Under the pieces are notes generated by a model. It ran no database searches. It had not been told where the DNA came from and saw only the letters and a list, made by a program, of their open reading frames with translations. Below, piece by piece: positions 1 through 64,000 of a stretch of DNA of 64,000 nt (positions within the stretch are counted from its first letter, which is position 1; every line of letters starts with the position of its first letter). The stretch is from Gammaproteobacteria bacterium (lineage in GTDB: Bacteria; Pseudomonadota; Gammaproteobacteria; Eutrophobiales; Eutrophobiaceae). Both the position numbers and the translations under genes were made by a program. The stretch lies in assembly GCA_003250975.1 (NCBI GenBank), contig QKIY01000002.1:62001-126000 (forward strand). Direction: 5' to 3'.

Positions 1-369
1 ACCATAAGATGCCAGCCCTTCAGCCAGGTAATCAGCAACCTGGGGATGGGCAATTACATATTCAGCGGTAGCGGACGTCGCATTTTCCTCGGCGTATTCC
101 ACCGCCTCGTTCCATTCATCGAGTGTATAGTCACCTCGTCCCAGCCACATCAAGGCCACCAGTTGATGTTGCTGATCAGGTTCCATATCAAGCACTATCG
201 ACTTGAATTCACGGAAAGTGGAATCATCGACATGTGATGCAAGCATCTGCCGTCCCCAGTCGTCACTAGGGTTACCCGGCTCTTCAGGAATTACAACTTC
301 TTCCTGGGCATGGAATTCCTTAGCAAGCACAATTAGCCGGCAAATAGTTTCACTGTTGACGTCCAGCAT
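1..369 (-). CDS. DUF3775 family protein, 3' end beyond the window edge
   Basis: The reverse strand is open for 123 codons from an ATG at 369 to the window edge, so the C-terminus is missing. The start follows an AGGAG ribosome binding site with good spacing. The product opens MLDVNSETICRLIVLAKEF and continues with acidic and aromatic stretches (LVALMWLGRGDYTLDEW), which I recognise as the small cytosolic DUF3775 family, of unknown function. No signal peptide or membrane segment is visible. It is divergent from the archease-rtcB pair and shares that intergenic region. Family assignment is from memory of the N-terminal signature, so moderately sure. Confidence 0.7.
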   Translation of the reverse strand, partial: MLDVNSETICRLIVLAKEFHAQEEVVIPEEPGNPSDDWGRQMLASHVDDSTFREFKSIVLDMEPDQQHQLVALMWLGRGDYTLDEWNEAVEYAEENATSATAEYVIAHPQVADYLAEGLASYG

Positions 370-479
370 GGCTATGGCTCCTATATATATACTTTTAAAC
401 CGTACCCTGGAGATTAAACTATCATAATTATGCTATTAACTATTATGTCTGCTCTCGACCCAAAAATCACGAGATTCAG

Positions 480-493
480 ATGATCTGGATCAA
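480..493 (+). promoter_or_regulatory. FNR-type box upstream of archease-rtcB
   Basis: The sequence ATGAT-CTGG-ATCAA matches the FNR/ANR consensus TTGAT-N4-ATCAA at nine of ten positions. A weak -10 hexamer TACTAT lies at 518-523. That would place the box centre about 43 bases upstream of the predicted transcription start, the usual class II activator position. The site is read from the sequence; function is inferred. The window also encodes an FNR protein at about 10 kb. Confidence 0.55.
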
Positions 494-547
494 TAACTCG
501 TTAATTCTGATGAAATTTACTATTACAGTACTAATGCATGGCCCGAT

Positions 548-979
548 ATGAAAACAAATGACGAATGCCGCTGGGAACATTTCTCTCATGAGGCAGACAT
601 GGGAATCAGAGGATATGGCAATACCCTGGAGGAGGCATTTTCACAAGCGGCGCTGGCCATGACAGCGGTGATCTGCGAGCTAAACACTGTAATACCATTG
701 ATTCCTCGGAAAATTGAATGTGAGGCACCTGACCCGGAATTACTTTTCGTCGATTGGTTAAATGCATTGGTTTATGAAATGGCCGTGAGCAAGATGCTAT
801 TCAGCCGGTTCGATATAAAGATTAATAAATCAACCCTTAGGGCGACTGCCTGGGGTGAACCTGTTGATCAGGCACGGCACCAGGCTGCAGTTGAAGTAAA
901 AGGTGCAACCTATACCGAATTGAAGGTTAACCGGGAACATGACGGCGCCTGGATCGCCCAGTGTGTCATTGATGTTTAA
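548..979 (+). CDS. Archease, RtcB-activating protein
   Basis: The 143-residue product has the archease signature, beginning with the [11 protein letters not shown] segment near residues 14-24, and is of normal length for the family. Archease promotes guanylylation and multiple turnover of the RNA ligase RtcB, which is encoded 28 bases downstream, so the two genes are almost certainly one operon. The protein is cytosolic. Upstream lies an FNR-like box at 480-493. Function is well supported by family and neighbour; the physiological RNA substrate in bacteria is not known. Confidence 0.9.
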
Positions 980-1007
980 AATCGACTAATGTTTGAATGA
1001 CTGAAAT

Positions 1008-2438
1008 ATGGATACCACGCGATTGACCCGGCTAACTGATTACTCCTGGCAGATTGATCCAGAGGGGGGGATGCGTGTGCCAGCGATAATTTATGCAGAT
1101 CAGCAATTGATAGAGCAAATGGACGACAAAGTTTATGAACAGGTCACCAATGTCGCCAAATTGCCGGGGATTGTAAGCGCATCTTATGCAATGCCTGATG
1201 CGCACTGGGGATACGGATTCCCTATCGGTGGTGTCGCGGCCTTTGATCCCAATGATGACGGTATTGTTTCTGCCGGCGGGGTCGGCTTTGATATTTCATG
1301 CGGGGTCAGGGACCTGCATACAGGACTGACACGGGCGGACATCGAACCCGTCAAGATTAATCTCGCCAATTCCCTGTTACGCGATATTCCTGCAGGCGTT
1401 GGTAGCACCGGTCATATTCACCTGGACAAGACCGGAATGGACGCCATGCTCGAAGGTGGCGCTGAATGGGCCGTCAAATCAGGATATGGAATGGCAGAGG
1501 ACCTGGATCGCATTGAGGAACATGGGCGTGTCAGCGACGCCATGCCTGACGAGGTTTCTGATCATGCCAAAAAACGTCAGCGTAACGAAATGGGCACCCT
1601 GGGATCAGGGAATCATTATCTTGAGATCCAGGAAGTTATTGAAGTTTATGATCACGAAACCGCCCGGATATTCGGAATAACCACGGGAGATATTATCATC
1701 AGCATCCATTGCGGTTCACGTGGACTGGGCCACCAGATCGGCACCGAATTCCTGAAACGTATGGTGATATCTGCAGCGAATTATGGCATTAAACTCCCTG
1801 ATCGGGAGCTGGCCTGTGCACCCCTGACATCCCCGCTAGGCAAAAGTTACCTGGGTGCCATGCGTGCAGCGATAAATTGCGCATTGGCAAACCGGCAGAT
1901 CATCACCCATATCACGCGCAATGTTTTCCACCATTTCTTTCCGCAAATACACCTGGACCTGCTCTTTGATGTGTCCCATAACACCTGCAAACTTGAACCC
2001 CATACTGTAAATGGCAAGAAATGCAAGCTCTACGTGCATCGCAAGGGCGCCACACGAGCCTTTAGTCCGGGAAACCCGGATCTTCCCGATGTTTTCCAGC
2101 ACTCAGGCCAACCTGTTTTGATCGGTGGTTCGATGGGAACCGCCTCGCACATCCTGGCGGGTAATGCCGGCAACGATCAGCTTTCCTTTTCCTCTGCGTG
2201 TCACGGTGCTGGCCGCAGCATGAGCCGGCGCCAGGCCTTCAAATCCTGGAGAGGAAGGCAGGTATCAGATGAGCTGGCAGAGCGAGGAATTATTATCCGC
2301 AGTCATACATCAAGGGGAATCGCTGAAGAAGCACCCGGCGCTTATAAAAATGTTGATGCGGTCGTCGATGCGGCGGATCATGCCGGGCTCGCTCGCAAGG
2401 TTGCAAAGCTCCAGCCGGTCATTTGTATTAAAGGTTGA
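1008..2438 (+). CDS. rtcB: RtcB RNA-splicing/repair ligase
   Basis: This 476-residue protein is full length for RtcB, which joins 2',3'-cyclic phosphate and 5'-OH RNA ends using GTP and Mn2+. The metal and catalytic residues are all present: Asp95 and Cys98 in GFDISCG, Asn202-His203 in GSGNHY, His234 in IHCGSRG, His324 in DVSHN, and the guanylylated histidine His399 in SACHGAGRSM. It follows the archease gene closely and precedes polX. Cytosolic. In bacteria it is linked to RNA repair under stress, often behind an RtcR regulator; no RtcR is seen here, and an FNR-like box suggests a different control. Confidence 0.95.
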   Translation: MDTTRLTRLTDYSWQIDPEGGMRVPAIIYADQQLIEQMDDKVYEQVTNVAKLPGIVSASYAMPDAHWGYGFPIGGVAAFDPNDDGIVSAGGVGFDISCGVRDLHTGLTRADIEPVKINLANSLLRDIPAGVGSTGHIHLDKTGMDAMLEGGAEWAVKSGYGMAEDLDRIEEHGRVSDAMPDEVSDHAKKRQRNEMGTLGSGNHYLEIQEVIEVYDHETARIFGITTGDIIISIHCGSRGLGHQIGTEFLKRMVISAANYGIKLPDRELACAPLTSPLGKSYLGAMRAAINCALANRQIITHITRNVFHHFFPQIHLDLLFDVSHNTCKLEPHTVNGKKCKLYVHRKGATRAFSPGNPDLPDVFQHSGQPVLIGGSMGTASHILAGNAGNDQLSFSSACHGAGRSMSRRQAFKSWRGRQVSDELAERGIIIRSHTSRGIAEEAPGAYKNVDAVVDAADHAGLARKVAKLQPVICIKG

Positions 2439-2464
2439 TTGATTTCATTGAAAGAACCCTCTGA

Positions 2465-4192
2465 ATGGGCATACATAACGAAGACATCGCCGTCATCTTT
2501 GAAGAAATAGCTGATCTGCTGGAAATCGAGGACGCCAACCCTTTCAGGGTACGAGCTTATCGCAACGCAGCCCGGACTATTAGGGGATTATCCCGAGAGC
2601 TGGGCGATTTGCTCGCCGAAGGTAAAGACCTGACCACGTTACCTTCTATAGGCAAGGACCTTGCTGCAAAGATCAAGGAAATACTTGAGAGCGGCCATGT
2701 CTCGGCCCTAGACAAATTACACAGGGAAATACCTGCTAGTGTTGAGGATATATTAAAGCTACCCGGACTCGGCCCCAAAAGGGTCAAACAACTTTACCAT
2801 GAACATGACATTAAAACCCTGGCGCAGCTAGAAAGTGCCGCGCGCAGCGGAAAGTTGCAAGCCTTACCGGGTTTCGGGAAAAGGATGGAACAGAACATCC
2901 TAGAAAACATACACGCGCTCCAGACAAAGGAAAAACGTTTTCTACGGCATAAGGCCACCTTCTATGCCGAACCCCTATTGCACTACCTCAAAAAACATAA
3001 GTCAGTCAGAGAGACTGTTATCGCCGGCAGTTACCGCCGTGGCAGGGAAAGCGTAGGCGACCTGGACATATTGATAACCACCGGGGATCAAGAATTGGTT
3101 ATGGAACACTTCATCAAGTATGAAGAAATCAGCCAGGTGGTTTCCAGTGGCCAAACCAGGGCAACCGTAATACTTGCATGTGGCTTACAGGTTGATCTCC
3201 GTGTTGTGGCGGAAAAAAGTTTTGGATCGGCATTGTATTATTTCACCGGTAGCAAGGCCCATAACATCAGGATTCGACGTCTTGCCCAGCAACAGGGATT
3301 GAAGATTAATGAATATGGTGTTTACCGGGGAAGTAAACGAATTGCAGGAGATTCTGAGCAGTCCGTTTCCAAAGCAGTTGGATTGCCTTTCATTCCCCCC
3401 GAGCTAAGGGAAGACAGGGGTGAAATCAGAGCCGCACTCAACCATCAATTACCACAACTGATAGAAGCAGGCAATCTCAAGGGTGATTTACATGTGCATA
3501 CTATTGCAACTGACGGACAGGGAACTATCAAAGACATGGCGCTGGCCGCACGAAAATACGGTCTGGATTATCTTGCCATTACTGATCACTCCAGGCATTT
3601 GGCAGTCACACACGGCCTAGATCCTGGAAGGTTATCAAGGCAAATCGATGAAATTGATGAATTGAATACTATCCTCAAGGGTGTAACCTTGCTTAAAGGG
3701 ATTGAAGTTGACATCCTTGAGAACGGTACTCTTGATCTACCTGATGATATTCTCTCGAGACTTGACCTTGTCGTCGCCGCTGTACACAGCCAGTTTCACC
3801 TAACCCGCAGGAAACAGACTGAAAGAATCCTGCGGGCCATGGATAACCGCAATTTCTCAATACTTGCCCATCCTTCAGGGCGGCTGTTGTTTGAACGCGA
3901 ACCTTGCAATCTTGATATGGAGAAGATTATACGCAAGGCTAGTGAACGCGGCTGTTTTCTGGAACTGAACAGCCAGCCTCAACGACTTGATCTTATTGAC
4001 ATACATTGCCAGCAAGCTAAAAATGAAGGTGTATTAATCAGCATTAACAGCGATGCTCATGATGAAAACGATTTTAACAACCTCGAATTCGGGGTTGATC
4101 AGGCAAGACGCGGCTGGCTTGAAAAGAAAAATGTATTAAATACCCACCCATTAAAAAGCCTGAAACGCCTGTTGAGGCAAACAATGTCATAA
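2465..4192 (+). CDS. polX: PolX family DNA polymerase (pol beta + PHP)
   Basis: The 575-residue protein has the bacterial PolX architecture. The first half holds helix-hairpin-helix motifs (LPSIGKDLAAKI near 59-70, LPGLGPKRV near 99-107, LPGFGKR near 134-140) and the nucleotidyltransferase site GSYRR...GDLDILI with Asp199, Asp201 and Asp244. The second half is a PHP phosphoesterase domain beginning with DLHVHT at 341-346 and continuing through DHS, AHPSG and NSDAHDEND metal-ligand motifs. It is a gap-filling repair polymerase with exonuclease or end-processing activity. It lies 26 bases after rtcB and may be cotranscribed. Confidence 0.93.
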   Translation: MGIHNEDIAVIFEEIADLLEIEDANPFRVRAYRNAARTIRGLSRELGDLLAEGKDLTTLPSIGKDLAAKIKEILESGHVSALDKLHREIPASVEDILKLPGLGPKRVKQLYHEHDIKTLAQLESAARSGKLQALPGFGKRMEQNILENIHALQTKEKRFLRHKATFYAEPLLHYLKKHKSVRETVIAGSYRRGRESVGDLDILITTGDQELVMEHFIKYEEISQVVSSGQTRATVILACGLQVDLRVVAEKSFGSALYYFTGSKAHNIRIRRLAQQQGLKINEYGVYRGSKRIAGDSEQSVSKAVGLPFIPPELREDRGEIRAALNHQLPQLIEAGNLKGDLHVHTIATDGQGTIKDMALAARKYGLDYLAITDHSRHLAVTHGLDPGRLSRQIDEIDELNTILKGVTLLKGIEVDILENGTLDLPDDILSRLDLVVAAVHSQFHLTRRKQTERILRAMDNRNFSILAHPSGRLLFEREPCNLDMEKIIRKASERGCFLELNSQPQRLDLIDIHCQQAKNEGVLISINSDAHDENDFNNLEFGVDQARRGWLEKKNVLNTHPLKSLKRLLRQTMS

Positions 4193-4218
4193 CCTGCAGA
4201 GACAGGGGGCGAAACCGG

Positions 4219-5043
4219 CTATTGAACCAGTACCAGAGGGCAACCCGGATCTTGCAGTAGCATACCGGCCAGTTGACCCTCGTCACTCTTGTGCACGATC
4301 AGCATCTCGCATTTTTCGCGTTTCAATACCCTGGCCAGGCTTGAACTATCCCTTTCAGAAAGTGCAACACAACGCACCCTGTTTTCTTCATCCTTCGTTA
4401 TTTCAGCAACCTGCTTGCGAAAAACATCAGCGCTCTCATTCCTGGAAGATTGAAGTAAAATCAAAAGATTCCTGTCCGTCGCAATGGCCAGTTCCTTTGC
4501 TAATGCCAAAGCCCTTAAGGAACCTGGAGAACCATCATAAACAACACATAATATATTTTGCATTTTTACAGAAGGCATGGTTGAGCGTGTAAATCTGTAA
4601 GAACGTTCCAGTCTCATGCTGCTGTATCTTCCCACCCGCTTGCTGAGAAACAACACATCCGTTTTCATGGCCACTGATTGGACTTCAGTCGCATAGTCAC
4701 CCCTTAATATCTTGAATGAATAGTCAATTTTTAACTGTGATGCCAGCCTTTCCAGCAAACGGAAGGTTTTCTGCGCTTGCGACTGAAGAGTGCGCATCAT
4801 TTGCAGCATATCAAGCTGCCGGTCGGCAGCGGAGACAAGGTCTACTTCTCGTGCAAAGGGAAGGCCGGAATAATTGATTAAATTAACATCCTCGATGAAT
4901 AATACAGACATTTCTATATGTTTTTTGGCTGCCAGCTTTGCCGCAAGCTCAAGCACATTCAGGCTTTCATGCAGGGCATCGACTGCAATAATGATCCTGC
5001 TGATTGGACCGAATTCATGGGTTCCTGTGATCTCGGTGTTCAT
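4219..5043 (-). CDS. Tandem universal stress protein (UspA domain)
   Basis: This 274-residue cytosolic protein contains two UspA-like folds in tandem. The first starts near residue 15 (RIIIAVDAL); the second starts near residue 162 (ILCVVYDGSPGSLRALALA) and ends in a hydrophobic strand (CPLVLVQ). Usp proteins bind nucleotides and are induced by stress; the exact role here is unknown. The start codon overlaps the stop codon of the upstream Lon-like gene (TAATG), implying translational coupling. It converges on polX. Confidence 0.8.
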   Translation of the reverse strand: MNTEITGTHEFGPISRIIIAVDALHESLNVLELAAKLAAKKHIEMSVLFIEDVNLINYSGLPFAREVDLVSAADRQLDMLQMMRTLQSQAQKTFRLLERLASQLKIDYSFKILRGDYATEVQSVAMKTDVLFLSKRVGRYSSMRLERSYRFTRSTMPSVKMQNILCVVYDGSPGSLRALALAKELAIATDRNLLILLQSSRNESADVFRKQVAEITKDEENRVRCVALSERDSSSLARVLKREKCEMLIVHKSDEGQLAGMLLQDPGCPLVLVQ

Positions 5044-7463
5044 TATGAATCCAGTTTTTTGCTATCGGGCCCATGCGCATAACGCCTGCGCAAAGCGGCA
5101 AATTCAAGCAGTTGTTTTTCCACCAGATAGTTCAGACTGTCAACAGGGAAAGCCCCCTTATCATCTTTTTCCCCCGCCGGCATCCCGGTCAACAACTCAA
5201 GGGTCTGATTCACTGTCTCGACGGAATAGATGTGAAACTTGTCTTCTTCAACGGCTTTAACTACATCATGGCGCAACATCAAGTGTTTGACATTCCTTTG
5301 CGGTATCAGTACACCCTGTTTGCCTGTCAGGCCAAAGGCATTACAAATATCAAAAAAGCCTTCGATCTTTTCATTAACACCTCCTATCGGCTGTACCTGG
5401 CCATGCTGATTAACTGATCCGGTAATCGCAAATGATTGGCGAATAGGGACATGCGCCAGGGCCGATAATAATGCACATAGCTCCGCCAACGAGGCACTAT
5501 CACCCTCCACGCCCGCATAGGACTGTTCAAAAACGATGCTCGCTGTCATGGACAAGGGTTCATCTCTTGAATAATTTGAGGACAGGAAACTGGAAAGTAT
5601 CAGTACACCCTTTGAATGGATAGCACCGCCCAGTTCAGTCTCACGCTCAATATCTACAACCTCTCCCTCTCCCAGCCGCATTGTGGCGGTAATCCTTGAC
5701 GGCTTACCGAAAGAAAAATTTCCAAGTTGAATAACCGACAGGCCATTAACTTGCCCCACAACTTCACCCTCTGTATCGATAAGTATTGTCCCACGGCGGA
5801 TCTCTTCGTTAATCCTTTCACGAACGCGATCAACCCGATAAATCTGCTTGTCGATAGCCTGTTGCACATCATCCACAGTTATATCAGGATGGCCTGATTG
5901 GCTGGCCCAGTGATCCGCTTCACGTAGTAAATCAGTCATGCTACGAACATGTGTTGTAAGTTTTTCCGAATCACTCGCCAGACGTGAACTGTGTTCGATC
6001 AGTCGGACAACCGCCTTTTTTTCCAATGGCTTAAGATTTTCCTGTCTTGCAAGACTGCCAATCATGCGGGCATATAACAGGTTATTTTCCCTGCTGCGAT
6101 CCATGGTATCTTCAAAATCTGCCGCCACTTTGAACAAGGCAGGAAAATCTGGATCAAATTGGTCTAGCAAATAGTAAAGAAATCTTTCACCAATCAGGAT
6201 GACCTTGACGTCAAGAGGTATGGGTTCTGGTTCCAGAGAGGCAGTACTTATCAGGCCAAATGTCCGTTCGAGAGACTCAATACGGATCTTTCCTGCCTCA
6301 AGCGTGCGCTTGAGACTTTCCCAGGCATATGGCTGTTGCAGGACCTTTCGCGCTTCCAGAAGCAGGTATCCACCATTGGCCTTGTGCAGGGCTCCCGGTT
6401 TAATAAGCGTAAAATCTGTGACGAGGGCCCCCATTTGTGCCTGATATTCACAGCGTCCAATCAGGTTGCCATAACTCGGTATATTTTCATGTATAACCGG
6501 CGCTGTATCATGTTCACTATTACCTACAAGCAGGTTTACCTTATAGCGCTGGAGTACCTGTTCACGTGATCCCTTGCCGAGTAAGAAAAGGGGTGATTCA
6601 TCTGACTGTACCTGAAAGTCATGGACATATTCGATAATATCGTTTTGCACAGCTGCAATATAATCAATTACTTCAGGCAAATGCTGATAACGGTTTTTCA
6701 GGATCTCAACCAGCGGACTGATTGCTGACTGTGCTATCTCTCTCTCAAATGTTCTGACTTTCTCCACCATTTCCTTGCGCCAGATAGGAAACTGACCCAG
6801 AAGTTTTTTCAGTTTGTCATGTAGCTTTTCAACATTATTTTTTATCTCTTTGCGTTCATCTTCGGATAACTGGTTGAATTGCTCAGGGTCCAGTACTTCA
6901 TTTTTTTTGTTCATCGGTGCGAATGCAAACCCGGCTGGCGTCTTGAGCATCTCTATATGGTGGTTTCTCGCTTCATTCTGAAGTGCTGTTAATGCATCAG
7001 ATTGCCGCTGATGAAGCTCTTCCTCCAACTCTTCCGCCCTGGTTCTGTATTCCTCGCTTTCGAAGGCAGCCGGAATAGCGGCACTGACATCATCAATTAA
7101 ATGTTCCATATCTTCCCTGAATTGTGTTCCCTGGCCTGCAGGGAATTTTAATGCTATAGGCTGGTAGGGCCTGGCAAAATTATTGACATAACACCAATCA
7201 AATGCGGGAGGCCTCTCTGCGGCTATTTGCCTTATAATTTGCTGTATAGTTGAAAACTTTCCGGTTCCAGCTGGTCCAAGAGCAAATAGATTATACCCGT
7301 TACCCTTTATATGCAGACCAAATTGAACAGCGTCACAGGCACGCTGTTGGCCCAGTGTTATATCGATATCCTCCAAGTCGGTCGTAGTTTTGAACGGCAA
7401 TTCATTCGGATTACAAACCGTATACAGGGCATCGGGTGAAAGCGGTTTTAACTCTGATTTCAT
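5043..7463 (-). CDS. Lon-like ATP-dependent protease (LonB/YcbZ type)
   Basis: The 806-residue protein pairs an N-terminal ATPase region (Walker A GPAGTGKF at 63-70) with a C-terminal Lon proteolytic domain. The Ser-Lys dyad is visible as Ser656 in GDSASLAE and Lys699 in GGVNEKIEG, 43 residues apart, the same spacing as in E. coli Lon. The central region is rich in charged helices (about residues 150-260) and the N-terminus lacks the Lon substrate-binding domain, as in the YcbZ/AAA_32 group. No transmembrane segment is apparent. It is the first gene of a two-gene unit with the Usp protein and diverges from the histidine kinase operon. Confidence 0.88.
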   Translation of the reverse strand: MKSELKPLSPDALYTVCNPNELPFKTTTDLEDIDITLGQQRACDAVQFGLHIKGNGYNLFALGPAGTGKFSTIQQIIRQIAAERPPAFDWCYVNNFARPYQPIALKFPAGQGTQFREDMEHLIDDVSAAIPAAFESEEYRTRAEELEEELHQRQSDALTALQNEARNHHIEMLKTPAGFAFAPMNKKNEVLDPEQFNQLSEDERKEIKNNVEKLHDKLKKLLGQFPIWRKEMVEKVRTFEREIAQSAISPLVEILKNRYQHLPEVIDYIAAVQNDIIEYVHDFQVQSDESPLFLLGKGSREQVLQRYKVNLLVGNSEHDTAPVIHENIPSYGNLIGRCEYQAQMGALVTDFTLIKPGALHKANGGYLLLEARKVLQQPYAWESLKRTLEAGKIRIESLERTFGLISTASLEPEPIPLDVKVILIGERFLYYLLDQFDPDFPALFKVAADFEDTMDRSRENNLLYARMIGSLARQENLKPLEKKAVVRLIEHSSRLASDSEKLTTHVRSMTDLLREADHWASQSGHPDITVDDVQQAIDKQIYRVDRVRERINEEIRRGTILIDTEGEVVGQVNGLSVIQLGNFSFGKPSRITATMRLGEGEVVDIERETELGGAIHSKGVLILSSFLSSNYSRDEPLSMTASIVFEQSYAGVEGDSASLAELCALLSALAHVPIRQSFAITGSVNQHGQVQPIGGVNEKIEGFFDICNAFGLTGKQGVLIPQRNVKHLMLRHDVVKAVEEDKFHIYSVETVNQTLELLTGMPAGEKDDKGAFPVDSLNYLVEKQLLEFAALRRRYAHGPDSKKLDS

Positions 7464-7777
7464 AATAATATGTAATTAACGGCACAAAAAAATGATTTTT
7501 CGCCCTTGTGTCTAGAGTTATAGCAAATTACGGATTTCCATGCCCAGCCTGTTATCTTTTGAACATGTTAACCAGTTTTCATAAAAATCTGACATGATCT
7601 GTATCAATTTGTATTAGAAAATATTACTGCTAGAATAATTTTATATGACCACCCAAACGATCTCTATTTTATTGTTTTTTATGAAAAAGAATCCGATTCC
7701 GACCAATGTAATTATTATATACAAGAAAGTACAACAAACACGCTACCTGTATTGACGGCAGAACTTATATAAGGCTT
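7464..7777. other. Divergent intergenic region, Lon-like/histidine kinase
   Basis: This AT-rich 314-base gap separates two divergent genes and holds no convincing ORF. It carries an FNR-like box at 7594-7607 and a -10-like TAGAAT at 7631-7636 directed at the kinase gene, which would leave a leader of about 135 bases. I see no RNA gene in it. Confidence 0.6.
7594..7607 (+). promoter_or_regulatory. FNR-type box with -10 upstream of the kinase operon
   Basis: ATGAT-CTGT-ATCAA matches the FNR/ANR consensus at nine of ten positions. A -10-like TAGAAT sits at 7631-7636, so the box centre is about 42 bases upstream of the predicted start, the class II activation geometry. The histidine kinase is the first gene downstream on the plus strand. 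Function is inferred. Confidence 0.55.
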
Positions 7778-9190
7778 ATGAATTTCCAACAGAATATAGA
7801 TGAGCTTGAACGCATCGCTGCAAAGCTGTCACACAGCGACAAGGAAATACTGTCACAGATAATCTCTGATATTAATAAGTATATGCAAGTGCTTGGCAAA
7901 ATGGATAATCGTGAGAACGATCAACAAAGCACGAAAAAGGAAAAGGAAAATCTTACTAAGCAACTGAAAATACTGAATCAGATGGGCGAAGAGTTGCTCA
8001 GAAACATTTCACTGGAACAAGTACTGGAATTGGCCATACAAAAGATTCTGGAGGCTATACATGCGGATTATGTAAAGATATTGGAACTCCTGCCCGACAA
8101 GGAACGTATGATAATGCGGGCTGGTATCGGATGGCCATACGCCATGCTGGGCAGGGAGATTATCAGCATTAAGAAAGACTCCACGCTAGATAAGGCATTA
8201 AAGACCGGCCAACCGGTACTTGTAACCAACCTAGAAAAGGATAAACGCTTTTCCGACGCACTGCTCTGGACTTCGTATGGTCTGATTAGTGGGATTACCA
8301 TAATTATAGGCAATATAGAATCACCATTTGGCATTCTCTGCATCTATTCAAGTGATGAGCAAGGATATAACGAAAATGATATAAATTTTATACAGTCACT
8401 GGTCATTCTGCTCGGGATTGCAATAGAGCGTAGACAAACCGGAGAAAAAATCCACGATCAACATAATGAATTACTCAAAGCTTCACGTATAAGCAGCCTG
8501 GGCGAATTGGGAACAACTCTTGCACATGAATTAAACCAGCCTGTGACAGCATTGATGAATTATCTGAGCGTCTGTAACAGGACATTAAAAAAACACCGCG
8601 ATGATGAATTCCCCGATATTATGGTATTAATTGAAAAATCAGTCGAAGAGGCAAATCGAGTTGCATCGATAATAAAGCATTTACGGGATTATCTTGAAAC
8701 AGGCGAATTAAATAAAACACCGGAAGACCTAAATCATTTAATCAGATCAATCGTTGATCTATTTCTTCCAGTTGCTGCTCAAAAAGATATAAAAATAAAT
8801 TTCGATTTGGCTGATTCCATACCACAAATACTGATTGACAAGATCCAGATCCAGCAGGTCATCTACAATTTGCTGAACAACAGCATCCAGGCGCTTGACA
8901 AGACCATAAAGCGTGAGATCACAATTTCCACCAGGCAGAATTCTGATAATTCAATTGAAATTTTCATCCGGGATACAGGTCCTGGTGTTGTTCATAATAT
9001 CTTTGACTTTCAGCTTAAACATATTTTTTCCGCAAAGGAACATGGGCTTGGACTAGGGCTTACTATCTGCAAATCGATAGTAGAAGCGCATGGCGGTCGC
9101 ATATGGACAACGGTTTCACCTGGTGGCGGAGCTACATTTCACTTCACATTACCTGAAAAACTGATAATCAAGGATTCCCATGCTGACTGA
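7778..9190 (+). CDS. GAF-domain sensor histidine kinase
   Basis: This 470-residue kinase starts with a coiled-coil-prone segment (residues 1-75), followed by a GAF sensor domain (about 76-217), then a dimerisation domain with the phosphoacceptor His250 in LAHELNQP and an ATPase domain with NLLNNSIQAL, DTGPGV and GLGLGLTIC motifs. The HELNQP H-box belongs to the FixL/TodS class. No membrane segment is evident, so a cytosolic signal is sensed through GAF; the ligand is unknown. The 3' end overlaps the FixJ-type regulator gene by 11 bases, making that its cognate partner. Confidence 0.9.
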   Translation: MNFQQNIDELERIAAKLSHSDKEILSQIISDINKYMQVLGKMDNRENDQQSTKKEKENLTKQLKILNQMGEELLRNISLEQVLELAIQKILEAIHADYVKILELLPDKERMIMRAGIGWPYAMLGREIISIKKDSTLDKALKTGQPVLVTNLEKDKRFSDALLWTSYGLISGITIIIGNIESPFGILCIYSSDEQGYNENDINFIQSLVILLGIAIERRQTGEKIHDQHNELLKASRISSLGELGTTLAHELNQPVTALMNYLSVCNRTLKKHRDDEFPDIMVLIEKSVEEANRVASIIKHLRDYLETGELNKTPEDLNHLIRSIVDLFLPVAAQKDIKINFDLADSIPQILIDKIQIQQVIYNLLNNSIQALDKTIKREITISTRQNSDNSIEIFIRDTGPGVVHNIFDFQLKHIFSAKEHGLGLGLTICKSIVEAHGGRIWTTVSPGGGATFHFTLPEKLIIKDSHAD

Positions 9191-9788
9191 AACTGCCGTA
9201 TACATTGTCGATGACGATAAATCAATACTTGATTCCGTACGCATTCTGCTAAATATGGAGAACATTGCAACTATAACTTTTGACTCGGGCAAGGCATTTT
9301 TGGACTCATATCAGTCTGATATGAAGGGTTGCTTGCTACTCGATGTGCGCATGCCTGAAATGTCAGGGCTGGAATTGCAGGAAAAACTGATAGAAAGAGG
9401 AATTAATATCCCGGTAATCATCATGACTGGACATGGTGATATCAAGATAGCAGTAAGGGCAATGAAACTTGGTGCATTTGATTTTATTGAAAAACCATTC
9501 AAGGAAGGTGAAATCATCTCTGCTGTTCAAAACGCCCTGAAATCCCTGCAATTAAGTGAAAATGGCATGGAGGATATCAGAAAGTTTAGACTCAGAGTCG
9601 AGCAACTAACCGATCGTGAACGGGAGGTGCTGATGCTACTGGTAGAAGGGTACTCCAACAAGGCCATAGCCGCTGAACTGGAAATCAGCCCACGTACTGT
9701 TGAATTACACCGCGCCCATATCAAGGAAAAGCTGCAGGTCAGAAACCTCTCGCAGCTAATAAAAATGTTTCTAAAATCAGCTGCTTAG
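9180..9788 (+). CDS. FixJ-type response regulator (receiver + LuxR HTH)
   Basis: The 202-residue protein has a receiver domain with an acidic pocket (DDD at 11-13), phosphoacceptor Asp55 in LLLDVRMPEM and a conserved Thr/Lys end (MTGHGD, EKPF). A C-terminal LuxR-type helix-turn-helix follows (LTDREREVL to NLSQLIKM). This is the FixJ/TodT arrangement. Its gene overlaps the kinase gene and precedes an FNR-family gene, reproducing the fixL-fixJ-fixK order. Two TACGTA copies in front of fnr resemble the core of FixJ sites, so fnr is its likely target (inference). Confidence 0.9.
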   Translation: MLTETAVYIVDDDKSILDSVRILLNMENIATITFDSGKAFLDSYQSDMKGCLLLDVRMPEMSGLELQEKLIERGINIPVIIMTGHGDIKIAVRAMKLGAFDFIEKPFKEGEIISAVQNALKSLQLSENGMEDIRKFRLRVEQLTDREREVLMLLVEGYSNKAIAAELEISPRTVELHRAHIKEKLQVRNLSQLIKMFLKSAA

Positions 9789-9807
9789 ATATAAAGCGAT
9801 TTTTTAA

Positions 9808-9826
9808 TTACGTATTTTTACGTATT
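9808..9826 (+). promoter_or_regulatory. Tandem TTACGTATT repeats upstream of the FNR gene
   Basis: The 9-base word TTACGTATT occurs twice, at 9808-9816 and 9818-9826, exactly 10 bases apart, so both face the same side of the helix. Each contains TACGTA, resembling the TAMGTA core I recall for FixJ sites. A -10-like TATACA is at 9858-9863, which places the pair at roughly -60 to -45, a normal activator position. Role inferred. Confidence 0.5.
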
Positions 9827-9899
9827 ACTTTCTGTTCCTGGGGAAGGTAAACTTTTTTATACATCGCAATTACTCCTGATATTAGATCTAGAAAAAAAA

Positions 9900-10661
9900 A
9901 TGAAAAATATCACGGAAACTAGGCATATCATCCAGAAAAGTTCATGTCTTTACTGTTGCCTGAAATCCAGATGCTTGGCTGAAGGCCTGGACCTCAATGA
10001 ACTGAAACCCTTTTGTGATGCGATTATTCATACCAGATCATACCAACGCGGCCAACATATCTTTTATCTAGGTGACAGTTTCCGGAATCTTTATATCATC
10101 AAATCCGGGAGCGTAAAAATCTACCTGAGTACCGAAAATGATGGTGCAGAACAGATAAATGAATTTGTTTTCCCTGGAGGAATTGCAGGGCTTGAAGCCA
10201 TTGGAAATGGCAGATACCTCTCCTCTGCTGTCGCCCTGGAAACTACTACGGTCTGCATACTCCCTTACAGCCGATTCAGTGCACTTTGTTCCAAATTGCC
10301 ACACCTACAAGAACAATTCCTGCAACTTGTCAGCAACAAAATTGCATCTGCAAATCGGTTATTGCTTCTTATTAACCAAAGAACTGCGAGGGAACGACTG
10401 GCAGCCTTCTTGCTTGATTATTGTTCAAGAATGAATATTTTCTCAACACCATACCAGGAAATCAATCTCAGTATGTCACGTTATGACATAGCAAATTACC
10501 TGGGTTTAACCGCTGAGACAGTATCACGCCAATTTACCCGTCTGGATAAAGAAGGGATCCTCAAAGTTGATAAGCACTATATCAGCATACTTGATATGAA
10601 ACGCCTGTCATTAATCGCCAAAAGCACCGATAGTTATCCCAACACTGTTACCATACATTAA
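9900..10661 (+). CDS. fnr: FNR-family oxygen-responsive transcription regulator
   Basis: This 253-residue Crp/Fnr protein has all four cluster cysteines of E. coli FNR with the same spacing: Cys16-x2-Cys19-x5-Cys25 at the N-terminus and Cys119 in ETTTVCILP. It should bind an oxygen-labile 4Fe-4S cluster and act as a dimer. A cyclic-nucleotide-like beta barrel is followed by a C-terminal HTH with the E..SR recognition pattern (LTAETVSRQFTRL), which fits TTGAT-N4-ATCAA sites. Two such boxes occur in this window (480 and 7594). It follows the FixJ-type regulator by 111 bases and has its own putative promoter. Confidence 0.92.
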   Translation: MKNITETRHIIQKSSCLYCCLKSRCLAEGLDLNELKPFCDAIIHTRSYQRGQHIFYLGDSFRNLYIIKSGSVKIYLSTENDGAEQINEFVFPGGIAGLEAIGNGRYLSSAVALETTTVCILPYSRFSALCSKLPHLQEQFLQLVSNKIASANRLLLLINQRTARERLAAFLLDYCSRMNIFSTPYQEINLSMSRYDIANYLGLTAETVSRQFTRLDKEGILKVDKHYISILDMKRLSLIAKSTDSYPNTVTIH

Positions 10662-10674
10662 TACATGATTTCTT

Positions 10675-10700
10675 GCCGGTAATTTATGTTTATTACCGGC
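10675..10700 (+). terminator. Hairpin after the FNR gene
   Basis: A perfect 9-base inverted repeat (GCCGGTAAT / ATTACCGGC, 10675-10683 and 10692-10700) with an 8-base loop lies 13 bases after the fnr stop. There is no following T-run, so it is a weak terminator or an mRNA-stabilising hairpin. Confidence 0.5.
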
Positions 10701-10751
10701 TAAGGATCTGTATACTGCCTGGGTAATTCAACCTTAATAACGGGGAGAGGT

Positions 10752-12044
10752 ATGGAATTTCTTAATGCCAAAGCCCAGGAAATCTGGGAGATCATCAGCC
10801 AGTGGGCAGTGAGTCCACCATTTTATGCCCAACTGGCAGCTATTTTTGCAGCAATTGGCATCTCCTGGGTAATTTCCTTTATTTTAAGAAATCGCTTTCC
10901 TCTCTTATCTAATGAGCCACAACCAGGTGCTTTCTATAATTTCCGGCTGCTCCTGTTTCGGACTGGCGATCTAATCTTTCCTCTATTGGCAATCCTGCTT
11001 TTAACTATATCCATTGATGTCGTCAAACAGGTCATGGGGCAAAGCTGGATAATCACGATTGCGCTGGGAATTGCAATTGTTTTTTTACTCTACTCTGTAT
11101 TCACACGATTTATTCAGAGTGCAATAGCCAGGATGCTTGCCAAGTGGATCGTAATTCCCATTGCAATTTTACATGTACTGGGATGGCTGGATAATGTAAC
11201 TGCATATCTGGATACTATTTATATCCATCTCGGAAATATACATCTCACGTTACATGCGATAATCCGTACCATTATCTTTGGCGCCATACTGTTCTGGCTG
11301 GGGCGTGTTTCAAATACTATCGGCACACAGGCAATTCGTCAGCGTCAAACTCTTGATGCGGGAACGCGTGAAGTACTGGCCAAACTATTTGAAATCACCA
11401 TTGTAATCGCCTTCTTCCTGCTACTTCTGCAGATCATGGGCATTAACCTCACCGCATTGGCTGTATTCGGTGGAGCGCTGGGTGTAGGACTGGCCTTTGG
11501 TTTACAGCAGATTGCCGCTAATTTTATATCCGGGATCATCATACTGCTTGATCGTTCAATTACCATTGGAGATTACATTGAACTAGAAGATGGCCGAACC
11601 GGAACGCTAAGAGAACTTAACATGCGTTATGCCATACTTGAAACCTTCGACGGCAAGGACATTATGGTACCCAATGAACAGTTTATAACTACACGCTATA
11701 TAAATTGGACCCATAAAAACAAGAGACAGCGTTATTCACTTGAGTTCTCTGTGTCCTATAAAACCGATCTTGATATTTTATTTCCTATTATCCGGGAAAC
11801 TGTCGCAAATCATCCGAAAGTACTCAGTGGTCCGGATGTGCCAATAGAAGAACGGCCTGATGCTGAAATCGCGGGTTTTGGTGAATCAGGCATAAACATA
11901 CTGGTTGAATTCTGGATGGAAGGAATTGACGATGGTGTAAACCGCGTGGGCGCCGACCTGCTACATATGATCTGGAAGGAACTGATGAAAAACAATATCG
12001 AAATACCCTACCCGCAACGCGAAGTAAAGATTTTAAACAGTTAA
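10752..12044 (+). CDS. MscS-family mechanosensitive channel
   Basis: The 430-residue inner-membrane protein has several N-terminal transmembrane helices (about 25-45, 70-90, 100-125, 165-185), then the pore-lining TM3 region rich in Gly and Ala (VFGGALGVGLAFGLQQIAANFISG) and the MscS beta domain (ITIGDYIELEDGRTGTL). Its length is between MscS and the large MscK forms. It would release osmolytes on hypo-osmotic shock. A GGGGAGAGG ribosome binding site precedes the ATG. It converges with a GGDEF gene with only 28 bases between the stops. Confidence 0.9.
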   Translation: MEFLNAKAQEIWEIISQWAVSPPFYAQLAAIFAAIGISWVISFILRNRFPLLSNEPQPGAFYNFRLLLFRTGDLIFPLLAILLLTISIDVVKQVMGQSWIITIALGIAIVFLLYSVFTRFIQSAIARMLAKWIVIPIAILHVLGWLDNVTAYLDTIYIHLGNIHLTLHAIIRTIIFGAILFWLGRVSNTIGTQAIRQRQTLDAGTREVLAKLFEITIVIAFFLLLLQIMGINLTALAVFGGALGVGLAFGLQQIAANFISGIIILLDRSITIGDYIELEDGRTGTLRELNMRYAILETFDGKDIMVPNEQFITTRYINWTHKNKRQRYSLEFSVSYKTDLDILFPIIRETVANHPKVLSGPDVPIEERPDAEIAGFGESGINILVEFWMEGIDDGVNRVGADLLHMIWKELMKNNIEIPYPQREVKILNS

Positions 12045-12072
12045 TACGGAAATAAAATTATATCCGGCTATA

Positions 12073-13194
12073 TCAGTCTATTTTTTTCTCCTCTTCTTCA
12101 TCATATGAGGTGCAATTCCTGCCACTAGCCTTTGCTTTATAGAGCTCCCTGTCGGCGAGTAATTGGAGCACTTTTGAATCGTGCGTAGCTGATGGAACCA
12201 GGGTGGCAACACCAATGCTTACTGTAAGTTGGTTACTGATACTGGAATATTCATGAGGTATGGATTTGTTACGCAAATTATCATGGATTCTCGATGCAAC
12301 TTCCAAAGCGCCCTGCCTTGGTGTTTCAGGCAAGGTAATTATAAACTCTTCTCCGCCATATCTCGCAGCTCTATCAGATGGTCTTAGCAGCGATTGATGA
12401 ATAATCCTGGCGATGCTTCGAAGGCAATCATCTCCCTTAGTGTGTCCGTAATGATCATTATAATCCTTGAAATAATCAACATCTATCATCATAAGTGACA
12501 GGGATTTTTTTGATCGTGTATGTCTTTCCCATTCATTTTCGAAAAATTCCTCGAACGCCCTCCTATTTGGCAAATTTGTAAGAGAGTCTCTTGTTGCGAG
12601 GGATTCAAGCTGTACATTAGCTTCGAGCAATTCCAGCTGCTGTGCAATAATAATATTGCTTTTCTTTCGAAAACCAATTGTCGTTAATGACAATAATAAT
12701 ATATAGAAAATTAATATAGCCATTAAATGATAATTTTCAATTGTATACAGGGAATAAATGGACAGCATGACAATCGGTAAGCAAAATGCTAGATAATACT
12801 TCAGAATTATAGCAATGCTGGCGCTTGCGCCAGCCATAAGTGCGATCAGTAGAACCCAGAATGTAATTTGTGTTTCATCCGGCCAGTACGGTGAATAAAG
12901 AAGTGTTAAAGCCCCCCATGTGAGACCTGTCAAAAATATTACGAAGAAATTCAGGTTGTCCCACAATGACACATTAACGTCATCCAAACCTACTCGTTTA
13001 TAAATCAGTATTATTGTGACCCGGAAAATCATGATGAGGTTAAAGATAACAAGCCAGGAAATGAAGTATGTATTATCTACGTTATTCCATATAACTATTG
13101 AGATAAAACAGGCGGCGATATAGCTCGTCAGAATGGCAATTGGAAGATGTGAATATAGCAATTCAAGCTGCTTTACTTTTATTTTATCTTCCAT
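12073..13194 (-). CDS. Membrane diguanylate cyclase (GGEEF)
   Basis: This 373-residue protein has about five or six transmembrane helices in the first 175 residues, with no recognisable periplasmic sensor, then a GGDEF domain. The active-site loop is intact (ARYGGEEF) and an RPSD inhibitory I-site lies exactly five residues before it, so it should synthesise c-di-GMP with product inhibition. A CRP-like palindrome lies about 160 bases upstream of its start. It stands alone, convergent with the MscS gene. Confidence 0.88.
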   Translation of the reverse strand: MEDKIKVKQLELLYSHLPIAILTSYIAACFISIVIWNNVDNTYFISWLVIFNLIMIFRVTIILIYKRVGLDDVNVSLWDNLNFFVIFLTGLTWGALTLLYSPYWPDETQITFWVLLIALMAGASASIAIILKYYLAFCLPIVMLSIYSLYTIENYHLMAILIFYILLLSLTTIGFRKKSNIIIAQQLELLEANVQLESLATRDSLTNLPNRRAFEEFFENEWERHTRSKKSLSLMMIDVDYFKDYNDHYGHTKGDDCLRSIARIIHQSLLRPSDRAARYGGEEFIITLPETPRQGALEVASRIHDNLRNKSIPHEYSSISNQLTVSIGVATLVPSATHDSKVLQLLADRELYKAKASGRNCTSYDEEEEKKID

Positions 13195-13354
13195 ATATTG
13201 AGCCCCTTTTTGACAAATTACATCGTTATTATTATATGCACATTATCCCTGATTTATTTTTATAATGTAGTCTGTTCGTAACAAGCATTACACCTGCAAA
13301 TGTATGTAGATTTTTTGCTCTTAAATTCAATAGGATAATATTAATTCGCATAAC

Positions 13355-13370
13355 TGTGATATATATCACA
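13355..13370. promoter_or_regulatory. Perfect CRP-type palindrome TGTGA-N6-TCACA
   Basis: TGTGATATATATCACA is a perfect 16-base palindrome matching the core of the CRP/Vfr consensus. It could serve the GGDEF gene to the left or the short ORF to the right. No CRP gene is in the window, and the FNR here prefers a different half-site. Confidence 0.55.
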
Positions 13371-13401
13371 TTGATGCTATCGAGCCAAAGGAGGGCGACC
13401 A

Positions 13402-13446
13402 GTGACAAAACATCCAGTTGTTTTACCTGACATGAGGAAAGCTTAA
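13402..13446 (+). CDS. Possible 14-codon leader peptide or gene remnant
   Basis: A strong AAAGGAGG Shine-Dalgarno at 13387-13394 is followed seven bases later by a GTG that opens a 14-residue reading frame (VTKHPVVLPDMRKA, then TAA). A CRP-like palindrome lies just upstream. The signals are better than expected by chance for non-coding DNA, but the ORF is tiny and no downstream plus-strand gene follows. It may be the head of a decayed gene or a leader peptide. Confidence 0.25.
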   Translation: MTKHPVVLPDMRKA

Positions 13447-13614
13447 CAGCGATAAGTATAACGCTATTCTCTTTCTAAGATGTTACATCGAAATACCTGA
13501 AAATAATGCAAGGATCATGGTCACAGACATGCGCATGATCTAGATTGTTACTTCATCATTGATCCTAACATGTCTAGTAACGGTATATCTTCTTCACCCT
13601 ATAAGGGGGTCCTA

Positions 13615-14346
13615 TTACATACCGAAGGCCTGCTTGCGCCAGTTAAGATACATTATCCTGGCATTATCGTTAAACAGCTGAATATTATCTTCAACCTGTT
13701 GCGCAAAGGCACCGATTGCTCCTTTTCCCAACGTTTTTTCCAACGCCTCCCGGTAGGCCGGTATCTTGCTCCATTCAGTAACAGTCGATTCAGTGATCTC
13801 AACGTGGAATTGGGAACTAAACACTGCCCGCTGGTTCCCCAGGGCTTGAATTTGGCATGCTTCCGAACTGGCAAGGATATCCAGGCCAGCAGGCGGCTTG
13901 TGTACCGCGGCACTGTGCCATTGGAGGCATAACAACAATTTGGGGAGATCCTTCAATACAGGGTTTTGCTGCCCTGCTTTCGACAGCTGGACATACATGA
14001 CCCCGACCTCAGGCTGTAACCCAGGGCCAACTTCACCGCCAAGAGCATCAGCGAGTAATTGATGGCCAAGACATATTCCTACAAAAGGCATATTGAGTTC
14101 CAGCACAGCCCTGCGTATGGCCAATTTTTCTTTAACGAGCCAGGGATACTGTACTTCTTCCCAGACATCCATCGGGCCGCCCATCACCCAGAGGGCATCA
14201 TAATCTGACAATTCCGGGATAGGTTCACCCTTATCCAGTTCAACAATGTCCCATTCAAAGCCATCTGCATTAAAAAAATCCCTGAAAATTCCAGGATGTT
14301 CTACAGCGAGATGTTGAAACACCAGTAGCTTTTTCGTATCACTCAT
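13615..14346 (-). CDS. Class I glutamine amidotransferase (GMP synthase-like)
   Basis: The 243-residue protein is a stand-alone type 1 glutamine amidotransferase. The nucleophile elbow is GICLGHQLLADALGG (Cys near residue 92) and the His-Glu part of the triad is SQFHVEITES (near 180-187). It resembles the GuaA-like single-domain proteins seen in many proteobacteria, whose partners and substrates are mostly unknown. Cytosolic. No synthase partner is adjacent. It lies downstream of the small secreted protein on the same strand with a strong hairpin between them. Confidence 0.85.
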   Translation of the reverse strand: MSDTKKLLVFQHLAVEHPGIFRDFFNADGFEWDIVELDKGEPIPELSDYDALWVMGGPMDVWEEVQYPWLVKEKLAIRRAVLELNMPFVGICLGHQLLADALGGEVGPGLQPEVGVMYVQLSKAGQQNPVLKDLPKLLLCLQWHSAAVHKPPAGLDILASSEACQIQALGNQRAVFSSQFHVEITESTVTEWSKIPAYREALEKTLGKGAIGAFAQQVEDNIQLFNDNARIMYLNWRKQAFGM

Positions 14347-14398
14347 AAATTATTTGAAGAAAATGTACCAGATTAATCAGAACGAACGGCAATTCAGA

Positions 14399-14429
14399 GC
14401 GGAAGATCATGAGCGTTATGATCTTCCGC
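14399..14429 (-). terminator. Strong 12-bp hairpin between two minus-strand genes
   Basis: GCGGAAGATCAT (14399-14410) and its exact complement (14418-14429) enclose a 7-base loop. It begins eight bases after the stop of the secreted protein gene. The downstream T content is poor, so termination may be partial. Confidence 0.6.
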
Positions 14430-14436
14430 CGGGATT

Positions 14437-14820
14437 TCAATAATGGCCGCTGATAGTCCGGGGAGATACCACCCAGGGTTCATCAATAGGCGCCATTTCC
14501 TGCCTGGGCTTCAAACACAGGCCCATTGCCAGTGTATAAGCCAGGACCGGATTATCCAACTGGTTCTTCCAGACGAACTGAATTGCCTGGAATGCCCGGT
14601 GCTTCTCATTATCAGACACCGCTGCATTCTCAATTGATCCCAGGAGTATTGGGAGCATGGCACCACGTCTGAATTTGTCTGCAGCCAGATAGGCATCATT
14701 AGCAAACAATTCACAGGCATTGGTTGTATAGCTCCTGTTCATATAATCAGTGTCCTGCCCCAGCACGGGTTGGGCAATAATCAACAATCCTGCAATTAAT
14801 ACGGCAACTATCAGTTTCAT
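14437..14820 (-). CDS. Small secreted hypothetical protein
   Basis: The 127-residue product begins with a clear Sec signal peptide (residues 1-21, ending QPVLG before QD). The mature part holds two cysteines (in NACELF and MGLCLKP) that could form a disulfide, and a helical middle. I do not recognise the family. It is likely periplasmic. The gene is bracketed by a terminator upstream (14869-14901) and a hairpin downstream, so it appears to be a single-gene unit. Confidence 0.65.
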   Translation of the reverse strand: MKLIVAVLIAGLLIIAQPVLGQDTDYMNRSYTTNACELFANDAYLAADKFRRGAMLPILLGSIENAAVSDNEKHRAFQAIQFVWKNQLDNPVLAYTLAMGLCLKPRQEMAPIDEPWVVSPRTISGHY

Positions 14821-14868
14821 CTTCGTTTCTCATTTACGTCTATATGAGCCTCCTGTTGGTTTTGCTGC

Positions 14869-14901
14869 AAAAAAAAGGCCGCAGGTTCATCACCTGCGGC
14901 C
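14869..14901 (-). terminator. Rho-independent terminator with long U-tract
   Basis: On the minus strand the 10-bp stem GGCCGCAGGT/ACCTGCGGCC with a 5-base loop is followed by eight T residues. It is the strongest intrinsic terminator in the window and ends a transcript coming from the right (SRAP gene or a small RNA). Confidence 0.85.
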
Positions 14902-15034
14902 TTTCGGGATACTGACTAGATTTCAGACTATCGGATCATGATGGTCCCTTGACACGCAGGTGTGCGTCAACGTCACACAGGACGGTGTGACGCCAAATGA
15001 ATACCTGTTTTGTCATGTAGTAATTTTTCATGGG
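14869..15034 (-). ncRNA. Candidate small RNA (about 165 nt)
   Basis: On the minus strand a perfect -35 TTGACA (15064-15069) and, 17 bases later, a weak -10 CAATAT (15041-15046) precede a structured stretch that contains two hairpins (14955-14992) and ends in the strong terminator at 14869-14901. The stop of the SRAP gene is 247 bases upstream, so this could instead be that gene's 3' UTR. A 31-codon ORF (complement of 14936-15031) lies inside but its AGGAGG is too far from the ATG. Inferred only. Confidence 0.35.
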
Positions 15035-15147
15035 CGCGCGATATTGGTGCAATTACCTCCTAATGTCAAGACTGGCAAGCCATTTTTCAAGATCAAACGG
15101 ATATATATATATTATTTTCATAAAAATCAATATGTTATATTTTCAAT

Positions 15148-15786
15148 TTATGCCATTTGAATGAGCTCAGCCGAATCATTGGCTGGATTATTGGCCCTGG
15201 CGGAGACAGGATAAGCCGCGATCTTGTCTTCCCCACAAGGTTTCAGAAGGCCGTCTGCCCCCTTTTCAAGCCAGGAATCGTAATCTTGACTGCTGATAAT
15301 GACCGGCATCCGGGGATGTATGGCCGACATGGTTTTATTGGCGGAGGTGGTTATGATGGTGAAAGACTCGATTGTGTTGTCCGGACCTTGCCAGGACTCC
15401 CAGAGACCCGCAAAGGCAAAAAATTCAGACCTCACGGGATGGATATAAAATGGCGTTTTACTGCCACGTTTCCCCTGCCATTCATAAAATCCGTTCGCAG
15501 GGACAAGGCATCTCCGGTTTTTATAGGCTTGCCTGAAATAAGGCCTGTCACTGAGCGTTTCAGCCTTGGCGTTAATCGGTTTGATCTTGGCATCATCCTT
15601 TGCCCAATGCGGAATCAGTCCCCAGTGGCAAATTATGATTTCTTTCGCGTCATTTTTGAGCCTGACAACCGGACATAAAGAGGAGGGGGCAATATTATAA
15701 CGTGGCTTGAATTCCGGACTAGCTACTGTACCAAAATGCTTGCTCAAGACTCCAGGTTTACTATGAAGGGTATATCGGCCACACAT
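15148..15786 (-). CDS. SRAP domain protein (YedK/HMCES type)
   Basis: The 212-residue protein begins MCGRYTLH, with the catalytic Cys2 that forms a thiazolidine crosslink with abasic sites in single-stranded DNA. The other conserved residues are visible: the Asn in INAKAET, Glu in ANGFYEW and His in IHPRMPVI. Length matches E. coli YedK. It shields abasic sites at replication forks. I searched by eye for a LexA box (CTGT-N8-ACAG) upstream and found none. Confidence 0.92.
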   Translation of the reverse strand: MCGRYTLHSKPGVLSKHFGTVASPEFKPRYNIAPSSLCPVVRLKNDAKEIIICHWGLIPHWAKDDAKIKPINAKAETLSDRPYFRQAYKNRRCLVPANGFYEWQGKRGSKTPFYIHPVRSEFFAFAGLWESWQGPDNTIESFTIITTSANKTMSAIHPRMPVIISSQDYDSWLEKGADGLLKPCGEDKIAAYPVSARANNPANDSAELIQMA

Positions 15787-15854
15787 GGGCTGATACGTTG
15801 ATTACCAATTCAGGGAAGGATCAGCTTGTATGACGGTCATGCAGTTTTTTATAT

Positions 15855-16016
15855 TCACCAGACAGTGGGTCTTCTGTCGATGACAACCCTCCTTTCCATG
15901 CCACTACGACGCTCAGGCCCGCCATATGAATTGCATTGTGCCAGCCTTCTGTCACCCAGCTTCCTGCGTCCGGCCAATCCGTTCTGGATATTGCGCCTCT
16001 CGATCAGGTCTTCCAT
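15855..16016 (-). CDS. Small arginine-rich hypothetical protein (53 aa)
   Basis: A 53-codon ORF on the minus strand starts at ATG 16016 after a GGGG ribosome binding site and ends 68 bases before the SRAP start. The product is rich in arginine with repeated ERR/DRR words (LIERRN, GDRR, PERRSGMERR, IDRR). This RRxGxxRR pattern is seen in short uncharacterised proteobacterial proteins. It could bind nucleic acid or be non-functional. The opposite strand also has an open frame, so the call is tentative. Confidence 0.4.
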   Translation of the reverse strand: MEDLIERRNIQNGLAGRRKLGDRRLAQCNSYGGPERRSGMERRVVIDRRPTVW

Positions 16017-16170
16017 AGCTATCCCCTTATTTCTATCAGGTCATTCGTATTTAGCCTGATTCGATGCTAATTTCAAGCTTTAGGGTGATTTTGACACATG
16101 CATAATGTATCAAGTAAAAGTTATAGCACATTGATTTTTATATTTTTATATGATCACCTGTACGTGCAAT

Positions 16171-16194
16171 AAAAAACCCCCGCATATTGCGGGG
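16171..16194 (-). terminator. Terminator of the OmpA-family lipoprotein gene
   Basis: On the minus strand the stem CCCCGCA/TGCGGGG (16178-16184, 16188-16194) is followed by GTTTTTT. It lies 23 bases after the lipoprotein gene stop at 16218. Confidence 0.85.
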
Positions 16195-16217
16195 TTTACT
16201 GCCGGACGGAGCGAGTG

Positions 16218-16883
16218 TTATTCCCTTAGTGGCTGAACGGTAATCTCAACCCGGCGGTTTTGCGCCCTTCCCTCCTCTGTTGAATTATCAGCAATTGGAG
16301 CCGATTCCCCATAACCCGTTGTCAACAAACGCTGGGGAATTACACCGTCACGGACAAGAAAATCCTTAACGCTATTGGCACGATTAATGGACAATTGCTG
16401 GTTATATTCAGCACTACCGACACTGTCTGTATGACCGGCAACCTGGATGACTGTTGATTCATACTTGACCAACGTATCCCCTATATCATCCAGAACCTGA
16501 TGAAATTCCGGTTTGACTATGGCCTTGCCAAAATCAAAGGTAATGCTGGATGGCATTCTCAGTTCAATATTGTCACCCGCACGCGTTACTTCAACACCTG
16601 TCCCTATCAGGTCTCTGCGAAGTTGCTTTTCCTGCTCATCCATATAATGCCCGACAGCTGCACCTGTCAGACCACCGATACCTGCTCCAATGATGGCTGA
16701 TTTAACATCATCTCCGATTATAAATCCGAGGACAGCACCCGTGGCTGCACCTACCGAGGCCCCCGTGCCAGTGCGATTAATCTCTGACTCACCGGTATCG
16801 GGATTTAAAGTAGTACACGCTGACAGGATTACACTAAAAAACAAGCCGGTTAATACAATGCAAGGTTTTCTTTTCATATTCAT
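16218..16883 (-). CDS. OmpA-family lipoprotein with glycine zipper (YiaD-like)
   Basis: The 221-residue protein has a lipoprotein signal peptide ending in the lipobox LSAC (Cys near 22), then a glycine-zipper segment of small residues (about 40-85, GASVGAATGAVLGFIIGDD and GAGIGGLTGAAVGHY), then a C-terminal OmpA peptidoglycan-binding domain (about 105-220) with FDFGKAIVKP, GHTDSVGSAEYN and NRRVEI. It likely anchors the outer membrane to peptidoglycan. Monocistronic, with its own terminator. Confidence 0.9.
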   Translation of the reverse strand: MNMKRKPCIVLTGLFFSVILSACTTLNPDTGESEINRTGTGASVGAATGAVLGFIIGDDVKSAIIGAGIGGLTGAAVGHYMDEQEKQLRRDLIGTGVEVTRAGDNIELRMPSSITFDFGKAIVKPEFHQVLDDIGDTLVKYESTVIQVAGHTDSVGSAEYNQQLSINRANSVKDFLVRDGVIPQRLLTTGYGESAPIADNSTEEGRAQNRRVEITVQPLRE

Positions 16884-17041
16884 TTGCTTCCTAAAGTAAT
16901 TAGATAACTAATATACTGAATATCATGAAATTCCAATAACCCTAATGCAATGATTGCATAGGAGTTCATCAACAAGGTTGTGACATTATTCGCAATAAAT
17001 CCAAAATATTTGGACATACTAAATCATAAATAGTTTACCGT

Positions 17042-17338
17042 TCATGAGACATAATTATTCCAGAGATTGATCCCTGTCATAAGGAAAAAAACCAGCAGAA
17101 TAAAGCAGGCAAAAAAGGCAAAATACATCGCATATGCAGAGCGTTGCCTATAGCAGATATTTGCGCTGACAGCAGTCCCAGCGGCAGATATAATAAATCC
17201 AAATTCACATATAAATAACATTGTTAGCACCGGTACTTCTGCCTTGAGTTCTGCTCCTGCAGCTCCTGATTGAATGAGAATCATGACAAGCACTAAACCT
17301 AGTCCTGATGCAATAATTGGGAAATTTTCTTTTTTCAT
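17042..17338 (-). CDS. Small three-helix membrane protein, unknown
   Basis: The 98-residue product has three hydrophobic helices (about 8-25, 36-60 and 68-92) with short loops, one of them basic (CYRQRSA). I do not recognise a family. Codon use looks ordinary for the region. It lies alone between the OmpA-family gene and the divergent GT10 gene. The coding call rests on the coherent membrane profile. Confidence 0.6.
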   Translation of the reverse strand: MKKENFPIIASGLGLVLVMILIQSGAAGAELKAEVPVLTMLFICEFGFIISAAGTAVSANICYRQRSAYAMYFAFFACFILLVFFLMTGINLWNNYVS

Positions 17339-17437
17339 ATGAATAATAATGCCCGTAATACTCGCTTTTTTGTTTGGTGATTCAAGATTATATAATGCCA
17401 GAAATTTATATTTATATTCATGGTAATTTAAAAAGCA

Positions 17438-18505
17438 ATGAATAATAAAATCATTGTGAATAATGACTTTATACGGGTCAAGCTGCTATGCAAGTTACCT
17501 GTAGCGCACCTGAGAAAGCAATTGCCGAAAGAACAGCCTGTCTGGGGAAAATGCAAGTTCATTTTTGATAAAGATGAGCGGAATTATGACTGGTTGGTGG
17601 TTTATGATGACCTCCCTCCCAGTGGCACGGAAAGAAGATCATTAAGGAAGGAAGTCCTTGCCTGTCCCAGGCAACATACAATGTTAGTAACGACCGAACC
17701 CTCTTCTATCAAGGCCTATGGCCAAGCTTATACTGCGCAATTTGGATGTGTATTAACCTCGCAGGAAAAATGGGCCCTGTCACACCCCGACAAAATTTAT
17801 TCCCAGTCAGCAAATCACTGGTTTTACGGCACCGGTTCTAAACATCAAGTTAACTATAACGTATTGAAAAAACGTGTTGCGCCTGAAAAGACCGGCTTGA
17901 TATCCATGGTCTGGTCCGGAAAATCAGAAAGATTTACCCTGCACTGGAAGCGGTACAGGTTCATGCGCGAAATACGTAAAGCAATGCCTGAACTGGAATT
18001 ATTTGGCAGGGACATACGTCCCATGGATGACAAGGCAGAAGCACTTGACAAGTATAAATATCATATCGCAATTGAAAATCATATTTCCCTTCACCACTGG
18101 ACGGAAAAATTGGCAGATTGCTTTCTAGGCTTTACCTTGCCGTTTTATTACGGCTGTCCGAACATAACTGATTACTTCCCTGAAAAAAGCTTTATTCCGA
18201 TTGATATTGAAAATTTTCACCAGACGGTAAAAAAAATATCCCAGGCTATTAAAAACGATGAATATGAAAAAAGGCTATCCTACCTTATTGAAGCAAGGCG
18301 CCTAGTGCTTGAGGAATATAATTTATTTGCCGTCGTAAGTCGCGAAATTGAGAAAAGACATGCTTCGGGCCTGACTGTATCCGGAACGCAGATCTTAATG
18401 TCCAGATATGCACTCAGAAGAGAAAAACCACTAATAATATTCAGACAGGGACTCGAAAAGGCAAGAAACAGGCTTTTTCATACCATAAAATCACATAGAT
18501 GGTGA
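17438..18505 (+). CDS. GT10-like (fucosyltransferase fold) glycosyltransferase
   Basis: The C-terminal half of this 355-residue protein carries the hallmark GT10 sequence: YHIAIENHIS (about 207-216), WTEKLADCFLG (about 220-230), and LPFYYGCPNITDYFPEKSFI (about 233-252). The family transfers fucose or related sugars from GDP-sugars to glycans. No signal peptide or membrane helix is seen, so it acts on the cytosolic face, probably in surface glycan synthesis. It is an orphan: no neighbouring glycan genes. The actual sugar is unknown. Confidence 0.82.
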   Translation: MNNKIIVNNDFIRVKLLCKLPVAHLRKQLPKEQPVWGKCKFIFDKDERNYDWLVVYDDLPPSGTERRSLRKEVLACPRQHTMLVTTEPSSIKAYGQAYTAQFGCVLTSQEKWALSHPDKIYSQSANHWFYGTGSKHQVNYNVLKKRVAPEKTGLISMVWSGKSERFTLHWKRYRFMREIRKAMPELELFGRDIRPMDDKAEALDKYKYHIAIENHISLHHWTEKLADCFLGFTLPFYYGCPNITDYFPEKSFIPIDIENFHQTVKKISQAIKNDEYEKRLSYLIEARRLVLEEYNLFAVVSREIEKRHASGLTVSGTQILMSRYALRREKPLIIFRQGLEKARNRLFHTIKSHRW

Positions 18506-18531
18506 ATCCCTTGTTGGGCAGCAAGCCTGAA

Positions 18532-19314
18532 TTAATAGGATATGCTTTCAACCCGGTTGCCACCCTGCTCCTTTGCTGCCTTTACAGCTTTCAGAGCTAT
18601 TGCAATGATATTATCTATTGTAGTTGTAGTCGCAGCTGCCCCATGGTCAGAAACAGGCTTAAAAGAAGTTACACCGATGCTTGCTGTTATTCGAACCGGT
18701 TTATGGTTTTCATCATGACTCAAGCTCAATCCTTCAATCAGTGATCTGATTCGCTTTGAAATTACCAATGCGGAATCAATGCTTGTTTCCGGAAGAAAGG
18801 TGACAAATCTGTCATTATCATAGCGAGTAATAATGTCATTGACCCTGGAATTATCCGACAGTATTTCGGAAATATCCCTGATGAGTCTGTCGCTGTATTT
18901 ATAACCGTATTTATCCCTGATATGTATAAATTGATCGATATCCAGGACAACACAACCCAGGTCACGTTTGTATCTGTAGCTTCGTGCCAGTTCTTTTTCT
19001 GCCAGGTAAAAAAAATGTCTCCTGTTATATAACTGTGTCAGCTCATCTGTTATGGACATCAACTGGATTTTGCCATATGCCTCCTGCAGCTTTCTCAGGA
19101 TGTCTTTTATGAAAAAATAGATTACGACGAGCAGAGCAAGAAATACAATAATTACCGTTACCGCAATAACATTGACATTAAGCGGCAAATCACCATAGAT
19201 AATCAGCCCCATTAAAACAAGAAATATGCCAGTTAGTGCGAATAGACTGGTTTTTCTCGCGGCCCCCAGCCTGAACTTGAATTTGTCCTCTTTTTTATTG
19301 CTTTTGTTATGCAT
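18532..19314 (-). CDS. Membrane GGDEF protein with degenerate active site
   Basis: The 260-residue protein has two N-terminal transmembrane helices (about 22-42 and 48-70) and one GGDEF domain. The catalytic loop is RYDNDRF instead of RYGGDEF, losing both glycines and the catalytic acid, so cyclase activity is unlikely. An RVND I-site lies exactly five residues before the loop, as in functional inhibitory sites. It may therefore be a c-di-GMP receptor. It converges on the GT10 gene (26-base gap) and lies downstream of tRNA-Cys on the same strand. Confidence 0.82.
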   Translation of the reverse strand: MHNKSNKKEDKFKFRLGAARKTSLFALTGIFLVLMGLIIYGDLPLNVNVIAVTVIIVFLALLVVIYFFIKDILRKLQEAYGKIQLMSITDELTQLYNRRHFFYLAEKELARSYRYKRDLGCVVLDIDQFIHIRDKYGYKYSDRLIRDISEILSDNSRVNDIITRYDNDRFVTFLPETSIDSALVISKRIRSLIEGLSLSHDENHKPVRITASIGVTSFKPVSDHGAAATTTTIDNIIAIALKAVKAAKEQGGNRVESISY

Positions 19315-19429
19315 GCAATATATCCAGAATCAATTGTTCATGAGATTGCGTAACATACTGATTATAGACCAAGTTGTGTAGAAAAAGACGGGTTTATTGT
19401 GATTTATCGCAACAAATAAAATGGCCATA

Positions 19430-19504
19430 TGGAGGCTGGGGTTGGATTCGAACCAACATGGGCGATGTTGCAGATCGCTGCATAAGATATTTTGCTACCC
19501 AGCC
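19430..19504 (-). tRNA. tRNA-Cys(GCA)
   Basis: The minus strand folds into a cloverleaf: acceptor stem GGCTGGG/CCCAGCC, T arm GTTGG-TTCGAAT-CCAAC, anticodon arm GCGAT-CTGCAAC-ATCGC with anticodon GCA, discriminator T and an encoded CCA end (19430-19432). The layout matches E. coli tRNA-Cys closely. Length 75 bases. It is followed by the GGDEF gene about 115 bases downstream. Confidence 0.95.
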
Positions 19505-19608
19505 AAGACAATGGTAAATATAGGGATAAATTACCATTTTTCAAGGCGTACTTCTGAATAATACAAGGTCAGGAATTTACTAAACATAATAATACCCGGA
19601 GGTTACAA

Positions 19609-20016
19609 GTGTTTGCCAAACCATATTGCTACTTAATCGTAATGATTTCATTATATTTTTTGTCTCCGGTTCATGTCAGAAGCAATGAAAGAATGTCTGA
19701 CGAACAAATGCAGCAAATGATGGAACAGGCAGAAAAAATGGGGCAATGTATGCAAGGTATTGATGAATCAGCCATCAATGAGCTTGCTGCCATGAGTGAG
19801 AAGATGCAGGCTGAAATTAAAGAACTTTGCGAGGCAGGCAATCGCAAAGAAGCAGAAAAGAGAGCCATAAAATTGGGAACCGAAATAGCAAATTCAAGAC
19901 AAATGAAAGAACTGCAGAAATGCGGCGCCATGGCCCGGCAAATGATGCATAATATGCCTTCGGTTACGGAGAATATGGAAAAAAATAATTCACATGTATG
20001 TGATCAATATCAATAA
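19609..20016 (+). CDS. Secreted helical Met/Glu-rich small protein
   Basis: The 135-residue product starts at GTG 19609 behind a GGAGG ribosome binding site. A signal peptide (about 1-24) precedes a mature chain that is almost entirely helical and rich in Met, Glu, Gln and Lys (MSDEQMQQMMEQAEKMGQC), with four cysteines. It resembles uncharacterised periplasmic helical proteins; Met and Cys content could suit metal binding, but that is a guess. Confidence 0.7.
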   Translation: MFAKPYCYLIVMISLYFLSPVHVRSNERMSDEQMQQMMEQAEKMGQCMQGIDESAINELAAMSEKMQAEIKELCEAGNRKEAEKRAIKLGTEIANSRQMKELQKCGAMARQMMHNMPSVTENMEKNNSHVCDQYQ

Positions 20017-20062
20017 AAGCTGTTATAGAAACGCAAAAACAAGGATGATCCGGAAACCCGGC

Positions 20063-20704
20063 TTAAACAAAGGGGGGAAATAATTCTACTTGGTCTGACA
20101 GGTATGAATTTAAATCCTCATAAAGATATTTCAGCTCGAGGGCGACATACCTTTCAAAAAGCCTCACGAGAAGCAACCTGATTTCCGGCTTAATATCAAT
20201 ATCCCGGCAGGATTCCCAGAATGCTTCAAAAATTGATTCAGGTCTTAAGGGGTTTCCTAGATAGCTTATATCAACTCCCTCAAGCAGATTATTCAGTTTC
20301 TTATCGAGATTAAGAAGGGCTGATTGACAGTCTTCATTTACCTTGTCGACAGTTGATTCCAGTGCCTTGCCTTCGACAGTATCCTTTTCTTCTGTAAAGG
20401 AAATATGACCAACTTTTGATAGAGTACAGTCCGCGTATTGTTTTTTTACACAGTTCCTGACACGGTACTGATATATCGAGGTAAATCGATTCTTGAACCG
20501 GACGAGTATTTCATATTTTTTAAGACGTATTATACGTACAGCGTCACGATACTGGGATGCCTTTTCATTCGATTTTTCATTTTTAGCCAAATCATAAAGA
20601 GTGTCCTCAACGTTCTCCATCATCAGGGACATTGAGGATCCTATGCGATCACTCATAAATTCGCCGCACTGGTTAAAAATGGTTTCTGGCATATTTATAT
20701 TCAT
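20063..20704 (-). CDS. Short DUF1631-like protein
   Basis: The 213-residue cytosolic protein resembles the start of the DUF1631 family (long proteobacterial proteins of about 700 residues): the segment DTLYDLAKNEKSNEKASQYRD... followed by IIRLKKYEI is typical. The C-terminal part ending in LYEDLNSYLSDQ is consistent with a compact version rather than a truncated gene, since no continuation is found downstream. Function of the family is unclear. Confidence 0.55.
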   Translation of the reverse strand: MNINMPETIFNQCGEFMSDRIGSSMSLMMENVEDTLYDLAKNEKSNEKASQYRDAVRIIRLKKYEILVRFKNRFTSIYQYRVRNCVKKQYADCTLSKVGHISFTEEKDTVEGKALESTVDKVNEDCQSALLNLDKKLNNLLEGVDISYLGNPLRPESIFEAFWESCRDIDIKPEIRLLLVRLFERYVALELKYLYEDLNSYLSDQVELFPPFV

Positions 20705-20870
20705 TAAATAACTGTCTAGTTAAGGACCGTCAATTTAGCAATACTGTGTTTGCATTAGTGAGAAATAGGTATCAAACTATTGTAATTAAAGGAGAAATAT
20801 ACCCTGAACAAGGTAGGGGAAATACGGCGGGAATGATTCGTCGGGTTGATAAGATATCTGATTCGGTGCG

Positions 20871-21590
20871 CTACTTTTCCTTCAACATTTTGATTATTTC
20901 ATCTTCTCCAAGCGGATCCATACTCTTTACTTTCAGGCTTTCATTCCATTCCTTGGCAAAATCACGTTGAAGCCTGATGTTGATCATGGCCGTAATTGAC
21001 ATGGCACAAAATGCCCCTAAGCTAGCCAATGCCATATCTTTTTGTGCGTCCCAGACATCTCCCTGTGTGCCCAGATAAGCTATTCCCAGATCACCTCCGA
21101 AAATTTCTGCAGCCCCCCACTCGATTAATTCAAAGAACGCAGAGGTCGACATCGTCAAATCCAGGGGAAGAAAATAACCCCAGAAACCCCTTACCTGCAC
21201 AATCCTGACAAAAAGTTCACGTACAGGATACGCGAGTAGCAAACCGTAGCAAAAATGAATTAAGCGATCATAATGGTTGCGTTCAAAACCAAACAGGTCA
21301 TTGGGGCTGAATCCAAAAGCATTCAATATCCATTGATCGTAGGGGGTCTTTGAATACGTATAATGCGCCCCCAGTTCATGTAGAAAAAGAAAAAGAAAAA
21401 TCATCGTATAAGAGACACGTGAAAGTGGAAATTTCTTCCAGGAAATCAGAATTAAAATTGCTCCCACAAACACCAGAGCATTTTCAAGCGCCCAATCCGC
21501 TCTGTCATAGGGATTAATGGCCAGCACAATCCACCATATGCTAAAAATTATGCTCCAACCCAGGAGATATTGATTATGATTAATATGCAT
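20871..21590 (-). CDS. YjdF/DUF2238 inner-membrane protein
   Basis: The 239-residue protein has about six transmembrane helices and the family motifs LHELGAHYTYSKTPYD, RNHYDRLIHFCYG and GTQGDVWDAQKDM. DUF2238 proteins (E. coli YjdF) are inner-membrane proteins of unknown function; the conserved His, Glu, Asp and Tyr residues suggest a hydrolase or metal site in the membrane. Length is normal for the family. Likely its own transcription unit. Confidence 0.88.
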   Translation of the reverse strand: MHINHNQYLLGWSIIFSIWWIVLAINPYDRADWALENALVFVGAILILISWKKFPLSRVSYTMIFLFLFLHELGAHYTYSKTPYDQWILNAFGFSPNDLFGFERNHYDRLIHFCYGLLLAYPVRELFVRIVQVRGFWGYFLPLDLTMSTSAFFELIEWGAAEIFGGDLGIAYLGTQGDVWDAQKDMALASLGAFCAMSITAMINIRLQRDFAKEWNESLKVKSMDPLGEDEIIKMLKEK

Positions 21591-21692
21591 ATGTTTTCTT
21601 CCAGTACAAAAACTCTGGTTTATTATAAACTTTTCCCGAAATCATAATGATTATTATAATCCAGAGAAATTTCCATAACTGAACGCTGAGAA

Positions 21693-23090
21693 TCACGGAG
21701 CATGAATCTTCCCGCGCGCAACTGAAAAATATAGCCCTGGAAGGCATAACATAGCTGCGATACTGAAAGATATCTGTATGGCTTTCTGTAACAAGGCATA
21801 GTTTTCTGGCACTATTTCCACCTGACCAATAAAGAGAGCGAATACCAGCGCTACCAGCATCATGCTGCTCATCTGGCCGAGTACCCGCATCGTCGCAATA
21901 GAACCGGATGCACTCCCGTAATAACGTTTTTCAATTGAGCTCATGATTGCATTGACATTTGGCGACGAAAAAAGGCTGAAACCCATACCGGTAATGATTA
22001 GTGCGGATGCGAGATAAGGCAGGGAGTTGACTCCATTTAGTACTGCAAGCATAGTTAGTCCTGTTGCTGTCAATAACATGCCGGCAGAGGCAATTATGCG
22101 TGGCTCGATCCTATCTGACAGCCTCCCGGTGAAAGGCGAGAAAACCGCCATGGTCAGGGGTTGAATCATCATAAACAGGCCCGCGCTTGATGGCGACATC
22201 CCTTTTAGATATTGCAAGTAGAGGCTAACCAGAACTACGTTGGCAAACGTTGCCGTATAGATCATCAATGATGCCAGACTGGAACGGGTAAATACTTTGT
22301 TTGTAAAAAAGAGCTTTACATCAAATATAGGTTCGGCAGTGTGCCGGGCAACATTAAAAAATATTGTCATTCCCAGAATCCCTGCCATCACTGAAACCAG
22401 GGCATAAAGTTCAGGCAAGCCGGACACACCGATGCAAAGACAGAAAATTGATACCGAGTAAAGTATTGCACCCCTGATATCAAATGCCCCTGCATCTTCG
22501 GATATCCATTCACCCGGCACCCAGAAAAAACCGATTAACAACACAATGATAGCTAGCGGGACATGAAAAATAAAACTTGCCCGCCAGCCGAAAAATTCAA
22601 TCAAAAATCCTCCTGCAACTGGTCCGAAAGTCAGCCCCAGGTAGATCATGGATACTGTCAGACCTATTGCACGCCCCCTCTTTTGCGGAGGAAAAATGGA
22701 TGAAATTATTGCAATCTGTGTCGCGTACAACATGGCAGCACTAACGCCCTGCAGAAAACGGGCAAAAATCAATATATTTCCATCGGGTGCAGCAGCGGCC
22801 AGTAATGAAGTCAGAATAACGCTTGATGTCCCCATCATAAACAGGCGCTTCCTTCCGTACATATCGGCAAGCCGTCCAAATATGAGTACAAACGTAGCAC
22901 TTGCCATGAGGTAAGCCATAGGGATCCAGCTCAACATCACAGCATGGATATTCAGGTCCTTGGCAATTTCCGGCAAGGCAACGTTCGCAGCAGACAGCAT
23001 CAAGGGCGTGGCAAATGCGTTCAGGAGCACCATCACCAGTGCTGCATTACGTATCCTGTCCTGCACTTTCTCTTCGTTCATAGTCAGCAT
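21693..23090 (-). CDS. MFS drug exporter, DHA2 (EmrB/QacA) type
   Basis: The 465-residue protein has about 14 transmembrane helices and the MFS loop motif GRLADMYGRKRLF near residues 72-84, plus the antiporter motif segment GLTFGPVAGGFLIE near 150-163. This is typical of the proton-driven DHA2 exporters. The substrate is unknown and no membrane-fusion partner (EmrA) is adjacent. An alternative start at the fourth codon (ATG) is possible. Divergent from ppiC. Confidence 0.85.
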   Translation of the reverse strand: MLTMNEEKVQDRIRNAALVMVLLNAFATPLMLSAANVALPEIAKDLNIHAVMLSWIPMAYLMASATFVLIFGRLADMYGRKRLFMMGTSSVILTSLLAAAAPDGNILIFARFLQGVSAAMLYATQIAIISSIFPPQKRGRAIGLTVSMIYLGLTFGPVAGGFLIEFFGWRASFIFHVPLAIIVLLIGFFWVPGEWISEDAGAFDIRGAILYSVSIFCLCIGVSGLPELYALVSVMAGILGMTIFFNVARHTAEPIFDVKLFFTNKVFTRSSLASLMIYTATFANVVLVSLYLQYLKGMSPSSAGLFMMIQPLTMAVFSPFTGRLSDRIEPRIIASAGMLLTATGLTMLAVLNGVNSLPYLASALIITGMGFSLFSSPNVNAIMSSIEKRYYGSASGSIATMRVLGQMSSMMLVALVFALFIGQVEIVPENYALLQKAIQISFSIAAMLCLPGLYFSVARGKIHAP

Positions 23091-23159
23091 TATTATTTAA
23101 TCATGACATTATCATTGTTATCATTGTTCGGTATTTAAACCAAAAGATGGAGAATAACA

Positions 23160-23441
23160 TTGGCCAAAGCAAGTGCAAGACATATCCTAGTTGATACAGA
23201 AGCCCAGTGTGAGGAGCTTAAAAAAAAGATTGAATCCGGCGCAGATTTTGCCGAGATCGCCAAACAGCATTCAAAATGCCCCTCGGGCAGGCGCGGCGGG
23301 GATCTGGGTGAATTCAGCCCCGGGCAAATGGTGAAGGAATTTGACGAAGTTGTCTTCAGTGCTGCGTTAAACCAAGTACATGGCCCGGTAAAAACCCAGT
23401 TCGGTTACCATCTGCTTGAGATTACCGGCCGTACCGATTAG
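23160..23441 (+). CDS. ppiC: Parvulin-type peptidyl-prolyl isomerase PpiC
   Basis: The 93-residue single-domain parvulin starts at TTG 23160 after a GGAG site; the product opens MAKASARHILV as in E. coli PpiC. The conserved signatures CPSGRRGGDLGEF and GPVKTQFGYHLLEI are present. It catalyses cis-trans isomerisation of prolyl bonds in the cytosol. The next ATG is far downstream and would remove the essential first strand, so the TTG start is required. It converges with trhO. Confidence 0.93.
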   Translation: MAKASARHILVDTEAQCEELKKKIESGADFAEIAKQHSKCPSGRRGGDLGEFSPGQMVKEFDEVVFSAALNQVHGPVKTQFGYHLLEITGRTD

Positions 23442-23467
23442 CCAAGAAGGCAATAAGATTCCCGGCA

Positions 23468-24418
23468 TCAGATTTTTTCTAGCCGGGAATTATTCTGTTC
23501 TTTCCCGATATGATCATCATTACGGGCCTCGGCGAGTTTTACCTGGCGCTGGCGCTCAGCCAGCCTTTGACGCCTTTCATCCGTTAGATCATCGTAACAA
23601 TAGGGACAGGATATCCCCTCTTCATATTTATCAGATGCCTGTTCCACTGCCGATAATGGCATCCGGCATGAATAACACATGATATGCTCGCCCTTTTCAA
23701 GATCCCTGTTTACCGCCACCCGACCATCAAAGACAAAACATTCACCTTGCCAGAGATTTTCATCAGGTGTGACCACTTCAAGATATTTGAGTATACCCCC
23801 TTTAAGGTGATACACCTCATCAAAGCCCTGGTTCAGCAAATAGGAAGTCGCCTTTTCACACCGGATGCCACCGGTACAAAACATGGCTATTTTTTTATGT
23901 TTACAGGTAGCAAGCGATCTCCGGACATACTCCGGAAATTCCCGGAAGTTTCCCGTATCCGGCGAAATTGCGTTTTTGAAGGTGCCAACTGTGTACTCAT
24001 ACCGGTTGCGTGTATCAATAACAAGGACTTCCGGATCAAGCAGGAGCTTGTTCCAGGTATCTGCATTCACATGTCTGCCCGTTTTCTGGCTTGGATCGAT
24101 ATCTGGCTGTCCCATGGTTACAATTTCCTTTTTGATCCTGATCTTCAGCCTGTGAAAAGGCATTTGTAATGCATGAGATTCCTTATATTCCATGTCTTGG
24201 AATCTTTCATCATTCCTGAAAAATGCCAGCAGAGATTCAATCCCAACCCTGCTGCCGGCGATAGTTCCGTTAATTCCTTCTTTTGCTACGATGATGGTGC
24301 CTTTAATGCCGGCCTGTTCGCATCGCTCATACAGACGGTCATGGAGTGCATCAGTATCCTGTACACTGACAAACCTGTAAAAAGTGGCGATAACGAATAC
24401 TGGTTTCGGGTTATTCAT
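23468..24418 (-). CDS. trhO: tRNA uridine-34 hydroxylase TrhO (rhodanese-like)
   Basis: The 316-residue protein has the TrhO/YceA layout: an N-terminal acylphosphatase-like domain (GIKGTIIVAKEGINGTIAG), a rhodanese domain with active loop CTGGIRCEKA (Cys near 185) and a C-terminal cysteine cluster (CYSCRMPL, CPYCY) that likely binds zinc. TrhO hydroxylates uridine 34 of tRNA in an oxygen-dependent route to 5-oxyacetyluridine. Monocistronic as far as can be seen. Confidence 0.93.
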   Translation of the reverse strand: MNNPKPVFVIATFYRFVSVQDTDALHDRLYERCEQAGIKGTIIVAKEGINGTIAGSRVGIESLLAFFRNDERFQDMEYKESHALQMPFHRLKIRIKKEIVTMGQPDIDPSQKTGRHVNADTWNKLLLDPEVLVIDTRNRYEYTVGTFKNAISPDTGNFREFPEYVRRSLATCKHKKIAMFCTGGIRCEKATSYLLNQGFDEVYHLKGGILKYLEVVTPDENLWQGECFVFDGRVAVNRDLEKGEHIMCYSCRMPLSAVEQASDKYEEGISCPYCYDDLTDERRQRLAERQRQVKLAEARNDDHIGKEQNNSRLEKI

Positions 24419-24782
24419 CTTGCTGGCAGTACGGGTTAGTATCGGGTTGCTATTCTTAAAACAGTGCCCTGAAATGTCAATACATCATATATTATTAAGA
24501 CTAAATGCAGTGTCTGATTCATGCCGGAGATATTCGGCAACAGGCGTGTAATCTATACAAATACAGGTACTCCACTATCTTTCTGGCAATTTTGATACAG
24601 AGTTGAATACTGTACGGAGAGGTCAGCTAAATCTAGCTGCCATAGTTGTGTGAATCATTGGTTCTGTTTATGCTGCAGTCTTGTTATGTATGTTCAACTA
24701 TTTGATTTATAATGTTTTTATCCAAATTACCGCTCAAATTACTTTCCCCGAGATTTGATGGATTTATTTTTCGATAACTCTC
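24419..24782. other. 364-base intergenic region upstream of the MoxR gene
   Basis: No gene or stable RNA is recognised here. A perfect -10 hexamer TATAAT lies at 24708-24713 facing the MoxR-type gene, about 75 bases before its start, with only weak -35 candidates (TTGTTA at 24681-24686 is too far at 21 bases). I see no long inverted repeats. Confidence 0.5.
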
Positions 24783-25679
24783 ATGCATGATGTACCCATG
24801 GAAAAATCTATAGATCATCTGCGCAGCAGCCTCGAGAAACAGGGGTATATTGCCGAGGATACCCTGGTGATGACCCTCTTATTAATGGAACAACTCAAGC
24901 GCCCCCTCCTCATAGAGGGGGAAGCAGGCGTCGGGAAGACAGAAATCGCCAAAAGTCTGGCGGCCGTGCACAGTTGCCCCCTGATCCGCCTACAGTGTTA
25001 TGAAGGTCTGGATACGAACGCCGCAGTATACGAGTGGAATTATTCGCATCAGTTACTCTCTATCAAACTACAGGAATCCCTAGATAAAATGGCTAACATA
25101 GACGAGTCAGGGATCTTTTCTGAAAAGTATCTGCTTGAGCGTCCACTCTTGAAAGCCATACGTCAGGACATCCGGCCGGTTTTACTTATTGATGAAGTAG
25201 ACCGCGCGGATGAAGCTTTCGAGGCCTACATGCTGGAATTACTCTCGGATTTCCAGATTAGTATTCCCGAACTTGGCACAATCAAGGCTCATACCATTCC
25301 CCTGGTAATACTGACGTCCAATGGCACACGGGAACTGAGTGACGCCCTTCGGCGGCGCTGTGTTTACCATTACCTGGATTACCCGGACGCAGAAAAAGAA
25401 CTGGAAATCATACGCCGGAAAATACCCGGGATCGCCTCGAACCTCTCCAGGCAGATTGTTAACTTCGTACAAAAACTTCGCCTCACAGAACTCAGGAAAA
25501 AGCCGGGTGTCGCCGAGACGCTGGACTGGTCTGCAGCATTGCTGGGACTCAACCTGGAAAACCAAGAACTGACGAGTGATATCGTGTACAAAACAAGATC
25601 CTGCCTCTTGAAAACCCAGGATGACATCCTGACTCTTACCGAAAACAATATCAGGGGCTTGTTGAAAGAGAGTCAATGA
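24783..25679 (+). CDS. MoxR-family AAA+ ATPase (CoxD-like)
   Basis: The 298-residue ATPase has Walker A GEAGVGKTE near 41-49, Walker B LLIDEVDRADE near 135-145, and sensor motifs (ILTSNGTREL, DALRRRC). This is the MoxR/CoxD class that works with a VWA-domain partner as a metal- or cofactor-insertion chaperone. The stop overlaps the start of the VWA gene by 4 bases. In CO dehydrogenase clusters the pair matures the Mo/Cu site; no such cluster is here. A second ATG at 24798 (MEKSIDHL) is a possible start. Confidence 0.88.
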   Translation: MHDVPMEKSIDHLRSSLEKQGYIAEDTLVMTLLLMEQLKRPLLIEGEAGVGKTEIAKSLAAVHSCPLIRLQCYEGLDTNAAVYEWNYSHQLLSIKLQESLDKMANIDESGIFSEKYLLERPLLKAIRQDIRPVLLIDEVDRADEAFEAYMLELLSDFQISIPELGTIKAHTIPLVILTSNGTRELSDALRRRCVYHYLDYPDAEKELEIIRRKIPGIASNLSRQIVNFVQKLRLTELRKKPGVAETLDWSAALLGLNLENQELTSDIVYKTRSCLLKTQDDILTLTENNIRGLLKESQ

Positions 25680-26815
25680 ACTTGCAATTTTCTCATGAAA
25701 GATTGCTTGGCTTCATGAATCACCTCCGCCAACAAGGTTATATATTGGGCATCGGTGAAACTATAGATGCTTATAAGGCAATAAACCAAGGACTCATTCA
25801 CGATGAGACATACACACGCAACACCATTCGAAGCCTGAGCTGCAGAGACCCTGATGAATGGAAACGTTTTGACCAGTTATTCGACCGGTACTGGCACCCT
25901 GAACGGAATCAACAGGAGCCAGATCAGAATAACAATTTCTGGTTTTTTAAGAAGAAAGAACCGAAGAAAGTCCAAACAGGGCTCTCAGGCACGACAGAAT
26001 ATACGAATCATTTCACAGAAGAACTTTCTGAATTCACAGGGGCAGGCGCGGGAAAACAAAAGAGCATCAGTAAAGCCGATTTCAGATTTCTTAACGATCG
26101 AAATGCAGCTAGAAAAATTGAAAGTCTGGCTGAGCAACTGGCCCTGATGTTGCGCAAGAAAATGAAACGCCGGTCTATCACTGCTAATAGGGGCAACCGG
26201 ATCGATATACGTAAAACCTTGCGGGGGAACATGAAATATGGCGGATTGCCACTGAAACCACTCTTTGCCAAGAAACAGCGGGAAGAACCCCATATCATTC
26301 TCTTGCATGATGTTTCTCATTCTATGGCGTGGAATAATCCCCTGCTTTTTCGATTCACCCGTGGCCTGGTCCGTGCCTTCAGGACAAGCGATGCCTTTGT
26401 CTTTCACATCCGGCTTTTTTGTGTGACTTCACTTTTCAGGGAACAGTCCATCGCCACCATGAAAGACCGGCTGGAAGAAAAGAATCATCTCTGGATGGGC
26501 GGCACATGTATTGCAGAATCCATAGATTACTTTATCAGCCATTACGGCAAAACCATCCGGCCGGATAGCATAGTCATCATCATCAGCGATGGATTCGATA
26601 CGAATGAAATATATTATCTCAACAAGGTTATCTCGGATCTGAAAGGCCGCTGCCGCCAAGTCCTATGGCTGAATCCCATGTTAGGCCGGGAAGGATTTAA
26701 CTTGGATAGGGACTTTGAACAACACATTGTGCCAGTACTCGACCTGCTGGCACCTGCACACAGCCTGGATGCCCTCAAGCAGACTGTCAGGCATATTGCC
26801 CGCACATGCCATTAG
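25676..26815 (+). CDS. VWA domain protein (CoxE-like)
   Basis: The 379-residue protein has an N-terminal helical region, a basic middle with an RGN..DIRKTLR segment (about 167-180), and a C-terminal VWA domain with the MIDAS metal site LHDVSHSM (DxSxS) near 213. It is the standard partner of MoxR ATPases. The gene overlaps the ATPase gene (ATGA). Cytosolic. The target protein is unknown; the orphan molybdopterin oxidoreductase at 41-43 kb is one speculative client. Confidence 0.85.
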   Translation: MNLQFSHERLLGFMNHLRQQGYILGIGETIDAYKAINQGLIHDETYTRNTIRSLSCRDPDEWKRFDQLFDRYWHPERNQQEPDQNNNFWFFKKKEPKKVQTGLSGTTEYTNHFTEELSEFTGAGAGKQKSISKADFRFLNDRNAARKIESLAEQLALMLRKKMKRRSITANRGNRIDIRKTLRGNMKYGGLPLKPLFAKKQREEPHIILLHDVSHSMAWNNPLLFRFTRGLVRAFRTSDAFVFHIRLFCVTSLFREQSIATMKDRLEEKNHLWMGGTCIAESIDYFISHYGKTIRPDSIVIIISDGFDTNEIYYLNKVISDLKGRCRQVLWLNPMLGREGFNLDRDFEQHIVPVLDLLAPAHSLDALKQTVRHIARTCH

Positions 26816-26882
26816 CCCTTGAAATCCATCAGATTAACCGCATATTGGTATCGTTGATTTTTACCCGGGAAAATAGACATCT

Positions 26883-27767
26883 ATGAAACGTATCGTTCTG
26901 TTTCTTGCAACTAACTTTGCCATCCTGATTGTCATGAGTTTTACCCTGCGTTTGCTCGGGGTAGAACGCATCCTTGACGAACAAGGCACAGGACTGGATT
27001 TTAATGCTCTGCTGATATTTTCTGCCGTATTCGGCATGGCGGGATCCATCATATCTCTCTTGATTTCCAAGTGGATGGCCAAGAAAACTACTGGCGCCAG
27101 GGTTATCGAACAGCCCCGTAATGAGACTGAAAATTGGTTGTTAAACACCGTTCACAGACAGGCCAGGACAGCGGGAATTGGTATGCCTGAAGTCGCGATC
27201 TACCCCTCACCAGATATAAACGCCTTTGCAACAGGCGCTAACCGTAACAACGCCCTTGTTGCCGTCAGTACAGGAATCCTTGAAAACATGACACACGATG
27301 AACTGGAGGCTGTATTGGGTCATGAAGTCAGTCACGTGGCCAATGGCGATATGATTACTTTGTCGCTGATCCAGGGCGTCGTGAATACCTTTGTTATTTT
27401 CTTCTCACGTGTAATCGGTCACTTGGTGGATCGCGTTGTCTTTAAAGTCGAACGTGGTCATGGCCCTGCCTTCTGGATTACAGCTATCATTGCCGAGATG
27501 GTTCTTGCTGTATTGGCCAGTATTATCGTATTCTGGTTCTCGCGCCAGCGTGAATTTAGGGCAGATGCCGGCGGCGCGGGACTTGCCGGGAAGCAAAAGA
27601 TGATAAACGCCTTAAAACGCCTGCAAATTGCACACATGCCCAGCCAGTTGCCAGATTCCATGGCTGCCTTCGGTATCAGGGGTGGTATTTCCCACGGCCT
27701 GAAACGCCTTTTCATGACGCACCCGCCGATTGAAGAAAGAATCGCCGCCCTTGAAAATCAGTTTTAG
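26883..27767 (+). CDS. htpX: HtpX membrane metalloprotease
   Basis: The 294-residue protein is full length for HtpX. Two N-terminal membrane helices (about 4-24 and 34-55) precede the zinc motif [11 protein letters not shown] near 143-153, two more helices (about 155-175 and 195-215), and the third zinc ligand Glu in [13 protein letters not shown]. It degrades misfolded membrane proteins with FtsH in the inner membrane and is often sigma-32 or CpxR controlled; I see no clear box. It begins 68 bases after the VWA gene. Confidence 0.95.
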
Positions 27768-27901
27768 TCACTGGTACGGAATACTAGAATCATTGTTTAA
27801 TACATTGAATTAATGCCCTGCTTCTGAAGACTTTTTTTTCTGTTAATCCGGGATAAAACAATTTATATATTCAATCCGTATCAGCGCCTGACTATAGCAA
27901 A

Positions 27902-28741
27902 ATGGACATAACAATTTTAAAGACGTTCATTGAAGTCTATCGGACTTGCCATTTCGGCAAGGCAGCTGATAACCTTTTTGTCACCCAGTCGACTGTAAGC
28001 GCTAGGATAAGGCAACTGGAAAATGAACTTGGTGTGCAACTATTCAAGCGAAACAGAAATAACATCCAGTTAACTCCGGCCGGCCGTAAATTTCTCAAAC
28101 ATGCTGAATCCATTCTTAGTGTCTGGAACAGGGCTTGCCTCGATATTAATATTCAAGAAGAAGGCAAGACACCTTTTGTGATTGGCGCAGTTCCTAGTCT
28201 CTGGGACGTTTATCTAGGCAATCTGATTATAACCCTGAGGGAAAATCATCCTGAACTGGCTATTGTCGCCGAAGCATCATCAACTGACAGCCTAATCAGG
28301 GCACTACTGGGTCAATCAATCGATATTGCCTTTACCTATGATTATCCCCAAATACCCGATCTTGCTATAAGAGAGGCCATGACCTTTGAACTAATCATGG
28401 TATCTACTGAGAAAAATCAACACGCCGAAACCGCCCTTGAAAATAATTATGTTTATGTGGACTGGGGAAACTCATTTTTAAGGGATCACGCAAAATATTT
28501 CCCCGAATGTCCGGCCCTTGATCTGAGAATAAATCTCGGACACACCGCTTATCATTTGATAAAAATTAAAGGGGGAGCGGCCTACCTTCCAGAACCCATG
28601 ATAAGGGAGGATATCGCAAAAAAGAAACTCTACAGGGTAAAAGACGCCCCTGCAATTAATCGTAAATCATTTGCTGTCTATCGACAGAATTCTGAACAGA
28701 GTTTTTTCTCGGAGTTGTTATCCTTGATAGAGCCGCAGTAA
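27902..28741 (+). CDS. LysR-family regulator, HdfR-like
   Basis: The 279-residue protein has an N-terminal winged HTH (residues 1-60: FLKTF-type start, THFGKAA, FVTQSTVSARIRQLENELG, RNRNNIQLTPAG) closely resembling HdfR, and a periplasmic-binding-like effector domain. HdfR represses flhDC in E. coli; no flagellar genes are in the window, so the target is unknown. Monocistronic. Confidence 0.85.
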   Translation: MDITILKTFIEVYRTCHFGKAADNLFVTQSTVSARIRQLENELGVQLFKRNRNNIQLTPAGRKFLKHAESILSVWNRACLDINIQEEGKTPFVIGAVPSLWDVYLGNLIITLRENHPELAIVAEASSTDSLIRALLGQSIDIAFTYDYPQIPDLAIREAMTFELIMVSTEKNQHAETALENNYVYVDWGNSFLRDHAKYFPECPALDLRINLGHTAYHLIKIKGGAAYLPEPMIREDIAKKKLYRVKDAPAINRKSFAVYRQNSEQSFFSELLSLIEPQ

Positions 28742-28860
28742 TAGACCTAAATTAATCCATCTTACTGGGTTTCAGGCGATTTACCCTCTTCTTCCTGTAT
28801 TGAATAGGCAATGAAAAGACGCCCTGACTGCTGCCTTTAAAGTAATTCACCTTTTTTGGT

Positions 28861-29124
28861 TTATTCTTCCTCATTTCTTAAGTATTTTCCTGCATCAAAA
28901 CCTATATACAATTCGTCATTTATCAGCTTATTAAGTTCCATCATTTCCTTATATTTTTCTGCATCTCTCCAGGTTCGTGCTTCCTGATGGGATTTGGTAA
29001 GGAAAGCAGTATCATCCAGCTCGATTTCATCGTCTGTTATATCCTGGATATCGTCATCAACAATTGAGTCATCATCTTCATCATAATCATCATAATCGCG
29101 TTCTTTGTTTCTCATCTTAGGCAC
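28861..29124 (-). CDS. Small highly acidic protein, unknown
   Basis: The 87-residue product has an Asp-rich N-terminal half (runs of D and E between residues 8 and 40) and a helical C-terminal half containing RTWRDAEKYKEMMELNKLIND. It loosely recalls the PA3496-like short acidic proteins of gammaproteobacteria (acidic head and a short helical tail), but I cannot be sure. Cytosolic, monocistronic. Confidence 0.6.
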   Translation of the reverse strand: MPKMRNKERDYDDYDEDDDSIVDDDIQDITDDEIELDDTAFLTKSHQEARTWRDAEKYKEMMELNKLINDELYIGFDAGKYLRNEEE

Positions 29125-29326
29125 CTGACAAGAATAATATCTAAATGAATCAAATATATATGCGAATAAGTAGATTTAAATTATCCATATGCTGGAAACG
29201 ATTGCTATATAGAATTTTTCATCAGGAGGTGTAAAACAAAATATTTTTATGGTGACAATTTGATTTATCTATCGTTGATCTGAAGCCGCCCTGGCTTAAC
29301 ATCAGGAAGGAAAAATGTGGCTAATA

Positions 29327-31042
29327 TCAGGGAAATATCATTTTGAGCGGATGCGGCTTCTGGATACCATAACCTTGGGCGTAATCCACGCCTATCTTGC
29401 AGAGTATCTTCATTATCTTGTTATCCTTGACAAATTCCGCAATTGTCTTTTTACCCATCGCGCGGCCAATATCATTGACAGATTCCACCAATGTTAAATC
29501 AATGTTATCCGTGACAATATTTTTAACAAAGGCTCCATCAATTTTTAGATAATCTACCGGAAGGTTTTTAAGGTAGCTCAGGGAAGACATACCAGAACCG
29601 AAATCATCCAGGGCAAATTCACAACCAAATGATTTTAAATCCAGGATGAAATCAAGTGCAGATTTAAGGCAGCCAATGGCCGCAGTTTCTGTAATCTCAA
29701 AGCAGATATTGCCCGGTGTTACATTAAACTCCCTCATCTTTTCCTTTATATACTCAAGCAGATCATGGTTTGATAATGTCTGGCCAGATAAATTGATGGA
29801 AAAGTGAATATCTTTTGCAAGAATAGAATTAGTATCAATCCAGCGGAAAGTCTGTTCTATTACCCATTGATCAATTCTGGCTGACAACCCATACCTTTCG
29901 GCTGCGGGCAGAAAATTACCAGGAGGAATTACAATGCCATCATCAAGCATACGAATCAGTATTTCATAATGCTGCGTGTGTCCATTGCCTTTCAAATCTT
30001 TAATGCGTTGGCACCATAATTCGAAATTGTTATTCTCAAGGCTTTCATTAATCTTGTTGATCCACTGTATTTCTGTGTGCCTCTGCTGTATATCTGTATT
30101 TTCCTGATTATGGATATGAATTCTGTTTCTACCACCTTCTTTTGCCATATAACAGGCTGTATCAGCCTGACTCATCAGTTTCGATACGGATTTGATGGAT
30201 TTGTTGATTTCTACAATACCTATGCTGGCAGTCAGGCTGAATTTTTTTTCATCCCAAATGAAACTATAGCCAGCTATCGCAGTTTGTATGCGCTCTGCAC
30301 ATGATTGTGCCTGTGCTATAGAAGAGTCTTTCATCAAAATTATAAATTCATCAGCACCCATACTGGCTAACAGATCGTCATCGCGAACTACGCTTTTTAT
30401 AATTTCACTTACCTGTCGTATCAGTTCATCGCCTGCAGCGTGGCCGCATGCCTCATTTATTATCTTAAACTGATCTAGATCTATATATGATAAGATATAT
30501 TGACATCTGTTTATATCAGACGAGCCAAAAATAAAATTCAGTTTTTTCTCGAAATCGGTGCGGTTAGGCAAGCCAGTCAGTTGATCATGGGTGATTTTAT
30601 ATGCAAGATCGTTGGTGATTTTTTCAAGATCCCTTGACCATATATTCAATTTTTCATTAGCATGCTTGATTTCAAGCTGGGTCCGCACGCGCGCAATGAG
30701 AACTGAAAAATCAACCGGTTTTGAGATATAATCATTTGCGCCAAGTGACAGGGATTTGGCGATTGAATTATTGTTTTCATCTGCGGTTACCATTATTACC
30801 GGCAACTCAGATTGATCTTTGTCGTTTCTAATAGATTCCAAAACCTGGAATCCATTAATGTCTGGCATATTTATATCAAGCAGAACGAGATCAAATGGTT
30901 CCTTGCAAAGCAAATTAAGAGCCTTTTCGCCTGAATCTGCTGCCACGGTAACATAATCATCCCTAGCCAGTCGGTTACATAATAAATACAGGTTATCGTC
31001 ATTATCATCAACAACCAGTATTTTACCCGCCGTGCTATTCAT
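29327..31042 (-). CDS. Response regulator-GGDEF-EAL protein
   Basis: The 571-residue protein has a receiver domain (about 8-125, Asp in LLDINMP near 56), a GGDEF domain with a variant loop (SMGADEF) preceded five residues earlier by an RDDD I-site, and an EAL domain that begins with EILIRM and keeps the other catalytic residues (INLSGQ, FEITETAA, LDDFGSG, LKIDGAF, TIAEFVKD). The cyclase is probably weak or inactive and the phosphodiesterase active. No cognate kinase is adjacent. Confidence 0.88.
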   Translation of the reverse strand: MNSTAGKILVVDDNDDNLYLLCNRLARDDYVTVAADSGEKALNLLCKEPFDLVLLDINMPDINGFQVLESIRNDKDQSELPVIMVTADENNNSIAKSLSLGANDYISKPVDFSVLIARVRTQLEIKHANEKLNIWSRDLEKITNDLAYKITHDQLTGLPNRTDFEKKLNFIFGSSDINRCQYILSYIDLDQFKIINEACGHAAGDELIRQVSEIIKSVVRDDDLLASMGADEFIILMKDSSIAQAQSCAERIQTAIAGYSFIWDEKKFSLTASIGIVEINKSIKSVSKLMSQADTACYMAKEGGRNRIHIHNQENTDIQQRHTEIQWINKINESLENNNFELWCQRIKDLKGNGHTQHYEILIRMLDDGIVIPPGNFLPAAERYGLSARIDQWVIEQTFRWIDTNSILAKDIHFSINLSGQTLSNHDLLEYIKEKMREFNVTPGNICFEITETAAIGCLKSALDFILDLKSFGCEFALDDFGSGMSSLSYLKNLPVDYLKIDGAFVKNIVTDNIDLTLVESVNDIGRAMGKKTIAEFVKDNKIMKILCKIGVDYAQGYGIQKPHPLKMIFP

Positions 31043-31230
31043 AAATTATCTTTATATTTATTCATGCATGATTCCAACTGTCATGCGATTTTTGAATTCC
31101 TTTCCTGGAATACAGGATAACTGTCTGAGATACAAACAAAAAGACAGTCTTTTGAGTTTAACCTAAATGAGGCTTATTACAATGATATAAAAAGGGTATA
31201 TGAAACATACCTTATAAAAGAGACACTGCA

Positions 31231-32541
31231 TCACAGAATGGAAATAAATAAGGTTGCTATACCAAGAAAGCTGAAAAAGCCTGCAATATCAGTAATAGTC
31301 GTTAAAAATATCGATGATGACTGGGCCGGATCCTGGCCGGTCACTGTCAGAAATATCGGAATAACTGCACCCGCAACACTGGCAATAACCATGGACAGGA
31401 TCATGGACATGAAAATAATCAGGGTTAACCCTCCTGACTGGCTCCATAAATAAACACCTATTGCGGTCGTTAATGCCACAAGAATGCCATTCCATAACCC
31501 TACATTGAATTCCTTGAAAATCACTCGTGACCACATGCGGGGGTAGATCTCCTTAAGAGCTAGTCCACGCATGGTAACAGCCAGTGCCTGGGCACCGGTA
31601 TTACCTGACTGACCTGCAACAACCGGCAATAAAACAGCTAGGGCTGTATATTGTGCTATGGTTGGTTCAAACAAACCAACAACTGCCGCTGCCATAAAGG
31701 CAGTCAATAGATTTATCTGCAGCCAGGGTAATCTTTTTCTGACTGCAAAATTTGCAGCTGACAAGGCACGTTCATCCTTGCTAACACCCACCATGGTCTG
31801 GAGATCTGCCCTGCTCTCTTCAAGAGCCGCTTCGAGCAATGTATGGTATCTCACAACACCAACAAACCGTCCTTCAAAGTCAACTACAGGTAAATCGTAT
31901 ACCCTTGTTTTCTCAAAAAGGGATACGATATCTTCACGATCCGTATTAACATCTACAACAACCGGTGGTGTGCTTTCTAGGTCAGCAAGCGTGGCCTCAT
32001 GATCGGAAAGTGCCAGATCTTCTATTTCAATCATTCCTATTAGATGATTTTCATTATCGACAGTATAAAGTTTTCTATAGGCCTTCTTGGGGCGTTCACG
32101 TAATATTTTAATAACTTCAGATACCTTCATATCCGGTCTGAAAAAAATTACCCGCCAGTCCATCAATGCACCTGCGGAATCTGGTTCATAATTTATAGCG
32201 CGCTTCAGATCCTTGGCGACAGAAGTCTCCAGAGCATTAATAATCTCGTCTCTCTTGTCCTGATTAGTAATTGAAAGAATAATACTGGCTGCGCGATTGG
32301 GATCGATATGCTTTATAACCTCAGTTATAAAATCCAAGGGCATTTTTTCCATCACCTGTGCTGCAAGCTGGGGTGAATATCTCTCCCATATCTTTATTGA
32401 ATTGATAACAGGAATCCTGGAGAGGATTTCCCGCACCTCATCTATATCCATCTGTTCTAGTTGCCTGACGGCCTCAGCAGGATATTTGTTAAATAACTCT
32501 TCATGCAAGGCGATTGCAATGTGACTAGTATTCTTACTCAT
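31231..32541 (-). CDS. mgtE: MgtE magnesium transporter
   Basis: The 436-residue protein has the complete MgtE order: N-terminal superhelical domain (about 1-115), paired CBS domains (about 120-240), then five transmembrane helices with the pore motif AGQSGNTGAQAL. It imports Mg2+ (or Co2+) and is gated by Mg2+ binding to the cytosolic part. I choose ATG 32541 because its sequence overlaps the stop of the upstream gene (ATGAGTAA) and starts at the expected MgtE N-terminus; a longer in-frame start at 32592 would add 17 residues. Third gene of an operon. Confidence 0.92.
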   Translation of the reverse strand: MSKNTSHIAIALHEELFNKYPAEAVRQLEQMDIDEVREILSRIPVINSIKIWERYSPQLAAQVMEKMPLDFITEVIKHIDPNRAASIILSITNQDKRDEIINALETSVAKDLKRAINYEPDSAGALMDWRVIFFRPDMKVSEVIKILRERPKKAYRKLYTVDNENHLIGMIEIEDLALSDHEATLADLESTPPVVVDVNTDREDIVSLFEKTRVYDLPVVDFEGRFVGVVRYHTLLEAALEESRADLQTMVGVSKDERALSAANFAVRKRLPWLQINLLTAFMAAAVVGLFEPTIAQYTALAVLLPVVAGQSGNTGAQALAVTMRGLALKEIYPRMWSRVIFKEFNVGLWNGILVALTTAIGVYLWSQSGGLTLIIFMSMILSMVIASVAGAVIPIFLTVTGQDPAQSSSIFLTTITDIAGFFSFLGIATLFISIL

Positions 32542-33364
32542 GCTCCTGGCCCTTTGGTTTAAATTGGTTTTCAGGTGCAATAATATTCGCACAAGTATCC
32601 CAGAACAGTTCAGCGAGCACCAATGCTGTTCCGGTTACATCATCCAAATCTCTGTTATTCCGTTCATACAGAAAAGTATCATCAACATTCCTCTTATTAA
32701 TTGTTCCAATAAAAACACCGGTATGATCGACGACAGGAAAATATTCCCTGTGACCCCATTCAGGAAGCGCCATTATCATTTTCAGGTTTGATCTGGCGGG
32801 AATTGTATTATCAGGCTCCCTCATGATTCTTTTAATTTGCACATTTTCAGTTGCCAGTAACTGGCCTGCGCTAACTACACCGGCCAGGTTCTGAGCCTCA
32901 TCAACTACAAATATCTGATCATATACTTCATGGGCATTCTTTTTCAGTGCATTTATTACTTCATGTACAGTCATATCCTGATTGACACTAAAAACATTGG
33001 GGTTCATGACGTTTCCCACTGTTCCTTCCGGATACCTCAATACCAGTCTGATTCTATTTGCAAAAACCGTTGGCATGGACCTTATAAATTTAACACGTTG
33101 CCCTATTTTCATCTTTCTCATAAGCAATGATGCTTTTTCGATCCCGAGAGTAACGATCACTTTACTTGAATGCTCAAATGACATCAGATTGAGGCAATCT
33201 GAGGAAAATGTAGGGATCATTTCCTTGATAACATTTGCAACTACTGCAGGGCTTATATTTTCAAAAAAAGCAGCGACATCCTCAGTGTCGTATTGTTGCA
33301 GTATCCTTGCGGAATATTTTGGATGCTGCTGTAACAGATATGTGGAAAGTCTGTCTAATTCCAT
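32534..33364 (-). CDS. Soluble MgtE-N/CBS-pair protein
   Basis: The 276-residue cytosolic protein repeats the regulatory half of MgtE: an MgtE_N-like superhelix (about 1-110) and two CBS motifs (about 115-235, the second with FPVVDHTGVFIGTI), but no transmembrane domain. Its gene overlaps mgtE by 8 bases and directly follows the small mechanosensitive-type membrane protein gene (33364/33365 abut). A regulatory partner for MgtE is the simplest reading; a degenerate MgtE duplicate is the alternative. Confidence 0.8.
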   Translation of the reverse strand: MELDRLSTYLLQQHPKYSARILQQYDTEDVAAFFENISPAVVANVIKEMIPTFSSDCLNLMSFEHSSKVIVTLGIEKASLLMRKMKIGQRVKFIRSMPTVFANRIRLVLRYPEGTVGNVMNPNVFSVNQDMTVHEVINALKKNAHEVYDQIFVVDEAQNLAGVVSAGQLLATENVQIKRIMREPDNTIPARSNLKMIMALPEWGHREYFPVVDHTGVFIGTINKRNVDDTFLYERNNRDLDDVTGTALVLAELFWDTCANIIAPENQFKPKGQEHE

Positions 33365-34192
33365 TCAGGGAGACTCATCGTCAAGCAATATGGATACCTC
33401 TTCATCAAACAGTTTGGCAGGAATAAAAGTGCGTCCGGATTTTGTATCAAGAATTATTCCATTAGGCAAAATTTCGAGTATTTCACCACTCAAATCCTTT
33501 ATCCTTATGTGCTGGCCTTCACTGTAGTTTTTCCTGACATACCTTGACGAGATAATGTTGGAAACTGTTGAGCCTGCGCCCAGGCCGAAGGCCAGCGCAA
33601 TTGCTCCGGATATTGCTGCAATAACAATAGTAAATATCTGCTCAAACAATCTCACATCAAGCCCGATTTGAGCTAGCCCGACAACTACTGTGAGAATTAT
33701 TAAGCTGATACGCAATAACTCACCCAGCACTACTGCCTGGCGCATACCGGCAATATGTGCGCCATGGGTTATCTTGTCCTTGAACAGATTGCCAAAGAAA
33801 ATACCTGCCGTAATAAACAGGGCAGCAATTAACAGATTTGGTAAATGGGTTATCAGCTTACCAAGTAATTCAGCTACCAACGGTAATTTCAGGCTCGCTA
33901 GAGCCGCCCTGAGAAATAGAAGAATAATAACCCAGTAAATTACCGACCCAAGTATCACGGCGATTGGCCATCTTAAGCGCATGTGTGCTGCTGAAATGCC
34001 TACGGCGCTTGCCAGCCTGTCTATCCCGGCCCCTAGATGCAATATAATCCAGCGACATATCCAGGCCAGGATAATTCCGATGACTATAATGATAATGGCG
34101 GAAAGGATATTGGGGAGGTATGCAGTTAATGTTTCCAGGAATTTATTAAAACTCTCAAAAACATATAGCTTTAAGCTGGCAATCTCTTCCAT
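33365..34192 (-). CDS. Small MscS-like/TM-helix repeat membrane protein
   Basis: The 275-residue inner-membrane protein has about five membrane helices carrying the TM_helix (PF05552-type) repeats (e.g. LPNILSAIIIIVIG and LPNLLIAALFITAG) and a short beta domain at the C-terminus (GQHIRIKDLSGEILEI) similar to MscS. Members of this family are found near ion transporters. It is the first gene of the operon with the CBS protein and MgtE, so a role in ion or osmotic homeostasis is likely. Confidence 0.75.
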   Translation of the reverse strand: MEEIASLKLYVFESFNKFLETLTAYLPNILSAIIIIVIGIILAWICRWIILHLGAGIDRLASAVGISAAHMRLRWPIAVILGSVIYWVIILLFLRAALASLKLPLVAELLGKLITHLPNLLIAALFITAGIFFGNLFKDKITHGAHIAGMRQAVVLGELLRISLIILTVVVGLAQIGLDVRLFEQIFTIVIAAISGAIALAFGLGAGSTVSNIISSRYVRKNYSEGQHIRIKDLSGEILEILPNGIILDTKSGRTFIPAKLFDEEVSILLDDESP

Positions 34193-34382
34193 AGATGAGC
34201 ACCTATATGAACGGGAATTAAACCGTATAAGACCCGGTTAACCTGATTAGCATATCTTATCCCGGAATCACTGTCCAAAATCTAAAGCGAGGAAACCCGG
34301 GAAAATTTAATGAAATTAACAGACTATTAAATAAAAATATGGTTAAATAGACACCATTACATATCGCCTGGCATAGGAGCGG

Positions 34383-35828
34383 ATGATCCTAAAGAATTAT
34401 AATATTAACGGTTTTTATGACGAGTTATTGACAGACTCACTCAAGGCACGGCCAGGTGCCGGCAAACTTATTAATTACCTCAAGCACGCTAGTAACGATA
34501 ATCTCCAGAGACGCAAGCTTGCAGCAGAACTAGCCATCAAGACTATGGGCATTACCTTCACCGTCTACAGTGAAGGTAAGAACATTGATCGGGAGTGGCC
34601 CTACGACATAATACCCCGCATCATATCTCTCAAGGAATGGCAACGAGTTGAATCTGGCCTGAAGCAACGGCTAGTCGCATTAAATCATTTTATTGATGAT
34701 ATTTATAATGATCAGAAAATTCTGAAAGACAAGATTGTTCCGAATGAAATCCTGAAAAGCTCGAAAAACTACCGCGAACAATGCCAGGGGATTAAACCTG
34801 TCTACGGAGTTTGGGCGCATATCTGCGGAAGTGACCTGGTCCGTGACAGTGATGGCACTATTTATGTACTCGAGGATAATTTGCGTGTTCCCTCCGGCGT
34901 CTCATACATGATAGAAAACAGGAAAGTAACCAAGCGTGTATTTCCCGAATTGTTTGAGGATTACAATATCCTGCCCATGGGAGACTACCCAAACCAGCTA
35001 TTTGATATTCTGAGCTCTATTTCGCCCCGCCCCAAGGACTATCCGGAAGTCGCTGTACTTACGCCGGGCATCTATAATTCAGCCTATTTTGAACACTCTT
35101 TCCTAGCCCAGCAGATGGGTGCCGAGCTTGTAGAAGGCTCTGATCTGGTCGTAGGAAATGATGATTGTGTCTATATGAAGACGATAGACGGGCTTTCAAG
35201 GGTGGATGTGATTTACCGGCGTATTGATGATTTATTTATCGACCCGGAAGTCTTTAACAATGACTCTTTGTTAGGTGTTTCAGGCATCATCCGTGCCTGG
35301 AAAAAGGGGAAAGTTGCCCTTGCGAACGCCCCCGGTGCAGGCGTGGCGGATGACAAGGTTGTTTACACGTATGTCCCCGATATGATCCGTTATTACCTTG
35401 GTGAGGAACCGATCCTGCCTAATGTGCCAAGCTATTCCTGCGATAATGAAAAAGAACGTAAACATGTTCTTGCTAATCTGGACAAACTGGTTGTCAAGCC
35501 AGCGAATGAATCCGGTGGTTATGGCATGTTGATTGGTCCAAAATCGAGCAAAAAAGAGCGAACCGAGATGGCACGACTGATCAAGGCTAAACCGAGAAAT
35601 TATATTGCCCAACCGGTTATTAACATTTCCACTGTACCGACATTGTGCGATAACTCGATAGAACCCCGCCATGTTGATCTCAGGCCATTCATTCTGCAGG
35701 GAGACAGGATGCATGTAACCGCAGGAGGCCTGACACGCGTTGCCCTTGTCAAGGGCTCACTGGTTGTCAATTCCTCCCAGGGCGGCGGTAGCAAGGACAC
35801 CTGGATCGTTGCACCAAACAAGGACTGA
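34383..35828 (+). CDS. Circularly permuted ATP-grasp protein (DUF404/407)
   Basis: The 481-residue protein is the circularly permuted type 2 ATP-grasp ligase, recognised by LEDNLRVPSGVSYMIENR, the HICGSDLVRD segment and the C-terminal FILQGDRMHVTAGGLTRVA. Family members are thought to form amide bonds in peptide-like molecules. It is followed 3 bases later by the alpha-E gene and belongs to the Anbu neighbourhood. The start is ATG 34383 with an AGGAG site. Cytosolic. Confidence 0.9.
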   Translation: MILKNYNINGFYDELLTDSLKARPGAGKLINYLKHASNDNLQRRKLAAELAIKTMGITFTVYSEGKNIDREWPYDIIPRIISLKEWQRVESGLKQRLVALNHFIDDIYNDQKILKDKIVPNEILKSSKNYREQCQGIKPVYGVWAHICGSDLVRDSDGTIYVLEDNLRVPSGVSYMIENRKVTKRVFPELFEDYNILPMGDYPNQLFDILSSISPRPKDYPEVAVLTPGIYNSAYFEHSFLAQQMGAELVEGSDLVVGNDDCVYMKTIDGLSRVDVIYRRIDDLFIDPEVFNNDSLLGVSGIIRAWKKGKVALANAPGAGVADDKVVYTYVPDMIRYYLGEEPILPNVPSYSCDNEKERKHVLANLDKLVVKPANESGGYGMLIGPKSSKKERTEMARLIKAKPRNYIAQPVINISTVPTLCDNSIEPRHVDLRPFILQGDRMHVTAGGLTRVALVKGSLVVNSSQGGGSKDTWIVAPNKD

Positions 35829-35831
35829 ATA

Positions 35832-36800
35832 ATGCTATCCCGTGTTGCTGAAAGAATGTACTGGTTTGGCCGTTACCTGGAACGCATTGAGAACACAGCA
35901 CGTATGGTCAATGTCAATGCCAATCTCCTGCTCGATCTTCCCAAATCTGTCAAGCACATCTGGGGCAGCCTTATTCAAATCACCGGGTGTAACGACTGCT
36001 TTTATGAAAATCATGAGAAAGCGGAAGAACGGAATGTTATACGCTTTATGCTCGCTGATGAGTTAAACCCCGGCTCCATCATCTATTCGATCCGCATGTT
36101 GAGGGAAAATGTCCGGACTACGCGTGAAATCATGCCCAGTGAATCATGGGAACAGATCAATGAACTGAATCTTTTTGTAAAACAAAATGTCCGGAATGCG
36201 TTAACCAGGGACGGCCGACATGAATTTCTTGATGACATTATTCATCACTGTCATCAGATAAACGGACTTTTGATGAGTAACATGAGCCACGATGAAACCT
36301 ATAATTTCATTAAGATTGGAATGAACTTGGAACGTGCGGATATGACAACAAGGATCGTTGATGTCGGCTGCATGGATCTGCTGGGACAGAAAGAAAATAT
36401 TCCCGAGGCCTTTGAGAGTATACTCTGGATGAATGTCCTGCGTTCTCTTAGCGCTTACCAGATGTATAAGCAGCATGTTCATGATCGGGTAAACAGCAAG
36501 GATGTGGTGTCTTTCCTGTTACAGGACGAGAATTTTCCACGAACGGTGGCCTATGCCCTGTCAGAACTTAATCACTGCGTAAACATGCTGCCGAAAAATG
36601 ATCGCCCATTGCGCCAGATCAGCCGGCTGCAACGGATTATGGGCGAATTAGATATTGAGAAGATGCTTGCAAGCGGATTACATGAAGCGATTGATGAACT
36701 GCAAGTGGAACTGGCCAGGATCCACGAACTTGTCAGCCATGCCTGGTTTGATTACCTGGAAGATGCTGAAGAAACCCAGCAAGTTCAAACTCAGTCATGA
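35832..36800 (+). CDS. Alpha-E domain protein (DUF403)
   Basis: The 322-residue all-helical protein carries the alpha-E start MLSRVAERMYWFGRYLERIENTARM and repeated helical motifs through NLERADMTTRIVDVG. It is the constant partner of the permuted ATP-grasp protein. Together with Anbu and a transglutaminase they form a known, little-studied peptide-processing neighbourhood. Enzymatic role unknown. It converges with the DUF2126 gene, with 11 bases between the stops. Confidence 0.9.
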   Translation: MLSRVAERMYWFGRYLERIENTARMVNVNANLLLDLPKSVKHIWGSLIQITGCNDCFYENHEKAEERNVIRFMLADELNPGSIIYSIRMLRENVRTTREIMPSESWEQINELNLFVKQNVRNALTRDGRHEFLDDIIHHCHQINGLLMSNMSHDETYNFIKIGMNLERADMTTRIVDVGCMDLLGQKENIPEAFESILWMNVLRSLSAYQMYKQHVHDRVNSKDVVSFLLQDENFPRTVAYALSELNHCVNMLPKNDRPLRQISRLQRIMGELDIEKMLASGLHEAIDELQVELARIHELVSHAWFDYLEDAEETQQVQTQS

Positions 36801-36811
36801 ACGGCTTTCTC

Positions 36812-39800
36812 CTATACCCTTTTTGAAAACCGCAGGTCCAGCGTCATAGGCTGTTCCGGATGTGGTTCCTCCATTGGTACTTCCATTCTACCCTGAGTGT
36901 TTCCTTGCTTCCAGAATCGTGCAATGCGCCTGGCCTCGGCCTCATTCGCATTGACCGGAAAGGTTTCATAGTTCCTGCCACCGGGATGCGACACATGGTA
37001 CGTACATCCCCCGATAGACCGATCATTCAGCGTGTCGACTATATCAAACACCAGTGGCGTATGGGCCTTGATGGTCGGATGCAGGCTGGAATAGGGTTCC
37101 CACGCCTTGTAGCGCACACCCGCGATAAAACTGCCACGCATGCCGGTAGGCCGCAAGGGAACCTTGCGTCCATTGCAGGTAACAATATACCGATCGCCCA
37201 TCATCCCATACACACTGACCTGTAACCGTTCTACCGATGAATCGACATAACGCGCTGACCCTTGTCCTGTCGATTCCTCTCCCAGGACATGCCAGGGTTC
37301 CAGGGCCATGTGCAGGTCAAGTTGCATACCGGCGGCATGGATAGTCCCAATATGGGGAAAACGGAATTCACGGAACGGTGCAAACCACTCTAGTTCGAAT
37401 TCATATCCGGCATCTCTGAGATCACGTATAATGGTTTTCATATCTTCCCAGATAAAATGTCTAAGCATGAAACGATCATGTAATTCAGTCCCCCACCGGA
37501 TCAACGGTCGGCGATAAGGTTGTTTCCAGAACCAGGCCACTAGGCAACGCAGCAGGAGCATCTGCACCAGGCTCATCCGGTAATGCGGTGGCATCTCAAA
37601 GGCTCTTAATTCAACTAGGCCCAGCCGGCCTGTCGGGCTGTCGGGTGAATAGAGCTTGTCAATACAAAACTCGGATCGATGTGTATTGCCGGTTAGATCA
37701 ACCAGGAAATTTCTCAGAACCCGGTCAACCAGCCATGGATTTTTACATTCACCTTCAGGGAGTAATCCAAATGCAATCTCAAGTTCATAAAGGTTATCAT
37801 CCCTGGCTTCATCTACCCGCGGCGCCTGACTGGTCGGGCCGATGAACATGCCGGAAAACAGGTAGGAAAGAGCTGGATGATTCTGCCAGTAGGTGACAAG
37901 ACTGCGTAGCAATTCCGGCCGGCGCAGAAAAGGGCTGTCAGCCGGTGTTGGCCCGCCAAGGGTAACATGATTACCGCCGCCGGTACCCGTGTGGCGGCCG
38001 TCTATCATGAATTTCTCCGTCCCCAAACGGGCCGCGTGGGCCTCTTCATAGAGGATACTCGTATTTTTCACCAGCTCTTGCCAATTGGCTGCCGGGTGAA
38101 TATTGACCTCGATGACACCCGGGTCCGGTGTGATATGCAGCTTTGCAACCCGGGGATCCCAGGGTGGTTCATAGCCTTCAATAACGATTGGTATGCTGAG
38201 CTTTTTGGCGGTCGTTTCAATTGCAGAGACAAGTTCCAGGTAAGGTTCGATCCGTGTTAACGGTGGCATGAAGCCATAGAGGCAGCCCCCTCTTGCTTCA
38301 ATACATAATGCCGTATGAACGATCTCCTTTGCCGGTTCTTCATCGGCGGCATGTGTTTTCTTCGAGCGTTTTTTCCCGTCTGCATAGTTCGGCAGATCAC
38401 CCCGTTCAGCGAAAGGGTCCTTTTCGTGCGGGTCACTCGTCTCGCCTTCCTCTGACCAGGGCAGCGAAGCCAACGGCAAACGCAAGCCCATGGGAGAGTC
38501 CCCCGGGAGAAGTAACATCATACCGGAACGGAATGACCAGCGACTGCTGACCCAGATCCCTTCATCTTCTTTTTCTTCTTTCCACTTAAGCGGCAGAGCA
38601 TAACCGCTGACGCTATCCAGCCCCTTCTCAAACAGGGCAGCCAGGCGTTTGCTTTCCAGCGGGTCTTTCAGCTTGTTTTCGGCAACGCTGGCATTGTCTG
38701 GAAGGGCCGCTTCCATGGCCTTGTAATGAGCTTTGTCCTCGTAAGCCGGCACAACCATGTCCTTACTAATCCCGATATGTCCGGCAAGATATTGAATAAA
38801 TTTACCGGCATCGCCATTCGTATAGCCATACGCGCTGTTTTCCTTCGCAAACATTTTTTCATCTTGCCAGATCGCCTGACCGTCCTTACGCCAGATGACC
38901 GAGAGTGCCCAGCGAGGCAATGGTTCACCGGGATACCACTTGCCCTGTCCTATATGCAACAAGCCTCCTCTGGAAAACCTGTTTTTCAACCGTAACAATA
39001 ATTCACCGGCCAGTTTACGTTTGTGTTTACCCAGTGACCGGGTGTTCCACTCGGCACCTTCCATGTCATCTATGGAGACAAAAGTCGGTTCACCTCCCAT
39101 AGTTAAACGGACATCTTCCTCTTCCAGCTGCTGATCCACCTTTTCTCCCAGGGTCATGATGCCCTGCCACTGGTTGTCTGAATACGGTTTGGTGACCCTG
39201 GGGTCTTCATGGATGCGCTCAACCTGATTCAGGTGATAAAAACTCACCTTTGCAGGAGTGGTCACCCCGGTAACCGGTGCAGCCGTCAGGTAACTCGGTG
39301 TGCAGGCAAGCGGGATATGGCCTTCGCCTGCAAACAGGCCCGAAGTGGGATCCAGCCCAACCCACCCTGCCCCTGGCAAAAACACTTCGACCCATGCATG
39401 CAGGTCGGTAAAATCCTGTTCGGGTCCCGAAGGGCCATCCAGCGCCTTTATATCCGCCGTGAGCTGCACTAGGTAACCCGAAACAAACCGTGCCGCCAGT
39501 CCCAGATGACGCAGCACCTGTACCAGTAACCAGGCAGTGTCACGGCAGGAACCCGATTTTTTCTCAAGGGTTTCTTCACAACTCTGTACCCCTGCTTCCA
39601 TCCTGATCAGGTATTTGACGTCCTGCATGAGCTGCTGATTAATATTTACCAGAAAATCGATGGTAGGTTGCTTAGTTTTTTTTATCGATGCAAGCCAGCC
39701 GAGTAATTTTGGACCTCTCTCCTGTACCTCAAGGTAAGGCAACAGGTCTCTGGAAAGATATTCTTCGTAATTGAATGGAAAATGTTCTGCGGACTCTTCA

Positions 39801-40084
39801 AGGAAAAAATCAAACGGATTAATCACCGTCATGTCGGCAATCAGTTCGACGTGAATCTTCAGTGATCGGGTCTTCTCGGGAAACACATAACGTGCGAGGT
39901 AATTGCCAAATGGGTCTTGCTGCCAGTTAATAAAATGCTTTTCGGGCTGAACCTTGATTGAATAGGCCTCTATGGGTGTGCGGCTATGCGGTGCGGGACG
40001 CAGGCGCACGATATGAGGTGAGAGTGTAACCAGCCTGTCATATTCATATTCCGTGTAATGCCTGAGGGCAACCTTGATAGTCAT
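36812..40084 (-). CDS. Transglutaminase-DUF2126 fusion protein
   Basis: The 1090-residue protein has an N-terminal bacterial transglutaminase-like region (about 1-290) with a full Cys-His-Asp triad: Cys180 in GSCRDTAW, His229 in DLHAWVE and Asp245 in GLDPTSG. A large DUF2126 region (about 300-1090) follows. The combination is found next to the permuted ATP-grasp/alpha-E pair and probably cleaves or transfers peptide bonds in the same pathway. Cytosolic; no signal peptide. The gene converges with the alpha-E gene and lies 133 bases after Anbu on the same strand. Confidence 0.9.
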   Translation of the reverse strand: MTIKVALRHYTEYEYDRLVTLSPHIVRLRPAPHSRTPIEAYSIKVQPEKHFINWQQDPFGNYLARYVFPEKTRSLKIHVELIADMTVINPFDFFLEESAEHFPFNYEEYLSRDLLPYLEVQERGPKLLGWLASIKKTKQPTIDFLVNINQQLMQDVKYLIRMEAGVQSCEETLEKKSGSCRDTAWLLVQVLRHLGLAARFVSGYLVQLTADIKALDGPSGPEQDFTDLHAWVEVFLPGAGWVGLDPTSGLFAGEGHIPLACTPSYLTAAPVTGVTTPAKVSFYHLNQVERIHEDPRVTKPYSDNQWQGIMTLGEKVDQQLEEEDVRLTMGGEPTFVSIDDMEGAEWNTRSLGKHKRKLAGELLLRLKNRFSRGGLLHIGQGKWYPGEPLPRWALSVIWRKDGQAIWQDEKMFAKENSAYGYTNGDAGKFIQYLAGHIGISKDMVVPAYEDKAHYKAMEAALPDNASVAENKLKDPLESKRLAALFEKGLDSVSGYALPLKWKEEKEDEGIWVSSRWSFRSGMMLLLPGDSPMGLRLPLASLPWSEEGETSDPHEKDPFAERGDLPNYADGKKRSKKTHAADEEPAKEIVHTALCIEARGGCLYGFMPPLTRIEPYLELVSAIETTAKKLSIPIVIEGYEPPWDPRVAKLHITPDPGVIEVNIHPAANWQELVKNTSILYEEAHAARLGTEKFMIDGRHTGTGGGNHVTLGGPTPADSPFLRRPELLRSLVTYWQNHPALSYLFSGMFIGPTSQAPRVDEARDDNLYELEIAFGLLPEGECKNPWLVDRVLRNFLVDLTGNTHRSEFCIDKLYSPDSPTGRLGLVELRAFEMPPHYRMSLVQMLLLRCLVAWFWKQPYRRPLIRWGTELHDRFMLRHFIWEDMKTIIRDLRDAGYEFELEWFAPFREFRFPHIGTIHAAGMQLDLHMALEPWHVLGEESTGQGSARYVDSSVERLQVSVYGMMGDRYIVTCNGRKVPLRPTGMRGSFIAGVRYKAWEPYSSLHPTIKAHTPLVFDIVDTLNDRSIGGCTYHVSHPGGRNYETFPVNANEAEARRIARFWKQGNTQGRMEVPMEEPHPEQPMTLDLRFSKRV

Positions 40085-40217
40085 AGTATGGTTTTAGTTT
40101 GTAAGCCAGGTTATTCCGGAAGAATGAGCATAGCGAATACAAATGAACTAATTAATTTGAATTCCATCCAGTCTAGAATTAAAGAGAAAAGTGATGCCGG
40201 TTTGACCGGCGATCGGT

Positions 40218-40982
40218 TCACTGCTTGCTTTCAATTCCTTCATCGCCGGATGACTTATCCCAATTACTGCTCCAGGCGATGGGAGGGAGATTGTTGAACG
40301 CATCCTTCAGGTTTTTATCCCAACTGCGTTTGAGCTGCCTGAGATAATCACTGTCATCCTCGAATCGGTAATAACGTTCCAGTCGAAGACTGTCAGTCTG
40401 ATAAACTATGACCTCGATCGGTGGCCCGACAGTAAGATTACTGCGCATGGTAGAGTCCATTGAGACGAGTGAACACAATGTAGCAGTGTCAAGACTGGAA
40501 CCAGGGTTCAAAATCCTGTCCAGGATGGGCTTGCCGTACTTGCTTTCACCTATTTGAAGATAAGGCGTGTCACTCGAGGTGGTAATATAGTTGCCTTGGG
40601 GATAAACAAGATAGATGGAATGTTTTGACCCCAGTATTTGACCACCGATGATAAAACTGGCCTCGTAGCTCGTTCCTGTGGTCGTATATTTTTCCTGCAC
40701 CGATCGGCTCACATTGCCGAGATAATCAGCTGCGTCCGCCATACTGGAGACGGTCATAAGATTAACCGGCATGAACTGCTTGATGTCCCGTTTTACCTGG
40801 GAGATTACGCCCTGGGTAGTGGCAAGGTTTCCGGCACAGAGGACAATGAACTGACGTTCGCCATCGACACCGAATTTGTACATCTTGCTGTAAGTACTGA
40901 CGTTATCAACTCCCGCATTGGTACGGGAATCAGAAACGAAAACGATGCCGGCATCAATCGACGCAGCCACACAATATGTCAT
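40218..40982 (-). CDS. Anbu-type proteasome homologue
   Basis: The protein starts MTYCVAAS at ATG 40982, giving 254 residues with Thr1 exposed after Met removal; a longer frame to 41024 has no family support. The N-terminal nucleophile signature is clear: Thr1, Asp17 in FVSDSRTNAGVDN and Lys32 in STYSKM. Anbu is a self-assembling peptidase ancestor of the 20S proteasome and HslV. It lacks a visible ATPase partner here. It sits in the Anbu/ATP-grasp/alpha-E/transglutaminase neighbourhood. An AGGG site precedes the start. Confidence 0.92.
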   Translation of the reverse strand: MTYCVAASIDAGIVFVSDSRTNAGVDNVSTYSKMYKFGVDGERQFIVLCAGNLATTQGVISQVKRDIKQFMPVNLMTVSSMADAADYLGNVSRSVQEKYTTTGTSYEASFIIGGQILGSKHSIYLVYPQGNYITTSSDTPYLQIGESKYGKPILDRILNPGSSLDTATLCSLVSMDSTMRSNLTVGPPIEVIVYQTDSLRLERYYRFEDDSDYLRQLKRSWDKNLKDAFNNLPPIAWSSNWDKSSGDEGIESKQ

Positions 40983-41231
40983 GATCTGCAACCCTTTATT
41001 GTGAACGTATACCAAGTGAAACAATTTTTTACTGCTTTATGCCGCTGTTAAGTATTACAAAAAATCAACCTTATTAACTACACAATTTATATGTTTATAA
41101 TCAATAAATTAAACAATTTATTTAATGTAAAAAATAATTTAATTACTAATTTTAGAATATGCTGAACTCAGGTTTCAGGCAAGAAATAAAAACTGGCTAT
41201 AATAATCCCGCCCTCAGGCAGATCTGCATAA

Positions 41232-43364
41232 TCAGTTCACACGCTCAACCTGTACCAGGTTATCAAAAAAGGTTGGCGCATTACCCATTTCGCAAAACTC
41301 GGCGGAACTGGTGATGTTCACCGTGCCCTTGTTGAGTTGGCGCCAGTAACCCAGCGTGGCAACACAAACACCCTCGTTCACATCATCGGTTACTTTCGCG
41401 ACACCTTCAAATGCACCGCGGTCATTAAAGACACGGACATTACTGCCGTCTTTCACACCGCGTGATTTGGCATCGGCGGGGTTGATCAACAGGAACTGGT
41501 CGCCCTGCTCTTTCTGCTTGCCTTCCATGTTTGCGTAACAGGAATTGAGAAAGGCATGGCTCTTGGGGGTAACGATATTGAGCGGGTATTTCTTTGCCAG
41601 TTCCGGGTTGGTCTCCGGCCGTTCATACGGCGGCAGGTAATCCGGTAACGGATCGATGTCCTGTCCCGGTTGCATGCCCTCGTACATTTGCCGGAACGGC
41701 GGGGCGACAAAGTTCTTGGCACCATCGACCCGGAAATGACACTTACCGGTTTCGGTCGGGAAGTTACCTTCCTTATGTGGGCAACGGTCGTCTTTGGTAC
41801 CGACATTCAAACGGAAGAAACCATGCTCGCGCATGTAATCCATGCTTGCACCTTCACAGGCCGGGGCATCCCAATCGATGAAGTTTTCCAGGCATTCCGT
41901 ATCGGACCATTTCAGGCGATCCTCGTCATAACCCATCTTCTCGGCGAGCCGCCGGAAGATCTCGTTATTGGACAAGGCTTCGCCCGGGGCATCGATACAT
42001 TTCTCATTATAAGTGAGATACAAATGTCCCCAGGAAAGGATGATGTCTTCCATCTCCGCACCCATCGCCGCCGGCAAGACGATATCGGCATAGGAGGCGG
42101 TATCGGAAATGAAATGATCCGCGGCGACATGGAATATATCTTCGCGTTCGAGACCTTTAACAACCTTATCGGCCTCGGGGGATTGCGTTACCGGGTTGGT
42201 GTTCCAGGTCATGACCGACTTGATCGGCGTCTTCAGGTTTTGCTCGCCAGTCAGGGCCCGGCCCAGTTGCAGGATGCTGACCACCTGCGTACCTTCCGGG
42301 ATCCAGTCCGGGCGGCAGATGACATCAAACTTGTACGGGTGTTCCCACACCGGGAACTGGGTGATGCCGCCACCGACATGGCGCCAGGCACCAGTCAGGG
42401 CCGGGATGCTGGTAACGGCGCGGATGGTCTGGCCACCGCCGTAGTGTCGTTCCAGTGCCACACCCATGCGAATCGCCGCCGGTTGCTCAGTGGCGAGTTC
42501 TTTCGCGAGCTTGCGGATGTCAGCCGCCGGTACACCGGTGATCTTCTCGGCCCATTCCGGCGTGTGTTTTTTCGAATGTTTGGCAAGGTCCTCGAAACCG
42601 ACGGTGTAATTTTCAACATAGTCCTTATCGATCAGACCCTGTTCAATGATGCTATGGATGATGGCCATCGCCAATGCACCGTCTGTGGCCGGCTTCGGGG
42701 CGATATGCCAGTCGGCCTCTTTTGCCGTGCGCGATTTGTAGGCATCAATCACCACAACCTTCGCACCTTTCTTTTGGGCATCTTTCACGATATGCCAGTG
42801 ATGCAGGTTGGTGCTGATGCTGTTGCAGGCCCAGATAACAATGTACTTGGAATGGATGTAACTCTCGGGATCAAGACCGGCGGTCGGACCGATGGTTAAC
42901 AGCCAGGCGGTACAGGAACCTTCCCCGCAATAGGTGCGTTCGCAGACTGTTGCACCCATACGGTTAAAGAAGGCGTCACCACCGTTCAGACCATGGACCA
43001 GTCCCTGGTGACCGAGGTAACTGACCGGCAGGATAGCCTGCGGGCCATCGGTTTCGATAATCTGTTTCCATTTTGTGGTAATCGTGTCCAGTGCTTCATC
43101 CCAGGTGATTTGTTCGAATTGTTTGGAGCCTTTGGGACCGACCCGTTTCATCGGGTGCAGGATGCGATCGGGATGGTAGTGTCGTTTTTCGTAATCCTTG
43201 AGTTTTACACACAAGCCACCACGGGTCATGGGATGGTCTTTGTTACCGCGAACACCGACCAGTTTGCCATCTTCGACCTCGAAGACCATGGAACAGGTAT
43301 CGGGACAGTCATGAGGACAACCACCATGAAATTCTTGAAGCCCCGGTTTTATCTGTGCAGACAT
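41232..43364 (-). CDS. Molybdopterin oxidoreductase, catalytic subunit (orphan)
   Basis: The start is ATG 43364 with a GGGGG site, giving 710 residues. An N-terminal 4Fe-4S motif is CPHDCPDTC plus GGLCVK, followed by the bis-MGD domains of the DMSO-reductase superfamily. A candidate metal-ligand cysteine lies in the CERTYCGEGSC stretch. No TAT signal is present, so it is cytosolic; no electron-transfer partner is adjacent. It resembles YoaE-like oxidoreductases; substrate unknown. Its GC content is visibly higher than that of the genes to its left, hinting at transfer. Confidence 0.85.
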   Translation of the reverse strand: MSAQIKPGLQEFHGGCPHDCPDTCSMVFEVEDGKLVGVRGNKDHPMTRGGLCVKLKDYEKRHYHPDRILHPMKRVGPKGSKQFEQITWDEALDTITTKWKQIIETDGPQAILPVSYLGHQGLVHGLNGGDAFFNRMGATVCERTYCGEGSCTAWLLTIGPTAGLDPESYIHSKYIVIWACNSISTNLHHWHIVKDAQKKGAKVVVIDAYKSRTAKEADWHIAPKPATDGALAMAIIHSIIEQGLIDKDYVENYTVGFEDLAKHSKKHTPEWAEKITGVPAADIRKLAKELATEQPAAIRMGVALERHYGGGQTIRAVTSIPALTGAWRHVGGGITQFPVWEHPYKFDVICRPDWIPEGTQVVSILQLGRALTGEQNLKTPIKSVMTWNTNPVTQSPEADKVVKGLEREDIFHVAADHFISDTASYADIVLPAAMGAEMEDIILSWGHLYLTYNEKCIDAPGEALSNNEIFRRLAEKMGYDEDRLKWSDTECLENFIDWDAPACEGASMDYMREHGFFRLNVGTKDDRCPHKEGNFPTETGKCHFRVDGAKNFVAPPFRQMYEGMQPGQDIDPLPDYLPPYERPETNPELAKKYPLNIVTPKSHAFLNSCYANMEGKQKEQGDQFLLINPADAKSRGVKDGSNVRVFNDRGAFEGVAKVTDDVNEGVCVATLGYWRQLNKGTVNITSSAEFCEMGNAPTFFDNLVQVERVN

Positions 43365-43445
43365 ACTTACCCCCTTGTAATTGTTATTTGCATCGATTTG
43401 GTGCACAAATGTGAAATAAAACCACTATACACGCCCCCCACCGAT

Positions 43446-43473
43446 TTGAGAATCGCTAGGCATGCTATATGAT
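43446..43473 (+). promoter_or_regulatory. Candidate sigma-70 promoter of the CDGSH gene
   Basis: TTGAGA (43446-43451), 16 bases, TATGAT (43468-43473). A small palindrome CGATT-TGAG-AATCG (43442-43455) overlaps the -35. The CDGSH gene starts 60 bases further on with an AAGGAG site. Confidence 0.45.
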
Positions 43474-43532
43474 AACGGGCATATACTGGCCGGGATTAGC
43501 CAATTAATCCTTAGTTTTCAAGGAGATTAGTC

Positions 43533-43766
43533 ATGTCTGAGCTCACAAAGAAACAGCCTATCGCAGTCGATGTGCAGGCGGGACAGGACTATTGGTGGTG
43601 CGCCTGTGGTAAGAGCAGGAATCAGCCCTTCTGTGACGGTTCCCATAAAGACACTCCATTTTCACCTGTGAAATATACCGCTACCGAGACCGGCACGGTC
43701 TGGTTTTGCGCCTGTAAAAAGACAGGCAACCAGCCTCTCTGTGACGGTACTCATGCCAGGGATTGA
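43533..43766 (+). CDS. Tandem CDGSH iron-sulfur protein
   Basis: The 77-residue protein contains two CDGSH motifs, each of three Cys and one His: WWCACGKSRNQPFCDGSH (about 21-38) and WFCACKKTGNQPLCDGTH (about 57-74). It should bind two 2Fe-2S clusters, as in the CISD3/MiNT class. No signal peptide or membrane anchor, so it is a cytosolic redox or cluster-transfer protein. It precedes the DUF547 gene by 32 bases. Confidence 0.9.
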   Translation: MSELTKKQPIAVDVQAGQDYWWCACGKSRNQPFCDGSHKDTPFSPVKYTATETGTVWFCACKKTGNQPLCDGTHARD

Positions 43767-43798
43767 AACTCCCTGGCAAATGGGGTTGTCAAACTGGC

Positions 43799-44578
43799 AT
43801 GCTGCAAAAATGCTGCGTCATTCTTTTCTGCACCTTGATTATTCAGCCGGTACTGGCGTTCGACCACAAATATGAGGATTACGGTGCCCTGCTGGAGAGC
43901 GTGATAGTAACCCGAGGGCACCAGACCCGCGTGGATTACCGCCGGCTTAAGTCACATGTAGACCAACTCGAACAGATCACTGCCGGCTTTGGCGCGGTCA
44001 GCAAGGCAGAATTTTCGGGCTGGTCCCGGGATGAGCAACTGGCCTTCCTGATCAATGCCTATAATGCACTGACCTTGGAACTGGTAAGTCGCCATTACCC
44101 GGACATTGACTCCATCAGGGATATTGGCGGCTTTTTCGGCAACCCCTGGAAGTTACGGTTTTTCATCCTGTTTGGTGAAAGCAGCCATCTGGACCATATC
44201 GAACACGACCTGATCCGGGGACAATTCATGGAACCGCGCATCCACTTCTCCCTTGTCTGCGCCTCTGTCAGTTGCCCACCTCTGGTTACCGAACCATACC
44301 AGGGTGACCGCCTGGATGCCCAATTGCAGGCAGTGACACGCCGTTTCCTGACCGATCCAGAACGCAACCGCTATCTGGCGGCGGACAACCGCCTGCAACT
44401 TTCCCCCTTGTTCAAGTGGTACAAGGCCGATTTCATTTCCTCCGCCGGCAGCGTGCTGGCCTTTGTGGCTCCCTATCTGACTGATAATGATACAGAAAAA
44501 CAACAACTGCTGGACGCCGATCCGGGGATCCACTACCTTCCCTATGACTGGTCCCTGAATGACATAGACAATATGTGA
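43799..44578 (+). CDS. DUF547 secreted protein
   Basis: From ATG 43799 the product has 259 residues with a Sec signal peptide (about 1-20, LIIQPVLA). The mature part has DUF547 motifs: FLINAYNALTLELV, LDHIEHDLIR, RIHFSLVCASVSCPPLV and a C-terminal SPLFKWYKADF. A longer TTG start at 43763 overlaps the CDGSH stop but gives a poor N-terminus. DUF547 proteins are periplasmic and of unknown function. It may share a transcript with the CDGSH gene. Confidence 0.85.
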   Translation: MLQKCCVILFCTLIIQPVLAFDHKYEDYGALLESVIVTRGHQTRVDYRRLKSHVDQLEQITAGFGAVSKAEFSGWSRDEQLAFLINAYNALTLELVSRHYPDIDSIRDIGGFFGNPWKLRFFILFGESSHLDHIEHDLIRGQFMEPRIHFSLVCASVSCPPLVTEPYQGDRLDAQLQAVTRRFLTDPERNRYLAADNRLQLSPLFKWYKADFISSAGSVLAFVAPYLTDNDTEKQQLLDADPGIHYLPYDWSLNDIDNM

Positions 44579-44748
44579 ACCAGTTCAAATTTTGTTTTTT
44601 TTAGATTTCTCTCTTGTTGGGATTTTTTCATCCCTTCTCAATACCTAAAATCTATTCACCTCATATTAGGTTTTTTCTGCATTGCGCCGGCCTTTGTAAG
44701 CTTCTGAATACGCAGTCTTTGGTGCAAAGCAATAGTAAAAAACCCGAC

Positions 44749-44757
44749 TTATCCACA
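44749..44757 (+). promoter_or_regulatory. DnaA box TTATCCACA upstream of nrdA
   Basis: A perfect copy of the E. coli DnaA consensus TTATCCACA lies about 58 bases upstream of the nrdA -35. DnaA is known to control nrdAB in E. coli. Whether this box is used is inferred. Confidence 0.5.
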
Positions 44758-44786
44758 GAAAATTCAACTGATAGTAACAGGGAAAT

Positions 44787-44834
44787 ACACATCATCTTGT
44801 GGTTTAATTAGCGCTTGACCACATTTTATTGTGG
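44787..44834 (+). promoter_or_regulatory. Pair of NrdR boxes
   Basis: Two 16-base elements, ACACATCATCTTGTGG (44787-44802) and CCACATTTTATTGTGG (44819-44834), start 32 bases apart, about three helical turns, the known layout of NrdR operator pairs. The second is part of the perfect palindrome ACCACA-N6-TGTGGT and fills the spacer of the nrdA promoter; the first is just upstream of the -35. NrdR with dATP should block transcription. Confidence 0.8.
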
Positions 44835-44843
44835 TGCTATAGA
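44815..44843 (+). promoter_or_regulatory. nrdA promoter TTGACC-N17-TATAGA
   Basis: TTGACC (44815-44820) and TATAGA (44838-44843) are separated by exactly 17 bases. Both hexamers are close to consensus. The spacer contains the second NrdR box. Confidence 0.75.
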
Positions 44844-44936
44844 TCGCCCTTACACTACAAATATCAATACCTTTCCAAGAATTCTTGAAGCATCTTGGAA
44901 TACAAAAAAACATTAAAACGCTGTATGGAGGGGTAA

Positions 44937-47831
44937 ATGGAGGCTGAAAAACTGGTTGAATCCGTCAATGATACAAACAAAGGCGTCGATCAACCCAAGT
45001 CGGGGTCAACTCACACTGGCCCGGATGTTCTGGAGCTACAGGCAAACCAAGGAGGTGAATACCGGGTAATCCGCAGAAACGGCAAAGTCACACAGTTCGA
45101 TATCAGCAAGATCAGCATAGCCATGACCAAGGCCTTCCTTGAGGTGGAAGGCGGCTCGGCGGCGGCCTCGCGACGTGTGCACGAAAAGATTGCCGGGCTG
45201 ACAGAACAAGTCTATACCGCCCTGACCCGCCGCATGCCCAATGGCGGCACCGTCCATATAGAAGATATCCAAGACCAGGTCGAACTCGCACTGATGCGCG
45301 CCGGGGAGCAAAAGGTTGCCCGTGCCTATGTCATCTACCGCGAGGAACGCTCCCGTGAACGGGCGGCAGCCGCGGCCGCCACCGCCCCGGTGGTGCCCCA
45401 GCAGCCCAATGCCACGCCAATCAGTGTCACGTTAGCGGATGGCAACAAGGCCCCGCTGAATGTTGCCCGCCTGAAGGCCGTCGTACTTGAAGCCTGCCAG
45501 TCGCTTGAAGGGGTGGACGCACAGCTCATCATCGAGGGCAGCCTGCGGAACCTGTTCGAGGGGGTCAACGAGCAGGATGTCAATCCGGCGCTGGTGATGA
45601 GTGCCCGAACCCTGATTGAAAAAGAGCCGGATTACACCTATGTCGCTGCCCGCTTGTTACTGGACAATCTGCGCCGCGAGGCCCTGACCTTCCTGCACGG
45701 TGTGCCGACGGAGGCGACCCAGAAGGAAATGGTGTTCCTCTATCCGGAATATTTCGCCAAATATATCCAGCAAGGGGCGGATCTCGGTCTGCTGGACCAT
45801 GAATTGTGCAAATATGACCTGCAACGCCTGGGGCAGGCACTGAGACCCGAACGCGACAACTTGTTTACCTATCTCGGCCTGCAGACCCTGTATGACCGAT
45901 ATTTCATTCATTCCAACAGTCAGCGCTTTGAATTGCCTCAGGCCTTCTTTATGCGGGTTGCCATGGGCTTAGCCATCAACGAGATGGACCGCGAGGGCCG
46001 TGCCATCGAATTCTATGAGCTGCTGTCTTCCTTTGATTTCATGAGTTCAACACCCACCCTGTTTAACTCCGGGACCTGCCGTCCACAGCTCTCCAGCTGT
46101 TACCTGTCCACTGTCCCGGATGACCTGGATGGCATATTCGGCGCTATCAAGGATGACGCCCTGCTGTCCAAATACGCCGGCGGCCTGGGCAATGACTGGA
46201 CCTCGGTACGGGGTATGGGCGCCCATATCAAGGGCACCAATGGCAAGTCCCAAGGCGTCGTACCCTTCTTGAAGGTCGCCAATGATACCGCCGTCGCCGT
46301 GAACCAGGGTGGCAAACGCAAGGGCGCCATGTGCGCCTACCTAGAGACCTGGCATGTTGATGTTGAGGAATTCCTGGAACTGCGAAAAAACACCGGGGAT
46401 GAACGTCGCCGTACCCACGACATGAATACCGCCAACTGGATCCCGGACCTGTTTATGCAACGGGTGGCTGAAGAAGGACAATGGACCCTGTTTTCGCCGG
46501 ACGAGGTTCCCGACCTGCATGATCTCTATGGCGAGGCATTTGAAAAACGTTACGTCGAATACGAAGAAAAAGCAGCACGTGGCGAGATTAAAAATTACAA
46601 AACGGTTGTTGCCGTTGATCTCTGGCGCAAGATGTTATCGATGCTGTTTGAAACCGGTCATCCCTGGTTTACATTCAAGGACCCTTGCAACATCCGTTCA
46701 CCACAGCGTCATGTCGGCGTCGTGCATTCATCCAATCTCTGTACTGAGATTACGCTGAACACTTCCGCCGAAGAAATTGCTGTCTGCAACCTGGGCTCCG
46801 TCAATCTTGCCCAGCATGTGGATGAAAACGGCCTGAATGCGGGAAAACTTGAAAAGACCATCAATACCGCCATGCGCATGCTGGATAACGTAATTGACTA
46901 CAACTACTACAGTGTTCCACAGGCGCGCCGTGCAAACTTGCGCCATCGCCCGGTTGGTCTTGGCATCATGGGCTTCCAGGATGCGCTCTATAAACTGCGT
47001 CTGCCCTACACCTCTGAAGATGCCATCAGGTTTGCAGACACCAGCATGGAAACAGTGAGCTATTACGCCATCAAGGCTTCAAGCCAGTTGGCTGATGAAC
47101 GTGGCGTATATTCCTCCTTCCCTGGTTCTCTCTGGAGCCAGGGCATTCTGCCGATTGATTCCATGCAATTACTTGCGGAAGAACGTAAGGATTATCTGCA
47201 AACGAACCTCGGTAGCACGCTTGACTGGGATGCGCTCAGGGAACAGGTAAAGAAAGTCGGCATGCGCAATTCCAATTGCATGGCAATAGCGCCGACTGCA
47301 ACCATTTCGAACATTTGCGGCGTTTCACAATCCATCGAACCGACTTACCAGAACCTGTTTGTGAAATCGAACCTGTCCGGTGAATTCACCGTGATTAACC
47401 CCTATCTCGCGCGTGATCTGAAGAGCCACGGATTATGGGATGACGTCATGGTCAATGACCTCAAGTATTTTGACGGTAGCGTGCAACCTATCGATCGCAT
47501 TCCGGATGATCTGAAAGACATCTACGCCACAGCATTCGAAATTGATCCGCGCTGGCTGGTAGAAGCGGCATCACGCCGACAAAAATGGATCGATCAGGCG
47601 CAATCACTGAATTTGTACATGGCCGAACCCAGTGGCAAGAAACTCGACAACCTGTACAAGCTGGCCTGGGTGCGTGGCCTGAAAACAACCTATTACTTAC
47701 GTTCATTGGGCGCAACACATATGGAAAAAGGCACCAAGGACAGTAGCAAGGTATCACAGGCGGCATCTATGGATAACGATGCACCAAAAGTCTGTTCACT
47801 GCTCGATCCGGATTGTGAAGCGTGTCAGTAA
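44937..47831 (+). CDS. nrdA: Class Ia ribonucleotide reductase, alpha subunit
   Basis: The 964-residue protein has two N-terminal ATP-cone regions: the first at about 33-145 (VIRRNGKVTQFD) and the second at about 155-250, separated by an Ala/Pro-rich linker. The catalytic core follows with SSNLCTEITLNT (Asn-Cys-Glu active loop) and ends in redox cysteines CSLLDPDCEACQ. The length and doubled ATP-cones match Pseudomonas-type NrdA. It makes deoxynucleotides with NrdB. The first half is clearly richer in GC than the second. Confidence 0.95.
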   Translation: MEAEKLVESVNDTNKGVDQPKSGSTHTGPDVLELQANQGGEYRVIRRNGKVTQFDISKISIAMTKAFLEVEGGSAAASRRVHEKIAGLTEQVYTALTRRMPNGGTVHIEDIQDQVELALMRAGEQKVARAYVIYREERSRERAAAAAATAPVVPQQPNATPISVTLADGNKAPLNVARLKAVVLEACQSLEGVDAQLIIEGSLRNLFEGVNEQDVNPALVMSARTLIEKEPDYTYVAARLLLDNLRREALTFLHGVPTEATQKEMVFLYPEYFAKYIQQGADLGLLDHELCKYDLQRLGQALRPERDNLFTYLGLQTLYDRYFIHSNSQRFELPQAFFMRVAMGLAINEMDREGRAIEFYELLSSFDFMSSTPTLFNSGTCRPQLSSCYLSTVPDDLDGIFGAIKDDALLSKYAGGLGNDWTSVRGMGAHIKGTNGKSQGVVPFLKVANDTAVAVNQGGKRKGAMCAYLETWHVDVEEFLELRKNTGDERRRTHDMNTANWIPDLFMQRVAEEGQWTLFSPDEVPDLHDLYGEAFEKRYVEYEEKAARGEIKNYKTVVAVDLWRKMLSMLFETGHPWFTFKDPCNIRSPQRHVGVVHSSNLCTEITLNTSAEEIAVCNLGSVNLAQHVDENGLNAGKLEKTINTAMRMLDNVIDYNYYSVPQARRANLRHRPVGLGIMGFQDALYKLRLPYTSEDAIRFADTSMETVSYYAIKASSQLADERGVYSSFPGSLWSQGILPIDSMQLLAEERKDYLQTNLGSTLDWDALREQVKKVGMRNSNCMAIAPTATISNICGVSQSIEPTYQNLFVKSNLSGEFTVINPYLARDLKSHGLWDDVMVNDLKYFDGSVQPIDRIPDDLKDIYATAFEIDPRWLVEAASRRQKWIDQAQSLNLYMAEPSGKKLDNLYKLAWVRGLKTTYYLRSLGATHMEKGTKDSSKVSQAASMDNDAPKVCSLLDPDCEACQ

Positions 47832-47890
47832 CATCAGTGAAAAACAACAAGTTAAAAAACAAAAGAGTTAAAGTGAGGGGAGTATTGTAA

Positions 47891-49015
47891 ATGCTGGATT
47901 TGAATTGGAGCGATCCATTAACCAAGCCACGGCAATCCGACAATGATTATCGTGCCTATAAAGACAGACCTGCTGAAGAAAAAAAAGAAGTAACAAGCAA
48001 ACCACGCCTGGACCCGGTAAATCCTGAGGATAAACGCGTCATCAATGGTCATACCGACATTAACCAGCTGGCGCCATTTAAATATCCCTGGGCATGGAAT
48101 TATTTTCTGAATTCCAATAAGAACCACTGGACGCCGCTTGATATCAACATGGCGCAGGATGTACATGATTATCGTTACAAACTGACGCTTGAGGAAAAAC
48201 ATGTTTATGAAAACGTGTTGTCCTATCTGACAACGTCAGACATTCTCGCCATGCGTAACATCGGCCTAGCTGTCATGGAAAAAATGTCAGCGCCTGAGTT
48301 ACAGATCTACCAGGCCCGACAGGTGTATGAAGAATCCCTGCATACCTGGACTTATCAACACTGTATTGAAACTATCGGACTCCACCAGAGTGAAATTTAT
48401 AACCGTTATCGCGTGGTGCCCGAAATCTATCAGAAGATTTCCGTAGCCAACCGCCGACTGAACTCCGTTCTGCACTCAGGTATCGACCTGACAGATCCGG
48501 ACGAACTGCACAATTTTGTAATTTCCTACATGTTCTTTGCTGCCGTATTTGAAGGCTGCTGGTTCTATAATGGCTTCAGCCCAATCTTCGCATTGCAGCG
48601 GCGCGGGCTGATGAAAGGAACTGCCGAGCAGCTGCAATACATCATGCGTGATGAAGTCATGCATGCCTCGTTTGGCATCCGGGTGGTAAAACAGATCATT
48701 CATGAAGAAAAACTGAAACTTGATCCCAAGGCAATTCGTGACATGTGGGAGGAATCTCACGAAGCAGAATCCGCATATACCGGTTACATCCTTCGCGATC
48801 CAATACTCGGTTACTCCGCTGATATGCACCTGGGGCAATTCCGTTATATCGCCAATCGTCGTGCTCACCAGTTAGGACTGGACAAGGAACCTTTTCCTGG
48901 CGCGGAAGCTACCTTGCCGTGGCTGGACGAACAGGCCAACCTGCGCAAGGAAAAGAATTTCTTTGAAACTCGGGTAACGGAATACCAGACCGGGGGCGCA
49001 TTGAAATGGGACTGA
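47891..49015 (+). CDS. nrdB: Class Ia ribonucleotide reductase, beta subunit
   Basis: The 374-residue radical-generating subunit keeps the di-iron ligands and the tyrosyl radical site: EESLHTWTY has Glu, His and Tyr with the E. coli Glu115-His118-Tyr122 spacing, and RDEVMHASFG holds the later ligands. It needs oxygen for radical formation. The gene lies 59 bases after nrdA and ends before strong terminators. C-terminus (GGALKWD) carries the alpha-binding tail. Confidence 0.95.
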   Translation: MLDLNWSDPLTKPRQSDNDYRAYKDRPAEEKKEVTSKPRLDPVNPEDKRVINGHTDINQLAPFKYPWAWNYFLNSNKNHWTPLDINMAQDVHDYRYKLTLEEKHVYENVLSYLTTSDILAMRNIGLAVMEKMSAPELQIYQARQVYEESLHTWTYQHCIETIGLHQSEIYNRYRVVPEIYQKISVANRRLNSVLHSGIDLTDPDELHNFVISYMFFAAVFEGCWFYNGFSPIFALQRRGLMKGTAEQLQYIMRDEVMHASFGIRVVKQIIHEEKLKLDPKAIRDMWEESHEAESAYTGYILRDPILGYSADMHLGQFRYIANRRAHQLGLDKEPFPGAEATLPWLDEQANLRKEKNFFETRVTEYQTGGALKWD

Positions 49016-49068
49016 AATACATTCATTGCTGCAGGTATAAAGAATTACCGTGACCGCCGTAGCGGGAA

Positions 49069-49087
49069 GTCGAGAGGGAAGCTCGAC
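49069..49087. repeat. Small inverted repeat after nrdB
   Basis: GTCGAG (49069-49074) and CTCGAC (49082-49087) can form a 6-bp stem with a 7-base loop, 54 bases after the nrdB stop and just before the terminator. Possibly a 3' stabilising structure. Confidence 0.4.
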
Positions 49088-49091
49088 TATT

Positions 49092-49130
49092 GCCTGGTAC
49101 CTCCAGCCTCTTCCGGGTACCAGGCCTTCT
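49092..49130 (+). terminator. nrdAB terminator
   Basis: GCCTGGTACC (49092-49101) pairs with GGTACCAGGC (49116-49125), followed by CTTCTTATT. Strong hairpin 77 bases after nrdB. Confidence 0.8.
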
Positions 49131-49139
49131 TATTCCGTT

Positions 49140-49170
49140 GAGGGGCCCCTGCATCATGCTGGGGCCTCTT
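49140..49170. terminator. Second GC-rich hairpin after nrdB
   Basis: GAGG..CCCC (49140-49149) pairs with GGGGCCTC (49161-49168) with a 2-base bulge, followed by TT on the plus strand. It may act as a backup terminator. Confidence 0.55.
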
Positions 49171-49207
49171 AACAAAATTATAGTTCGACTTCGTAACCGA
49201 GGTAGTT

Positions 49208-49417
49208 ATGACACGCAAAAAATCATCAAAATCTGCCATCTGGAATTTGTCTAAATCACGCACAACCTCCGCTCTTGCCGACCTGATTGAACAGGGGAGT
49301 ATAGCTAGAGAGGGTGACTGGTACCGCATACACGATGTGCAGATACTTAGCGATGAACTTTTCGGTCTGGTCAAACGTCTGCTGGTCAATAACCGGGAGA
49401 TCCTCGTTAAACTCTAG
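49208..49417 (+). CDS. Small hypothetical protein (69 aa)
   Basis: This 69-residue ORF starts ATG 49208 after an AGGT site. The N-terminus is basic (MTRKKSSKS) and the rest is helical with a strongly polar centre. I recognise no family. Its position right after the nrd terminators and before the DUF3592 gene suggests a small independent gene, but nothing else supports it. Confidence 0.45.
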   Translation: MTRKKSSKSAIWNLSKSRTTSALADLIEQGSIAREGDWYRIHDVQILSDELFGLVKRLLVNNREILVKL

Positions 49418-49434
49418 CATCATTCCTGCCTGGC

Positions 49435-49889
49435 ATGGGTGATTATCTGCCGCAAATCTTCGGGCTGTTTATCCTCGCCATGGGTATATGGATGCTTTAC
49501 CTTGGGCGGCAAAACCTTGCAAAAGCCAGGTTGGTAAAAAACTGGCCAAAGATTGAAGGAAAAATTATCCAATCCGAGGTCCATAAGATGCCGGGGCTAA
49601 CGCCAAATTCCGCTTCAAGATTAAATATCAATACCAGATAGGCGATAAAAAATACATTAATAATAAAATAGCCATAGGCGACGAAATCAGATCCGGAAGG
49701 ATACGTGCCGAGAAATGGCAGGAAAGGTATCCTCAGGATTCTACACAAACGATTTTTTACAATCCCTCAAATCCAGGTGAATCCTGCCTTGAACCGGTTG
49801 TCGAGGGTAGCGGCCAATTTAAGCTATTAGGAGGTCTATTTGGCATTATACTTGGAATATTATTATTATCTGGCATCATTGGACAATAA
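49435..49889 (+). pseudogene. Frameshifted DUF3592 membrane protein gene
   Basis: The first part (from ATG 49435) encodes an N-terminal membrane helix (IFGLFILAMGIWMLYLG) and a DUF3592-like KIEGKIIQSEV segment. The frame then shifts: from about 49587 a second frame, two bases over, reads DAGANAKFRFKIKYQYQIG through FYNPSNPGES and a final membrane helix to the stop at 49887-49889. Together they make one DUF3592 protein. A missing base near CATAAGATG (49581-49590) would explain the break. It may be a real pseudogene or a sequencing error. Confidence 0.8.
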
Positions 49890-49915
49890 AATAATCATAA
49901 TTCCGGGGATTCTTG

Positions 49916-51271
49916 ATGGCCGGCAGAATTACCGCCTTACTCTTTGCCATATTTTTACTCGTCACTGCATGTGATACTACGCCCCACCATGGAAGAACTC
50001 TTGAACAAATAAAACAGTCCGGAAAACTTGTTGTCCTTTCCGAGAACGCACCAACGATCTGGTATATCGACAGGGAAGGCAACCCGACCGGACCGGAATA
50101 TGAAATGCTGTATGCCTTTGCCAGGCATCTAGGGGTTGAAGTCGATTTCAGAATCAAAGATTCCCTCAAGGACATTTTTAAAGATATTGATGCAGGCAAA
50201 GGAGACCTCGCTGCCGCCACTATTACTATCACTGCCGAAAGAAAAAAGAAGTACCTTTTCAGCAAACCTTATCAGGATGTGACTCAACAGGTTGTATGTC
50301 GCAGGGACAATGTCCAGCCTGAATCTGTTAATGATCTTACAGGTCTTGAAATTACGGTTATTGCAAAAAGCAGTTACAGCGAGCTATTAACAGAGCTTAA
50401 GAAGACCCATCCTGACCTCGCCTGGAATGAAACCAGTGATCTGACAACGGTGCAGTTGCTTGAATCGGTCTGGGAAAGAGAGATTGACTGTACTGTGGCT
50501 GATTCCAATGTCGTGGACATTAATCGCCGATATTACCCCGAACTCATAGCCCCCTTTAATCTTTCAAGAGAGCAACAGGTAGGTTGGCTGATGAGAGCCG
50601 GACAGGATGATCTGAAACAGGAAATTGATAAATGGTTACAGACTTTCGAAAACAGTGGCAAACTTGCCCAGTTAATGGAGAAATATTACGGTTTTTTCAG
50701 GGCATTTGATTATGTTGACATACGCAAGTTTTTAAAAAGAATTGATAGCCGATTTCCCAAATATCGCAGCTATTTCGAGGTGGCCGGTGAAAAATATAAC
50801 CTGCCCTTTACACTGCTAGCTGCCCAAGCTTATCAGGAATCACACTGGAACCCGAAGGCTAAGAGTCCCACAGGAGTGCGCGGCATTATGATGCTGACTA
50901 TTAATACAGCGAATGCTATGGGGGTTGATAACAGACTGGATCCTGAACAAAGCATTATGGGCGGCGCCAAGTACCTAGCCAGAATTAAGCAGCGTTTTGC
51001 CTCAGATAAGGTGAAGGAACCCGACCTTACCTGGTTTTCACTCGCCGCTTATAATATTGGCCGCGGCCATGTTCGTGATGCACAGACACTCGCCAGACAG
51101 CAGGGCAAGAATCCCGATCTATGGAGTGATATCAGAACTGTATTACCCTTGCTGGCAAGAAAGGAATATTATAAAAATCTGCACTATGGTTATGCGCGCG
51201 GGAATGAACCAGTCCGTTATGTACAGCGTATCAGAGAATACCAGCACATCCTGGAAAACGAAATACAATAG
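49916..51271 (+). CDS. MltF-like lytic transglycosylase
   Basis: From ATG 49916 (a TTG lies one codon before) the product has 451 residues. A lipobox LVTAC gives a lipoprotein. Residues about 35-265 form a type 3 solute-binding-like domain; about 290-445 form a transglycosylase domain with catalytic Glu in QESHWNP and the SLT motif SPTGVRGIMMLT. It cleaves peptidoglycan, releasing anhydromuropeptides, with the binding domain sensing muropeptides. Outer-membrane anchored. Confidence 0.9.
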   Translation: MAGRITALLFAIFLLVTACDTTPHHGRTLEQIKQSGKLVVLSENAPTIWYIDREGNPTGPEYEMLYAFARHLGVEVDFRIKDSLKDIFKDIDAGKGDLAAATITITAERKKKYLFSKPYQDVTQQVVCRRDNVQPESVNDLTGLEITVIAKSSYSELLTELKKTHPDLAWNETSDLTTVQLLESVWEREIDCTVADSNVVDINRRYYPELIAPFNLSREQQVGWLMRAGQDDLKQEIDKWLQTFENSGKLAQLMEKYYGFFRAFDYVDIRKFLKRIDSRFPKYRSYFEVAGEKYNLPFTLLAAQAYQESHWNPKAKSPTGVRGIMMLTINTANAMGVDNRLDPEQSIMGGAKYLARIKQRFASDKVKEPDLTWFSLAAYNIGRGHVRDAQTLARQQGKNPDLWSDIRTVLPLLARKEYYKNLHYGYARGNEPVRYVQRIREYQHILENEIQ

Positions 51272-51283
51272 ATTTGCTAATAG

Positions 51284-51904
51284 TTATCCGGTTATACGTT
51301 TTAATTTGGATGAATCTGGAACCTTGTTCCCTAGCACATCAAAGAACGCTGACAGGTTCCTGTAATAAAGCCACCATGGTTGTACAAAAGTATCTTTAAA
51401 CATATTCTTGAACGCCTGATCAAGAAAACCGGAGCTGGATAAATAATCTGCACTATAGTTGTCCCCATCAGGTTCTGTAGCTTTAACCAGTACCAAATTT
51501 TCACACCGCAGCTGTTTGGCCAACCAGTATGAAAGACTGTCAGATGTAAATTCCCAGCTGGCTTTGATTGCCGGGTTACCAAATATCATATCATAGGGGA
51601 ACCACACAGGGATCTGATGGTTTTCAAGCCAGTGAATAATTGATTCAATCGATATAGCAGCATGCAGTCTCGGATCCATTGAAATCAGCATTTCTCCATA
51701 CTGTTCCATAGCCCTGAGGGCAAGGCGATGTGCAGTAACCTCATCCAGCTGCAAGGTTTCATAAAGGTGCCGTACTTGGTCTGCGTAAATACCTCCGCCC
51801 GGAACGATAACAAGCTGCCCTGCTCCATGATCCGACAATTGCTTTACTGAATCAGTCAGGTCTTCAGTTTTCAGCAGACTGCCGCCCAGTTTAAGTACCC
51901 ACAT
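51284..51904 (-). CDS. Amino-acid kinase-fold protein, MfnE-like
   Basis: The 206-residue protein has the amino-acid-kinase fold (KLGGSL near 5-10, VIVPGGGIYADQV near 32-44). In the H4MPT-type gene islands of methylotrophs such kinases correspond to MfnE, which forms the diphosphate of aminomethyl-furanmethanol in methanofuran synthesis. It abuts pabB (51904/51905) and is the last gene of the set MfnD-MfnF-PabB-MfnE. Assignment is by fold and neighbours; the exact reaction is inferred. Confidence 0.8.
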   Translation of the reverse strand: MWVLKLGGSLLKTEDLTDSVKQLSDHGAGQLVIVPGGGIYADQVRHLYETLQLDEVTAHRLALRAMEQYGEMLISMDPRLHAAISIESIIHWLENHQIPVWFPYDMIFGNPAIKASWEFTSDSLSYWLAKQLRCENLVLVKATEPDGDNYSADYLSSSGFLDQAFKNMFKDTFVQPWWLYYRNLSAFFDVLGNKVPDSSKLKRITG

Positions 51905-53293
51905 TCAACTGGCTACTCCCTTAACCTCTTTTTTCTCCAGTAGCTTTAACAGAGCGGCCGCCTTGTCATAACATTCCTGATACTCAGCTTCCATGACTGA
52001 ATCATTTACGATCCCTCCTCCTGCCCAGCAGTACATCTTGTCCTGATAATGCACCATTGTACGAATCGCGATATTGCAATCCATATTACCATCAAAGCCG
52101 ATATAACCTATCGAACCGCAATAAACCGTACGCCGGTGCGGCTCTAATTCCTCTATTATTTCCATAGACCTCAGTTTAGGCGCGCCTGTAATAGAACCGC
52201 CAGGGAAACAGCCTCGCAACAGGTCAAGCGCATGCCTGTCTTTTTTAAGCTGACCTGTCACAGTGCTTACCAGATGGTGTACAGTGGCATAACTCTCGAG
52301 GGCAAATAGCTTGGGGACAGAAACCGTGCCGTTAATACAGTTTTTACCGAGATCATTCCTTAACAGATCTACAATCATGAGATTTTCAGCCCGGTCTTTA
52401 TCACTCTCAAGCAATTCCACGGCCAGCGCCTTGTCTTCATAGGCGAAAACAGATCGCCTTCTGGTTCCCTTGATTGGCTTGGTTTCCACCAGCCCGCCGG
52501 TCACTTTCAAAAATCGTTCAGGTGAGGTGCTAAGAATCGCGCCTTCAGGGGTATGCATATAGGCGGCAAAAGGTGCCGGGTTCATGTTTCGTAACCTGGT
52601 ATAGGCATCCCAGTGAGAGCCACTGACTTCTATCATGAACCGCTGTGCAAGGTTTACCTGATAACAATCGCCCTCATGAATATAATGCTTAATCTTCTCA
52701 AACGCATGTTTATACGCTGTCTTGTCCAGGTTCGAAATGATTTCAGTTCGTGGTGTAAAATAAACAGGTTGCTTCTTTACAGGGGTCAGGAACATCTTGA
52801 CCAATTCCTGCCATTGATCCATTGTCAGTGTATTACGGCTGTTTCCAGCCAGCCAGGAACGGCGTTGATGGTGATCAACAATCACTGCCCAGTCATAAAT
52901 ACCGATAGCCATATCAGGAATTTCTACATCATTCTGTGCTAATTCAGGCAATGTCTCGATTCGTCTTCCAAGATCATAGGCAAAATAACCCAGTGCACCG
53001 CCACAAAAAGGAAGGCTGGAAAAATTATCACATTTTTCACCAAGATAGCTTTTTAATAATTGAAACGGATCGCCTTTAGATTCTTGTATGTGACCCCCGG
53101 CTTCACTCACGGTAGTGATACCGTTGCGGGTGATCAGTGTTTTAAAGGGGCGTGCGACAAGGATATCGTAACGACCAAGATCAATATTTGGATAACCACT
53201 ATCCAGAAAGATGCTCCAGGACTCATGGGCGATCTTAGAGAAGAGCAGTGAGGAATCCCGCTGATAGGGTAACTCTGTTAGCTTGATATTCAA
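51905..53293 (-). CDS. pabB: Aminodeoxychorismate synthase component I
   Basis: The 462-residue protein is PabB rather than anthranilate synthase: the conserved active-site segment is PIKGTRRR, with the lysine typical of PabB (TrpE has PIAGT). Other motifs are PGGSITGAPK near the C-terminus. It makes 4-amino-4-deoxychorismate, the precursor of p-aminobenzoate, which is needed both for folate and for methanopterin (substrate of RFAP synthase at 61.7-62.7 kb). It overlaps MfnF by 4 bases (ATGA), supporting dedication to the C1 cofactor pathway. Confidence 0.88.
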   Translation of the reverse strand: MNIKLTELPYQRDSSLLFSKIAHESWSIFLDSGYPNIDLGRYDILVARPFKTLITRNGITTVSEAGGHIQESKGDPFQLLKSYLGEKCDNFSSLPFCGGALGYFAYDLGRRIETLPELAQNDVEIPDMAIGIYDWAVIVDHHQRRSWLAGNSRNTLTMDQWQELVKMFLTPVKKQPVYFTPRTEIISNLDKTAYKHAFEKIKHYIHEGDCYQVNLAQRFMIEVSGSHWDAYTRLRNMNPAPFAAYMHTPEGAILSTSPERFLKVTGGLVETKPIKGTRRRSVFAYEDKALAVELLESDKDRAENLMIVDLLRNDLGKNCINGTVSVPKLFALESYATVHHLVSTVTGQLKKDRHALDLLRGCFPGGSITGAPKLRSMEIIEELEPHRRTVYCGSIGYIGFDGNMDCNIAIRTMVHYQDKMYCWAGGGIVNDSVMEAEYQECYDKAAALLKLLEKKEVKGVAS

Positions 53294-54327
53294 GTCGACA
53301 ACCTCGCAAGTTGGGCTACTGCAACGGCCGTGGCCGAGCGCGCCGCTAGGGGCTTTATCTCTTCCCTTGTCTGTAGCAAATCAGTGAAATCAATATAATT
53401 AATACCGGTTTCAATTGCCAGTTTACCTGCCAGAAACCGGCCTGCTCCTACCCCGATAATATCTGAATTTATCCCCGCCCTCTTACTGACTACTTCAAAC
53501 GCCTTTCGAATCCTATATAGCTGCCTGTCGGCAATGAAACTTGCTGCCTCAAGCCAGTACTGCATGGACATGTCATCCAGATCAGTACCTGCCATGCGTG
53601 CCAGACGCCGTGCACTGGAGATTTGTGACTTGGCTCCTCCATCAACAGTAGGCTGCATATCGTCTTTCTCCAGCAAGTCACCGGTTAAACGGTAGACATC
53701 GGCCATCGTCGCAAAATTTTCGGCAACGACAGGGTGTCGTATCCCACCCAGCAAAATGTTGTCTGTAATGGCCATAACCGGTGTGCGCACAACGCCGGTA
53801 TAAATCAATTCACTGCTTGCCAACCGCTCAAAATCACTGTTTCCCAGATTAAGCAACTGACCATCACGGAACGCGACGATATCGGTTGTGGTGCTACCTA
53901 CATCAATCAGGATACCTTGATTGAAGATTCCAGACAGGTAAGTTGCCGTTGCGTGCCAGTTAGCCGAGGCAACCTGATCATAATAGCTATCAGTCAGATT
54001 GGCAGTAATCCAGCCGGATTTCCCAGCATAAAACTGCTTGGGTTCATCGCCAAATATCGAGGAAATCAACGCCGACAGTGTATGAAGCCCGGTCCTGCGG
54101 TCAGGAAATATATCGACCAGTTCCGCAGTTGTAGTAAATGAGTGGGACACAGGAATGTTGCATATTAGTCTCCTTGCGTCAGACATGGTTTGTTTAAGTA
54201 TGTCCAGACCTTGCCAGAGTGGTGTAGCAATCTGGCTGGCACTGATAATCTCGCCAGCTGGACCCACCTCCGCCATTTTCAGGTGGGCTCCGCCAATATC
54301 CCAGCCTATGAAGCTCTCTCCAACCAT
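53290..54327 (-). CDS. MfnF-like ASKHA protein (methanofuran synthesis)
   Basis: The 345-residue protein has ASKHA/hydantoinase-like nucleotide motifs: GWDIGGAHLKMAEV near 8-21 and GILIDVGSTTTDIVAF near 135-150. This is the H4MPT-linked family that in methanogens is MfnF, joining the furan and tyramine parts of methanofuran. The stop overlaps pabB's start and it lies 6 bases after the ATP-grasp gene. Exact chemistry in bacteria is inferred. Confidence 0.85.
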   Translation of the reverse strand: MVGESFIGWDIGGAHLKMAEVGPAGEIISASQIATPLWQGLDILKQTMSDARRLICNIPVSHSFTTTAELVDIFPDRRTGLHTLSALISSIFGDEPKQFYAGKSGWITANLTDSYYDQVASANWHATATYLSGIFNQGILIDVGSTTTDIVAFRDGQLLNLGNSDFERLASSELIYTGVVRTPVMAITDNILLGGIRHPVVAENFATMADVYRLTGDLLEKDDMQPTVDGGAKSQISSARRLARMAGTDLDDMSMQYWLEAASFIADRQLYRIRKAFEVVSKRAGINSDIIGVGAGRFLAGKLAIETGINYIDFTDLLQTREEIKPLAARSATAVAVAQLARLST

Positions 54328-54333
54328 GTGCCA

Positions 54334-55305
54334 TTATAGCCTGAGCGGGATAGCTTGGCATGATAAAGCCGCTGTATCTGGCACGACTCCAGTGGCAAGG
54401 CAATCCAGTATCATGGCAGCGGGGTTGGCTTTTATTGATCGATGCAGCCCGGCATAGGCCGTGGTCAACCGCGGATTGATCTCGAGTACCCGCGGCCCCT
54501 CATCCGTTAATATGAAATCAACACCGACATAGCCTTGCAGTCCCTTGATTGCAGAGACAATTTGTCGTGCCAGTACTTCCATATTCTCCCTGTAGCTGTT
54601 TAGACCACTAACAATGACCCCGTTAAGCCTGCCCCTTCCTTTCTCAAATTCAAATAATTGCCGGTTACACGACAGGATGACACATTCTCCATCGTGACAT
54701 AAAAGCGAGAGGCTGGCCGGTATGCCCTGAATATATTCCTGGATAAGATAGCCCGCCTCATCCCGTCCTTGCATGTAGCTCTGAAGTTGTTCTAATTCCT
54801 GAAACAGATAACAATCCTCTCCTCCCACTCCGTCGTCTGGCTTTAGAACGCAACCAGCCACAGGCATTGTCCCGATTTTATCAAGTGCCGGGACACAATT
54901 AATGCCTTGGTCTGATAGATAATTAAGGGTCTTTTTCTTGCTGCCGCAAAGCTCAATAGATTCTGGAGTACAACCGATCAGGATACAGGGAAATTGGCTG
55001 GCTTCCACAGCAAGGTCATAGAGTATATTTCCTGTTTCAGGTGCAATGATCCAGGCGGCATCCGCCGATGCCAGACACTGCTGTCGCATCTGTTGATGAT
55101 CTGCACCTGCGGAGATGAATTCTATTGGAAAAGCGGGTACTTTCGCCCTTTTGTCCAGCATGCAGACGATGTCCTTATAACCGGCCTCGATGAGATCCGA
55201 AAGAAGTGCAGTCAACATCAACTGACCCTCTGCCAGCAATGATGCGGGGATCGTTTTGTCCCGGAAACCACCGCCCGTGATAAACTCATAAACAAAGATT
55301 CGCAT
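54334..55305 (-). CDS. ATP-grasp ligase, MfnD-like (tyramine-glutamate ligase)
   Basis: ATG 55305 gives 323 residues starting MRIFVYEFITGGGF, the family start; a longer frame to 55407 would overlap the divergent HisA-like gene. ATP-grasp features are the K-P-DDGVGGED loop near 165-175 and the metal-binding EINPRLTTAYAG near the end. Homologous MfnD attaches glutamate to tyramine in methanofuran. It leads the MfnD-MfnF-PabB-MfnE operon. Confidence 0.82.
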   Translation of the reverse strand: MRIFVYEFITGGGFRDKTIPASLLAEGQLMLTALLSDLIEAGYKDIVCMLDKRAKVPAFPIEFISAGADHQQMRQQCLASADAAWIIAPETGNILYDLAVEASQFPCILIGCTPESIELCGSKKKTLNYLSDQGINCVPALDKIGTMPVAGCVLKPDDGVGGEDCYLFQELEQLQSYMQGRDEAGYLIQEYIQGIPASLSLLCHDGECVILSCNRQLFEFEKGRGRLNGVIVSGLNSYRENMEVLARQIVSAIKGLQGYVGVDFILTDEGPRVLEINPRLTTAYAGLHRSIKANPAAMILDCLATGVVPDTAALSCQAIPLRL

Positions 55306-55359
55306 TATAGGAAACCTGGAGTCGGTCATCTCTTTACTATTCACGAATTCGATAACGAC

Positions 55360-56061
55360 ATGAACATTATTCCTGTCATAGATATCCTTGATGGCCAAGT
55401 TGTCCATGCTATACGTGGACAGCGCGAAAGATACAAAGCTGTGAAATCAGATTTATGCAATAGCAGTGAACCAGTTGCAATTGTACAGGCTTTTTTGGAG
55501 CTTCATCCTTTTGACAAAATCTATGCCGCTGATTTAAATGCGATTACAAATCGTGGCAACAATACCCCAATCATTAATCACTTGAAAAATACTTTTCCGG
55601 GTATCCGCTTCTGGGTTGATAATGGCGCATCCTGTCAACAGGATATCGAACAACCGGTACTAGATGACACAATCATTGTCCTCGGCAGCGAGACAAATAT
55701 TTCACCCAAGTTACTGAAATCCCTGTATAAAAAGCATCCCGATCTGGCTCTCTCTCTTGATTTCAGGGACGGCCTGTTTCTTGGCGATAGCGCGCTTTGG
55801 GAAACCCCTGAAGTCTGGCCAGACAAGATTATATTAATGAATCTGGATCGTGTTGGGTCAGGTTCAGGTATTCAAAAAGAATTACTTGATTCCGTAATCC
55901 GGAAAAAAAATCCGAAAGAATTATATATTGCTGGGGGGATCCAATCCATGGAGGACCTGACGACCCTCAAACACAGAGGTATTGACGGTGTATTGATGGC
56001 TACTGCATTACACTCGGGTAAGCTAAAAAGTGAGCAGATTAAAGACTTACTCAATACATAA
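55360..56061 (+). CDS. HisA-like protein of the C1 gene island
   Basis: The 233-residue (beta/alpha)8 barrel resembles HisA: catalytic Asp in PVIDILDGQVVHA, a second in LSLDFRDG, and a phosphate loop AGGIQSMED. HisA-like paralogues are found in methanopterin-type islands of methylotrophs, where their function is not established; histidine synthesis is unlikely because no his genes are here. It is divergent from the MfnD gene (54 bases apart) and is followed by a bidirectional terminator. Confidence 0.8.
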   Translation: MNIIPVIDILDGQVVHAIRGQRERYKAVKSDLCNSSEPVAIVQAFLELHPFDKIYAADLNAITNRGNNTPIINHLKNTFPGIRFWVDNGASCQQDIEQPVLDDTIIVLGSETNISPKLLKSLYKKHPDLALSLDFRDGLFLGDSALWETPEVWPDKIILMNLDRVGSGSGIQKELLDSVIRKKNPKELYIAGGIQSMEDLTTLKHRGIDGVLMATALHSGKLKSEQIKDLLNT

Positions 56062-56088
56062 AAAATGCCCCGCCAAGCGGGGCATTAT
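56060..56088. terminator. Bidirectional terminator between the HisA-like and fae genes
   Basis: The stem ATGCCCCGC (56065-56073) / GCGGGGCAT (56077-56085) is flanked by an A-run on the left and T-rich bases on the right. It serves the convergent HisA-like (plus) and fae (minus) transcripts. Confidence 0.85.
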
Positions 56089-56142
56089 CATAGCAAGGGC
56101 TGAAATTAATTCAGCCAGACCGCATATAGCTTCTTTTTTTTA

Positions 56143-56655
56143 TTAACTATGTGCCTGGAAAGGATGATCAGCTGATCCTTTCTTGGCAACTACTTCAGCT
56201 GCCTTGGGCTCACGAGCAACAGCACGCTTTATAGACTCTTTGGTAGCCTGGTAGTTGTAATCCTGGATCTTGTCGTTGTCTTCAGCCAGCCAGTGAATGA
56301 AGACACCAACGCAAACAAAGATGTCATCAGCTTCGTTAGCCGGGATAGTGCCATCTTCAACACAATCCATCACAGCCATGGCAACCGCGCGCTGTGCAGG
56401 ACCAAACATCTGAACAGCCTGGGTTGCGCCTTTAATGGTTACCTTGTTAAACAGGATCGTGCTTGGTTTACATGCCAGATTAGGAGCAACAACAGCCAGT
56501 AATGTGCTGAATCCATCCTTGTTGTTTGTCAATGCATTACAGAAAGCCGCTTCGACAGCACTGCCACGGGGCCCCATAATCAAGTCGATGTGAGCAACTT
56601 CGTTCCCATCACCAACCAAAGATTCACCAACCAATACTCTATCTATGACTGCCAT
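56143..56655 (-). CDS. fae: Formaldehyde-activating enzyme
   Basis: From ATG 56655, after a strong GGAGGAG site, the product has 170 residues and matches Fae of methylotrophs almost throughout: [12 protein letters not shown] with the general-base histidine (His22 here), [41 protein letters not shown] and a VGVFIHW segment. Fae condenses formaldehyde with H4MPT. An in-frame upstream ATG at 56706 (17 extra residues) also has an AGGAA site. Last gene of the mtdB-mch-fae run. Confidence 0.96.
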
Positions 56656-56798
56656 CTTATTATCTCCTCCAGTTAGAAAGCCAAATAATTTGCTGAAAAT
56701 TGACATTGCTGCTTTCCTTTGTTTTTGAAAGTAAATTTATAAGGTTTACCCCTTATTACCCTTGCGGCATACAGAAGAAAGTCCTCTATGCCTGCAAT

Positions 56799-57662
56799 TC
56801 ACTCTTCACCCAATTTATAAACCAGAATACTTGCAGCTGTCAGGTCTGCACTGGTGCCCGGGTTGATGTTCGCGTTTTTGAGTTCCTTGTCAAATTCCAG
56901 GAGGATTGAAAAGGCATCCTCTGGGTTATTTTTGTTTTCAAACAGATTAAATACCTTATTAGCCCTGGCTTTTATCTGTTCAGCAAGCTTGTTTCCGTAT
57001 TTGCGGGCTATATGTGAATCCGTCATAGATGACAGGAAATTCATATAACAAGCTACAGCCGCCCATTCTACACTATTCCATCGATCAGTGAATCTTTTTA
57101 ATGTATTAAAACCTAAGATAAAGATGTCACTAAACAATGTAACATATTGTTTTGCAATATTATCTCTGTCCATAGCAGCCTCCATCGCTTCCTGCAGGCT
57201 GCAGCGGGGATATAAATGTACGTCATAATTATCACTATGTCCAAGTCCGCCGGGATTGGCCTCACAAATTGCCTGAAAAACCATCGCAACATCACTTTTT
57301 GTCGAATTTTTAACCACTGATCCGAGCCTGTTTTGTATTGTGTCCAGATCCCCGCGCGATTCCTTTGCTTCTGCGGCCATGACGATGGGTGCAAATAGCA
57401 GGATCATGCCCAGGTTCGTGTTACAGCCGATTGCTGCCCGGGTAATTTTGACAGATTCCAGAATTCGTTTTCCCAGCGGCGATGTGCGTCTGCACAAAAT
57501 GGGGGTCACCAATTCGGCACTCTTGATGAAATCTTCGACCCTCATGTCGTGTCCTTCAGAATAGCGACTTACATTACCAGGCTTTAAGGCATGAACTTCT
57601 GTTGTGAAACTTGAATAGACGAGCTCTTCCAGCTCGCCCTGGCTGTACGACTGCAGGCTCAT
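56799..57662 (-). CDS. CitG/MdcB-like protein of the H4MPT island
   Basis: The 287-residue protein belongs to the triphosphoribosyl-dephospho-CoA synthase (CitG/MdcB) superfamily: TEVHALKPGNVSRYSEGHDM near the N-terminus, AAIGCNTNLGMILLFAP and ANPGGLGHSDNYDV. In C1 islands of methylotrophs a CitG-like gene recurs with unproven function in cofactor synthesis. It abuts the RimK-like gene (57662/57663) and precedes fae by 143 bases. Citrate lyase genes are absent, so the classical role is unlikely. Confidence 0.78.
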   Translation of the reverse strand: MSLQSYSQGELEELVYSSFTTEVHALKPGNVSRYSEGHDMRVEDFIKSAELVTPILCRRTSPLGKRILESVKITRAAIGCNTNLGMILLFAPIVMAAEAKESRGDLDTIQNRLGSVVKNSTKSDVAMVFQAICEANPGGLGHSDNYDVHLYPRCSLQEAMEAAMDRDNIAKQYVTLFSDIFILGFNTLKRFTDRWNSVEWAAVACYMNFLSSMTDSHIARKYGNKLAEQIKARANKVFNLFENKNNPEDAFSILLEFDKELKNANINPGTSADLTAASILVYKLGEE

Positions 57663-58586
57663 TCAGGACTGCGATGTGAGCGGCTGGGAACCTGCAATCT
57701 TACTGACAAAATCGTCAATGATTCTCGCTGCCAGGTTAAAGTCCGTGACTGACTGCAGTCCCCACCAGGCCGGGATGCTATTGACTTCTATGATCTGGAG
57801 CTTACCGTCTTTATCCACAATTAGATCGACCCCCGCATAATTAATATCAACGGCCCTGACGGCCGCTTCCGCCAGTTCAGTGAGTGGCTTGTCCAGTGGC
57901 AGGTTTTCGCAACGAGCACCTTGGGCCCGGTTGGTAATCCAGCTGTTGCCGTGCCGGTGCATTGCGGCGATTGACTGGCCGTCGATAACGAACACTCTGA
58001 TATCTGACCACTCCGATTTGCTGCGTTCTACAAATGACTGCAGATAATAGACCCCTGCAAATTTTTCATCATGCACCAATGGCGTATCCTTACTGACACG
58101 GTGGATACCCAGCCCCTGAGACCCAAACAGGGGTTTCATGACCAGGGAACGGCCCGAGGCTATTTCACTATTACAGAGTGACTGTGCTTCGGCAATGGAC
58201 TCAAATACCCAGGTACTGGGCGTGGGCAAACCGGCCTGTTTGAGCAACAGTGTGGTCATGGCCTTGTCAACGGTCCGTTCAATGGAACGTGGTTCGTTAT
58301 AGACCACGATGCCCATATACGAAAGGGCATGCAGGATATCCAACCGCAATATCACCTGCTCTAGCGTACCCCCTGGGACCCCCCTAACGAAAACACCGAT
58401 CGGATAATAGTCCTCAAAACCGGGCATACTGACCGGCCTGCCGGAATCTTCGAATCTGAACTGACATTCTGTCAGAGAAACATAGCGGGCACCCAAGCCA
58501 TGCTGGGCCAAGGCGTTGACCAACTCCCGACCATGCCAGCCCGGGTCGTCGGTGATTATGGCTATTTGCGGGCCAAGGTTAGCCAC
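57663..58586 (-). CDS. RimK-family ATP-grasp ligase
   Basis: The 307-residue protein has the RimK ATP-grasp fold: [15 protein letters not shown] as the nucleotide loop, a DIRVFVID segment and metal-binding [10 protein letters not shown] near the end. Family members add glutamate residues to small molecules or proteins; MptN and CofF, which extend the glutamate tail of methanopterin and F420, are relatives. In this island it is a candidate for tail addition to methanopterin or methanofuran. Its start overlaps the mch stop by 8 bases. Confidence 0.8.
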
Positions 58587-59562
58587 ATTTATGACTGAAC
58601 GATTTATTCAGCAAGGCTTTGTCAATCTTGCCGGCATGGAATGAATTACCAGTTTTCAGCGAGGAAACTGTCACCCGGGCAGGACTGAACAACATGGGGT
58701 CAATCTTATAGAAATCGTAACCCACATCCTTAAAGACATTGCCGAAAGGTTTACCATAATCACCGGAGGCGCTGCTGGGCAATTTATTCGCCAATTCCTC
58801 GGCATCATTATCGTCCGCATTGATAAACAGGTGGACCTGTCCGGCAAACAGAATAGCATCGTTGGTACGGCTCATGGCCGTCATGAAGTCCTTTGAGGGG
58901 GGGCAGATCGGTGCACTGCCGGCCCCATCCACAACATCCTCCAACGGGAAGTGAAGGGCATGGACCTTGTGCAAGGCAGTTTCCAGCACCCTGGCTACCA
59001 CCTGTACTGAACCCGCCAGGCTGGATGTTGGGGTCATGATCAGGGTCAGCTTATCCGCCGCTAGACCACACATCTCGCTGATCTTGTCGGCAATCTCGAC
59101 CGGTGGTAGGGTGTCGGCCTCGATAACCAGGCAGGCAGCATCGGCCTTATCCCGGTAATTCAATTCATCAAATAGTTCCTCTTTGCTGCCAATGGCGCGT
59201 CCCGGTCCTGATCCGAGGGCATTAAAGGCCCCCTTGCCTTCGCCATGTGACAGGCTCCAGCCGGCATATTGGCTGGCCAGACAGGCGATGACCGGATTTG
59301 AGGTATGTATGTCCACATGCCATGACCAGTTTTCAAAATTGGTGGAGGCACGGAGTTTGACTATCCCAAGCCCACCCAGGCATATCTCCGAGATATGCCT
59401 GCCAGCTTCCAGTCCACCGGGGGCCTTGATGCCGGCATCCACCACCGTGGTGCCATTGGGCAGTTTGCTGACAGCCACTCTCAGGGGAACGGCGTTTTCA
59501 ATTAATGAGCTAACCAGTGATTTGCTGAGAGTATTGACACTCGGAAAATTATTATTTGGCAT
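58579..59562 (-). CDS. mch: Methenyl-H4MPT cyclohydrolase
   Basis: The 327-residue protein matches Mch along its length: [21 protein letters not shown] near 44-64, [22 protein letters not shown] near 82-103, and the ALGSGPGRA loop near 115-123. It converts methenyl-H4MPT to formyl-H4MPT and is a trimeric cytosolic enzyme. Forms part of the RFAP synthase-mtdB-ATP-grasp-mch-rimK-like-citG-like-fae run, with tight spacing to the next gene. Confidence 0.95.
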
Positions 59563-59601
59563 CGTCAGGGATCCTTTTATATTTTTATATTCTTATTTTA
59601 T

Positions 59602-60726
59602 TTACGCAGCTAACTTATCCATCCCCATTAGCTGCCGCAGGGATGTCAGCCTGTTGTGTAACAATTGATTAATCTCGGCCCGCGTCCCTGCCTGTGCCTG
59701 AATAGAGCAAACAGGCTCTCCCGCCTCAATAATTCGACCATTGACCGGCCTGTCACAGGCCCAGTCAGGCCAGTCCACTTCCGGCATTATAAACGACTTG
59801 TCCGCATAGATAATCCGGTATGCCCTAAACGGCTTCTCCGTTACTATGACAGGCACCAGTCGCCCCTGGCAGGCCTGCAGATGGGCGTAAAACAGGCTGG
59901 TATCAATCTCATGCAACTCGAATGTCGCGGTGGGCCGGGGATTCAATTCGAGCAAAAACCATGACCCGCTTTCGGTTAGCGCCATGTCCAGCCCACAGAG
60001 CCCTTTCAGTCCCAATGCTTTGGTCAGCGACATGACCGCCTCTTGCAAGCTTTGCACTAATGACTCGGGCGCCCGAGGCACTGTGACAGCACCCGCATAC
60101 CGGTAATTCCCCTTTTCAGGGGCAACAGACCAGATCTCATTCAGGCCAATGATAATTGCAGAGTGACCGTCTGCCAGGAATACAACAGAATGGATGACCC
60201 CATTTATTTTCTCTTGCAGATAGTCATCATCTGCAACCGGATCTCCATTGGAATAATGACGCAGGTGTCCGCCACCACAGCCACCTTTTTTCTTCAGCAG
60301 CCACTCCCCTCTTCGTTGAGGACCTTTCAGCGCGATTTCGGGGGTCGGGATCCCCAGCTTTTCCAGCATGGTGGCAAAATTTTCAGGGTCCTTGCAGGTA
60401 CGTACAGTCTCCCGTGAGTTGCCCCACAAGGACCAATGCCGGGAGATAAAGTCATAAACTTCTGCATCGCCTGTTTCAAGCCCACTACCTGTTACCACGC
60501 CACTAATTGGCAGGCGTGTACACTCGGCCATGCACTGCAAGAGGCTCGAAGACTTGAAAGAACCATCGGGATGGCTTTTGGCCTGTACGGTCTTGAGTGC
60601 TACCGTACGGGTATCCTGGTCGGCGAAATAATCGATTGTGTAAACTTGTAGCCCTGCCCTAGCTGCTGATACAGTCAGGGCCCGGGCAGACTGGGAAATA
60701 ATCAGGCAGTGACTATTTCGCGGCAT
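59602..60726 (-). CDS. ATP-grasp protein of the H4MPT island
   Basis: From ATG 60726 (14-base overlap with mtdB) the product has 374 residues. ATP-grasp motifs are visible (LLKKKGGCGGGHLR near 155-168 and LLELNPRPTATFELHE near 258-273). The N-terminal part is a Rossmann-like domain (LIISQSARALTVSAARAG). It corresponds to the ATP-grasp genes regularly present in H4MPT islands, needed for the C1 pathway but biochemically undefined. A start 10 codons upstream is possible. Confidence 0.82.
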   Translation of the reverse strand: MPRNSHCLIISQSARALTVSAARAGLQVYTIDYFADQDTRTVALKTVQAKSHPDGSFKSSSLLQCMAECTRLPISGVVTGSGLETGDAEVYDFISRHWSLWGNSRETVRTCKDPENFATMLEKLGIPTPEIALKGPQRRGEWLLKKKGGCGGGHLRHYSNGDPVADDDYLQEKINGVIHSVVFLADGHSAIIIGLNEIWSVAPEKGNYRYAGAVTVPRAPESLVQSLQEAVMSLTKALGLKGLCGLDMALTESGSWFLLELNPRPTATFELHEIDTSLFYAHLQACQGRLVPVIVTEKPFRAYRIIYADKSFIMPEVDWPDWACDRPVNGRIIEAGEPVCSIQAQAGTRAEINQLLHNRLTSLRQLMGMDKLAA

Positions 60727-61618
60727 ACTCTCTGGCTGATTCGAACGCCCTTTCATGGTCCAGATAGAGTGGCTTGTCGGTCGTCTTCATCAGCTCAAAC
60801 ATATGGTAATGGACCTTGTATTTCACATTACCAATGGCCAGTGCTCCAATACCCAGTGCCTTCTGGGGGGTGTCTTCCAGGACCTTGCCCATATCATGGA
60901 CATCAACACCCTCTATACCCAGCGGCGGCACGGCGTTCACATCTGCCGCTATCTGAAGCCTTTTGCCGGCTTTCAGATGTGCTTTCGACATAACCTGTAT
61001 ACCTGCTTTTGCCGCACCGACTACTACATCAGAGATCTCCATCATCTTCAGAATGGCTTTATCGGAGCTGAAATCCTCACCCTGCATATTGGTGCTGAAA
61101 CGCTTGTTATATTCATTGGCGACCTCGTCGCCCACTTTCTTACCCCGGTGAGAGGCCAGAAAGACATTGGCTCCGCAGTTGGCCAAAAGAATTCCGGCAC
61201 AGACTCCCACAGGCCCGGTGCCACCGAGGATATGGACATTCTTATTCTCAAGACTGTCACCGGTCTTCTTTTTCAACTGAGCTTCAACACAGGCGACCAA
61301 GGCAGCAGCTGTTGTGATCGCACCACTGGGATCGGCAAATACCGATACCTCAAATGGCGGGACCATGGCAACCTTGGCCCGTTGCAGCATATCCATGGCA
61401 AGACCAAATTCCCTGCCGCCGATAAAAATACCGGTGCGCTTAACGCCGGTGGGTCCCCTGGAGAAAATAGTATCCTGTGTCATGGCATGAATATCTTCTA
61501 GACTCACATTGTCATAAGGTATGACGCCATCAAATTCAGCTTCATAGGCCATATTGACATCAAACGGACTGACATTCTCGGTCGGATTAAACATATGAAG
61601 TAAATACGGATTTTTCAT
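60713..61618 (-). CDS. mtdB: Methylene-H4MPT dehydrogenase
   Basis: The 301-residue NAD(P)-dependent enzyme matches MtdB: the FSRGPTGVKRTGIFIGGRE segment near 53-71 and the Rossmann loop HILGGTGPVGVCAGILLA near 139-156. It oxidises methylene-H4MPT to methenyl-H4MPT in the cytosol. It is the second gene of the minus-strand run after RFAP synthase (43 bases). MtdB is favoured over MtdA from the context with Fae and Mch. Confidence 0.93.
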   Translation of the reverse strand: MKNPYLLHMFNPTENVSPFDVNMAYEAEFDGVIPYDNVSLEDIHAMTQDTIFSRGPTGVKRTGIFIGGREFGLAMDMLQRAKVAMVPPFEVSVFADPSGAITTAAALVACVEAQLKKKTGDSLENKNVHILGGTGPVGVCAGILLANCGANVFLASHRGKKVGDEVANEYNKRFSTNMQGEDFSSDKAILKMMEISDVVVGAAKAGIQVMSKAHLKAGKRLQIAADVNAVPPLGIEGVDVHDMGKVLEDTPQKALGIGALAIGNVKYKVHYHMFELMKTTDKPLYLDHERAFESAREYAAK

Positions 61619-61661
61619 TGTGACTGGTTTCCTACTGTATGATTGTAATTATTATTTCTTA

Positions 61662-62684
61662 TTATTTGTGTATAAGAAATTGCCTGCTTCCAGCAACATC
61701 CTCTGCCGAGATTTCAGCTTTCTGATTACGTGCACGGCAGACCTTGAAGGATAAACTGGATTCATACTGCCACTCTTCACGTGCCTTTTTCAAGGCCTGA
61801 TAGGCCTTGGTTTCATTCGGGAAAAGGGCAAATCCGGTGGGTCCCCATGAGCTCTGCCCAATCCCCGTCGCACCCTGCTCAGATAACCAGGGTAAAACCT
61901 CCGCGACCCGGGGGCTATAATAGCGGCCACCTTGTGCGGCTGCGAAATGATCCCCCACATGGCACTGGATCTCGGAAATGGCGCTACCAAACAACTTGCA
62001 ATTACCTTCCGCCAGCGCGGGCAAGAGCTGCATCAGCGTCAACCGGCACATCTGGGCCGAGCGGTCCTCAGACATCGGCGGCAGCTCCCTAAAGGCCCGG
62101 GTTTCCGACGAGCCATGCATCCCCTGACGGCCTGAATCAAATATCAACAAGATTCGCCAGGAATCAGGAAAATGCAGACGACAGATGACGGGCGGCACAT
62201 CGGTGTCCGAACCACGGCCACCATCCACCAAAAAGCCCCCCGAGAGAAAGGCTCCGATACCGATCCCGGATCGGGCCCCGCGTCCCATCAGCTTGGCGAT
62301 TTCCTGGAGCGAGATGGTCTTTCCATAAAGCCTAGAAATGGCACTGCCCACGGCTAGTGATAACTGCGTACCTGAACCCAGTCCTGCGTGCTCAGGGATG
62401 GCTTCGTGAATATTTATCTCCGCACCCTTGCTGATATTGAGATGCTGCAGGATCCGCCCCGCATAGACACTCGCACGGTGACTGGAAGGGCCATGGATAA
62501 TGACATCCCCGGAGGTTTTCGCCGATATGTGGGTATATATCTCCTCCAGACATAGACCCAGACTACCGAAACTACGACCCAGACCGCCATGCATGTCGAT
62601 AAAGCCCAGATGCAGGCGTCCCGGAGCCTTGATATGGATGATATTTTGAGTATCTGACTGGTTGGATTGTGGTTGTTTTGCCAC
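61662..62684 (-). CDS. RFAP synthase (methanopterin synthesis)
   Basis: The 340-residue GHMP-kinase-fold protein starts at GTG 62684. The motif PEHAGLGSGTQLSLAVG is near 97-113, and the N-terminus HIKAPGRLHLGFIDMHG is typical of beta-ribofuranosylaminobenzene 5'-phosphate synthase. It joins p-aminobenzoate to phosphoribosyl pyrophosphate with loss of CO2, the first dedicated methanopterin step; PabB is encoded at 52-53 kb. It leads the run mtdB-mch-fae. Confidence 0.9.
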   Translation of the reverse strand: MAKQPQSNQSDTQNIIHIKAPGRLHLGFIDMHGGLGRSFGSLGLCLEEIYTHISAKTSGDVIIHGPSSHRASVYAGRILQHLNISKGAEINIHEAIPEHAGLGSGTQLSLAVGSAISRLYGKTISLQEIAKLMGRGARSGIGIGAFLSGGFLVDGGRGSDTDVPPVICRLHFPDSWRILLIFDSGRQGMHGSSETRAFRELPPMSEDRSAQMCRLTLMQLLPALAEGNCKLFGSAISEIQCHVGDHFAAAQGGRYYSPRVAEVLPWLSEQGATGIGQSSWGPTGFALFPNETKAYQALKKAREEWQYESSLSFKVCRARNQKAEISAEDVAGSRQFLIHK

Positions 62685-62853
62685 GGCTAAATACCCAATA
62701 AGTCGACAAATTCAGGGCGCAAGCTGATCAACCAATTATCATACTGCATGAACGGGAATTGAGATATACCACAGGGTTTATTGCACCACAACATTAGATT
62801 TTTTTGCCGTTTCCGGAGACATGCAGTTGAGTCGTGCTGTATACTTAAATTAG

Positions 62854-62870
62854 CACAAGACAATATTGTG
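62854..62870. promoter_or_regulatory. Inverted repeat between RFAP synthase and FmdD genes
   Basis: CACAA-N7-TTGTG (62854-62858, 62866-62870) lies in the divergent region between two C1 operons. It may be an operator for one or both; no regulator gene is adjacent. A clear sigma-70 promoter is not identified. Confidence 0.4.
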
Positions 62871-62955
62871 TTGATAAAAATTTGGCGCAGGCATTTTTTT
62901 ACCACCATTGTTGTCATGAGTATCCCATAACTATCCTGAGGAAGATAGCGTATTC

Positions 62956-63309
62956 ATGGCTAAGTCCGAATCGATGATATTAATCCCGGGTCGTACCAGT
63001 AAGCAGGGGACGTCGCTCAATAAAGGCAAGCTCAAGGATGAATACATTGAGGTGTCCACCACTGTTGAGATGAACCTGGATGATATGACCAGATTGAAAC
63101 TGCAAGAGGGAGACCAGGTCAGGCTCAGCAATGAGATTGGAAGTACGGTTGTCCGTTGCAAGGGCCGTAAACCGGAAGACCTGCCAGCAGGGATCCTGTT
63201 TATAGCTTATGGTCCTCCATCAAGCCAGTTGATGGGCAGTGATACTGCCGGCAGTGGCATGCCCCTTTCCAAGCACATGCGGGTCTCAGTAGAAAAGGTA
63301 TCCGCATGA
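62956..63309 (+). CDS. Formylmethanofuran dehydrogenase subunit D-like
   Basis: The 117-residue protein is a stand-alone molybdopterin dinucleotide binding domain of the FwdD/FmdD type: LIPGRTSKQG near the N-terminus, LKLQEGDQVRLSNEIG in the middle, and the GP..SQLMGSDTAGSGMPLSKHM segment. In archaeal FMD this subunit completes the pterin site of the B subunit. It lies 36 bases before the B-subunit gene and diverges from RFAP synthase. Confidence 0.88.
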   Translation: MAKSESMILIPGRTSKQGTSLNKGKLKDEYIEVSTTVEMNLDDMTRLKLQEGDQVRLSNEIGSTVVRCKGRKPEDLPAGILFIAYGPPSSQLMGSDTAGSGMPLSKHMRVSVEKVSA

Positions 63310-63345
63310 TCGTTCTCAACCGAAACATCCGGACGGAAATGCAAA

Positions 63346-64000
63346 ATGGCTGACAATATACGTACTGTTAAACACGCCACGTGCACATTCTGCGGCTGTG
63401 TCTGTGATGATATGGAGCTTACCGTAGATATGGACAAGAAGGTAATCACCAAGGCCAAGAATGCCTGTGTTCTCGGTCGTGCCTGGTTCGCGGAGCATCA
63501 CATAGAAGATCGTCCTGCTGCAATGATCGACGGCAAAGAGGTGACCGTTGAAGAGGCCATCGAGGAAGCGGCCCAAGTCCTGGCCGGGGCCAAATTCCCG
63601 ATCACTTACGGTCTGAGTGATACTACTTGCGAGGCGCAACGCCAGGCCGTCGCCATCACCGATATCATCAGAGGTACTTTGGATACTACAACTTCCGTCT
63701 GCCATGGTCCCTCCGGCTTGGCCTTCCAGGGAGTCGGGGAAAGTACCATGTCACTGGGAGAGGTCAAGAACCGTGCTGACCTGGTGATTTACTGGGGAGG
63801 TAATCCGGCTGAATCACATCCCCGCCATTTTCGATATGCTGTAACTCCCAAGGGGATGTTCATCCCCAACGGCAAAAAAGACCGGACTGTGGTGATGATC
63901 GATGTCAGGAAGACACCCAGTGCACCCGTGGCCGATATTCTGATACAGATCAAACCGGGTAAGGACTTCGAACTGCTCTGGGCACTGAGGGCCAAGGTCA
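63346..64000 (+). CDS. fhcB: Formylmethanofuran dehydrogenase subunit B (FhcB/FmdB), 3' end beyond window
   Basis: The frame from ATG 63346 stays open to the window edge (218 codons visible). A 4Fe-4S motif is complete: Cys13-x2-Cys16-x3-Cys20 (CTFCGCVCDD) with Cys41. Cys119-His120 in TSVCHGPSG falls at the position of the Mo/W-ligand cysteine of archaeal FwdB. The gene begins 36 bases after the D-subunit gene. In Methylobacterium the FhcB subunit is reported to lack these redox sites; here they are present. The other subunits (A, C, Ftr) would lie to the right. Confidence 0.9.
   Translation, partial: MADNIRTVKHATCTFCGCVCDDMELTVDMDKKVITKAKNACVLGRAWFAEHHIEDRPAAMIDGKEVTVEEAIEEAAQVLAGAKFPITYGLSDTTCEAQRQAVAITDIIRGTLDTTTSVCHGPSGLAFQGVGESTMSLGEVKNRADLVIYWGGNPAESHPRHFRYAVTPKGMFIPNGKKDRTVVMIDVRKTPSAPVADILIQIKPGKDFELLWALRAKV

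Follow-up and report, generated by a model that had tools for sequence, protein, structure and literature searches.

Formylmethanofuran dehydrogenases of the Fwd/Fmd type are known from Archaea, where the tungsten or molybdenum enzyme FwdABCD(FG) (5T5I, 7BKB) fixes CO2 as formylmethanofuran in methanogens (PMC11656701). In Ca. Ethanoperedens (8RJA; PMC11493965) an oxidative Fwd is coupled through a bound, dedicated flavin reductase to the two-electron carrier F420. In bacteria, the characterised homologue is the formyltransferase/hydrolase complex Fhc of Methylorubrum extorquens (6S6Y; FhcABCD), whose B subunit lacks the Mo/W site and which releases formate, and H4MPT-dependent methylotrophy is described as ending with this step. 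Nevertheless, bacterial FwdB acquired from Archaea by horizontal gene transfer has been reported (PMC10100899), and an actinobacterial (Hakuba) fwdDBA-ftr-fwdC cluster retaining Cys118 was described from a subsurface Wood-Ljungdahl setting, with no H4MPT-synthesis genes and no FwdE/F/G reported (PMC7325909). In 2016 fwdD was stated to be absent from Proteobacteria and Planctomycetes (PMC5020050).

The window, i.e. the whole stretch of 64,000 nucleotides analysed here, corresponds to positions 62001-126000 of contig C39 of a 2.3 Mb, 94.5% complete gammaproteobacterial genome. It ends within fwdB. The first-pass annotation had proposed, from the sequence alone, that a separate FwdD and a FwdB with intact 4Fe-4S ligands and a Cys-His pair belong to a true formylmethanofuran dehydrogenase rather than to an Fhc. 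Both reading frames are present as described. The following features of the window are of relevance:

62956..63309 (+): fwdD, separate molybdopterin-dinucleotide-binding subunit (117 aa)
63346..64000 (+): fwdB, predicted catalytic Mo/W subunit, cut by the window end; the full gene runs to window coordinate 64707 (453 aa)
61662..62684 (-): divergent mptG-like (GHMP kinase-fold) H4MPT-biosynthesis gene
60713..61618 (-): mtdB-like methylene-H4MPT dehydrogenase
58579..59562 (-): mch-like methenyl-H4MPT cyclohydrolase
57663..58586 (-): RimK-like ATP-grasp ligase (possible MyfB/Orf5, methylofuran glutamate ligase)
56143..56706 (-): fae-like formaldehyde-activating enzyme

The contig continues beyond the window, and a second stretch (L004, C39:122001-142000) gives the remainder of the locus. 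Here fwdB (L004 3346-4707) is followed by fwdA, ftr, fwdC, fdxA encoding a 101-aa ferredoxin, and fprA encoding a 458-aa ferredoxin-NADP reductase (L004 4763-9845). After 0.2 kb a separate fhcBADC operon and genes of an NAD-type formate dehydrogenase of the molybdopterin type follow (L004 10059-19188). Thus, the complete operon reads fwdD-fwdB-fwdA-ftr-fwdC-fdxA-fprA, and Fwd does not replace Fhc in this organism. The genes upstream of fwdD on the opposite strand belong to the H4MPT/methylofuran pathway and cofactor synthesis, and in many fhc-only relatives the mptG-like gene directly faces fhcB. The ATP-grasp ligase was identified by PF08443 (1.1e-23), its role being inferred by analogy (PMC8141765). 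An XoxF-like methanol dehydrogenase gene is located about 18 kb past the window end. The assignments of fae, mch, mtdB, XoxF and the formate dehydrogenase rest on reading of the translated sequences, and for the first three also on conserved synteny.

Profile searches confirmed the identity of the subunits. FwdB matches TIGR03129 with 509.9 bits (curated cut-off 327.8), while the neighbouring FhcB scores 319.7 and remains below the cut-off. FwdA (TIGR03121, 711.7 bits) and FwdC (TIGR03122, 261.4 bits) also exceed their cut-offs, and the amidohydrolase metal-site motifs of archaeal FwdA are retained. FwdD matches Molydop_binding (PF01568, 1.2e-9) and the FwdD model NF042908 (1.4e-19). Although its score (70 of 175 bits) is below the curated cut-off of this methanogen-specific model, FwdD was matched to five FwdD chains, including 2ki8_A (phmmer, 5e-16), 8rja_D and 5t5i_D. 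FwdF/FwdG (poly)ferredoxin subunits as in 5T5I are not present in the operon, where FdxA takes their position. Since electron-transfer modules vary among known Fwd (PMC11656701) and no ferredoxin subunits were reported for the actinobacterial cluster (PMC7325909), we do not regard this feature as defining. The fhcBADC operon downstream has no D (pterin-binding) subunit.

The full-length FwdB is 38-45% identical to solved archaeal enzymes, the nearest B subunit by identity being 8RJA_B (45%). An AlphaFold model of FwdB built from a shallow alignment reached a mean pLDDT of only 65 and was not used, as this level of identity to solved structures makes it unnecessary. In an alignment to FwdB of 5T5I the four cluster cysteines C13, C16, C20 and C41 correspond to C9, C12, C16 and C35, while C119, H120 and R291 fall on C118, H119 and R288. 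These three residues presumably form the catalytic site; Cys118 is also named as catalytic in PMC7325909. The triad is invariant in all 92 bacterial FwdB examined, whereas none of the three residues is kept in 51 FhcB; the FhcB of the same genome has A/A/G at these positions. The possibility raised in the first-pass annotation that Fhc proteins carry the same cysteines proved to be half right, since 37 of 51 FhcB keep all four cluster cysteines. It is therefore the triad and FwdD, and not the iron-sulfur ligands, that distinguish the two complexes. The FhcB of this genome (L004 10059-11336; C39:132059-133336) is among those retaining the four cysteines, while the solved M. extorquens FhcB chain has only 361 residues, which may reflect an intermediate stage in the loss of redox function.

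A tree of 148 B subunits separated Fhc from Fwd (support 100) and placed the 92 bacterial FwdB in one group (98) next to five archaeal chains, albeit with a quick method, few Archaea and a midpoint root. In the 30 loci holding both genes, FwdB averages 78.6% and FhcB 45.5% identity to the proteins of the window genome, with FwdB being higher in 30/30 loci. The B subunit with the triad is thus under much stronger constraint. These data bear on the possibility that FwdBD is merely a scaffold or vestige and that the operon works like Fhc, releasing formate. The shared gene order B-A-Ftr-C, the status of Fhc as the characterised bacterial homologue and the retention of Fe-S cysteines by FhcB without the Mo/W site would be compatible with such a non-redox complex. 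However, the invariance of the triad across several phyla, the retention of FwdD, the stronger conservation of FwdB, the redox partners described below and the presence of a separate Fhc in most of these genomes make this improbable.

In the family to which the window organism belongs (53 species), 41 genomes have the FwdB type, many of them with fhcB about 6 to 7 kb away on the same contig. In a sample of 369 genomes of the class, 14 genomes in nine families have it, the identities being bimodal (70-100% for the FwdB type, 24-33% for the FhcB type). A named scan found 261 relatives, the best 80 originating from Gammaproteobacteria, Betaproteobacteria, Gemmatimonadetes, Chloroflexi and Planctomycetota, among them genomes labelled Methylomonas, Methylothermaceae and Crenotrichaceae. 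Six genomes of at least 96% completeness (G018, G032, G091, G231, G260, G337) have FwdB and no FhcB at the threshold used, and all six carry fdxA and fprA beside fwd. In such genomes Fwd would be the only known exit from formyl-H4MPT, although gaps in the assembled genomes or a very divergent FhcB cannot be excluded. In G260, fdxA is found on both sides of one fwd operon (locus L159, 2055-2357 and 8030-8332).

We next inspected the gene neighbourhood for electron partners. Of 51 fwd loci with enough flank, 42 have fdxA and fprA on the same strand within 9 kb, 5 have a fusion described below, 1 has fdxA only and 3, all from Chloroflexi, have neither. Of 20 fhc-only loci none has fdxA and one has fprA, i.e. 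none carries the pair. The single exception (locus L112, position 10161, genome G296) contains no fwd genes but belongs to the same genus as genome G184, whose locus L097 has the complete module, so that fprA looks like a remnant of a deletion. In loci L047, L069, L079, L081 and L088 the pair is located upstream of fwdD instead of downstream; this arrangement occurs in Betaproteobacteria, some Gammaproteobacteria and a Gemmatimonadetes locus. As the loci are related by descent the counts are not independent trials, and the survival of linkage through rearrangement and the spread over phyla are the stronger argument. The Chloroflexi clusters (L073, L075, L082) have mtdB- and mch-like genes but no linked ferredoxin or reductase, and the extra genes between fwdB and fwdA in L073 and L075 do not look like electron-transfer genes as judged by eye.

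FdxA is a 7Fe ferredoxin of the Azotobacter FdI type, and the nearest solved relatives of FprA are NADPH-ferredoxin and adrenodoxin reductases. In methanotrophs of the order Methylococcales the FwdD gene is divergent and fused: residues 7-112 match FwdD, while residues 138-736 represent a complete CysJ-type NADPH diflavin reductase (TIGR01931, over the curated cut-off), as seen in L086 7535-9745, L101 7516-9720 and L092 1559-3751. Of 251 genomes of this order 15 have FwdD; 11 are full-length fusions, one is cut by a contig end, and the three unfused ones have fdxA beside fwdD. Of ten such genomes first seen in the named scan, eight hold a gene that aligns over the whole fusion and two hold parts. 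The two wirings may be independent origins, which the tree does not settle. It could be argued that FdxA/FprA is a general ferredoxin system and that electrons are mainly transferred to another acceptor such as nitrogenase or respiration. Indeed, a second FdxA (51% identical) exists in the genome, and the Chloroflexi members lack linked partners. Nevertheless, we consider this doubtful, as the fused CysJ module is an NADPH reductase and FprA is the only full-length copy in the genome.

Taken together, the genes probably encode a redox-active formylmethanofuran (methylofuran) dehydrogenase of aerobic bacteria, in line with the first-pass annotation, although metal binding, electron path, direction and product are inferred from sequence without biochemical data. 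According to this model, Ftr moves the formyl group from formyl-H4MPT to methylofuran, FwdA hydrolyses formyl-methylofuran, and the formate passes internally to FwdBD, where a Mo- or W-bis-pterin site (Cys119 ligand, His120, Arg291) oxidises it to CO2. The electrons would leave through the [4Fe-4S] cluster of FwdB to FdxA, and FprA would pass them to NADP+, giving NADPH; in Methylococcales the flavoprotein fused to FwdD takes the place of FdxA and FprA. As FwdF/FwdG are absent, FwdB would have to meet FdxA directly. The genome has MobA, while an Rfam search for a molybdenum-cofactor riboswitch near the operon gave nothing above chance. Formyl-H4MPT would then have two exits in organisms that also have Fhc: free formate (then NADH), or CO2 plus NADPH.

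The first-pass annotation had also considered the reverse reaction, i.e. CO2 fixation. Fwd would then fix CO2 as formyl-methylofuran using NADPH or ferredoxin electrons, feeding C1 assimilation or a Wood-Ljungdahl-like route. Archaeal Fwd works in this direction in methanogens, and FprA and CysJ homologues usually oxidise NADPH, so that gene identity alone does not fix the direction. However, the CO2/formyl-MFR couple lies at -0.53 V (PMC11656701) against roughly -0.32 V for NADP, and NADPH is too weak a reductant for this reaction: oxidation is about 40 kJ/mol downhill and the reverse is uphill. Furthermore, no RuBisCO or CdhC gene was found, and the operon is located in a formaldehyde-oxidation gene island (fae, mtdB, mch) of an organism with an XoxF-like methanol dehydrogenase. 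CO2 fixation is therefore unlikely.

Compared with the archaeal enzymes, this system shares the A, B, C and D subunits, the cluster cysteines, the Cys-His-Arg site and the amidohydrolase motifs, but has Ftr inside the operon and FdxA plus FprA, or a FwdD-CysJ fusion, instead of FwdF/FwdG; its hosts are apparently aerobic bacteria, and methylofuran rather than methanofuran is expected as cofactor. The Ca. Ethanoperedens complex is a functional parallel, with F420 and an archaeal reductase subunit in place of NADP+ and FdxA-FprA or the CysJ-type fusion. M. extorquens Fhc has in common with the present system the B-A-Ftr-C gene set, methylofuran and the H4MPT pathway. The Hakuba cluster has the same gene order, in a Wood-Ljungdahl setting rather than aerobic methylotrophy. 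While bacterial FwdB as such was already known, the operon in apparent aerobic methylotrophs beside Fhc, the conserved FdxA-FprA module and the FwdD-CysJ fusion seem to be new as far as the searched papers show; in the text considered of the survey reporting bacterial FwdB (PMC10100899) neither electron partners, an NADP link and such a fusion nor coexistence with Fhc are described. The presence of fwdD in these genomes also updates the 2016 statement that Proteobacteria lack this gene (PMC5020050). More likely than not, aerobic methylotrophic and methanotrophic bacteria have a second, formate-free terminal C1 oxidation by an NADP+-reducing formyl-methylofuran dehydrogenase, wired in two different ways, which coexists with Fhc in some lineages and is the only exit from formyl-H4MPT in others. 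Besides the formate dehydrogenase genes following fhcBADC, a second formate dehydrogenase with a twin-arginine-like signal was noted by eye on another contig (L166 1806-4727; C22:60305-63226), next to an Fe-S subunit, a cytochrome b and a formate/nitrite-channel-like gene.
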